A DNA stretch of 37,041 bases, taken from Peptococcaceae bacterium. Its GTDB lineage: Bacteria; Bacillota; Desulfitobacteriia; Desulfitobacteriales; Syntrophobotulaceae. The stretch lies in the NCBI GenBank assembly GCA_009783315.1, contig WRHI01000020.1, positions 1 to 37,041 of the forward strand, in the 5' to 3' direction. The notes under the pieces were generated by a model. It was not told the DNA's origin. It ran no database searches and was given only the letters and a program-made list of their open reading frames with translations. The translations under genes and the position numbers were made by a program. Position 1 is the first letter of the stretch. Each line of letters starts with the position of its first letter. This document shows positions 1-37,041 of this stretch, piece after piece.

Positions 1-283
1 GCCTCACCGCCCGACGCAGCCCCCGAAAGGCGAAAAAAATACGCGGGCTTTTGGAGTCTGCCGCTCCCCAACCCCTGACGTGGCACTGTTACTGGCCAGC
101 GCGGTATCTGCCTCCAACTCACCATTGAGTTGCGGGAAAACACCGCGGCAGAAAGCTCTGCTTATCCTTATCGTCAGTTCATGCACTTTTAAATATGCAC
201 CCTTCGGCTATGACCTTTGCTGATTTTATCCCATTACTCTGTTATACTTAAAGGGAACTCAAAATAATCAGGAGGTAGGCAAA

Positions 284-745
284 GTGAACATTGAAGTAAC
301 AAATCAAAAATCTCAAATTGCTGTGGCCGTCAAGAAAGAAAACGCGTCAATGGCAGAGATTTCCACATTGGCGACCGCAGGATTGGAAAAAGTCTTGGGG
401 TTTCTTGTAGAGAAGGGCGTAGAGATAGCCGGCGCGCCTTATCTTGCATACACTAACGGTAACGCTGACTTTACTCAATGTGACATTGAATTTGGGATTC
501 CCATTGGCGAAGAAATAGCCATCGATGGAGAGTTCTTTATGAGTAAAACTTTCGAAGGCAGAGCAATCACGGCAATGCACAAAGGGGCATACAAAGATCT
601 TGATGTGGTTTATGCAGCCCTTATGGAGTACATGGCTGAAAACAAATTGGAGTCAACAGGCGTATATTATGACTATTACATCAGCAATCCTTTGGATACG
701 CCGGAGGGCGAACTTCTGACACAGGTGATATTCCCTCTAAAATAG
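284..745 (+). CDS. GyrI-like / AraC effector-binding-domain protein
   Basis: The 153-residue product matches the stand-alone GyrI-like small-molecule-binding fold: an early beta strand with VAV, the central FGIPIGEEI segment (usual form 'vGxpv') and a late alternation of YYDYYISNP with a LLTQVIFPL strand. Family members bind small amphipathic or cationic compounds, and some protect DNA gyrase from toxins; the ligand here is unknown. There is no DNA-binding domain, so it is not a full regulator. The GTG start at 284 is preceded by AGGAGG with normal spacing. It stands alone, with a 141 bp gap before the RadC-like gene in which I recognise nothing. Family call fairly sure, function not. Confidence 0.75.
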   Translation: MNIEVTNQKSQIAVAVKKENASMAEISTLATAGLEKVLGFLVEKGVEIAGAPYLAYTNGNADFTQCDIEFGIPIGEEIAIDGEFFMSKTFEGRAITAMHKGAYKDLDVVYAALMEYMAENKLESTGVYYDYYISNPLDTPEGELLTQVIFPLK

Positions 746-886
746 GATGTCGGAGCGTGAACACTGTGGGGTACGCCACGGAGCAGGACATAAAAAGAAG
801 TAAAGGAAGCGCTGGCAGAGATATGGCGGTTACAATGATGATCCCTAGTCCTTTATTTCGTCGCTGTTCCGCAGTATAATAAGGTC

Positions 887-1510
887 ATGGATAAGATGAT
901 GCCACGAGAAAAACTGGCCAAGTACGGAGCAAGCAATCTTAGTGATGCAGAGCTGCTGCACCTCTTGATTGGCAGCGGCAACAAACAGGTCTCGGCAGAA
1001 GAAATCTCGAAGCAGATTTTGAAGCTACTGAAAGACAAGGGCAGCTCGGTTACATACAGCGAGCTGTCATACATCAAAGGCATGGGTGCCGCCAAGACGA
1101 GTGAAATCATCGCGCTGTTTGAACTTGGCAGAAGGTATTTGATGCCCGCCGACAGGCCAGTAATTTCAAACGCAGATGACGCAGTTGCCCAGCTCGGCAA
1201 CATCCGGGATAAGAAGCAAGAATATTTCGTTGTGCTAACCTTGGATGGAGCAAACCGCCTAATTAGTAACACCGTTGTGTTTCAGGGGACGCTAAATCAA
1301 AGCTTGGTTCATCCAAGAGAAATCTTTGCCAAGGCAATCGAAGACAGAGCAGCAAATATTATCGTTGCGCACAACCATCCAAGCGATAGTGCCGAGCCGT
1401 CAGCCGACGACATCGAGATAACGAGCAAACTCAAAGAAGCCGGACGGCTAATGGGCATCAACGTACTTGAACACATCATTGTCTCGAAAACAGAGTACAA
1501 GAGCATCTAA
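887..1510 (+). CDS. radC: RadC-family JAMM/MPN+ domain protein
   Basis: The 207-residue protein begins PREKLAKYGASNLSDAELL, the usual RadC N-terminal UPF0758 helix region, continues with a helix-hairpin-helix-like IKGMGAAKTSEIIALFELG segment, and ends in a JAMM metalloprotease-like domain. The metal-binding motif is intact as HNHP followed by SADD (HxH-x7-SxxD). RadC proteins are common on mobile and defence islands; despite the name a DNA-repair role is not established. It is slightly shorter than usual (about 220-230 residues) because both ends are trimmed. A TATAAT lies only 6 bp before the first ATG (875-880), so translation may instead start at the ATG at 896 or 899, giving MMPREKL. Confidence 0.85.
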   Translation: MDKMMPREKLAKYGASNLSDAELLHLLIGSGNKQVSAEEISKQILKLLKDKGSSVTYSELSYIKGMGAAKTSEIIALFELGRRYLMPADRPVISNADDAVAQLGNIRDKKQEYFVVLTLDGANRLISNTVVFQGTLNQSLVHPREIFAKAIEDRAANIIVAHNHPSDSAEPSADDIEITSKLKEAGRLMGINVLEHIIVSKTEYKSI

Positions 1511-1538
1511 CAGACCCTCAAATCATAATCCACAATAC

Positions 1539-1633
1539 AATAATCCGTAATTTTGAAAAATTACATTTTCCACTTGACAAGCACGGTGAGTGTGGTATAC
1601 TGAGGATGTAATTTTAGAAAGGCACGGATTATT
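1539..1633. repeat. Inverted repeat flanking the hsd promoter
   Basis: Two 28 bp arms (1539-1566 and 1606-1633) face each other. Their outer 10 bp (AATAATCCGT against ACGGATTATT) and inner 10 bp (AAAATTACAT against ATGTAATTTT) match perfectly, with a poorly matching 8 bp middle. The left arm also contains a perfect short palindrome GTAATTTT-GA-AAAATTAC at 1547-1564. The 39 bp between the arms carry the promoter of the restriction locus. The layout suits operator sites for a regulator; a flip of the segment is the more adventurous reading. Confidence 0.7.
1574..1601 (+). promoter_or_regulatory. Sigma-A type promoter of the restriction-modification locus
   Basis: A perfect -35 TTGACA (1574-1579), a 16 bp spacer and a -10 TATACT (1596-1601) lie 32 bp before the first gene of the restriction locus. 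It is the best promoter match in the accessory region and is framed by the inverted repeat described separately. Confidence 0.75.
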
Positions 1634-2209
1634 ATGATGCAAATGCTAGAGGTAGCCGAACTAAATAGCGGTACGCCTCAGTTCCGAATCAAGGAATCCC
1701 TGAACGCCGACGCGCCGACGTATTTCTTCTTTGGTCAGCCTGAAATGGAAGATGACCTGACTGGAATAGAAACGCACGGTGGCAGCGGAAAACAGATTCG
1801 GACATCCGACAACGTAGCCACTCTGAGCAGTGGGGATTTAGTGTTCAGTCTAATCTCCGGTAAGGCCACGCTTGTAAGGAACAGCCACAGCGGGTATTTG
1901 TTCACCCAGAACTATGTGAGGCTCGCTCCTGCCCCGCAGGTTGATGCCGGATACCTTGTCTATATGCTCAACGAGGATGCTGGCATCAAGCGCCAACTGC
2001 AAACCACGAGCCAAGGCTCAGTCACTCTGAAATTCACAATCAGGCAGCTCAGCGATTTGCTATTCCCTATCCCGCCGCCAATAGAAAGACAGCGAGTAAT
2101 TGGCGAGTTGTATTTCAATCAGCTTAGGCTGGCCGCACTGAAAAAACGCGTCGCTGCAGCAGAGGCCACGCTGCTAATAGAAAAGCTCAAGGAGGCGAAT
2201 AAGTCATGA
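1634..2209 (+). CDS. Half-size type I restriction specificity (HsdS-like) protein
   Basis: The 191-residue product resembles one target-recognition domain plus one spacer helix of HsdS: a short N-terminal strand region, then GDLVFSLISGKATLV, NYVRLAPA, DAGYLVYMLN, GSVTLKFTIRQLSDLLFPIPPPIERQRVIG and a long terminal helix (LKKRVAAAEATLLIEKLKEA). The 'xLxxLxxPxPPxxEQ' step is the typical exit from a target-recognition domain. Its sequence differs from the three other hsdS copies in the locus and it lacks their shared boundary repeats, so it has a separate origin. The stop codon overlaps the start of hsdR by 4 bp (ATGA), implying coupled translation. It may dimerise to act as a specificity subunit or be an accessory; the data do not decide. 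Start at 1634 or the next ATG at 1637. Confidence 0.7.
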   Translation: MMQMLEVAELNSGTPQFRIKESLNADAPTYFFFGQPEMEDDLTGIETHGGSGKQIRTSDNVATLSSGDLVFSLISGKATLVRNSHSGYLFTQNYVRLAPAPQVDAGYLVYMLNEDAGIKRQLQTTSQGSVTLKFTIRQLSDLLFPIPPPIERQRVIGELYFNQLRLAALKKRVAAAEATLLIEKLKEANKS

Positions 2210-5200
2210 ACGAAAACCAATTTGAAACAGAACTCATCCAGTACATTTGCAGCGGAACAATCACCAGCTCCGTAGAGCCTGAGTGGGGTTCGGTGAAACA
2301 GACGGCAGGTTACATCGTCAAGACCAAGCTGTGGAAGTATGAGCCGGAAATCAAGACGACCGAGCAACTCTGGGATAATTTCAAGCGGATACTGGAACAG
2401 CACAACCAGAACACGCTTGACCACCCCCTCAGCACGGTCGAGTTCAATCAGGTCAAGCGGATTATTTCCGACCTACAAACGCCTTATAAAGCCGGGCAGT
2501 TCCTCTATGGCATGAACGGCGTTTCTCAGATTGAGGTTGACTTGGATGACGGTCGCCACGCCTTCCTCACGGTCTTTGACCAGAAGCAAATCGGAGCCGG
2601 GGATACGGTCTATCAGGTCGTAAACCAGATTGAGCGCCCGGCGGTGATTACGGGTAAACAGAGCCGCCGTTTTGACACAACCCTTCTCATAAACGGATTG
2701 CCGATAATCCAGATTGAAGAGAAGCGCGACACGCACGATGTCAACGAAGCCCTCAACCAAATGCACCAGTACATCGACGAGAATCAGTACCGAGACATCT
2801 TCTCCACGGTGCAAATTTTGGTCGCCATCACGCCGAACAATGTCAAGTACATGGCCAACACGACGGCAGAGACCTTCAACAAGGACTTCGCCTTCAACTG
2901 GCAGCGCAAAAGCGACAACGAGATAGTGCGTAACTGGAAAGAGTTTGCGAATTCGATGCTCTCGATACCGATGGCGCACCAGATGGCCACCAACTACATG
3001 ATTCTGGATGGCACGAAGAACAAGCAGAGCCTAAAAGTAATGCGCCCCTATCAGGTCTATGCCACCCAAAACGCGATTGACGGATTGAAGCAGGTGGACT
3101 TTGACCTTGGCACAAACAAAGTCGGCTACATCTGGCACACCACTGGCTCCGGCAAGACTATCACCAGCTTCAAGACGGCATGGCTGGCAAGCCGTATGCC
3201 CAGGATAGACAAGGTGGTGTTCTTGGTAGACCGCATCGCTCTCACAAGACAGACCAACGAGAATTACAAAGCCTACGACCCGGACGCATCCGAGGATGCG
3301 CTTGGAAGCGTTCAGGACACCGAGAACACGACAGACCTCAGCCGCAAGTTGAAATCCAAGGATAACAGCATCATCGTCACATCGGTGCAGAAGCTCGACA
3401 AACTGATTAAGCGCAAGTCGTTCAAGCCTCCTGAGAAGAACATCGTCTTCATCGTGGATGAAGCGCATCGCTCGACAGGCGGCGATTCATTCAGCGCCAT
3501 CCAAAAGGCGTTCAAACACGCGGCATGGGTGGGCTACACGGGAACACCGGCCTTTGACGAGGTCACCCAGGGATTCAGGACAGAAGACATCTTCGGGAAA
3601 CTTCTCCATGCCTACACGATACGCGAGGCCATCGCCGACAGGAACGTGCTCGGCTTCAAGGTGGACTTTGAGACCACGATTGACGAGACGGATATGAAGG
3701 AGCGTTTCCTTCCTCAGTTCTATCGTGAGCAAAACCCGAAATGGTCGGACGAGAAGATTAAGTACAAGATTGCCAACATGACGCAGGAGGACATGGACGA
3801 CGCGGTTGAGGCGAGTTTTTACGACGAGAACCCAGACCATATCAAACTGGTCGTTGCGGACATCTTTGCAAACTGGCGCAACCGCTCAAACGAGGGCAGG
3901 TACAACGCCCTGTTCACCACGCACGTCGGCGGTGGCAAGGCAAGCACCCCTATGGCACTCATGTATTTCAAAGAGTTCCAGCGCGTGAACGCCGAGAACA
4001 AGGCAGAAGGCAAACCTACGCTGAAAGTCGCCGTCACTTTCAGCCAAAACACAACAAACAACGACAGCCAACTCACAACAAACCAAGGTCTGCATTATGC
4101 CATCCAAGCCTACAACAAAGAGTTTGGCATGAACTTCGGCATGGACGACGTTTCCGGCTACACGCAGAACGTTTCATCACGGCTGAACAAGACGGCCAGC
4201 GACAAAGTATATCTGGATATTGTGATTGTAGTTGACCAGCTCTTGACGGGCTTTGATGCCCCGGAACTCAACACGCTTTATGTTGACCGCACCTTAAAAG
4301 GAGCCGGGTTGATTCAGGCGTACTCACGCACAAACCGCATCGCCGATATGCAGGAGAAGCCGTGGGGTCGCATTGTCAATTATCGCTGGCCAGCCCAAAA
4401 TGAAAAGCTCATGAATCAGGCCTTGGCAGTTTACGCAAACAAGGATTCAGCCAATCTATCCGAGGCTGAACTCGTCGAGCAAAACGTCTCGGACGGCATT
4501 ACCGCACCAAAGTTTAAGGACGTATTCGAAACCGTAAAGAGCAAGGTCGAGAAGCTGGCCGAGCTGACAAATGAATTCACGAAGCTGCCGCCATCTGAGA
4601 AGCAAAAAGACTTTATGCTCGACTTGCTCAGGGAGTACAACATCGGCATGGCGAAGTTGAAACAATATGACCCGGCTGAGAGCGGCGAGGGATTTGACTA
4701 CGACAACCCCGATGAGTTAACCAAGGCTTTGGGCATGACCCCGGAGCAAGAAGTGATGTTGACCACCGTCTTGACCAATGAACTCAAAACCCACATCGCC
4801 AAAGAGAAGAAGATTCCGCTTTACCAGGTTGAGCTGCGTATGACGCACATCAAGGACGTCAAGATAGACTTCGACTATCTGACCGAGCTGGTCGAGCAAC
4901 TGCTCAATCAGGTACACGATGGCAAGACAGAGGCGGCTAAGGAGACGCAGGACAAGATTAACCAGTTCGCCAACGGTCTGGATGACAGGAACTACGCGAC
5001 GCGCATCATCAATGCCGCAGTTGCTATTGTCAAAGGGCTTTTCCCGCCGGAGGGTTCCGGGTTGAAGTATCCGTTCAAACTGGACGATAGCGAGAAGGTT
5101 ATCCTTGAAGCAAACAATGTCAGCTTGGACAGGACTTTTCTGGACTTCCGCGTCAAATGGGGTATCGCAGACGTTATCACGAGCGCACAGATGCGCGAGC

Positions 5201-5394
5201 TGTTCAGCCGTCATCACTATGGGCAGCAAGACCTTGATGACACCGGGCAGATACGCGACATCATCGCCAACGCAAGCGGTACTTACCAGACCCTGGCTCA
5301 CGATGCAGAAGTGCAAGGTCTGACAAAGATAAAATATCGCAATAGCCTACGCGAAGCGATTTATGAATTAGCCGACGAACTGGCAGAAAGCTAA
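2206..5394 (+). CDS. hsdR: Type I restriction enzyme, endonuclease/translocase subunit R
   Basis: The 1062-residue protein has the full HsdR layout. The N-terminal PD-(D/E)xK nuclease shows RFDTTLLINGLPIIQIEEKRD, with the Asp and ExK catalytic residues near 150-170. The SF2 helicase motor starts with HTTGSGKT (Walker A, about residue 311), has DEAHRS (motif II, about 418), the YTGTPAF motif III region near 445 and a RecA-like second half with QLLTGFDAPELNTLYVD and QAYSRTNR. A helical C-terminus follows for docking to the methylase core. With HsdM and HsdS it makes the DNA-translocating restriction complex that cuts foreign unmodified DNA. It is intact, overlaps the upstream half hsdS by 4 bp and lies 11 bp before hsdS. 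Confidence 0.96.
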   Translation: MNENQFETELIQYICSGTITSSVEPEWGSVKQTAGYIVKTKLWKYEPEIKTTEQLWDNFKRILEQHNQNTLDHPLSTVEFNQVKRIISDLQTPYKAGQFLYGMNGVSQIEVDLDDGRHAFLTVFDQKQIGAGDTVYQVVNQIERPAVITGKQSRRFDTTLLINGLPIIQIEEKRDTHDVNEALNQMHQYIDENQYRDIFSTVQILVAITPNNVKYMANTTAETFNKDFAFNWQRKSDNEIVRNWKEFANSMLSIPMAHQMATNYMILDGTKNKQSLKVMRPYQVYATQNAIDGLKQVDFDLGTNKVGYIWHTTGSGKTITSFKTAWLASRMPRIDKVVFLVDRIALTRQTNENYKAYDPDASEDALGSVQDTENTTDLSRKLKSKDNSIIVTSVQKLDKLIKRKSFKPPEKNIVFIVDEAHRSTGGDSFSAIQKAFKHAAWVGYTGTPAFDEVTQGFRTEDIFGKLLHAYTIREAIADRNVLGFKVDFETTIDETDMKERFLPQFYREQNPKWSDEKIKYKIANMTQEDMDDAVEASFYDENPDHIKLVVADIFANWRNRSNEGRYNALFTTHVGGGKASTPMALMYFKEFQRVNAENKAEGKPTLKVAVTFSQNTTNNDSQLTTNQGLHYAIQAYNKEFGMNFGMDDVSGYTQNVSSRLNKTASDKVYLDIVIVVDQLLTGFDAPELNTLYVDRTLKGAGLIQAYSRTNRIADMQEKPWGRIVNYRWPAQNEKLMNQALAVYANKDSANLSEAELVEQNVSDGITAPKFKDVFETVKSKVEKLAELTNEFTKLPPSEKQKDFMLDLLREYNIGMAKLKQYDPAESGEGFDYDNPDELTKALGMTPEQEVMLTTVLTNELKTHIAKEKKIPLYQVELRMTHIKDVKIDFDYLTELVEQLLNQVHDGKTEAAKETQDKINQFANGLDDRNYATRIINAAVAIVKGLFPPEGSGLKYPFKLDDSEKVILEANNVSLDRTFLDFRVKWGIADVITSAQMRELFSRHHYGQQDLDDTGQIRDIIANASGTYQTLAHDAEVQGLTKIKYRNSLREAIYELADELAES

Positions 5395-5405
5395 GGTAAA
5401 AGAAC

Positions 5406-6626
5406 ATGAGCGAGAACAAAAGTAATGTACCCAAACTGAGATTCCCCGAATTCACTGACGCTTGGGAACAGCGGAGGCTCTCGGGGCTTGCGGATTTCTC
5501 AAAGGGTTCGGGATACTCAAAGGGCGATTTGCGTGAGGCTGGAACGCCTATAATTCTCTATGGGCAGCTCTACACAAAATATGAGACTGTCATTTCCGAA
5601 GTAAGCACGTTCGTCACCGAGAGAGAAAACTCTGTTTTCAGCAAAGGCGGCGAGGTCATCGTTCCTGCCTCCGGCGAGACCGCAGAGGATATTTCTCGCG
5701 CCACAGTTGTTGAAAATGCAGGGATTATCTTGGGTGGCGACCTGAATGTCCTAAAAGCCAAGCCTGAACTTGACCCTGCTTTTTTAGCAATCACGATTTC
5801 CAACGGAACACAGCAGAAGGAGTTATCAAAGAGAGCGCAAGGAAAATCTGTCGTACATCTTCACAACTCTGATTTGCAAGAAGTCTGGCTCCGCTATCCG
5901 AAACTGAACGAGCAAAAGAAAATCCGCTCTTTCTTTGTCGGTCTCGACCACCTCATCACCCTTCATCAGCGTAAGTTAGGACACCTGCAAGAGCAGAAGA
6001 CAGGTCTGCTCCAAAAAATGTTTCCGAAGGATGGAGCCGACGTACCAGAGATTCGCTTCCCCGAATTTGCTGACGCTTGGGAACAGCGGAAGCTTGGGGA
6101 CGTGACGAAATCATATTCAGGAGGAACGCCGGCAGTAGGGAATGGCGAATACTACGGAGGACAGATTCCTTTCATTCGCTCTGCTGAAATCAATAGTGAA
6201 AGCACAGAGTTGTTTCTTACTGACAGTGGTCTTGCGAACTCGTCTGCGAAGATGGTGAGTGTTGGTGATATTCTTTATGCGTTATATGGTGCGACCAGCG
6301 GAGAGGTCGGAATAGCCCAATTACAGGGTGCAATCAATCAGGCGATACTTGCAATTAAACCTGATGATGCTTACGATTCTCAATTCATCATGCAATGGCT
6401 ACGTGGTCAGAAACAAAAAATTATCGACAAATATCTGCAGGGTGGACAAGGCAATCTCTCCGGCTCGTTAGTCAAAGATCTGCCTATGCAAGTTCCGATA
6501 CATGATGAACAACAGAAAATCGGCTCGCTGTTCAGCGACCTCGACAACCTCATCACCCTTCATCAGCGTAAGCTAGAACACCTGCAAGAGCAGAAGAAAG
6601 CCTTGCTCCAACAAATGTTTATCTAA
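5406..6626 (+). CDS. hsdS: Type I restriction enzyme specificity subunit S, full length
   Basis: The 406-residue protein has the classic two-fold HsdS structure. A first boundary motif FPEFTDAWEQR (about residues 13-23) precedes target-recognition domain 1, then the central helix with LDHLITLHQRKLGHLQEQ. A second FPEFADAWEQR (about 217-228) precedes domain 2 and a terminal helix with LDNLITLHQRKLEHLQEQ. Each domain reads one half of a bipartite DNA site. The repeated helices and boundary motifs are also nearly identical at the DNA level and recur in the two downstream half copies, so domains can be exchanged by recombination. This is the only copy with both halves, and is presumably the expressed specificity gene. 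The order R-S-M is less common than R-M-S or M-S-R. Confidence 0.95.
   Translation: MSENKSNVPKLRFPEFTDAWEQRRLSGLADFSKGSGYSKGDLREAGTPIILYGQLYTKYETVISEVSTFVTERENSVFSKGGEVIVPASGETAEDISRATVVENAGIILGGDLNVLKAKPELDPAFLAITISNGTQQKELSKRAQGKSVVHLHNSDLQEVWLRYPKLNEQKKIRSFFVGLDHLITLHQRKLGHLQEQKTGLLQKMFPKDGADVPEIRFPEFADAWEQRKLGDVTKSYSGGTPAVGNGEYYGGQIPFIRSAEINSESTELFLTDSGLANSSAKMVSVGDILYALYGATSGEVGIAQLQGAINQAILAIKPDDAYDSQFIMQWLRGQKQKIIDKYLQGGQGNLSGSLVKDLPMQVPIHDEQQKIGSLFSDLDNLITLHQRKLEHLQEQKKALLQQMFI
5442..5479 (+). repeat. Domain-boundary repeat N, copy 1 (hsdS domain 1)
   Basis: A 38 bp stretch encoding FPEFxDAWEQR matches 6057-6094 at 35 of 38 positions. Its core GCTTGGGAACAGCG (from 5460) recurs at 8926-8939 and, inverted, at 10957-10970. 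Confidence 0.85.
5944..5973 (+). repeat. Central-helix repeat C, copy 1 (inside hsdS)
   Basis: The 30 bp encode the LDHLITLHQR(K) helix start. The same 30 bp recur at 9446-9475 in the same direction and at 10478-10507 inverted, with a one-mismatch copy at 6541-6570. Confidence 0.9.
6057..6094 (+). repeat. Domain-boundary repeat N, copy 2 (hsdS domain 2)
   Basis: Second copy of the FPEFxDAWEQR-coding repeat, 35 of 38 identical to 5442-5479. It marks the entry to the second target-recognition domain. Confidence 0.85.
6541..6570 (+). repeat. Central-helix repeat C, copy 2 (hsdS C-terminus)
   Basis: A 30 bp repeat encoding the LDNLITLHQR helix start, one base different from 5944-5973. Confidence 0.88.
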
Positions 6627-6642
6627 GAAAGGAACTATTGCA

Positions 6643-8223
6643 ATGAGTAATTTACAGACAATCTCTTCAAAGCTCTGGGCGATGGCTAACGAACTCCGTG
6701 GCAACATGGATGCCGCTGAATACAAGAACTACATTCTGGCCTTCATGTTCTACCGTTACCTGTCAGACCATCAGGAGCAGTATCTCGTAAAGAACAACGT
6801 CATCGACGTTCCGGCAGGTCAAACGGTCAACCAAGCCTATTTGGAACAAGCCAATGAGGACGATTTGAGCGACTACCTGGAAGACATTTCTTCAAGCCTT
6901 GGCTACGCCATAGTCCCGCACGACACTTGGCAGTCCCTGATTCACAAAATCGACAACAGCATGGTCGTGCCGAGCGACTACCAGGCCATTTTCGACAACT
7001 TCAACAAGAACGCCGAGTTGAACAAGGAAGCCTCGCAGGATTTCAGGGGCGTGTTCAACGATGTCAACCTTGGGGATTCACGCCTTGGGTCATCCACAAA
7101 CGAACGCGCCAAGTCACTCAACCGCATCGTGAAGCTGGTGAATGGAATCGACTACAAGAGCGACGACGGCAAGGACATCCTCGGAACCATCTATGAATAC
7201 CTGATTGGCCAGTTTGCCGCATCTGCCGGAAAGAAAGGCGGAGAGTTCTACACACCACACGAAGTGAGCGAAATCCTCTCGAAAATCGTAACCCTGGATA
7301 AAGAGAAGACAGGTGCCTTCTTCAATGTATATGACCCCACCATGGGTTCCGGCTCGCTTCTGCTCACCGTTGGACAGGCATTGCCAAGCGGCCAGCCTAT
7401 CAAGTTCTACGGCCAGGAACTGAACACAACGACGTACAACCTTGCTCGAATGAACCTGATGATGCACGGGGTATCCTTCAACAACATGACCCTCTCGAAT
7501 GCGGATACGCTTGAAAGCGACTGGCCGGACGGCAAGGATGCCAAAGGAATAGACCGCCCCCGCTCCTTTGACGCGGTTGTCGCCAATCCACCTTACTCAG
7601 CCCATTGGGACAACGCGGAATCCAAGCTCAAAGACCCGCGTTTCCAAAACTACGGCAAGCTGGCACCCAAGACAAAGGCAGACTACGCTTTTATTCTGCA
7701 CAGCCTCTATCACCTTAACGAAGAAGGCACAATGGCTATCGTCCTGCCTCACGGTGTGTTGTTCCGTGGAGCCGCCGAAGGAACTATCAGACAAATCATC
7801 ATCGAGAAGAACTATCTGGATGCTGTGATTGGGCTTCCTGCAAACATCTTCTATGGAACCAGTATCCCCACCACGGTTTTGGTCTTCAAGAAGAACAGGA
7901 AGACCAAAGACATCCTGTTCATTGATGCCTCTGGCGAGTTCGAGAAGGTCAAGAACCAGAACCGTTTGAAGCCAGAGAACATTGATAAGATTGTTGAGAC
8001 ATACAAGCAGCGTGAAGACGTTGAAAAGTATGCCCACGTTGCTTCGCTTGATGAAATCAAGACCAACGACTTCAACCTCAACATCCCGCGCTACGTCGAT
8101 ACCTTCGAACAAGAGGAAGAAATCGACTTGGTCGAGATAAAGAATCTCATTGATGCGGACAAACAGCAAATTGCAGAGCTTGAAGCCACCATCGCCGAGC
8201 AATTGAAGATTCTGGGCATATAG
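6643..8223 (+). CDS. hsdM: Type I restriction-modification methyltransferase subunit M
   Basis: The 526-residue N6-adenine methylase has the N-terminal helical HsdM domain (from LQTISSKLWAMANELRGNMDAAEYKNYILAFMF), the SAM-binding motif I DPTMGSGSLLL (about residue 230) and the catalytic motif IV NPPY at 315-318. The partner-facing GEFYTPHEVSEIL precedes motif I. Length is normal. It pairs with HsdS to methylate the locus-specific site and with HsdR to restrict. The ATG follows AAGGAA and lies 16 bp after hsdS, so it is co-transcribed. The C-terminus ends in a coiled helix (DADKQQIAELEATIAEQLKIL) expected to clasp HsdS. Confidence 0.96.
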   Translation: MSNLQTISSKLWAMANELRGNMDAAEYKNYILAFMFYRYLSDHQEQYLVKNNVIDVPAGQTVNQAYLEQANEDDLSDYLEDISSSLGYAIVPHDTWQSLIHKIDNSMVVPSDYQAIFDNFNKNAELNKEASQDFRGVFNDVNLGDSRLGSSTNERAKSLNRIVKLVNGIDYKSDDGKDILGTIYEYLIGQFAASAGKKGGEFYTPHEVSEILSKIVTLDKEKTGAFFNVYDPTMGSGSLLLTVGQALPSGQPIKFYGQELNTTTYNLARMNLMMHGVSFNNMTLSNADTLESDWPDGKDAKGIDRPRSFDAVVANPPYSAHWDNAESKLKDPRFQNYGKLAPKTKADYAFILHSLYHLNEEGTMAIVLPHGVLFRGAAEGTIRQIIIEKNYLDAVIGLPANIFYGTSIPTTVLVFKKNRKTKDILFIDASGEFEKVKNQNRLKPENIDKIVETYKQREDVEKYAHVASLDEIKTNDFNLNIPRYVDTFEQEEEIDLVEIKNLIDADKQQIAELEATIAEQLKILGI

Positions 8224-8245
8224 ACGGACACGCTGCGGAGGAGCA

Positions 8246-8821
8246 ATGATAGAGATTGATATTGAAAAAATCTGGGCTGACTGCCTCGATGCGATGGGCA
8301 TTAACCATCCACATTCGTTCGATGCGGTGGTTGCCGACATTCGGTTCGGCAAAGGGATGTCTTGGGACAACAGCAAGTCAAGGATGAAAGGCCCGCGATT
8401 CAAGGATTATGGGAAACTCGCGCCAAAAGGAACCCCGGACTATGCCTTCGTTCTGCACAGCTTATATCACCTCAACGAAGAAGGAACAATGGCAATGGTT
8501 CTGCCTCATGGCGTACTGTTCCGTGGGAAAGCCGAAGGAACCATCTGTGAGAATCTGTTTAAGCAGCCCAGCGGAAACAAGATTCACGCCGTGATAAGAT
8601 TGCCGGAGAATATCTTGTTCTCAGAAAAGGGGAGGAAATCTGTTGCAGTTATTATTGTCGTCTTCAAAAAGAAGCGCGACACGGACGACAATCTTTTCAT
8701 TGATGCCAGCAACGATTTTATGAGGGGCAAGAACAAAAACTACCTAACCACAGAACATATCCAGATAATTGTTGATGCCGCCCTTAATGCCTTGGGCGTT
8801 GAGCAGGATGTTAGTAGGTAA
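8246..8821 (+). CDS. Truncated HsdM-like protein lacking the catalytic motif
   Basis: The 191-residue product aligns with HsdM from about its residue 305 to the start of its C-terminal part. It shares FDAVVA, KDYGKLAPK, DYAFVLHSLYHLNEEGTMAMVLPHGVLFRGKAEGTI and LFIDAS. It has no HsdM N-terminal domain and no SAM motif I, and where the real enzyme has NPPY it has DIRF at residues 31-34, so it should not methylate. The reading frame is nevertheless intact, with a GGAGG site 5 bp before its ATG, 22 bp after hsdM. It is probably a duplicated fragment; a structural or regulatory role by binding HsdS-like proteins is possible but unproven. Confidence 0.8.
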   Translation: MIEIDIEKIWADCLDAMGINHPHSFDAVVADIRFGKGMSWDNSKSRMKGPRFKDYGKLAPKGTPDYAFVLHSLYHLNEEGTMAMVLPHGVLFRGKAEGTICENLFKQPSGNKIHAVIRLPENILFSEKGRKSVAVIIVVFKKKRDTDDNLFIDASNDFMRGKNKNYLTTEHIQIIVDAALNALGVEQDVSR

Positions 8822-8826
8822 GCGCG

Positions 8827-9525
8827 GTGCCGATAGAAGTTGAGGCCTCAATAATCCATAATCGCATAATGACTGCAAACCAAAACCACGAGCCAGGAGT
8901 ACGTTTCTCCGGCTCGTTTACTTTCGCTTGGGAACAGCGTCGGTTTGATGAAGTCTTTAGCCCGATACCAAACAACACTCTGTCAAGGGCAGATTTGAAT
9001 TACGATGACGGCAAGATAAAGAGCGTTCACTATGGCGACATCCTCATTAAATACGGAGCAGTAGTGGACTGTCGTATAGATGTGATTCCGTTCATAACTG
9101 GAGCCGAGCCATTGGACTACAAGAGCCTAATTCTGCAAAATGGCGACGTGCTTATCGCCGACGCTGCCGAAGATGAAACTGTCGGAAAAGCTACTGAAAT
9201 AGCAGGGATTACGGACATTCCTGTCGTGTCAGGATTGCATACAATCGCTTACAGACCGAAGGTGAAAATGAAGCCAAACTATCTTGGTTACTATATGAAC
9301 TCGCCTTCGTACCATAGCCAATTACTGCCGCTTATGCAGGGTATCAAAGTCCTCTCAATCAGTCGGACGAACCTCGCAAAGACGACCGTATTCTATCCGG
9401 CGGCGGAGCAGGAACAGGCGCAGATTGGACAGCTTTTCGTCGGTCTCGACCACCTCATCACCCTTCATCAGCGTATGCCTTGTGATTCAGGTTTTGATGA
9501 GTACAAGGAGGACGAAATATGTTGA
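8827..9525 (+). CDS. Half-size HsdS, single target-recognition domain (cassette)
   Basis: The product (232 residues from GTG 8827, or 218 from ATG 8869, which looks the more natural start) has the FAWEQRR boundary motif, one target-recognition domain and the start of the central helix (LDHLITLHQR). It then breaks off into an unrelated tail, MPCDSGFDEYKEDEIC. The break falls exactly in repeat C, so the gene is a recombination product or donor. Its end overlaps the recombinase start by 7 bp. It may supply a domain to hsdS or work as a half subunit that dimerises. Confidence 0.85.
   Translation: MPIEVEASIIHNRIMTANQNHEPGVRFSGSFTFAWEQRRFDEVFSPIPNNTLSRADLNYDDGKIKSVHYGDILIKYGAVVDCRIDVIPFITGAEPLDYKSLILQNGDVLIADAAEDETVGKATEIAGITDIPVVSGLHTIAYRPKVKMKPNYLGYYMNSPSYHSQLLPLMQGIKVLSISRTNLAKTTVFYPAAEQEQAQIGQLFVGLDHLITLHQRMPCDSGFDEYKEDEIC
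8923..8939 (+). repeat. Domain-boundary repeat N, copy 3
   Basis: The 17 bp TTCGCTTGGGAACAGCG is repeated exactly in inverted orientation at 10957-10973, so the 2 kb between the two copies could invert. Confidence 0.85.
9446..9480 (+). repeat. Central-helix repeat C, copy 3 (left arm of inverted pair)
   Basis: This 35 bp arm matches the inverted arm at 10473-10507 at 34 of 35 positions. The two arms enclose the recombinase gene. Confidence 0.92.
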
Positions 9526-10445
9526 ATCAAACAAAAGGGTCAGAATTTTTCAGTCAATACTACGCTCGGTGGATTAAGGTCTACAAGGAAGGTGCAATCA
9601 GGAACGTCACAATGCAGAAGTACCTGATGACGCAGGTTTGGATTGAAAAGTTGGTTCCCAATCTCTTGACCTGCGAGCTGTCGAGGACGAACTACCAGCA
9701 ACTGCTCAATGACTACGCCGAATGCCACGAGAGGCAGACGACGATGGACTTCCACCACCAGTTGAAGGGTGCCATCTTGGACGCAGTGGACGAGGGGCTG
9801 ATTGACCGCGACCCGACGCGCAAGGCCATCATCAAGGGCAAGAACCCGCGAGAGAAGAAACCGAAGTACCTGAATCAGTTTGAGCTTCACACGCTGCTTT
9901 CGGGCATGGAGTTGAAGCCTGTGGTGAATTGGGAGTGGTTCATCTTGCTCGTCGCCAAGACGGGTATGCGCTTCTCGGAGGCTTTGGCCTTGACCCCGAA
10001 GGACTTCGACTTTGCCCATCAGTCATTGTCCATCAGCAAGACGTGGGACTACAAGGGCGACGGTGGCTTCCTGCCCACCAAGAACCAGTCGTCTGTGCGC
10101 AAAATCCAGATTGACTGGCAGACCGTTATCCAGTTCTCGGAGCTTATGAGGAACCTGCCACCGGAAGTGCCGATTTTCGTTGACGGCGCGGTCTTCAACT
10201 CAACGGTGAACGACATCCTGCGCCGTCATTGTATCCGAGCAAAAGTCCCGGTGATTTCGATTCACGGGCTGCGCCACACCCACGCCTCGCTACTCTTGTT
10301 TGCGGGTGTGTCGATTGCGAGCGTCGCGCGAAGGCTCGGTCACGCGAGCATGACCACGACCCAGAAGACGTACCTGCACATCATCCACGAGCTTGAAAAC
10401 CAAGACGTGGAACTGGTGATGAGGTCGCTATCCGGGTTGAGCTGA
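9519..10445 (+). CDS. Tyrosine site-specific recombinase (hsdS invertase-type)
   Basis: The 308-residue protein has an N-terminal SAM-like core-binding domain and a C-terminal catalytic domain. The latter shows the first Arg in TGMRFSEAL, HGLRHTHASLL (His-x-x-Arg), LGHASMTTTQ (second His) and the Tyr nucleophile in KTYLHI. AAGGAGG precedes the ATG at 9519. Its position inside a type I restriction locus, between inverted hsdS repeats, is that of CreX/PsrA-like enzymes that shuffle specificity domains in other Firmicutes. The substrate repeats are inferred from position. It lacks features of an element-integrating phage integrase such as adjacent att sites or an excisionase gene. Confidence 0.9.
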   Translation: MLNQTKGSEFFSQYYARWIKVYKEGAIRNVTMQKYLMTQVWIEKLVPNLLTCELSRTNYQQLLNDYAECHERQTTMDFHHQLKGAILDAVDEGLIDRDPTRKAIIKGKNPREKKPKYLNQFELHTLLSGMELKPVVNWEWFILLVAKTGMRFSEALALTPKDFDFAHQSLSISKTWDYKGDGGFLPTKNQSSVRKIQIDWQTVIQFSELMRNLPPEVPIFVDGAVFNSTVNDILRRHCIRAKVPVISIHGLRHTHASLLLFAGVSIASVARRLGHASMTTTQKTYLHIIHELENQDVELVMRSLSGLS

Positions 10446-10979
10446 ACCTACACGGTTCCAGAGACTTACACGAGGCGTACGCTGATGAAGGGTGATGAGG
10501 TGGTCGAAAGACATGAACGCTTCTCCGATATACTTCTGCTCGGTAGAACTTGGATACAGAAAACTCATTTCAGAGAAATCGTCATAGCTGATACTGCGCC
10601 CGTCACGGATTCCGTAGGTCACAGTTTCGAGCCGCTTGACGAAGCTCCTGGAGCTGAAAATGTATTTCCAGAACAAATCATCGTGGCTTTCCTTGTCGAT
10701 GAAATCAAGCACCGTATAAGCCGGAGACGTGATTCCTTCAACATTTGAGTGGGCGAAACCACCTTGAAATGAGCGTAGATGAATTACGAACTGCCCCGGC
10801 AAAACTCGTTTGTAAGTTGCCTCGTTTTTCTTGTTGTGGGCGATGTTGATTCCTGTGTCCTCGCGCAGAATCATTCCTCTGTCTTGCGTCGCAGAAAGAA
10901 CGGGCAATTCTGGGTAGCCTTTATCAGCCGTTGTCTTGAAAATATCGACTGCCTTCCGCTGTTCCCAAGCGAATGGCAT
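10428..10979 (-). CDS. Inverted half-size HsdS (silent specificity cassette)
   Basis: Read on the minus strand, this 183-residue frame starts MPFAWEQRK (boundary motif), holds one target-recognition domain (with TYGIRDGRSISYDDFSEMSFLYPSSTEQKYIGEAF) and ends FDHLITLHQR plus a short foreign tail. No ribosome binding site precedes the ATG, and the frame converges on the recombinase with 18 bp of overlap. It is thus best seen as an unexpressed store of a different recognition domain. Its two ends carry the same repeats as hsdS and the 8827 copy, but inverted, so inversion could place it behind an active 5' end. Confidence 0.85.
   Translation of the reverse strand: MPFAWEQRKAVDIFKTTADKGYPELPVLSATQDRGMILREDTGINIAHNKKNEATYKRVLPGQFVIHLRSFQGGFAHSNVEGITSPAYTVLDFIDKESHDDLFWKYIFSSRSFVKRLETVTYGIRDGRSISYDDFSEMSFLYPSSTEQKYIGEAFMSFDHLITLHQRTPRVSLWNRVGSAQPG
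10473..10507 (-). repeat. Central-helix repeat C, copy 4 (right arm of inverted pair)
   Basis: Reverse complement of 9446-9480 with one mismatch. The left 5 bp (AGGCG, 10473-10477) are shared only with copy 3 and not with the hsdS copies. Confidence 0.92.
10957..10973 (-). repeat. Domain-boundary repeat N, copy 4
   Basis: Exact 17 bp inverted match to 8923-8939, encoding the FAWEQR boundary of the inverted cassette. Confidence 0.85.
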
Positions 10980-11068
10980 TTGGGTGCCGTGACATGCGAA
11001 TTTCCTGGACAGTCATTGACTGCGCGAGTAAAATGGAAGCATAGAATCCAACAAGGGAGGACTCGCTA

Positions 11069-11743
11069 ATGGCACAGCACTACGTCTACCGCTTCTATGC
11101 GGAGCTGAAAGACTACAAGCCGAAGATATGGCGACGATTCGAGATTAACGGCGAGAAGACGATAGCCGAGCTTGGCTATGCGCTGATGATTATGTTTGAA
11201 ATGCAAGCGAGCCACCTGTTCTGCTTCAACGAAAACGTCCGGGGAGCATCTCTCGCCGCCCTGCGGACGCAATTCTCCGAAGAACAAATCCAGAAGGTTT
11301 GGAGCAAGGGTGAATGGGATGACTTCACAAAGAACGTGCGCTATGAGCTTCCCTTCGGGGACAGCTTCCTTGGCGACAATGAGCGGCTGGAAGTCGCCAA
11401 CAGAATTAAGCTACAGCAGATAAGCCGCAAGCCCGGCTGGAAGCTGACCTTTGAGTACGACTACGGCGACGGCTGGGAGGTTGACTTGGAGCTGATAGCT
11501 TGCGAGAAGCTCGAAGTGTCGCTGGCAGACCTGCCCTGCGTCAATGAGGGCGAGGGGGTTGGAATCGTTGAGGATGTTGGCGGCATACCCGGCCTTGAAG
11601 AACTTGCCAAAGCCTTGAAGAAAGGCTCCGGCAAGAAATACGACGACTTCTGCGCATGGCTCGGCTCCACCACGCTTGACCTTGAAGCCTTCAACAAGGA
11701 CGACATGAAATTTCCGCTTGAAGAAGCTCATGCGCGTTTATAA
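11069..11743 (+). CDS. Plasmid pRiA4b ORF-3-like family protein
   Basis: The 224-residue protein carries the family hallmarks: an opening YRFYAELKDYKPKIWRRFEING with the recurrent xxIWRRxxV step, ALMIMFEMQASHLFCFN, and FEYDYGDGWEVDLELI, the most conserved block. It closes on CVNEGEGVGIVEDVGGIPGLEEL. The biochemical role of this family is unknown; members are frequent on plasmids and islands. AGGGAGG precedes the ATG. The C-terminus overlaps a short 34-codon frame (11730-11834) that I could not identify. The gene is intact and follows the hsd shufflon directly. Confidence 0.88.
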   Translation: MAQHYVYRFYAELKDYKPKIWRRFEINGEKTIAELGYALMIMFEMQASHLFCFNENVRGASLAALRTQFSEEQIQKVWSKGEWDDFTKNVRYELPFGDSFLGDNERLEVANRIKLQQISRKPGWKLTFEYDYGDGWEVDLELIACEKLEVSLADLPCVNEGEGVGIVEDVGGIPGLEELAKALKKGSGKKYDDFCAWLGSTTLDLEAFNKDDMKFPLEEAHARL

Positions 11744-11904
11744 AGAGATATACGAATACCACTCCGCCCCGACCGACAAAATGCTCGCAGTGTTGAACCG
11801 CGATTATCTGGGCAAAGGCTCGCGGGGGTATTGAATCAATGACCATGAAGCTACGAAGAACCTATGGCGAGGCAACCGCGCCGTCTACCGTTGCCCTCAT
11901 GTGA

Positions 11905-12170
11905 CTGATTGAGGCGCAGAGCTAGACGACGGTTGCGAACTGGACGCTTGACTATACGGAACAGAATATGCTGCCGTTGTTTGCCAAGCATTGCCCCGGC
12001 GATGAGCGACCCGCTCACGCGATTGCCGCCGCCCGTGAATGGCTCGAAGGCAAGGTCAAGTTTGCCCTATGTAAAGAGCATCATTTTGAGCGAGTGTCAT
12101 GCAGCTGCCCGTGAACTGAACGGCAACCCTCCTTTTGAGATTCTGGGCAACAAAAACGTTGATTTATCAG
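11905..12170 (+). pseudogene. Decayed immunity-like gene (Imm-5-like family)
   Basis: Translated pieces in different frames line up with the small immunity-like family found beside toxins and in islands. One frame gives NWTLDYTEQNMLPLFAKHCP followed by GDERPAHAIAAAREWLEGKVKF, and a second frame gives ECHAAARELNGNPPFE, the usual 'aCHAAAR' helix. The frame change falls near 12070-12100, and stops interrupt the upstream part, so the gene is broken. The 5' part (about 11744-11900) shows no clear homology. Family assignment is from memory of its recurring 'ALxCAExVLPLFExxYPxDxRPRxAIEAARxW' pattern. This entry accounts for most of the 465 bp gene-free stretch. Confidence 0.6.
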
Positions 12171-12208
12171 GCATTATACGATTTTACCTCAGGGGATTGT
12201 TGTCAGTG

Positions 12209-13957
12209 TCACAAATATCTATATAGGGCCTTCAGTTCATCCTGCATAGCCGGGCGATTCGAGTAGGTGAAGCGCCAACTCTCAAGCATTTTGCTTACTC
12301 TGAATTTTCCTTCAGCAAATGAAAACATCTTCTTAATAAAACCGGCAATCTCCTGATAGTATGAGCGACCGCCTGCAAATTCCGATAATTTCCATATAAG
12401 TCTTTCGTACAAATCCAATAGTTCATTGTCATACTCCGGTCTTAACGCATCCTCATACTTTATGAGTTCGCTGAGGGTGAGTTTCTCAAAACCACGCCCT
12501 TCGCGTATCCGTACCGCCAATGCGTCAAACAATTGATCTTTTAATCCTTCTGAAGCTAACAAGTGCTTAATATCAACTCCCTGAGCAGACAAAGCATCAA
12601 AAATCTTTTTTCGTTCCTGATGCCATAAGTCAGCTGCGGTATTCTGCTTTAGTTCATAAAAAACGTCGATATTGCCCCGGTTGTACTCCGTAATATACTC
12701 AAACCGTTCTTCCCTGGCCTTTGCAGGCCAACCGCCTTTTAAATAGCAATCGATAAGTTTTCTTGAGTACTTGCTGACCAAACCTGGAAACTCGCTGTCC
12801 ATTTCTTTGCTTTTCTCCAGAAGCTGAATCAAATCGGGCAGATTTCCAGCATCTTCAAGCTCTGACATCACTATTCCACGAATCGTGGGCAAATGCCAGT
12901 ACTGCTTGCGGAATTTTTCCACATCTCCCTTGCTGTGTCCCAATTCCTCCATCAGTTTCATACGTTCTTTTATATTTTTCGATAGTTCATAGTCGCCATG
13001 CCAGCTCTTGTCATTTGCTAAGCGCTCAATTCTTCTGTCAATGGATTCGAGCTTCGACAAAGCAAAATCATTGTCTTTGAAGTGCTCAGAAATGAAAGCA
13101 TCAATTTCGTCTGACATATATTCGCCAAAACCAATCTTTTCACACGTCTGTGTCAATTTCTTAAAAATATATTCAAGCAAGTCTCGGCTTTCAGAATTCT
13201 CTACAATATAGTCCCATAACTCAATACACTCATCGGTAAAATACTGCGTTTCTCCTCCGCTGTCATCAATGTCTGTATCGGCAAATAAGCAAAATACATA
13301 TATGCTCACATCGAATGCCTTTTTTGCCTCATCATCATCCAAGGTGAAATCTCTTAAATCAAAAATTACTTCGCTAATCAAACGAGATGCGAATGAGCTT
13401 GCATTTCTCCAATCCACAAAGCCATGATGATCAGCACATTGACGCAATATCATATCTGCGTTTTTTAGTTTGTTATTATAGTATTCACTCATGCTATCAT
13501 CACTTTTGTAATATCTTAGCATGAACCCGATCCTTAGATCTTTGTCGTTTTCCAGAATCGTCAGCAATTCTTTTCGGAGCGTTTCCGTTCCCATGCCTGC
13601 GATAACTTCCCTTAATGCGGCAGTCGTCTTGTTGGCTGACACATTTGTATTACCTATTTTGCTACTTCCATTCGATTTAGGACTGTCGAAAAATTCTTCA
13701 TGCTTAAAAAGAACAGCCGCCATGTGTTTGCAGTAATTCCCATCTTCGGCATATGGGCATGAGCAACTCATGTCGGTAATCAGTTCTCCACTAAAAGAGA
13801 TTTCAACAAAATAGTCAGATGTGCCTTCGACGGCAGCCGTCAACAAATCGCCTACTTTTTTCAGATCGCCAACAGCGCCATCGCAGAAGTAATCATATCC
13901 TCGATCCAAAATGTGTTCTCTAAAAAACTGCTGCCATCCCAACTTATGAGCCTCCAT
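12209..13957 (-). CDS. SWIM zinc-finger protein
   Basis: The 582-residue protein has one SWIM zinc finger near its start: C65-x-C67-x8-C76-x-H78 within CSCPYAEDGNYCKH. SWIM fingers bind nucleic acid or protein. The rest is a long helical region without recognised motifs, rich in short charged helices resembling the repeat-like C-terminal part of stand-alone SWIM proteins. No ATPase or nuclease motif was seen. It lies 14 bp downstream of the 195-codon gene and probably forms an operon with it. Its codon use is AT-richer than the hsd genes, suggesting a different origin. Specific function unknown. Confidence 0.85.
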   Translation of the reverse strand: MEAHKLGWQQFFREHILDRGYDYFCDGAVGDLKKVGDLLTAAVEGTSDYFVEISFSGELITDMSCSCPYAEDGNYCKHMAAVLFKHEEFFDSPKSNGSSKIGNTNVSANKTTAALREVIAGMGTETLRKELLTILENDKDLRIGFMLRYYKSDDSMSEYYNNKLKNADMILRQCADHHGFVDWRNASSFASRLISEVIFDLRDFTLDDDEAKKAFDVSIYVFCLFADTDIDDSGGETQYFTDECIELWDYIVENSESRDLLEYIFKKLTQTCEKIGFGEYMSDEIDAFISEHFKDNDFALSKLESIDRRIERLANDKSWHGDYELSKNIKERMKLMEELGHSKGDVEKFRKQYWHLPTIRGIVMSELEDAGNLPDLIQLLEKSKEMDSEFPGLVSKYSRKLIDCYLKGGWPAKAREERFEYITEYNRGNIDVFYELKQNTAADLWHQERKKIFDALSAQGVDIKHLLASEGLKDQLFDALAVRIREGRGFEKLTLSELIKYEDALRPEYDNELLDLYERLIWKLSEFAGGRSYYQEIAGFIKKMFSFAEGKFRVSKMLESWRFTYSNRPAMQDELKALYRYL

Positions 13958-13971
13958 ATCAATCCTGCGTT

Positions 13972-14532
13972 CTAATCTGTCTCGTCATCAGCAAAAAAGC
14001 TGTCATAAACTTCTTGAATCTCCTCAATCTCCCCTGCCGTGTGATTATTCTTCCAATCGTATATTATGTTTTCGGCGACGGTATATGGATCATCAGGACA
14101 CCAATCGCGAAATTCATTGTTCCCGGATTCGCCATATCGCAGAAGGCCGATAATAATACCCTTACAGCATTCCTTTTCTTCCATCTTCATGCCAAGGCTA
14201 TTATACTGCTCCATTTTCCGAGTATAACGCCACACCTCATCTTCAATCATCTTAAATGCAACGTCAGTCGGATCCTGATAACCGTCATGCGTCTTCCCGG
14301 AATCGTCCCATAAATCTTCGACTTGAATAGAGTTAAGACTTCTGAAAACTTCATCCGCAATTACATCAGCTTCAACTTCAGCTAAAGCAGCCTTTGACAT
14401 TTCATAAATGCGTTTCGCCAAATCGCCATCTTTGCACAACTCAAGAAGTATCTCTATCGACGCTTCCCTGCATAAAGCCTCGATAAACTTTAGTTGGCTT
14501 TTTTCAATGTCATTAATGCCGTTCTTATCCAC
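13972..14532 (-). CDS. Hypothetical acidic protein paired with the SWIM gene
   Basis: About 186 residues, acidic and helical, with blocks IADEVFRSLNSIQVEDLWDDSG, DGYQDPTDVAFKMIEDEV and CCKGIIIGLLRYGESGNNEFRDWCPDDPYTVAENIIYDWK. I recall similar proteins beside SWIM zinc-finger genes, but no function is known. The frame is open up to a TTG at 14559, but that codon has no spacing from its AAGGGA. The GTG at 14532 with GGGAG 7 bp upstream is the better start. It is the first gene of a likely two-gene operon. No signal peptide or membrane segment. Confidence 0.75.
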   Translation of the reverse strand: MDKNGINDIEKSQLKFIEALCREASIEILLELCKDGDLAKRIYEMSKAALAEVEADVIADEVFRSLNSIQVEDLWDDSGKTHDGYQDPTDVAFKMIEDEVWRYTRKMEQYNSLGMKMEEKECCKGIIIGLLRYGESGNNEFRDWCPDDPYTVAENIIYDWKNNHTAGEIEEIQEVYDSFFADDETD

Positions 14533-14679
14533 AATGTTACTCCCGTCATTCCCACCCAATCCCTTGTGAGATTTGTTAGGGATATTTTCGCATGTTTAAA
14601 GGGTTTTGGATAGTCTTCAAGAGGGCAAAGGTGTTTGATACTGCTTGTGTTGGTTGCAAAATGGTTGCAGTTACTTCAC

Positions 14680-15075
14680 TCAATCTGTATGTTCCAGACC
14701 GTCAATTACTTCAAAATGCTTTGTGTTATGAGTAATCAAAATATATTCGTTGCGAACACAATATGCCGCAATCAAAATATCTGCATCATCCAAAGGTGTT
14801 CCAGCTTTGCGCAAATCAGCATGTATAGTTGCGGCAACATCCAACACAGCCCTGTCAATTTCACCAACTATTGTGTCAACACATAGTGTCTCAAATATCT
14901 TCATCTTTTTGCTGGCGTTGCTGGCCAGAAGACCACGCTTAATCTCATAATAGACAATTGGAGGGATGACAATTTCATGGCCATCCCCAGTTTCTTTTTC
15001 TATCCGATCAGCTATATTTTCATCACCTTTGAGCAGGTACGAAATAATATTGGAATCTAATGCCAATATACTCAT
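14680..15075 (-). CDS. vapC: PIN-domain toxin, VapC family
   Basis: The 131-residue protein is a typical PIN ribonuclease toxin. Acidic metal ligands appear in LALDSNIISYLL (first Asp), YYEIKRGL (Glu), PLDDADILIAAYC (Asp pair) and ITHNTKHFEVI (the late Asn/Asp position). VapC toxins cut tRNA or rRNA when freed from their antitoxin; the target here cannot be told. The start overlaps the antitoxin stop by 4 bp, the standard coupling. Confidence 0.92.
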   Translation of the reverse strand: MSILALDSNIISYLLKGDENIADRIEKETGDGHEIVIPPIVYYEIKRGLLASNASKKMKIFETLCVDTIVGEIDRAVLDVAATIHADLRKAGTPLDDADILIAAYCVRNEYILITHNTKHFEVIDGLEHTD

Positions 15076-15329
15076 AAGTCTATATCCCGTGCGAAATTGA
15101 CTCGTTGTCCCACAATTTCATCGAACTCAGGGGTTAGTTCTTCATCGCAATTTCTTAACTCGGAAATAAATTCCCGCCAAGCCTTAGCATTAAGGTTTTC
15201 CTTAACAGGCTCTTGGATTGGAATAAGCCGAATTTCTCCTTTTTCTTCACGCAACGCAACTTTTTCAGTTTGAATAAGCCGAAAAAGGGTTTCAGGTAAA
15301 GCTCTTGTATTGAGTATCTTTTCACTCAT
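15072..15329 (-). CDS. Antitoxin partner of the PIN toxin (VapB-like)
   Basis: 85 residues from the ATG at 15329, which has GGAG upstream; a longer open frame to 15380 has no ribosome binding site. The N-terminal half (RALPETLFRLIQTEKVALREEKGEIRLIPI) looks like a small beta-rich DNA-binding and dimerisation domain. The acidic tail (EELTPEFDEIVGQRVNFARDIDL) would wrap the toxin. The exact antitoxin family is not certain. Confidence 0.8.
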   Translation of the reverse strand: MSEKILNTRALPETLFRLIQTEKVALREEKGEIRLIPIQEPVKENLNAKAWREFISELRNCDEELTPEFDEIVGQRVNFARDIDL

Positions 15330-15370
15330 GAAAAACGCTCCTTTCAGAAGCCAAACATTTCTGTATCTCC

Positions 15371-15408
15371 ATTGTACCATAAGAAGATTTTAAAATCATT
15401 TTAAAATC
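15371..15408 (-). promoter_or_regulatory. Promoter/operator of the toxin-antitoxin pair
   Basis: On the minus strand TACAAT (15371-15376) is a good -10. The palindrome GATTTTAAAATC at 15386-15397, followed at once by a second ATTTTAAAATC (15398-15408), sits over the -35 region. Tandem palindromes in this place are typical of antitoxin autorepression. Confidence 0.55.
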
Positions 15409-15601
15409 ACTTCAAGCACTTCCCCGGTCGAGCCATTGACAATTCATTCAATAGTTATTATCTGAAACTTCGCACATAAGAAACAAGCTCTGAACCTTGA
15501 AAAATCAATACTCTGGGGTACAAGAAACGACGAGATCCTCAAGAATACGGTAAAATGTTAGTTGTCGACAAAACAAAACACCATCTCCAGGAGGATCCGT
15601 C

Positions 15602-15943
15602 ATGATAAGTATATCAGAGAAAGCCCGTGCCGAACAGTCAACAATTAAAAGTGTTTCGCACTTCTACAAGCAATACCAGCTGGGCAAGGCACTCAAAAAC
15701 GCTGGTGCTTACAAACAAGAGGGTATTCCGGTTGCCGCGCTCATCCACTACCTGATAACCCTTGTCTACACCGGAAAAAGCATGTATCAGGACATGCGCA
15801 GCGCCAACCCGTTAGCACAGGGATACAAAAAAGACGTCATATACAGGTTCTTGAACAAGGCGTTCATCAACTGGCAGGCATTTTATCCCATGAAATATTT
15901 ATTGGTTGTCCGTCTAATGCTCCAGAGGGGTTATCAATGGTAA
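15602..15943 (+). mobile_element. Fragment of an IS4-like transposase gene
   Basis: The 113 codons match the N-terminal part of an IS4-superfamily transposase: VSHFYKQYQLGKALKNAGAYKQEGIPVAALIHYLITLVYTGKSMYQDM, then KDVIYRFLNKAFINWQAF. The catalytic DDE region is missing, since the frame closes after about 100 homologous residues (the last ones, RLMLQRGYQW, look foreign). AGGAGG precedes the ATG. It is a relic; no terminal inverted repeats were identified in the flanking 200 bp on either side. Confidence 0.8.
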
Positions 15944-16108
15944 ATTCCAATTCGTGATATCGATCACTATTTAAATACGTTTGCTTGATTCTATAGGAAA
16001 GCGTTTTCCAATTAAAATATCCATTTACAAACTATACTCCTGCTCAATTACTACGATGAGTATCTTTGAAATAATTTCGATTGGTTGGAAAATGGTTGGT
16101 ACACGGTA

Positions 16109-16150
16109 TAAAAAAGCGTCAGAACCTTGATTTATAAGGCTTTGACGCTC
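16109..16150 (-). terminator. Intrinsic terminator after guaA
   Basis: On the minus strand the stem AGCGTCA (16143-16149) pairs with TGACGCT (16115-16121), with further CCTT/AAGG pairing inside, and is followed by a run of T residues (plus-strand A run at 16111-16115). It lies 9 bp after the guaA stop. Confidence 0.85.
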
Positions 16151-16158
16151 CCAAACCT

Positions 16159-17160
16159 CTACTCCCACTCAATCGTGCCCGGCGGCTTCGCCGTCACATC
16201 ATAAACCACCCGGCTGATCCCAGGCACCTCCGCCGCAATCCGGCCCGATATCCGTCTCAACACAGGATACGGCAATTCGGCCCAATCCGCCGTCATCGCG
16301 TCGCTGGACAGCACAGCCCGAATGGCGATAACCTCCTCATAGCTGCGTTTATCCTCTCGCACCCCCACAGACCGCACCCCGGGCAACACGGTAAAATATT
16401 GCCAGATCTCCTCCTCCAATCCGGCGGCGGCGATCTCCTCCCGCAGAATAGCGTCACTCAGCCGCACCTTCGCCAGCTTCTCCTCTGTAACAGCCCCCAA
16501 CACACGAACCGCCAGACCGGGCCCTGGGAAGGGCTGCCGCCAGACCATATCCCGCGGAATACCAAGATATTCGCCCAACCCGCGCACCTCATCCTTGTAC
16601 AACGTACGCAAAGGCTCCACCAGACCTTGAAAAGGCAGCTCCTCGGGCAGACCGCCCACATTATGATGGCTCTTAACACCATCGCCATGACCAGAACCGC
16701 TCTCAACAACATCAGGATAAATCGTGCCCTGCATCAAAAAGAAATCGCTGACCCTCTCCGCGTTCATCTGTTCGAGGCTCGCTTTGGCTTCATCCCGAAA
16801 CACACAAATAAACTCCTCACCCACAATCTTCCGCTTGGTCTCCGGATCAGCCACACCCGCCAATCTATCCAGAAAACGCTTCCGCGCGTCCACTTTGCTC
16901 ACATTCAGCCCCAGCCGGTTTTGCAGAGTCTCCATAACCTGCTCCGCCTCCTGATGCCGCAGCAGCCCATGATCAACAAAAACCGCCTTCAGCCGATCGC
17001 CTACAGCCTTATGCACCAGAACCGCGGCTACGGTAGAATCCACGCCGCCCGACAAAGCCCCGAAAACATACCCTTCTCCCACCTGTCGGCGAATCTCATC
17101 AATCTGCGCCGAAGCGAAAGACGCCATCCGTTCCTCACTCATATCACGCCTAGGGTTCAT
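16159..17160 (-). CDS. guaA: GMP synthase, ATP-pyrophosphatase subunit without glutaminase domain
   Basis: The 333-residue protein corresponds to the C-terminal two thirds of bacterial GuaA: the P-loop SGGVDS at 37-42, [49 protein letters not shown] and the dimer domain ending KPPGTIEWE. It turns XMP to GMP with ATP and ammonia. The usual 190-residue N-terminal class I amidotransferase domain is absent and no separate copy is in the window, so the ammonia source is open. The start overlaps the pyrG stop by 4 bp (ATGA), showing that the short form is the native start and not a truncation artefact. The accessory region begins just past its terminator. Confidence 0.93.
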
Positions 17161-18773
17161 AAATTATTCTCCTTCGCATACTGCAGAGCGCAGCCGATAA
17201 AATCCCGAAACAGCGGATGGGGCCGATTGGGACGGGACAAAAACTCCGGAAAAAACTGCACCCCTACAAACCAAGGATGCATTTCCTGACTAAGCTCAAT
17301 AATATCAACATAACCCGTCTCCGGCTGCGTTCCCGCCACCACAAGACCGGCCCCTTCCAGCGGACCCAAATAATCAAAATTCACTTCAAACCGGTTGCGA
17401 TGCCGCTCCCGAATCATACCGGCTTGATAAGCTCTCATAGCGTGCGTGCCGTCTCTCAGACAGCAGGCGTAACCGCCCCGGCGCACTTTATCCTCGCTCT
17501 CGCTTCCGCCCTCACCCGCAACCGCATCCATAACCTTAAGAACAGGATCAGCCGTGGCCGGGTCGGCTTCCGTGCTATTGGCCCCCGCCAAACCGGCCAG
17601 ACTACGCGCGATCTCCACAACAGCCGCCTGCATACCCAAACAGACCCCAAAAAACGGGATCTTGCGCGTGCGCGCAAACTCAACCACCCGCACAACGTTC
17701 TCCACATTGCGCAAGCCGGATCCCGGCAAAATAATTCCGCTGATCCCCTGCAGTGTCTCTCCGATCTTCTCTTCAGACAGCTCGTCCGCTGACATCCACA
17801 GAATATTAACCTTGGTCTTATGGAACAGACTGGCGTGGGTCAGCGCCTCCGCCAAACTTAAATAAGCGTCACGCAGCTTCACATACTTGCCCACCAAAGC
17901 GATGGTCACCTCATGGCGCGGATGCAAATGGCGCGTGACAATATCCTCCCACTCCGCCAAATCCGGCGGCGGCACATCAATGCCCAGGTCCTCACAGACA
18001 AGGGTTCCCAACCCCGAATTCTCCAACATAATTGGCACTTCATAAAGGGAATTGCAGTTGGTGTTGGCAATAATATGGTCGAGCTTAACATTACAAAACA
18101 TCGCTATTTTGGAACGATCCGTCCGCGGAATATTCCGCTCGCAGCGACAAATGATGAAATCAGGTTGAATCCCCATCCCTTGCAGCTCCTTAACAGAATG
18201 CTGGGTGGGTTTGGTCTTAATTTCTCCGGAAGACTCCAAAAAAGGCACAAGGGTCACGTGAATATACAAACACTCATTAGAAGCCGTCTCCAGCTGCATC
18301 TGCCGAATAGCCTCCAAAAAAGGTTGGCTCTCTATGTCGCCAACCGTCCCACCGATCTCCGTAATCACAACATCAACGCCATCAGCTGTCTGCCGGATCC
18401 GTTCCTTAATCTCATCCGTAATATGAGGCACAACCTGCACCGTCGCGCCGTCGTACTCCCCAGACCGTTCCTTGTTAATAACCGAAAGATAGACCTTGCC
18501 CGATGTCACGCTGGATCTTTGACTCAGAGTCTCATCAATAAAACGCTCATAATGACCAAGATCAAGATCCGTCTCCGCCCCGTCGTCCGTCACAAAAACC
18601 TCGCCATGCTGAAACGGATTCATCATACCCGGATCAACATTTAAGTAAGGATCAAATTTTTGAATAGCAACCTTCAGTCCCCGGGCCTTCAGCAACCGGC
18701 CCAAAGAAGCGGCGGTAATCCCCTTTCCCAGAGAAGAAACCACACCACCGGTAACAAAAATATACTTCGCCAT
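17157..18773 (-). CDS. pyrG: CTP synthase with degenerate glutaminase domain
   Basis: 538 residues from the ATG at 18773 (GGGGGGAG upstream); the open frame further upstream is only repeat DNA. The synthetase half is strongly conserved: [56 protein letters not shown] and the later CRCERNIP region. The glutaminase half keeps the nucleophile Cys378 (GVCLGMQ) and Glu510. The catalytic His is Phe508 (QFFPEF instead of QFHPEF), the PGGFGxRG oxyanion loop is PGSGLRN, and the TMRLG segment is KVRRGG. The reaction UTP plus ammonia to CTP should survive; glutamine use is doubtful. Translationally coupled to guaA, which lacks its glutaminase domain. Confidence 0.95.
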
Positions 18774-18792
18774 CGCTTCTCCCCCCCTTTTA

Positions 18793-18827
18793 ACAATGGA
18801 CAATGGACAATGGACAATGGACAATTA
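18793..18827. repeat. Heptamer array, left block (ACAATGG units)
   Basis: Five consecutive 7 bp units, four ACAATGG and a final ACAATTA, just upstream of the pyrG ribosome binding site. They are the reverse complement of the units in the block at 18913-19093, so the two blocks could pair. Confidence 0.92.
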
Positions 18828-18912
18828 GGGGAAACCTGGTTTCAGACGACCTCCCACCCAATTTCTTCCTACCATCATAACGTTCTCAACGCTTGAACGC
18901 AATTGCCTCTCT

Positions 18913-19093
18913 CATTATCCATTGTCCATTGTCCATTGTCAATTGCCTTTCATTATCCATTGCCCATTGCCCATTGCCTTTCATTGTCCATTGCCCATTG
19001 CCCATTGCCTTTCATTGTCCATTGTCCATTGTCAATTGTCCATTGTTTTCATTGTCCATTGCCTTCAATTGTCCATTGCCTTTCATTGTCCAT
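18913..19093. repeat. Heptamer array, right block (CATTGTC/CATTGCC units)
   Basis: About 180 bp made of CATTGTC, CATTGCC and CATTATC heptamers, partly arranged as a 31 bp higher-order unit (TCATTxTCCATTGCCCATTG then CCCATTGCCTT) present twice in a row from 18951. The stop codon of the GGDEF/HD-GYP gene lies within its right edge. The 309 bp between pyrG and that gene hold nothing else except an 85 bp unique stretch between the blocks. Confidence 0.92.
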
Positions 19094-21659
19094 AAGGTGT
19101 AACATCGATTGATCCCGATTGCGCCAACACAATAAAAGCATCGGCCAGATGGGGATCAAACTGACTTCCCGCCTTCTCCCTGATCTCATGCAGGGCATAA
19201 TCCAAGGAACAGGCGGTACGATACGGCCGGGTCGACATCATCGCGTCAAAGGAATCGGCAATCGATAAACAACGGGCTGAAATCGGTATGTCTTCTCCAC
19301 AGATACCGCGAGGATAGCCGGCGCCGTCCCAAAATTCGTGATGCCCGATCACCGCCGGCAGCACATACTGCAGTGTAGGCAAATGCTTAATAATCGTCAC
19401 CGACATATCCACATGTCGCCGCATGACTTCCAACTCTTCCTCATTTAATCGCCCCACTTTTTTCAGAATTTCTTCAGGAATACCGATTTTCCCGATATCA
19501 TGGAGCAACGCCGCTTCCTTGATTGACTTAATATGCCAATCGTCCAGACCGATGGCCGCGGCCAACGCCGAAGCGTACTGCGCCACCTTCTGGGAATGTC
19601 CGTATGTATAGTAGTCCTTGGTTTCGATCGTAGCGGTAAGGGCAAAAATCGTTGACGCATGGGAAACAAGCTCGTTGCCGGGAACCGTCAGCCAAAAGAT
19701 TTCCTCCTCCTCCTCTTGCTTTTGAGGCAAAGCCAAGCTCGGCCCATAGACAACAATCCTATTCTTGCCGGAATTCTTTGCGGAATAAAGGGCAATATCA
19801 GCCCGCCTTAACAACTCTTCGCCGCTGGGCGCGGCGGCCGGATACGTGCAAATCCCCGCGCTGATGCTGAGAAACCGGTTCTCGGCACCTGTTCCGCCGC
19901 TAAACATACGTTGTACCTCTTGTCGGATGTTTTCTGTTAAGGCCTCGGTCTGCTTAGCATCATGCCTCGGCAACAGAATCACAAACTCCTCCCCGCCATA
20001 GCGGGCCACCACCCCTTGTTTCGCCACACGCTCCGTCAAAATCTCCGCAACCGTTTCCAGAGCTTTATCCCCCTCCAAATGACCATACATATCATTATAA
20101 AGCTTAAACATATCTAAATCCAGCAACACCAGCGAAAGGGGGCTCTCCTCTGCTTCATCAATGAGCTTTCTCAGCACCCGATAAAAATAGCGGTGATTAT
20201 ACAGACCTGTCAAAGAATCCGTATTGGCTTCATTCTTAGCCCTCTCATAAGAAAACGCGTTGTCCAGAGCCACCGCTGTTGACCCTCCCAGCGACAACAA
20301 CAAATCCAGATCCTCCATCGTGAAAGCGGACTCATCTTGCTTCTTCGCCAGAATCAACATTCCGATCATTCGGCTGCGGCTTTGCAGCGGCGCCACCAGC
20401 TCCAGATCAATATCGTTAATCAGTTCCCATTCCGCCTCCCATAGCGCCTTGAAGACAGGCTGTTTCTCAATCTCCTCTCGTTTGAGGCAAGTGTTGTTCT
20501 GATGCAGCCAGGTTAGAATAGGGTGGTCCTCAGCAAAAGCATACTTTTGTCCGTTTACGAGCGCCCCCTCACTGAAGGCTCTGCTGTTAATCGCGTATTC
20601 CCTCTTCTCTTCATCATAAAGCGCCAGATAGACATCGCGAACACGCAAGACGTTCTTGACAGCCTCAATAAAAGTTTGGGTAATCTCATCCAGCCCCAGC
20701 TTGCTGGCCAGACTGACGCTGAAATCCCGTAACCATTGCCGCTGCTGATACTCTGTCGCCATAAACATCTTATCAATATTCTGATTGAATTTGCTGAACC
20801 CAGCGTTGAAAATCAGCAACGCCAGAATAATCATAACCGGCATAATATAGTACAAAGAATCCGAATAGTCATTCGCTCTCAACAACGCCTCCACTTTGAT
20901 CGCGGCATAGACGTAAACAATCGCGATTACCTCAATAAAAAAGAGCAACACGCCGCCCTTCTTGAAAATAAACTTAAACTCCAGAACACGATATTTGGAA
21001 ACAGCCACAATAACACAAACAGCGTTGAACAGCCCCGCGATCATGTCTATCGGATACCGGCCGCCCCAAAACACACAATTCAGGATAAAACAAGTCAAAA
21101 AAGCCGCGTTCCCCACAAAAACAAGCTTAATACCGCCGGCCAAAGTGTTGTCCCGTAAACCCTTAAGGCTGACCACAAACGAGGAAACAAGCAGCAACAC
21201 CATGTAGAGAAGCAAAAAACCCGCGCCCCAGCCCAAATGGCTGTCAAACATTTTAACCGCCGCTTCCAGCCCATTAATCTCTTGGTTCACTTCATAAACA
21301 ACCGGATGCAGAATAACAAAGCCGGCAAAATTAAGCACCAGGCAAACGGCGACCCCGCCCAAAGCCAAACGCGTCAAAACCCGATGAGAAACGCCGCTGA
21401 AACTTGTCAAGAAAAAATGGACAACTAAGGGCAGCAGCACCAACACAGCCACCATAACCCTGTTCCAGAATATGGCGCCGGGGTCGAACCCCGCTCGCAT
21501 AAAAAAAGTAGAAAGCACCCACAACCCATGAAGGACAAACATCGCAATGACAATCTTAATAATTCTGTCCCGGCGCGAGAACGTCAAGAAAAACACCAGC
21601 AAACCATATCCGGTCGCCGCCATAATGTATAAACCCCAGAGTATGCTTTGTGTGTTCAT
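19083..21659 (-). CDS. Membrane 7TM-GAF-GGDEF-HD-GYP cyclic-di-GMP protein
   Basis: 858 residues from the ATG at 21659. About 230 residues of N-terminal membrane helices resemble the seven-helix sensor of histidine kinases, and a further membrane helix follows near 250-280. A GAF-like domain (around 310-470) comes next, then GGDEF with the active RYGGEEFVILLP, and an HD-GYP domain with LLHDIGKIGIP and HHEFWDGAGYP. GGDEF domains make and HD-GYP domains break cyclic-di-GMP. The usual RxxD inhibitory site before GGEEF is replaced by AKQG, so product feedback is probably absent. It sits between the GH3-like gene and pyrG on the same strand. Net activity cannot be read from sequence. Confidence 0.92.
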   Translation of the reverse strand: MNTQSILWGLYIMAATGYGLLVFFLTFSRRDRIIKIVIAMFVLHGLWVLSTFFMRAGFDPGAIFWNRVMVAVLVLLPLVVHFFLTSFSGVSHRVLTRLALGGVAVCLVLNFAGFVILHPVVYEVNQEINGLEAAVKMFDSHLGWGAGFLLLYMVLLLVSSFVVSLKGLRDNTLAGGIKLVFVGNAAFLTCFILNCVFWGGRYPIDMIAGLFNAVCVIVAVSKYRVLEFKFIFKKGGVLLFFIEVIAIVYVYAAIKVEALLRANDYSDSLYYIMPVMIILALLIFNAGFSKFNQNIDKMFMATEYQQRQWLRDFSVSLASKLGLDEITQTFIEAVKNVLRVRDVYLALYDEEKREYAINSRAFSEGALVNGQKYAFAEDHPILTWLHQNNTCLKREEIEKQPVFKALWEAEWELINDIDLELVAPLQSRSRMIGMLILAKKQDESAFTMEDLDLLLSLGGSTAVALDNAFSYERAKNEANTDSLTGLYNHRYFYRVLRKLIDEAEESPLSLVLLDLDMFKLYNDMYGHLEGDKALETVAEILTERVAKQGVVARYGGEEFVILLPRHDAKQTEALTENIRQEVQRMFSGGTGAENRFLSISAGICTYPAAAPSGEELLRRADIALYSAKNSGKNRIVVYGPSLALPQKQEEEEEIFWLTVPGNELVSHASTIFALTATIETKDYYTYGHSQKVAQYASALAAAIGLDDWHIKSIKEAALLHDIGKIGIPEEILKKVGRLNEEELEVMRRHVDMSVTIIKHLPTLQYVLPAVIGHHEFWDGAGYPRGICGEDIPISARCLSIADSFDAMMSTRPYRTACSLDYALHEIREKAGSQFDPHLADAFIVLAQSGSIDVTPYGQ

Positions 21660-21699
21660 CGGTTCCGTCCCCTTCCCATCTAACCACAAATCACAGCCA

Positions 21700-23307
21700 C
21701 TAAAGCGAAGAAGCCTTCCTTAGAATCTCCGCCACCGCCGCCGCCGGCGGATTAATCTTCTGGAATTTCTGCCCCTTTTCCTGTTCATAACCCTTGATAA
21801 TGCCCTCCGGCAAAACTGTCGTCACCAGCGGATTAATCCCAAAAAGCGACTCCAAATCCCATTCATTAAGATCAAGATAATTAAAATACAGAATCAGCTG
21901 CTCCTGCACAACACTGCCGTTAATATCCTGCATGAAAGCTTCCTCACCCAGTTCGACATACAAATGTAAATAAGGCCGGTTCTCCACATTGTATTCCTTA
22001 ACAGCAAACCAATTCGTCAGCGGCAGCTTGGAAAGCTCAATAACCTGTTCAATCGTCTTCTCTGTAATCCTAACATAACCTGCGATATCGATCACCGAAG
22101 ACAGTCTGTTCAAATAACGAAACTGCGGCAGCATAATCCCGTCCTTCTCATTTTCGGTGGAAACGCAGAGAAACATATACCCCGCCCGATAACGCAAAAA
22201 AGCCCCGCCTTTAAAACTAGAAAAAACCAACTCGTAGGCAACACCTGATTGCAACTCATTCATCAAGGACGTTTTAGGCACATACAGAGGGCTGCTCTCG
22301 CATTCAGCCAGCTCCGATTCCGGGATAAACTCATAAAAACAAACATCCGGAAACATAACCAACCCATTCTTGCCCCATGCCTCCGCGGCAATACAAGAAA
22401 GCTCGGCGCCGCCAAAAACCTCCAAAGGCTCGACACCCCAATAATTCTCCAACTTGTCTTTCAGAAAAAATGCATCCGTACCCGCGTAAACCAACCCCTT
22501 GAGATCCCAAATATCCTTAGGGAATACAGTCTTCTTGAAAATTTTCTTTCTCAGCCAGGCCTTGGTCAGATTATAATTCATCAAAACGGAATTATGAAAC
22601 ATGCTCCTGAACGGCAAACGGGCCGGCGCCGTTATAAACTGCTCAGAAATTTTCATCAAAAGTGTGCCCACGCCAAAAAACAGATCAATACCGCGTCTCA
22701 TAGCCTGATTCATCCCTATACTATTGCGGTGGCTCAGAGACATCGGTCCTATCATTCCCTGATCCGGCAAGAACTCAACATCCACCTCACCGTCCAACAC
22801 ATAAGGTATCAGCCCGGTTAAATAAGGCATCGGCGCCATCCCATACATAAGCCGGTCAAAACGCCGCAAAGAAAAACTACCCTTCCTCTTACTGGTCGCA
22901 AACAGCATAATCGCAATAACAGCGGTACGATGGGCTTTGAGCATACCCTCACTGTAAGGCGCCAGCTTCACCGGATCTTTACCGCCCTCCCAAGTCGTCT
23001 CAATCCACACCACAGGTTCCGCCGGCAAAGCTGACGTCTGCTTTTTCAACAGAATATCCGCGTAATCGCTGTACGTCGTTAAGGGCACAAGCCGGCGGTA
23101 TTCCTCAATCGTAGCGGGCTTCCTGTTGCGCATCAGCCGCTGTCCCAATTCACACGCGGACATAAGCTCAATCTGTTCCAACATAAGACGCGATTGAATC
23201 CGCATATAATCTTGCAAAGACAGATCAACAAACCCGCAATATTTTTGCCAAATCTCTTTGTGCTTTTTTTGCTTTAAGAGGTCGTTTAAAGTCATACCCT
23301 TTTCCAA
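21700..23307 (-). CDS. GH3-family adenylate-forming enzyme (bacterial)
   Basis: The 535-residue protein resembles bacterial members of the GH3 (auxin-responsive promoter) family of ANL-type acyl-adenylases: the N-terminal YRRLVPLTTYSDYADILLK, IETTWEGGKDPVKLAPYSEGML in the place of the phosphate-binding TSGTTxGxxK loop, GGAELSCIAAEAWGKNGLVMFPDVCFYEFIPESE and YRAGYMF. The first loop is unusual because the normal Ser/Thr-Gly-rich run is ETTWEGGKDP, so ATP use may be altered. Plant GH3 enzymes join amino acids to acyl acids; the bacterial role is unknown. It lies 27 bp from the PilM-like gene and 40 bp from the GGDEF gene, so it is likely in one operon. Confidence 0.75.
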   Translation of the reverse strand: MEKGMTLNDLLKQKKHKEIWQKYCGFVDLSLQDYMRIQSRLMLEQIELMSACELGQRLMRNRKPATIEEYRRLVPLTTYSDYADILLKKQTSALPAEPVVWIETTWEGGKDPVKLAPYSEGMLKAHRTAVIAIMLFATSKRKGSFSLRRFDRLMYGMAPMPYLTGLIPYVLDGEVDVEFLPDQGMIGPMSLSHRNSIGMNQAMRRGIDLFFGVGTLLMKISEQFITAPARLPFRSMFHNSVLMNYNLTKAWLRKKIFKKTVFPKDIWDLKGLVYAGTDAFFLKDKLENYWGVEPLEVFGGAELSCIAAEAWGKNGLVMFPDVCFYEFIPESELAECESSPLYVPKTSLMNELQSGVAYELVFSSFKGGAFLRYRAGYMFLCVSTENEKDGIMLPQFRYLNRLSSVIDIAGYVRITEKTIEQVIELSKLPLTNWFAVKEYNVENRPYLHLYVELGEEAFMQDINGSVVQEQLILYFNYLDLNEWDLESLFGINPLVTTVLPEGIIKGYEQEKGQKFQKINPPAAAVAEILRKASSL

Positions 23308-23334
23308 TCAATTCCATAACCCTGGGCAGACGGA

Positions 23335-24636
23335 TTATTTCAACTCATCATAGGTCTTCAGAATCAATCCCAAAAAACAAACATATCTTGTCCAATCCGA
23401 AACAAAATCACCACTTTGAGCCAACGGCGGCTGCCAATCCTCAATAAACCCGATGTGAACAGGCAACAAGTCCTGCCATTCCGCCTTAAGCAAAGAGGTG
23501 AACTTGTTTTCCCTATAGCCAATTCCTGTAACATAAAGTCTGGCAAAGGGATGCTCGTCCTGCCGCAGACCATGGCTCTCCGTATACTCGAACACAAACT
23601 CCCGCAATTGCGTAAACACCTGCCCCAAAGCGGCCTTAATTCCTTCATCAGCAAAAAGAGCGTCCGTTCTGTCGTCCGCGGGCAAATCCTCGCTCTCCAG
23701 GGCCACTTTATTCTTGCGCTCCGTCTTCAAATCCCGGTCCGAAATATTCAACGAAAAAGGCAAATCCTTCGCCTTAACAAACAACTCATCAAGCTCCGGT
23801 TCCGCCATTTTCGGCGCGACCACCGCAAACTCAGAAAACATTCCGGTAGCCCCCACAACTTGAAACGGCCCAGTTCCTTGAGCCGCGCCGAAACCAGGCG
23901 GCGGCGTCTCCAAACTGCGCAAAGGCGTACCGCTCTCTGGCGACTCCCACTGTTTCAAAGCTGGAAACAGACGTTCCAATTCCGCTTGAACCCTGGCATA
24001 CTGGACAATCGTTCCATTTTGCAGCAAAAAAACATGCCCGGAATCCCTGTCCAGATCAACAAAAGCGTTGTCAACACCATCCGGCAGCATCTCCTCAAAA
24101 ACCCGGACAAAGCACTCGCAGGCGATATTGATTGAAGCCAGATCAATACCCAAATCATCCGTTAAACGGTAAATCCTTGTCAACAATTTTTTAGGCAGCG
24201 CCGCCAGCAAAATGCGGGTACGGCTGTGCCCTTCCCGCTCAAAAAAATCAGTGATCTTAAAATTGATAACATGGTCATCCAAAAATTTTTCGCTCTCGGT
24301 AAAATCAAAATAGCTAGACACATTGTCATGAAAATGCCGTTCCAACGTCTTGGCAGAAACCCGAGGGAGCTCCACTAAACGCACCAGAACCGCGGCAGAA
24401 TCCAACGCGATCTTAATACGAGAGGGACCCGTCGCGTGCTGCTTCATCCAATTTTTAACCGCAGCGGTATCAAGACCCTTAGGACTTTTCGCAGCCCCTT
24501 CCCCAACATCGGCAAAAGACATCTCAAACTCTTGCCAAGACTTGACAACAACACCTGCCTCCGAAGTTTCCACCAAAGCCATTGTCCAGCTTGTATCTTT
24601 GGCAAGGGCCAACCATGTTTTTTCCACTGTGCTCAT
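23335..24636 (-). CDS. PilM/GspL-like actin-fold assembly protein
   Basis: The 433-residue protein has the pattern of PilM-type proteins: RIKIALDSAAVLVRLVELPRVSAKTLERHFHDNVSSYFDF (usual 'LPxMSxxELxxAIRxExxxyIPF'), RILLAALPKKLLTRIYRLTDDLGIDLASINIACECFVRVF, and NAFVDLDRDSGHVFLLQNGTIVQYARV, the actin-like phosphate strand. Such proteins bind the cytoplasmic face of type IV pilus or secretion machinery. No PilN, PilO or pilin genes are adjacent, so the context is odd and a different assembly role is possible. It overlaps the upstream small gene by 4 bp. Soluble, no signal peptide. Confidence 0.6.
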   Translation of the reverse strand: MSTVEKTWLALAKDTSWTMALVETSEAGVVVKSWQEFEMSFADVGEGAAKSPKGLDTAAVKNWMKQHATGPSRIKIALDSAAVLVRLVELPRVSAKTLERHFHDNVSSYFDFTESEKFLDDHVINFKITDFFEREGHSRTRILLAALPKKLLTRIYRLTDDLGIDLASINIACECFVRVFEEMLPDGVDNAFVDLDRDSGHVFLLQNGTIVQYARVQAELERLFPALKQWESPESGTPLRSLETPPPGFGAAQGTGPFQVVGATGMFSEFAVVAPKMAEPELDELFVKAKDLPFSLNISDRDLKTERKNKVALESEDLPADDRTDALFADEGIKAALGQVFTQLREFVFEYTESHGLRQDEHPFARLYVTGIGYRENKFTSLLKAEWQDLLPVHIGFIEDWQPPLAQSGDFVSDWTRYVCFLGLILKTYDELK

Positions 24637-24899
24637 GTCATCTCCTTCTCAACATCTTCGCTGTCCCTATCTTCCCTGTCCCTATCTTCCCTGTCCCTAT
24701 CTATCTCATTCATATCTGACTCATCCATAACCCGCCAAACAACAGGCATATGCCCCATAAGCGTTAAAAGATCTTCCCGGCAATCCGCTGTCGTTTGAAG
24801 AAGAACAAATCCCCGCTCTTTATCCAAAGTCGTCACGACACCCAGATGACCTAATCCCTCCACCAGCCTAACCAAAAGATTTATATCAGCACGCCTCAC
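24633..24899 (-). CDS. Small DUF4911-like protein with a repeat-encoded acidic/basic tail
   Basis: 88 residues. The first 50 (RRADINLLVRLVEGLGHLGVVTTLDKERGFVLLQTT and following) resemble the small Firmicute family DUF4911, of unknown function. The tail DRDREDRDREDRDSED is encoded by a 15 bp tandem repeat (24661-24701) and is not part of the family. The stop overlaps the PilM-like start by 4 bp. The upstream DNA is also repetitive. Start ATG at 24899; no strong ribosome binding site was seen. Confidence 0.55.
   Translation of the reverse strand: MRRADINLLVRLVEGLGHLGVVTTLDKERGFVLLQTTADCREDLLTLMGHMPVVWRVMDESDMNEIDRDREDRDREDRDSEDVEKEMT
24653..24701. repeat. 15 bp tandem repeat inside the DUF4911-like gene
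   Basis: CTGTCCCTATCTTCC occurs twice completely (24661-24675, 24676-24690) and once partly (24691-24701), with a degenerate copy before it. On the minus strand each unit adds the five residues EDRDR in frame, so copy number can change without a frameshift. Confidence 0.9.
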
Positions 24900-24908
24900 G
24901 TGAACAAG

Positions 24909-24984
24909 ATTCGATGCTCGTTCGATTTCGATCTCCCCCCAATTCGTTTGTTCGATATTCGATGCTCGTTATTCGATGTTCGTT
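24909..24984. repeat. TTCGATGCTCGTT-type direct repeats
   Basis: ATTCGATGCTCGTT is present at 24909-24922 and 24957-24970, and ATTCGATGTTCGTT at 24971-24984, with further TTCGAT pieces between. They occupy the divergent gap between the minus operon and the amidase gene (24900-25288). The rest of that gap (24985-25200) shows nothing I recognise. Confidence 0.85.
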
Positions 24985-25204
24985 ATGTGCTTTTTTCCTC
25001 TCTTGATAGAGGCTTTCAACCTTATTATATTATATCTTGGCGGATCATTTCAAATCGTCGACAGGTGTTGACAAATAATTCCTCGTATTCTGGAGATACT
25101 CCAATACGGATCCCAAAATCCGCAGAAAAAGCATCCACTCTGGACATCACTCCGGAAAATTAGCCTTATTGTGCAGGAATTGGCCAAAAAGCGCCGTATT
25201 TTGA

Positions 25205-25232
25205 TATAATAGATTCTGCTATAATAGAATCT
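25205..25232 (+). promoter_or_regulatory. Promoter region of the GHL10-amidase gene with a dyad
   Basis: Two TATAAT hexamers (25205-25210 and 25220-25225) lie about 60-80 bp before the gene. The second sits inside a dyad with 7 bp arms, AGATTCT (25211-25217) and AGAATCT (25226-25232), a possible operator. No clear -35 was found. Confidence 0.5.
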
Positions 25233-25288
25233 AAAATAAGCCGATTCTGATTCTGATACAAATAGATATTATGCAAAGGGGTATTCCA

Positions 25289-28072
25289 TTGACCAAATAT
25301 CAAATCATAAAAATCTGTCTAGCCGTAATAGCGCTGCTTGGTCTTAGTTGTCCTGCGGCAATGGAATATCCGCCACCTTCAGGCACAGCCGTCATCAAGA
25401 ATCAATCCACAGACTTTCGCGCTGTCTGGGTGGCCAGCGTTCTCAATCTCGACTACCCTTCACGCCCCAGTCTGACCGTGGATGACGTCAAAGCGGAAGC
25501 CGTCGCCATTCTGGACAGCGCGAAAAACATCGGCTTCAACGCCGTCATCCTCCAGGTGCGCCCAACCTGTGACGCTTTTTATCCATCCGACCTGTTCCCC
25601 TGGTCCGCCTATCTCAGCGGCATCCAGGATTTCACCGTTGCGGCTGATTTCGATCCCCTCGCTTTCTGGATCGACGAAGCCCATCAGAGAGGTATGGAAC
25701 TTCACGCCTGGGTCAACCCCTACCGTGTCACCCGCGACGGCCAGCCGGACCAACCTGCGGATCTGGCTAAACTGTCCCCCAATAATCCGGCTGTCCAGAA
25801 CCCCGGCTGGCGCGTTCTCCATACCGACGGCAACTATTATCTTGATCCCGGGCTGCCCGAAGTCCGCAACTACATCGTCGACGGGATCAGAGAAATCATC
25901 ACGCGCTACCAAGTGAACGGCATCCATTATGACGACTACTTTTATCCCGACACCGGCTTCAGCGACGACGCCACCTACGCAACCTACGGCGCGGGCAGCC
26001 CCCGGGATGAATGGCGGCGCGAAAACGTCAACCATCTGGTCAAAGCCACTTACGACACTGTCAAATCCGTCAAACCGGCTGTCCGGTTCGGCATCAGTCC
26101 CGCCGGCATCTGGCAGAACAGCAAAACCTCACCCCAAGGCAGCCAAACCGAAGGTTATGAAACATACATCAACCATTACGCCGACTGTGTCACTTGGATC
26201 CAAAACCATTGGATCGACTACATCTGTCCGCAAATCTACTGGGAAATCGGGTTTCCCATCGCCAACTACAGCGTCCTGCTGGAATGGTGGGCCAATGTTG
26301 TCCACCAAAGCCGCGTCGATCTCTACATTGGCCAAGCCGCCTACCGGGTTGCCTCAGGCAAAACCGTAGACGACCCCTGGTACGGCGTCGGCGAGATTAT
26401 TCGACAGCTCAATCTCAACGCCGATTATCCTGAAGTTAAAGGCCATATCATGTTCCGCTGGGGGTCCTTTGCCGACAACCCTATTTTAGGCGCTCTGGTT
26501 CGAGACTACTACCTCACCCATAACAACACCACGACCTTGGCAAACGCAGGTTTCACCCATCCGGCTCTGCCAGCCGTACTCTTTCCTCAACTAGCCCCCT
26601 CCCTTGTCGTCGGCCGCCCCTCCTCCGAAAGCGTTAACGCGTCCCAGAATAAATACTGCATTTTAGGCGCTTCCGACCCAAGCGTGCCACTCCAGGTCAA
26701 CGGTGAAGAAATCCTCGACCGAACCCATGATGGCTATTTCTCTTACTACGCCGCCTTAAGCCCCGGTGCTAACTCCTTTGTTTTCACCCAGGAAGGCCAA
26801 AACACCGTCACCCGTCTCATCAATTACGGCGGCGGCGGCGGTGGCGGCTCATCCGGTGGCACTTCCGGCGGTACTTCCGGCGGCGCCGGTGCCAACGCCA
26901 ACGGAACCAACGGCGGACCAAAGGTCGTTCCCACGCCCTCTGATCAACATCCACGGGCAGAAATCAGCATTCCCTACGCCTATATTTTTCTCAACCCGAC
27001 CACATCCGGCGGCCCAATCGGCGACCTTATGCAGGGCCAGATCGACAGCATTGTCGCCGCCACAGAGGACGGCAAATGGATCAAACTCGGTATCGGCGTC
27101 TGGGTCCAAGCTACAGACATCCAGCGCACCAACGATCAACCCTTCCGCAACACCGTCAGCGCGCCGGCATACACTACCGGAGACAAATGGGACAGGGTCG
27201 TCTACGCCCTAACGGATCCTGCCACCGCCACAACCACCTTCGACGGCAAACAGCTCACCCTTAAAATCCGCGGTGAAAGCAGCGACAACGCCAAACCGGC
27301 TTTGCCGGAAACCAGCCCCTTCGGGCGGATCGACGCTACAGTCGCCAACAGCGGTGCCGACAGCGGAGACGACAGCACCATCGGCGCTATCACCACTCAT
27401 GTCTTCACCCTGAACGAAGGCCAAAAAATCGAAGGCTATTACACTGAGATTCAGGGTACCACCCTTACTCTTCATATCAAAAAACGCATGCAAGCCTCGG
27501 ACACCACCCTGCCCCTGCAAAACTTCACCATCCTGCTTGACCCCGGACATGGCGGCTCGGATCCCGGCGCCCTCGGTCCTCTTGGCATGCTGTTCCCCGA
27601 GAAAGACATCAACTTCACGACTACGATGAAAGTCAAAAACGAATTGGAAATGCTCGGCGCCACCGTCGAACTGACCCGCAGCGGCGATAACGAAATGTCC
27701 CTAAATGACCGTGTGGAGAAAAACCGCGCCCTGCGGCCAGATCTGTTCTTATCTATCCACGCTAATAGCTTGGACGAAAGCGCTGACGGCGCCAGAGTCA
27801 TTGGCGTCAGCACCTGGTACAGACACCGTATCGCCCAAGATGTCTGTTCCTTTGTCTTCGATTTCGTCTGGAACGATCTGACCCGGCCTCAGACCGGCTG
27901 GCATGAAGAGAACTTCTATGTCTGCCGCCCCACTTGGGCGCCCTCATTCCTCATTGAAACAGGGTTCTTATGCAATCCCCAGGAATTCTCCTGGCTGGTG
28001 AACGCCCAAGAGCAGGACCGGCTGGCCAGCAGTATCGCCAGGGGAATTGCGGGATATTTTATGGGCAATTGA
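25289..28072 (+). CDS. Secreted GHL10 glycosidase-like / N-acetylmuramoyl-L-alanine amidase fusion
   Basis: 927 residues from the TTG at 25289, chosen because AAGGGG lies 7 bp upstream; the in-frame ATG at 25271 has no such site. A signal peptide comes first. A GHL10 (DUF187) domain runs from FRAVWVASVLNLDYPS for about 370 residues, with HAWVNPYR and IHYDDYFYP. A beta-rich domain and a Gly/Ser-rich linker near 515-545 follow, then an SH3-like domain, and a C-terminal Amidase_3 from about residue 745. The amidase zinc ligands and catalytic Glu are present (DPGHGG, FPEKDIN, SIHAN, IETGF). GHL10 proteins are thought to act on cell-wall glycans, so the fusion probably cuts both glycan and stem peptide of peptidoglycan. 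Confidence 0.92.
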   Translation: MTKYQIIKICLAVIALLGLSCPAAMEYPPPSGTAVIKNQSTDFRAVWVASVLNLDYPSRPSLTVDDVKAEAVAILDSAKNIGFNAVILQVRPTCDAFYPSDLFPWSAYLSGIQDFTVAADFDPLAFWIDEAHQRGMELHAWVNPYRVTRDGQPDQPADLAKLSPNNPAVQNPGWRVLHTDGNYYLDPGLPEVRNYIVDGIREIITRYQVNGIHYDDYFYPDTGFSDDATYATYGAGSPRDEWRRENVNHLVKATYDTVKSVKPAVRFGISPAGIWQNSKTSPQGSQTEGYETYINHYADCVTWIQNHWIDYICPQIYWEIGFPIANYSVLLEWWANVVHQSRVDLYIGQAAYRVASGKTVDDPWYGVGEIIRQLNLNADYPEVKGHIMFRWGSFADNPILGALVRDYYLTHNNTTTLANAGFTHPALPAVLFPQLAPSLVVGRPSSESVNASQNKYCILGASDPSVPLQVNGEEILDRTHDGYFSYYAALSPGANSFVFTQEGQNTVTRLINYGGGGGGGSSGGTSGGTSGGAGANANGTNGGPKVVPTPSDQHPRAEISIPYAYIFLNPTTSGGPIGDLMQGQIDSIVAATEDGKWIKLGIGVWVQATDIQRTNDQPFRNTVSAPAYTTGDKWDRVVYALTDPATATTTFDGKQLTLKIRGESSDNAKPALPETSPFGRIDATVANSGADSGDDSTIGAITTHVFTLNEGQKIEGYYTEIQGTTLTLHIKKRMQASDTTLPLQNFTILLDPGHGGSDPGALGPLGMLFPEKDINFTTTMKVKNELEMLGATVELTRSGDNEMSLNDRVEKNRALRPDLFLSIHANSLDESADGARVIGVSTWYRHRIAQDVCSFVFDFVWNDLTRPQTGWHEENFYVCRPTWAPSFLIETGFLCNPQEFSWLVNAQEQDRLASSIARGIAGYFMGN

Positions 28073-28102
28073 CCAGGCGCTGATATCCTTCAGCCTGTGG
28101 AC

Positions 28103-28120
28103 CAATGGACAATGGACAAT
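28103..28120. repeat. Short copy of the ACAATGG heptamer
   Basis: Two full CAATGGA units and a partial third lie 30 bp after the amidase stop, the same heptamer as in the pyrG upstream arrays 9 kb away. Confidence 0.8.
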
Positions 28121-28291
28121 ACCCGGTTCTGTATGAGATTGTGTGATATGGCTCATGGTTTTCATCGGCGATCAGGGGAATCCGTGGGCGGGAACACCCT
28201 ACAAGACTAATTAGGAGGGCAGGAAACGGCCTAAGAACGGCGAAGTGCTATAGAGATTGAGGAGATTGAGATATTGGAGGGCTAGGAGCGC

Positions 28292-28603
28292 ATGACCAAA
28301 GAAGAAATGTTACAACTGGCGGACTTGATTGATTTGAGGCTTGAGCCTATTAAAGGACAGCTGAGCAGCATTGACACCAGACTTATGAATGTTGAAAGAA
28401 CACAGGAAACCATGGACAAGAAACTGACCAAATTACAGCTAAAAGTTGAAAACGATATTCAAACGTCTATTAAGATAACTCAGGACGGCCACAAAGATCT
28501 AACCAGAAAGATCGATGCCGCCATAAATATTGAAGAGCGGGTACAATTGTTAGAGGCGGATGTGAGCGCCATAAAACTTCAGAACCGACAGCAACAAAAT
28601 TAG
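28292..28603 (+). CDS. Small coiled-coil protein of unknown function
   Basis: 103 residues, almost wholly heptad-like helix: LADLIDLRLEPIKGQLSSIDTRLMNVERTQETMDKKLTKLQLKVE, then a second helical stretch ending with RVQLLEADVSAIKLQ. Such short proteins occur often in Firmicutes with no known role. GGAGGGCTAGGAG precedes the ATG. It lies 33 bp before the methyltransferase gene and may be co-transcribed with it. No membrane segment or signal peptide. Confidence 0.75.
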   Translation: MTKEEMLQLADLIDLRLEPIKGQLSSIDTRLMNVERTQETMDKKLTKLQLKVENDIQTSIKITQDGHKDLTRKIDAAINIEERVQLLEADVSAIKLQNRQQQN

Positions 28604-28636
28604 TGCCTGAAGAATACGGTTTAGTAGGAAGAGAAA

Positions 28637-29434
28637 GTGAAAAGTATAGCAAGAGAAACCAAAGAGAAATTAGTCCGTTCATTATCTTGGGAAACAACAG
28701 AATTGCTGCCGTTTTTACCCTATCTGCTTCAAGACTTCTGGGAACTCGGGAGTGACCCTGTGGTTATGGCGGAAATGATTAGCAAGTATGTCGGCATATC
28801 GGGCGAGACCAGATTGTTGGATTTGGCTTGCGGCAAGGGCGCGGTAGCGGTCAAAACCGCGCAAAAACTTCGGATCAGAGTAAAAGGGATTGACTTGATC
28901 CCTGAATTCATCGATTATGCCGTACATAAAGCCAAGGAGTTTGCGGTCGATGATTTATGTGAGTTTGTGCTTGACGATATTAACGAAGCGGTCAGAACGG
29001 AAAATGGTTATGATTGCGTCGTCTTCGGGGCGGTCGGCCCCGATGTATTGGGTGGTCCGGCGGAGACCTTGAACAAACTGAAATCGACAGTGAAACCGAA
29101 CGGTCTCATTCTGATTGAAGAAGGCTATATTCCCGATGACGTTAAGCGGGACGATATTCGATACAACAGAGACGCTTATTTTTTTGAGCACCATTGGCTG
29201 GCTTTATTCGAGGAAATGGGTTTGGACTTGATCGAAACCGCCTCTGGCCACAACGAGGGTAATCTCGACAAGGATTCAGGCTTGGCGGCCATAACCGCCA
29301 GAGCAAACGAGCTAATAGAGAAGCACCCCGACAAAAAAGCCCTTTTCGAGGGATATATTCGCAATCAGCAGAAAGAGTATGACGATATAGGCAGCCGCCT
29401 TGTTTGTGTTACATGGGTTTTAAGAAAAATTTAA
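28637..29434 (+). CDS. Class I SAM-dependent methyltransferase
   Basis: The 265-residue protein has an N-terminal helical segment and then the Rossmann-type SAM motif I LLDLACGKGAVAVKTA, motif II KGIDLIPEFIDYA, an acidic adenine-contacting DDIN and motif IV YDCVVFGAVG. The C-terminal half varies and gives no substrate clue. GTG start at 28637 with GGAAGAG upstream. The gene converges on feoB, 83 bp apart, with no convincing terminator in between. Family sure, substrate unknown. Confidence 0.88.
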   Translation: MKSIARETKEKLVRSLSWETTELLPFLPYLLQDFWELGSDPVVMAEMISKYVGISGETRLLDLACGKGAVAVKTAQKLRIRVKGIDLIPEFIDYAVHKAKEFAVDDLCEFVLDDINEAVRTENGYDCVVFGAVGPDVLGGPAETLNKLKSTVKPNGLILIEEGYIPDDVKRDDIRYNRDAYFFEHHWLALFEEMGLDLIETASGHNEGNLDKDSGLAAITARANELIEKHPDKKALFEGYIRNQQKEYDDIGSRLVCVTWVLRKI

Positions 29435-29517
29435 CTTCTCATATGACTGAACAACTGATGTTGGCTTGTTAACCGTTTTTCTAAGAAAACAGTCTGTCAG
29501 GATGACGGGGATAAAGG

Positions 29518-31524
29518 TTACCCCAGCAGCATCCGGCCTGCCTGATAAATAATACAGGCCGCCAACCAGGCAAAACCTGTTTGATACAGAACCATGAAGG
29601 CCATCCCTTTCAAACTGCCCAGTTCACGTTTTGCCGTAGCGACCGCAGCGACGCATGGCGTGTACAAGAGCGTAAACACGAGGAAACTGAACGCGGTGAG
29701 AGGCGAGAACAACGTAGGTAGACTTTTGCCAAGTTCCGTGAGACTGGCGCCTGTCAGGACAGCCAACGTGCTTATGACCGCTTCTTTGGCGGTAAATCCC
29801 GCAATCAGTGAAGTAGAGATACGCCAATCTGAAAATCCCAGGGGTACAAATATCGCGCCAACCCAACGCCCGATGGCCGCCAACATACTGTCGGCGCCGG
29901 CATCGACAGGATTTAGCCTCATATCGAACGCCGTTAAAAACCAGATGATAACCGTTGCGATAAAGATAATCGTAAACGCTCTTTGAATAAAGTCTTTGGC
30001 TTTATCCCACATGAGAAGCAAAGCTGTTTTGGCGGAGGGGAAACGGTAATTTGGCAGTTCCATAACAAAGGGAATAGGCGCGCCCTTGAAAGTGGTTATT
30101 TTCATGATGAATCCTGACAGAATCCCGAGCAAGATACCCATGACATACAACCCCATCATCACAAAAGCTTGATACTTCGGGAAAAAAGCGGCGGTAAATA
30201 AAGCGTAAATGGGGAGTTTACCGGCGCAGCTCATAAAAGGCGTCAGAAAAATGGTCATTTTTTTGTCACGTTCGCTGGCAAGCGTCCGTGTGGCCATGAC
30301 CGCAGGCACAGTACAACCGAACCCTACCAGCATGGGAACGAAGCTGCGTCCGGACAAACCGATTTTGCGCAAGGGTTTGTCCATAACGAAGGCCACCCGA
30401 GCCATATAGCCGCTGTCCTCTAAAATAGACAGGAAGAAAAATAATGTTACGATAATGGGGACAAAACTGAGAACAGCTCCTACGCCTGTAAAGATACCGT
30501 CGATAATCAGGGAATGCATCACGGGGTTCAATTCATAGGATGTTAAAGCCTTGTCAACGATCTGGCTCAACCCCTCTATTCCCCACACGAACAAATCACT
30601 TAGCCGGTTGCCAATGACGCCGAAGGTGAGCCAAAAAACCAGAAACATAATCCCTAAAAATGAGGGGATCGCCCAGATTTTATGTGTCAGCACACTGTCC
30701 AGTTTCAGGCTGCGCCGGTATTCCCAGCTTTCCCCAATCTTAGCGACACATTTGCCGCATACATCCTCGATAAACCGGTAACGCATATCCGCTAAAGCGG
30801 CTTCCCGGTCGGTATCCAATTCTGTTTCCATTTCTTTGACGGCGTGTTCAATCATCTCTATTTCATTTTCCGTAAGTCTAAGACTGTCAAGAATTGGGGC
30901 GTCGCCCTCAACGAGCTTGGTTGCCGTAAAACGCGTGGGAATTTGGATTCTTTGAGCATGGTCTTCTATCAGATAGGAGATGGCGTGGATGGCCCTGTGA
31001 ACCGCGCCGGAACAAAAATCCGTCCGGGCAGGCCTCCTGTTGGTTGCAATTGTTTCCACGGCTTGTTCCATCAGTTCGGACAGACCTTGTTTTTTGGCTG
31101 CTGAAATCGGAATCACAGGAATACCAAGTTCTTTTTCGAGATCCTGAATGTCTATGCTGCCATTGTTGGCCTGTACCTCGTCCATCATGTTAAGAGCCAA
31201 AATCATAGGAATTCGCAGCTCAATGAGCTGCATAGTCAGATACAGATTGCGTTCAATATTGGTCGCGTCAACAATGTTGATGATTCCGTCAGGCTTTTGT
31301 TTCAAGAGGAAATCACGGGTAATCATTTCTTCGCTTGTGTAGGGAGACAGGGAATAAATACCTGGCAGATCAACGATGGAGACATCTTTGGACTCTATGA
31401 CGGAACCCACTTTTTGTTCAACTGTCACGCCGGGGAAATTTCCTACATGCTGATTGGAACCTGTGAGTTGATTAAAGAGAGTGGTCTTGCCGCAATTTTG
31501 ATTCCCCACAAGGGCAAAGATCAT
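29518..31524 (-). CDS. feoB: Ferrous iron transporter FeoB
   Basis: The 668-residue protein has the N-terminal GTPase: GNQNCGKTT (G1), FPGVTVE (G2), DLPGIYSLSP (G3) and NMMDE (G4). A helical insertion domain follows, then two Gate/nucleoside-recognition membrane halves with VGFGCTVPAVMATR and TPFMSCAGKLPIYALF. It imports Fe(II) across the membrane. Length is normal, with no C-terminal cysteine-rich FeoC-like part. AGGAGG precedes the ATG at 31524. The start lies inside the feoA reading frame (53 bp overlap), so the two are made together. Confidence 0.97.
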   Translation of the reverse strand: MIFALVGNQNCGKTTLFNQLTGSNQHVGNFPGVTVEQKVGSVIESKDVSIVDLPGIYSLSPYTSEEMITRDFLLKQKPDGIINIVDATNIERNLYLTMQLIELRIPMILALNMMDEVQANNGSIDIQDLEKELGIPVIPISAAKKQGLSELMEQAVETIATNRRPARTDFCSGAVHRAIHAISYLIEDHAQRIQIPTRFTATKLVEGDAPILDSLRLTENEIEMIEHAVKEMETELDTDREAALADMRYRFIEDVCGKCVAKIGESWEYRRSLKLDSVLTHKIWAIPSFLGIMFLVFWLTFGVIGNRLSDLFVWGIEGLSQIVDKALTSYELNPVMHSLIIDGIFTGVGAVLSFVPIIVTLFFFLSILEDSGYMARVAFVMDKPLRKIGLSGRSFVPMLVGFGCTVPAVMATRTLASERDKKMTIFLTPFMSCAGKLPIYALFTAAFFPKYQAFVMMGLYVMGILLGILSGFIMKITTFKGAPIPFVMELPNYRFPSAKTALLLMWDKAKDFIQRAFTIIFIATVIIWFLTAFDMRLNPVDAGADSMLAAIGRWVGAIFVPLGFSDWRISTSLIAGFTAKEAVISTLAVLTGASLTELGKSLPTLFSPLTAFSFLVFTLLYTPCVAAVATAKRELGSLKGMAFMVLYQTGFAWLAACIIYQAGRMLLG

Positions 31525-31750
31525 GCCGCACCTCCTCTACCGTGATTTTTTCCGCGTCTTCCAAACGTAAGGTCAGAACATAGCCCCGCAGCAACAATTC
31601 TATTGGATCCCCCATAGGCGCGACTTTTTTGACGGTAATAAGGGTGCGGGGCGTTATTCCCATTTCAAGAAGGCGCCGTCTGAGAGCTTTCTCGCCGCCG
31701 ACTGCTATAACGTTGCCGCTTTGGCCCACTTTCAAATCTCTTAGTGTCAT
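31472..31750 (-). CDS. feoA: Ferrous iron transport accessory protein FeoA
   Basis: 92 residues from the ATG at 31750, with GGAGG about 11 bp upstream; the frame also opens at 31768 and 31801, the latter within the operator. The SH3-like domain shows LRDLKVGQSGNVIAVGGEKALRRRLLEMGITPRTLITVKKVAPMGDPIELLLRGYVLTLRLEDAEKI. FeoA binds FeoB and is needed for iron uptake. The last 17 codons overlap feoB and extend beyond the usual FeoA end, with a CPCGESK segment of unknown use. Confidence 0.93.
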   Translation of the reverse strand: MTLRDLKVGQSGNVIAVGGEKALRRRLLEMGITPRTLITVKKVAPMGDPIELLLRGYVLTLRLEDAEKITVEEVRHDLCPCGESKLRQDHSL

Positions 31751-31792
31751 CTTTCTCTGGACCTCCATGAAAATATCTTTGGTGCCAAATTG

Positions 31793-31845
31793 GGTTAGCA
31801 TCGACTAACTGGAAACAGGTTAGCATAGACTAACCTGTTTGTCAA
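31793..31845 (-). promoter_or_regulatory. feoAB promoter with two DtxR-like operators
   Basis: A perfect minus-strand -35 TTGACA lies at 31840-31845. Right after it is a dyad with 11 bp perfect arms, AAACAGGTTAG (31813-31823) and CTAACCTGTTT (31830-31840), with a 6 bp centre. A second, weaker dyad GGTTAG-CATCGA-CTAACT is at 31793-31810. The centres are 25 bp apart. AGGTTAG/CTAACCT is the core known for DtxR/IdeR-family operators, and a DtxR-family gene lies 220 bp away, so iron-dependent repression is likely. Confidence 0.8.
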
Positions 31846-31999
31846 CAGGGTGAATATTGGCAAATTGGCATATGCTTAGGATTTGCTAATTTTGTTGGAA
31901 ATACCCATCATGCCGATTACCACCGCAAAGGAAATGATTTTATTTGGATTGTCGACTATACTGGTTTATTGTGAGGTTTTTACCGGTGCGAGGCTCTTC

Positions 32000-32028
32000 T
32001 TGTTTGCCGATGGATTCTGTGCTATCAT
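32000..32028 (+). promoter_or_regulatory. Likely promoter of the DtxR-family gene
   Basis: TTGTTT (32000-32005), a 17 bp spacer and TATCAT (32023-32028) lie 35 bp before the TTG start. The rest of the 220 bp divergent gap apart from the feo operators shows nothing recognisable. Confidence 0.5.
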
Positions 32029-32063
32029 GAGCGCAAGGGATAACCGCGCAGGGGGCGGAGAAG

Positions 32064-32453
32064 TTGGCCACAAACGAATCTGCGGAAAATTATTTGGAAA
32101 CGATTTTGATGTTGAGTCATCGTGGACATCCGATACGGTCTATTGATATCGTCAATGAACTCGATTATTCAAAACCCAGCGTGAGCATTGCTATGAAGAA
32201 GCTGTTGGCGAACGGGCAGATCACTATGGACATAGACGGGTACATCACGCTGACGGACAGGGGACGGGAAATAGCTCAAAAAATATATGACCGCCACGTG
32301 CTGATTTCAGACTGGTTGATTGCTTTGGGCGTGGATAAAGAAACAGCTGTCAATGATGCCTGTAAGATGGAACATGATATGAGCGAACAGAGCTTTGTGG
32401 CGATACAAAAACATATAGAAAAATGGAAGCTCGGGTTTTCAGGATACATATAA
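32064..32453 (+). CDS. DtxR/MntR-family metal-dependent repressor
   Basis: The 129-residue protein has the winged helix (SAENYLETILMLSHRGHPIRSIDIVNELDYSKPSVSIAMKKLLANGQI) and the metal-binding dimerisation helices with RHVLISDWLIALGV and DACKMEHDMSEQSFVAIQKHI, including the Cys/Glu/His ligands. It has no C-terminal SH3/FeoA-like domain, so it is the short MntR-like type. It starts with TTG at 32064 after GGCGGAG. Its place opposite feoAB and the operators there suggest that it is the iron regulator of feo; manganese sensing cannot be excluded. Confidence 0.92.
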   Translation: MATNESAENYLETILMLSHRGHPIRSIDIVNELDYSKPSVSIAMKKLLANGQITMDIDGYITLTDRGREIAQKIYDRHVLISDWLIALGVDKETAVNDACKMEHDMSEQSFVAIQKHIEKWKLGFSGYI

Positions 32454-32463
32454 ATTGGGCGAC

Positions 32464-32634
32464 ATGACCAGAAGGCATTTCATATTGGCTCTAAGGAGCG
32501 GTCTGCACGGTTTTGTTTCCCTTGAGGCCATCGGCATGTTCGGAACCAAGGCTGACACGGATGAAAGCTTCAGGAAGATGATCCTTCATTTAATCAAAAT
32601 GCTGAGGGGAATAGATGATGGCCAAGAAAGCTGA
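32464..32634 (+). pseudogene. C-terminal remnant of a TetR/AcrR regulator
   Basis: A 56-codon frame reads LALRSGLHGFVSLEAIGMFGTKADTDESFRKMILHLIKML, the characteristic end of the TetR WHG-type ligand domain ('ALRSxLHGFVxLExxGxFG'). The N-terminal DNA-binding part is missing, with the DtxR-family gene ending 10 bp before. It overlaps the start of the MFS gene by 20 bp, which explains its origin as the former regulator of that exporter. Confidence 0.7.
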
Positions 32635-34033
32635 CAAAGACAGGCTCGACCCGAAATTGGTCAGAATCTTGCTGATTATGCTGATTGGCACAATGATGCC
32701 GATGCTGGATGCGACGGTGGTCAACGTAGCGATCAAGACGATTATTTCGGAGTTTAACAGCACTGTTTCCATTGCGCAGTGGCTTACAACGGCCTATATT
32801 CTTGCGTTGGGTATAGCCGTTCCCGTTTCGGGCTGGCTAGTCAACCGTTTTTCGATGAAAACAGTTTATCAGGTGGTGCTGGCGCTCTTCGGTGTCGGTT
32901 CTGTCGGCGCGGCTCTCGCGTGGAATATGGAAAGCTTGATTGCTTTCAGGGTTGTGCAAGGTGCGGGGGCAGGCGTGATCCTTCCTGTTATGCAGACGGT
33001 TCTTGTGCGGTACTCCGGCAGGGCTAAGCTTGCCAGGGTCATGGCCATTTTCGGCATACCCGCGGCGATTATCCCGGTTTTGGGGCCTACCGTCGGCGGG
33101 CTCATCGTGAGCAGTTTGCCATGGCAATGGATCTTTATCATCAATATTCCGATATGTATTATCGCGCTTATTTTGGGCCAAATCCATCTGCCGGCTGATG
33201 CCGCCGTGAACAAACAGCAACGGCTTGATTTCATTGGATTGTTGTTGCTGTCCCCTGCTTTCTGCGCCATTATTTTTGGCATTACGGCGTTTCGGAGCGA
33301 CTTGGACGGTGCGGCGCAAAGAGGCGTCGTTATTTTGGCGGCGGGCCTTATTCTGCTTCTCGTGTATTGTTTTTATGTCCTGCGCAGTAAGAAAGAGCCA
33401 CCTCTGAACATCCGCTTGTTCAAAGACAAGAATTTCTCAGCTTCTGTTGTTCTGATGTTCCTGTTTGGCATGATTTCCACCGGGGTGCTTTTCATTCTGC
33501 CTCTGTATTTTCAGCAAGTTTACCAGTTTTCGGCGTTCACAGCCGGATTGCTGCTGGCGCCGCAGGGAATAGGTATGCTTATTACGAGGGGGTTTGCCGC
33601 GAAATGGATGGAGAAATTTGGCGGGCGCCCGGTTGTTTTAGCCGGCTTGATGTGTACGTTGATTGGCACCTTGCCCTTTGCTGTGTTTTTCACAGGAGAC
33701 AATCTGATTTTGCCTGTTATCATTTTGCTGATTCGCGGGTCGGGGCTTGGCGTGGTCATGGTCCCGGTGATGACCTGCGTATATGACGGTCTTGATAAGA
33801 AAGACGTTCCCCAGGGAACGACGGCAACGCGTATTTTCCAACAAATCGGCGGTGCGTTCGGAACAGCTGTGCTGGCGATTGTTTTATCCCATGGATTGAG
33901 TGTTGCGGACGGCGCAAGCACGTTGGTTGCATTCAATCAGGTTTTTGGGTGGTCTGCTGTGTTGGTGGCGGTTGCGCTTGTCCCCGTGTTTTTCCTCAGG
34001 AAGAAGAGTTACGAGAGTGTTGCACAGGAATGA
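32615..34033 (+). CDS. MFS multidrug exporter, DHA2 (EmrB/QacA) family, 14 helices
   Basis: The 472-residue membrane protein shows the DHA2 marks: MPMLDATVVNVAIKTI in helix 1, WLTTAYILALGIAVPVSGWL, motif A in the loop that follows (NRFSMKTVYQVVLALFGVGS), RVVQGAGAGVILPVMQTVL, and motif C near AIIPVLGPTVGG. It is a proton-driven drug or toxic-compound exporter; the substrate is unknown. GAGGGG precedes the ATG at 32615. It follows the TetR remnant and precedes an ABC exporter pair. Confidence 0.93.
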   Translation: MMAKKADKDRLDPKLVRILLIMLIGTMMPMLDATVVNVAIKTIISEFNSTVSIAQWLTTAYILALGIAVPVSGWLVNRFSMKTVYQVVLALFGVGSVGAALAWNMESLIAFRVVQGAGAGVILPVMQTVLVRYSGRAKLARVMAIFGIPAAIIPVLGPTVGGLIVSSLPWQWIFIINIPICIIALILGQIHLPADAAVNKQQRLDFIGLLLLSPAFCAIIFGITAFRSDLDGAAQRGVVILAAGLILLLVYCFYVLRSKKEPPLNIRLFKDKNFSASVVLMFLFGMISTGVLFILPLYFQQVYQFSAFTAGLLLAPQGIGMLITRGFAAKWMEKFGGRPVVLAGLMCTLIGTLPFAVFFTGDNLILPVIILLIRGSGLGVVMVPVMTCVYDGLDKKDVPQGTTATRIFQQIGGAFGTAVLAIVLSHGLSVADGASTLVAFNQVFGWSAVLVAVALVPVFFLRKKSYESVAQE

Positions 34034-34043
34034 ATGGACAGTG

Positions 34044-34071
34044 TTGACAATTAATCGTTGTCGAATAATAA
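34044..34071 (+). promoter_or_regulatory. Promoter with dyad before the ABC exporter
   Basis: TTGACA (34044-34049), a 16 bp spacer and TAATAA (34066-34071). Within it GACAA and TTGTC (34046-34062) form a short dyad with a 7 bp centre that could bind a repressor. The region lies in the 93 bp between the MFS gene and the ABC ATPase. Confidence 0.5.
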
Positions 34072-34126
34072 TTGTTTCAAACAGAGGAATGCTTGCTTCC
34101 TCATTACAGGCGAGGAGGATTATGAA

Positions 34127-35086
34127 GTGGAAACGGTCATCTCGGTATCTCATTTGTCAAAGCAATACAAAAAAGCAGAAAAACCAGCAGTTGACAATAT
34201 CAGTTTTTCTGTCAATGAAGGAGACTTTTTTGCTTTTCTTGGCCCTAACGGGGCAGGAAAAACAACGACCATCTCCATTTTAACCACCACGTTGGGCAAA
34301 ACCTCAGGCGAGGTTAAAATCGCCGGATTTGATCTGGATACACAGGAACGAGAGATCAGGAAGAAGATCGGCATTATTTTCCAAAGGCCCAGCCTCGACC
34401 TTGATCTTTCAGCGGAAGAAAACATTCGGCTCCATGCTTGTATGTACGGGCTTTATGTCTACCGTCCGTTTTTTCGCTGGATGCCCAGGAGCTACCGCGA
34501 GCGCGTTGCTGAGCTGGCAGACATCATGGAAATCAAGGATAACCTGAGCAAGCCGCTCAGAACCTTTTCCGGCGGGATGCAGCGGAAAATAGAAATTATC
34601 CGCAGCTTGATCCACAAGCCGAAGGTTTTGTTTCTTGACGAGCCGTCCCAAGGGCTTGACGCCATAAGCCGCCGTTCTCTGTGGAGCTATATCGATCAGA
34701 CCCGCAAGGCAAATGGCACCACTGTGTTTTTGACAACACATTATATCGACGAGGCGGAAGCGGTCGATAAGGTCTGTATGATTAAGAAAGGACACATCAT
34801 CATTGACGGAACGCCGGAAGAGATGAAAAGCCGTCTGCTTAAAAAGGAATTGATTTTGGACGCCACCGACCGCGAGAACCTTATCGCCGAATTGTCCGGG
34901 CGTGGTCTCCGGCCAGAGGTAACAAAACATATTATTGTACCGTACAGGGGCGCGACGCCAATGGATATCTTATCGCAGCTGCAAACACCGCTGACCGTCA
35001 TGCGCGTCAATGAACCAACGCTGGAAGACGCTTATATCAATTTGGTTGAAGAAGGATCGGGTAAAGAAGGAGGTGACGCCGCATGA
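34127..35086 (+). CDS. ABC exporter ATP-binding protein (drug/antibiotic type)
   Basis: 319 residues from the GTG at 34127, which has AGGAGG 8 bp upstream; the open frame to 34058 runs through the promoter and is not likely translated. Walker A is GPNGAGKTTT, the signature FSGGMQRK, Walker B VLFLDEP followed by SQGLD, and the switch His lies in TTHYIDEAE. The C-terminal 80 residues form the extra domain seen in DrrA/CcmA-like exporters. With the next gene it makes a two-component ABC-2 exporter; substrate unknown. Overlaps the permease by 4 bp. Confidence 0.93.
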   Translation: METVISVSHLSKQYKKAEKPAVDNISFSVNEGDFFAFLGPNGAGKTTTISILTTTLGKTSGEVKIAGFDLDTQEREIRKKIGIIFQRPSLDLDLSAEENIRLHACMYGLYVYRPFFRWMPRSYRERVAELADIMEIKDNLSKPLRTFSGGMQRKIEIIRSLIHKPKVLFLDEPSQGLDAISRRSLWSYIDQTRKANGTTVFLTTHYIDEAEAVDKVCMIKKGHIIIDGTPEEMKSRLLKKELILDATDRENLIAELSGRGLRPEVTKHIIVPYRGATPMDILSQLQTPLTVMRVNEPTLEDAYINLVEEGSGKEGGDAA

Positions 35087-35904
35087 AAACAGCTGTCAGC
35101 GCCAGAAAGGAACTCCCAAGAATTGTCAGAGAACTCAATGTTGTCCTCACGCTGACGGCGCGGGAAATCGTCATGGCGGTAAAAGCGCCTCAGCGCATTT
35201 TTATGGCTCTCATTTGGCCTGTGATTATGTTCGGTATGTTTGGCAGCCAGCTCTCACAGAACATGGGGTTGGGGATGGGCTTTGATTTCAACGCTTTTAT
35301 GCTGGTCGGCATGCTCGTTAACGCTCTGTTTATGATGACCATCACCGGGGTTATAACACTGGTGGAAAACAAGGAGAACGATTTTACGCAGGAGATCCTT
35401 GTTTCCCCTACATCCCGATACGCCATCATCTTTGGTAAAATCGTCGGGTCTTCCTTTACGGGATATATACAGTTTTTTGCCACCATTCTTATTGGATTGT
35501 TCATTGGCGCAACCATGACCGCATCACAGTTCTGGATGATATTGGCCATATCCCCGCTCTTTTGTCTCGCCGCAGGGGCTTTCAGCATGCTGCTAGTTGG
35601 TTTCGTCCGCAACGCCGCAGCAGCAGGGACACTCTCTATGCTCGTGTCTATGCTGCAGATGTTTTTGTCCGGCGCGCTCATACCTGTTACCGAATCAACT
35701 GGGATTATGGCCATCCTCAGCCGGACGCTGCCAATGACCTATTGCGTGGATTTCGCGCGAGGCCTATTTTACGATGGGACAAGCCTGGATAAAACCCCGA
35801 CATTATACCCGCCAGAGGTAGATCTGATGATCATTATCGCCTTTACTTTTGTTTTCTTTGTCGCGGGAACGCTCAACTTTGTGCGCCAGGAGAAGAATAA
35901 ATAA
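35083..35904 (+). CDS. ABC-2 type exporter permease
   Basis: The 273-residue protein has six membrane helices in the ABC-2 pattern, an N-terminal amphipathic stretch, the conserved ENKENDFTQEILVSPTSRYAIIFGKIVG before the third helix, and SGALIPVTESTGIMAILSRTLPMTYCVDFARG near the end. AAGGAGGTGA precedes the ATG, and the start overlaps the ATPase stop by 4 bp. It converges on the DUF2269-like gene with only 4 bp between. Confidence 0.92.
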   Translation: MKTAVSARKELPRIVRELNVVLTLTAREIVMAVKAPQRIFMALIWPVIMFGMFGSQLSQNMGLGMGFDFNAFMLVGMLVNALFMMTITGVITLVENKENDFTQEILVSPTSRYAIIFGKIVGSSFTGYIQFFATILIGLFIGATMTASQFWMILAISPLFCLAAGAFSMLLVGFVRNAAAAGTLSMLVSMLQMFLSGALIPVTESTGIMAILSRTLPMTYCVDFARGLFYDGTSLDKTPTLYPPEVDLMIIIAFTFVFFVAGTLNFVRQEKNK

Positions 35905-35908
35905 CGAT

Positions 35909-36448
35909 TCAGGTTTTCCTTTTCTTAAACGGCTTGGTGACTGAAATCATGGTTATGACCACAGCAATAACCAAAATGCAGCTGCTCAAAGCGCCAAGTA
36001 TAGCCAACATGTTCTGGAATTCTGGAACAGCTGCTGCAGTCACTTCGTTCAGCAGAACAAATTGTCTCATGGCTTTCACTAAAGGAAGAGCAAAAATCAT
36101 CGCCGGGATACAAGCAATGCTATACAGTATCCATTTAAAAATTATCCACTTGTGCTTAACAAAACCCCAGACAGTAAATAGGCCATATGCTGTACCGAGC
36201 AGGTAACAAATCGTGGCCCCGGGTATTATTAAGAGATAATCGGCAAGCTCAATCAAGGATAGCAGCGCCAGTATCCCTTCATGTGAAGTTTGTTGAGATA
36301 AAGCCGACAAGATCACCAATGTGCAAATGACCCCGCTGACCCAGACAGTAACGCCCACAAAATGAATGACTTTAAGGGTCTTCATTGTTCTTGAAGAGGG
36401 CTTCTTCATCTTTGCATTGTCCGCTTTAGCCTGACTTTCTCTTGACAA
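35909..36448 (-). CDS. DUF2269-like integral membrane protein
   Basis: About 179 residues with four or five membrane helices, TLKVIHFVGVTVWVSGVICTLVILS, ELADYLLIIPGATICYLLGTAYGLF, WIIFKWILYSIACIPAMIFAL and ILGALSSCILVIAVVITMIS. The first helix with its conserved His and Gly resembles the DUF2269 family, whose function is unknown. I favour the TTG at 36448 because AGGG lies 6 bp before it. The frame stays open to an ATG at 36487 that overlaps the Fur-family stop but has no ribosome binding site, and an ATG at 36409 is also possible. It is downstream of and likely co-transcribed with the Fur-family gene. Confidence 0.75.
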   Translation of the reverse strand: MSRESQAKADNAKMKKPSSRTMKTLKVIHFVGVTVWVSGVICTLVILSALSQQTSHEGILALLSLIELADYLLIIPGATICYLLGTAYGLFTVWGFVKHKWIIFKWILYSIACIPAMIFALPLVKAMRQFVLLNEVTAAAVPEFQNMLAILGALSSCILVIAVVITMISVTKPFKKRKT

Positions 36449-36474
36449 TACTTTCCCTGCCCCTTTTCTTTGCT

Positions 36475-36783
36475 TTATATAGCGCATTCATCGCAAACCA
36501 CATATATCACCAGGGTTTGGTCAACAATTTCTGTCTGCGGTCCTGCTAGCCTATGCATTTCCGCAGGGTCTAAATCGGCGATATCTACAATATTACCGCA
36601 TGACACACACACCATATGCTGGTGAGGAACCGTGTTGCTGTCAAACCGAATGGGCCGGCCAGGAATTTGCAGACGCCTGATAATACCTTCATCAGCTAAA
36701 AGATTCAAGTTGCGATATACAGTGCCCTTCCCCAGGTAAGGAAAGGTTTGTTTTGTCTTTTCGAAAATCTGCTCTACTGTCAT
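36475..36783 (-). CDS. Fur-family transcriptional regulator, possibly lacking a normal start
   Basis: The frame from the ATG at 36783 gives 102 residues with the winged helix (EQIFEKTKQTFPYLGKGTVYRNLNLLADEGIIRRL), the metal site HQHMVC and two zinc-binding pairs, CVSC and CDEC. A further 18 in-frame codons upstream (36784-36837) encode ITKQRRAILAILSESGQH, which is the normal Fur N-terminal helix, yet no ATG, GTG or TTG lies between them and the stop at 36856-36858. The real start may be ATA, ATT or CTG, or the helix may be lost. PerR, Fur and Zur cannot be told apart here. Confidence 0.88.
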   Translation of the reverse strand: MTVEQIFEKTKQTFPYLGKGTVYRNLNLLADEGIIRRLQIPGRPIRFDSNTVPHQHMVCVSCGNIVDIADLDPAEMHRLAGPQTEIVDQTLVIYVVCDECAI

Positions 36784-36865
36784 GTGCTGGCCGGATTCGG
36801 ATAAAATGGCCAGGATTGCCCGACGTTGTTTGGTTATCCCACCGCAATCACTTCTTCACAAATAG

Positions 36866-36884
36866 TATGATTCTAACCATCATA
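36866..36884. promoter_or_regulatory. Dyad upstream of the Fur-family gene
   Basis: TATGAT (36866-36871) and ATCATA (36879-36884) are perfect inverted arms around TCTAACC. The length and position fit an autoregulatory site of a Fur/PerR-type protein, but the match to known boxes is weak. Confidence 0.4.
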
Positions 36885-36969
36885 CAGAAGCCATCCTCTT
36901 TCGTCAATTGTGCCCATTGCCTCGGGTGCATATTTTAAAAGTGCAGGAAGCGACAAAAAAATAAATAGA

Positions 36970-37022
36970 AATATCCACTGCGGGGTTCTCCCGCAACCTA
37001 ATGGTGAATGGAGATGGATATT
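36970..37022 (+). promoter_or_regulatory. Structured leader before the right-edge gene
   Basis: Outer arms AATATCCA (36970-36977) and TGGATATT (37015-37022) are perfectly complementary. They enclose an inner hairpin TGCGGG/CCCGCA (36979-36984, 36990-36995) and end next to the ATG at 37023. The GGAG (37010-37013) lies just inside the outer stem. It may influence translation; no known riboswitch class was recognised. Confidence 0.4.
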
Positions 37023-37041
37023 ATGTGGGCTCGTAACAGTC
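37023..37041 (+). CDS. Start of a gene cut by the window edge
   Basis: An ATG at 37023 follows GGAG by 9 bp and reads MWARNS before the sequence ends. Too short to identify; the call rests on the ribosome binding site only. Confidence 0.35.

Follow-up and report, generated by a model that had tools for sequence, protein, structure and literature searches.

The 37,041-nt stretch analysed here (hereafter the window) carries a type I restriction-modification locus whose first gene, orf191, encodes half an HsdS and is preceded by GyrI-like and RadC genes (Table 1). The part from 5406 to 10979 holds hsdS, hsdS-like fragments, one of them on the minus strand, and a tyrosine recombinase gene. Inverted repeats of 30-33 nt are common to hsdS and the reversed fragment (e.g. 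5944-5973 and 10478-10507, 100%), and this part is likely to be an invertible hsdS specificity switch.

Table 1. Genes and promoter-region features of the locus, in window coordinates
Feature	Position	Strand	Remarks
GyrI-like gene	284-745		
RadC gene	887-1510		
Outer part of the left arm	1539-1546		not seen in relatives
Putative upstream operator O1	1547-1564		GTAATTTTGAAAAATTAC, GTAA-N10-TTAC; ends 9 bp 5' of the -35
-35 hexamer TTGACA	1574-1579	+	promoter prediction
-10 hexamer TATACT	1596-1601	+	spacer 16, extended -10 TG
Putative downstream operator O2	1608-1625		GTAATTTTAGAAAGGCAC; right half degenerate; starts at the predicted +1
Outer part of the right arm	1626-1633		runs up to the start codon; no counterpart seen in relatives
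orf191, half-HsdS (HsdS_short-like)	1634-2209	+	one TRD and one long C-terminal helix
hsdR	2206-5394	+	
hsdS, full-length	5406-6626	+	two Methylase_S stretches
hsdM	6643-8223	+	
Second, partial hsdM	8246-8821		
Tyrosine recombinase gene	9519-10445		between hsdS fragments

The inverted repeat and the product of orf191

The promoter of orf191 is enclosed by two inverted arms of 28 nt (1539-1566 and 1606-1633), which are 82% complementary (23/28) and separated by 39 nt. A sequence-only reading of this DNA had described these arms, and its description holds: the outer 10 nt (AATAATCCGT and ACGGATTATT) and the inner 10 nt (AAAATTACAT and ATGTAATTTT) match in full, the mismatches (18%) all lying in the middle of the arms; the two hexamers that it had placed between them are there, with 11 of 12 consensus matches; and the arm that it had called palindromic is the left one, in which O1 pairs at 8 of 9 positions. 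O2 starts 6 bp after the -10, where we infer the +1 to be, and the right arm would lie inside the predicted transcript. This arm, within O2, also contains the likely Shine-Dalgarno sequence of orf191, AGAAAGG. The right half of O2 is poor in the window's own family, with GGCAC in place of TTAC. Folded as single-stranded RNA, the 95 nt give -30.8 kcal/mol (z -5.54) and none of 200 shuffles did as well, so that the repeat is beyond chance. The window has a second perfect GTAA-N10-TTAC at 20913-20930 (GTAAACAATCGCGATTAC); near-matches to this pattern across the window are at chance level (5 against a shuffle mean of 8).

The product of orf191 has 191 aa and a single Pfam match, a weak one to Methylase_S (PF01420, E 1.1e-4, 22.9 bits for a cut-off of 22). 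Its AlphaFold2 model (pLDDT 89.5) shows a single TRD and, after it, a long helix at 150-190; Esub1 and halves of HsdS are the structures most similar to it. Esub1 (PDB 8vsq, 8vsr) comes on top, with Z 14.2 over 177 aligned residues and an rmsd of 3.4, and the next match is an HsdS-type subunit within 1 of this Z; the profile match to Esub1 has an E of 2.7e-4. In length (about 190 aa), single TRD and single helical region, orf191 corresponds to the proteins described as HsdS_short, and like them it is encoded in a locus that also has a full-length HsdS. Esub1, a streptococcal protein, was crystallised together with Prx, a phage protein; phage proteins might target half-HsdS regulators. We found no paper on Esub1 in the open-access PMC literature.

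Recurrence of the sites beside half-HsdS genes

Half-HsdS genes were collected by protein sequence alone, after the site pattern had been fixed. Matches were obtained in three taxon groups: the order to which a Heyndrickxia belongs (21 of 397 genomes), that of an Enterococcus (27 of 395) and the class of a Lachnospiraceae genome (12 of 391). The 76 upstream regions were thinned to 67 by shared 8-mers, and 16 of these, belonging to the window, exact-pattern and plasmid sets, were left out. This left 51 protein-selected upstream regions, of which 50 are independent, since the 167,860-bp plasmid of L036 is also that of L024, which is among the three loci that had suggested the pattern. In all 18 protein-selected loci that were fetched at larger size, the half-HsdS gene comes with hsdM and a longer hsdS; three gene orders occur among half-HsdS loci.

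At k=10, 19 of the 51 upstream regions have a perfect GTAA-Nk-TTAC, whereas every other k from 4 to 18 gives zero. Sites with no more than one mismatch occur twice or more in 20 of 51 at k=10, against 0-2 at the other spacers. Dinucleotide shuffles gave means at k=10 of 0.22 for the perfect site and 0.26 for two or more sites. In a second test, free of any assumption on the half-site, we counted 18-mers with G...C ends and at least 6 of 9 complementary pairs: at least one occurs in 42 of 51 upstream regions (shuffle mean 6.5, maximum 13), and 25 of 51 have two or more (shuffle mean 0.37, maximum 4); 9 of the 51 have no such palindrome. Upstream of 157 other ORFs from 22 half-HsdS loci, L024 and L054 among them being the same plasmid, at least one 18-mer was found in 23, at least two in 3 and a perfect GTAA...TTAC in 3. 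The two tests replaced a statistic of half-site tetramer agreement over total lengths of 12-26, which had no discriminating value, since nested palindromes in AT-rich DNA score whatever the even length (full score in 22 of 67 at L=14 and 16 of 67 at L=18). Some of the remaining loci have other repeats instead: upstream of the distant half-HsdS genes of L114 and L097 there are TGTTATTTATTACTCATGACA-like direct repeats and TTTCAGCTGAAA palindromes.

A DNA search matched another genome of the same order (L002) over 25 bp only; these correspond to the right arm and directly precede an orf191 homologue that is 54% identical. The leader of family A, TAATTTTAGAAAGGCACG, is found across genera: an exact scan of a species-genome collection of 257 billion bases returned 15 loci, 12 of which precede a half-hsdS gene homologous to orf191. 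About 7 chance hits are estimated for a random 18-mer in this many bases, so that it is the gene context that counts and not the number of hits; the scan was also kept out of the statistics because an exact match selects for the leader. Of the other three hits, two are unrelated (L006 and L017) and one, in a Cohnella (L003, 2790-2807, minus strand), is a decayed locus that lacks half-HsdS, the leader being followed by a short remnant of hsdR. Upstream of the promoter of the 12 half-HsdS genes, 7 loci have a site that departs from GTAA-N10-TTAC at no more than one position and L012 has one with two mismatches; no site was found in L005, L007, L008 and L016, even with two mismatches allowed. The site of L012, GTGCCTTAACAAAATTAC, resembles the asymmetric form of O2 in reverse orientation, from which GTGCC may be a tolerated half-site.

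On plasmids, the half-HsdS gene of a Halobacillus has a clean pair of sites around its promoter (GTAATTCTTTAAAATTAC ... TTGACG ... GTAATTTTAAAGAATTAC), and a GTAA-type pair is likewise found with the half-HsdS genes of Sutcliffiella and Ligilactobacillus plasmids. In Ligilactobacillus salivarius (L022, NZ_CP084926.1, 70897-71454), the half-HsdS gene, an HsdM-like gene and the GTAA-type pair adjoin BREX genes. No GTAA-type pair accompanies the half-HsdS gene of a Leuconostoc conjugative plasmid (L021, NZ_LN890333.1); its neighbours are DNA methylase genes of the cytosine and adenine types, and the 12.5 kb around it contain no annotated HsdM. The search of viral contigs with the leader pattern gave one match, an unrelated one, and that by protein gave none that was confirmed; phages gave no match, and a type D half-HsdS had none among plasmids at 1e-15.

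In the relatives whose upstream regions were inspected, the outer block AATAATCC is absent. Conservation of the arms in related loci, on which the sequence-only reading had made its case depend, is therefore partial: where the promoter is kept, the 18-bp cores are conserved and the outer 10 bp are not. As judged from these relatives, the conserved unit is the 18-bp site and not the 28-bp arm.

These results bear on whether the repeat could be an RNA element or a simple promoter element, be it a hairpin, a radC terminator, an UP element or a translational leader. In an RNA reading through from upstream, the arms would pair as a strong hairpin and hide the ribosome-binding site; the upstream site is about where an UP element would lie, and the recurrence of the family-A leader across genera would also suit an element of this kind. 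However, the upstream site stands 5' of the -35 and hence beyond the transcript of the operon itself, 1450-1700 contains no predicted terminator-like site, and 1480-1800 has no Rfam match up to an E of 5. Moreover, in many loci the two sites share their half-sites and the 18-bp span, as expected for a dimeric protein. We thus regard an RNA or simple promoter element as very unlikely.

Covariation with half-HsdS and geometry of the sites

The half-site differs from one half-HsdS subfamily to another, the 18-bp span remaining constant. The half-sites are GTTA, GCTA or GATA in L045, L047 and L049, and GAAA or GTAA with ATAT in L044, L048, L050 and L082, all of them spanning 18 bp. The staphylococcal plasmid HsdS_short operons L072, L074 and L075, which were picked by accession as named in PMC10030836, have GTAG-N10-CTAC twice upstream, again over 18 bp. 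In the 8 loci of family B, the median identity is 77% for half-HsdS and 38% for full HsdS, and 7 of them keep a near-constant operator pair. The 7 loci of family D have variable operators, with identities of 80% for HsdM and 39% for half-HsdS. The more alike two half-HsdS proteins are, the better their half-sites agree (rho 0.42, Mantel p 0.001, n=48), in a test that does not correct for shared ancestry and from which six palindromes judged unrelated by eye had been removed. Taken together, the two families and the Mantel test indicate that it is half-HsdS that the sites track, not HsdM or full HsdS.

As a control, we took the best 30 matches of one HsdM search, which have directly upstream a half-HsdS gene in 11 cases, a full-length HsdS gene in 6 and neither (none within 700 bp on the same strand) in 13. 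One of the last (L137), with the end of an hsdS gene upstream, was dropped, which left 12 controls with an HsdM 46-90% identical to the query. Neither a GTAA-type pair nor a perfect site was found in any of the 12, and a single site with one mismatch to GTAA-N10-TTAC occurs in one. In the half-site-free test over 200 bp, 2 of 12 had at least one 18-mer and 1 of 12 at least two, with unrelated half-sites. Two of these controls (L118 and L119) have an HsdM 88-90% identical to that of the half-HsdS-bearing Halobacillus operon.

One could also assume that the sites bind an unrelated regulator, from the host or from a neighbouring gene, and that half-HsdS is downstream by chance; the GyrI-like and RadC genes upstream of the window's repeat could suggest as much. 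Against this, half-HsdS occurs in three taxon groups and three gene orders with 18-bp sites in 42 of 51 upstream regions, the GTAA-type pair is missing from all 12 loci with a related HsdM and no half-HsdS upstream, and the half-site changes along with half-HsdS. An unrelated regulator is, in our opinion, clearly improbable.

The position of the upstream site relative to the promoter is also constrained. Among the 45 loci with an upstream site, 34 have a TTG 8-12 bp after it, only the gene strand having been searched; the offsets peak at 10 (14 loci), against about one TTG per offset in the 45 loci from 13 to 44, and a TAnnnT peak is seen at offset 33. The other 11 loci depart from this rule, with a TTG at 1-3 bp in L049, L072, L085, L086, L092 and L112. 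In the staphylococcal L072, where the nearest TTG is 2 bp after the upstream site, this site lies within a longer palindrome that is maybe the hsdR terminator. The position of the downstream site varies, its start being roughly 2-20 bp after the -10, a range that is approximate because some of the automatic promoter calls are wrong (e.g. L047, L092 and L110). The distance between the two sites is 55-88 (n=31) and shows no helical phasing (R 0.07-0.09 for distances entered by hand), which disfavours a strict loop.

This geometry also bears on the other proposal of the sequence-only reading, a very small invertible promoter whose 39 bp would flip between the arms. Inverted arms around a promoter and a tyrosine recombinase gene in the same locus would both be in keeping with it. 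Nevertheless, the arms are 18% mismatched instead of near-identical, their outer blocks were not seen in relatives, in which only the 18-bp core is conserved, and the recombinase gene is flanked by hsdS fragments with other inverted repeats in common. In 34 of 45 loci the promoter would moreover have the same orientation, a TTG following the upstream site at 8-12 bp on the gene's strand, the one searched. We give inversion of the promoter next to no credence.

Half-HsdS as a candidate regulator of its own operon

The sequence comparison, through the conservation of the sites, their 18-bp span, their pairing, the upstream geometry in most loci, the covariation of half-site and half-HsdS and the absence of the GTAA-type pair from 12 loci with no half-HsdS upstream, suggests that the inverted repeat is an operator pair that recurs beside most half-HsdS genes. 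The pair of operators for a controller protein that the sequence-only reading had put forward as its first possibility is thereby backed, and the controller would probably be half-HsdS itself, the product of the first gene downstream. We consider it likely that half-HsdS regulates its own operon, either by itself or together with HsdM, and the best reading of these loci is that it would work like the controller protein of a type II system, built from a TRD.

We propose that two copies of half-HsdS would pair like the halves of a normal HsdS and that the pair would read a symmetric bipartite site of 18 bp, half-site-N10-half-site. One such site would stand just 5' of the -35 at a near-fixed distance and the other at or after the +1. 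As half-HsdS accumulates, alone or HsdM-bound, the sites would become occupied and set the expression of the operon. The downstream site would block initiation or promoter clearance, and the upstream one, because its spacing to the -35 is fixed, probably contacts or displaces parts of the RNA polymerase, activation being slightly favoured. A fixed upstream site together with a loosely placed downstream one would be expected if the former contacts or competes with RNA polymerase and the latter simply blocks it.

HsdM may be a partner in DNA binding, since for EcoKI neither S nor M is reported to bind DNA alone (PMC3874165); the promoter would then be tied to the level of HsdM. HsdS_short of Staphylococcus xylosus is required for full methylation in E. 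coli, where it was expressed from a foreign promoter, and it has been proposed to stabilise the complex; adding it back from a pET3a plasmid to hsdMS strains was toxic (PMC10030836). Being needed for full methylation from a foreign promoter, HsdS_short would have a role besides autoregulation.

A different use of the same sites would be as methylation targets of an HsdM2(half-HsdS)2 complex, the promoter being switched by adenine methylation of the operators and not by their occupancy. Several points are consistent with this: half-HsdS keeps the HsdS fold in the predicted model, it lies directly upstream of hsdM in 11 of the best 30 HsdM-selected loci, GTAA/TTAC offers adenines on both strands, and palindromes are recognised and methylated in type IC systems by HsdM together with a truncated HsdS (PMC3874165). 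On the other hand, PacBio data of E. coli strains CM56, CM5 and CM13, which carry S. xylosus hsdS_short-hsdM-hsdS_long, are described in the available part of PMC10030836 with nothing like GTAG-N10-CTAC, a negative result to be read with the caution that such sites are few per genome and can be missed by motif finders. The motifs given there are the asymmetric ones of the long HsdS, dam, the motif of a co-expressed type II system (CM13) and one low-fraction motif called 'noise' by the authors, and the main text, as far as available, holds no GTAG or CTAC string (PMC10030836). Control by methylation of the operators seems to us unlikely.

A more complete picture, whose chances we put slightly below even, is that a widespread family of type I loci of Bacillota, and also of BREX-linked ones, carries a controller of its own: dimers of half-HsdS, possibly with HsdM, would bind an 18-bp site at two places, the upstream one activating and the downstream one shutting off the promoter, and the output of the operon would thereby be tied to free half-HsdS or to its HsdM complex.

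Our search of titles and abstract openings in the open-access PMC literature found no report of half-HsdS operators. If autoregulation by half-HsdS is true, TRDs would be a class of DNA-binding domain of bacterial transcription factors, re-targetable by TRD divergence, and type I systems would have a built-in controller as type II systems have C proteins. The binding site of each half-HsdS could then be read from its own promoter, which would provide a training set for the rules of TRD recognition. The role of the short HsdS is left unsettled in the available parts of PMC10030836 and PMC12429846, and the sites described here allow a simple binding and reporter test.

A parallel can be drawn with several known systems. 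The C protein of type II systems is the product of a small gene in the restriction-modification operon, with operators beside its own promoter through which it activates and represses; C proteins are small HTH proteins. The logic of orf191 would be the same, with conserved putative sites that flank the half-hsdS promoter, but the protein is a TRD-helix half-HsdS in a type I system. Orf191 does not have the HTH fold of a C protein, its model being that of an HsdS half and Methylase_S its only Pfam match.

RptR is another first-gene regulator of type I operons, which represses its own promoter from repeated palindromes (PMC12255303). It differs in being an unrelated helical protein of 79 aa that acts at 6-bp TAGCTA sites over the -10, in Gammaproteobacteria (PMC12255303); orf191, a 191-aa HsdS half with no TAGCTA in 1539-1633, is not an RptR.

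Close to orf191 is HsdS_short of the S. xylosus hsdRSMS system, which also has 191 aa and one TRD, is conserved and stands beside a full-length HsdS; it is described for its role in methylation, and operators or autoregulation are absent from the available part of its description (PMC10030836). HsdS_IA of the Bacillus licheniformis BlihIA system is likewise a truncated single-TRD HsdS adjoining a full HsdS. Its role was left open and regulation by hybrid dimers was speculated, meaning subunit exchange and not transcription, with no promoter sites described in the part of the paper available (PMC12429846).

Finally, homodimers of truncated HsdS are known to read palindromes such as GAA N7 TTC and TCA N8 TGA (PMC3874165). 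In EcoR124I delta50, EcoDXXI delta-C and delta-N and NgoAV, half an HsdS reads an interrupted palindrome; the spacers of these enzymes are N5-N8, against N10 here, and their function is the specificity of methylation and restriction (PMC3874165). The 18-bp symmetric sites that the comparison shows upstream of half-hsdS genes are candidates for a bipartite site of this kind.
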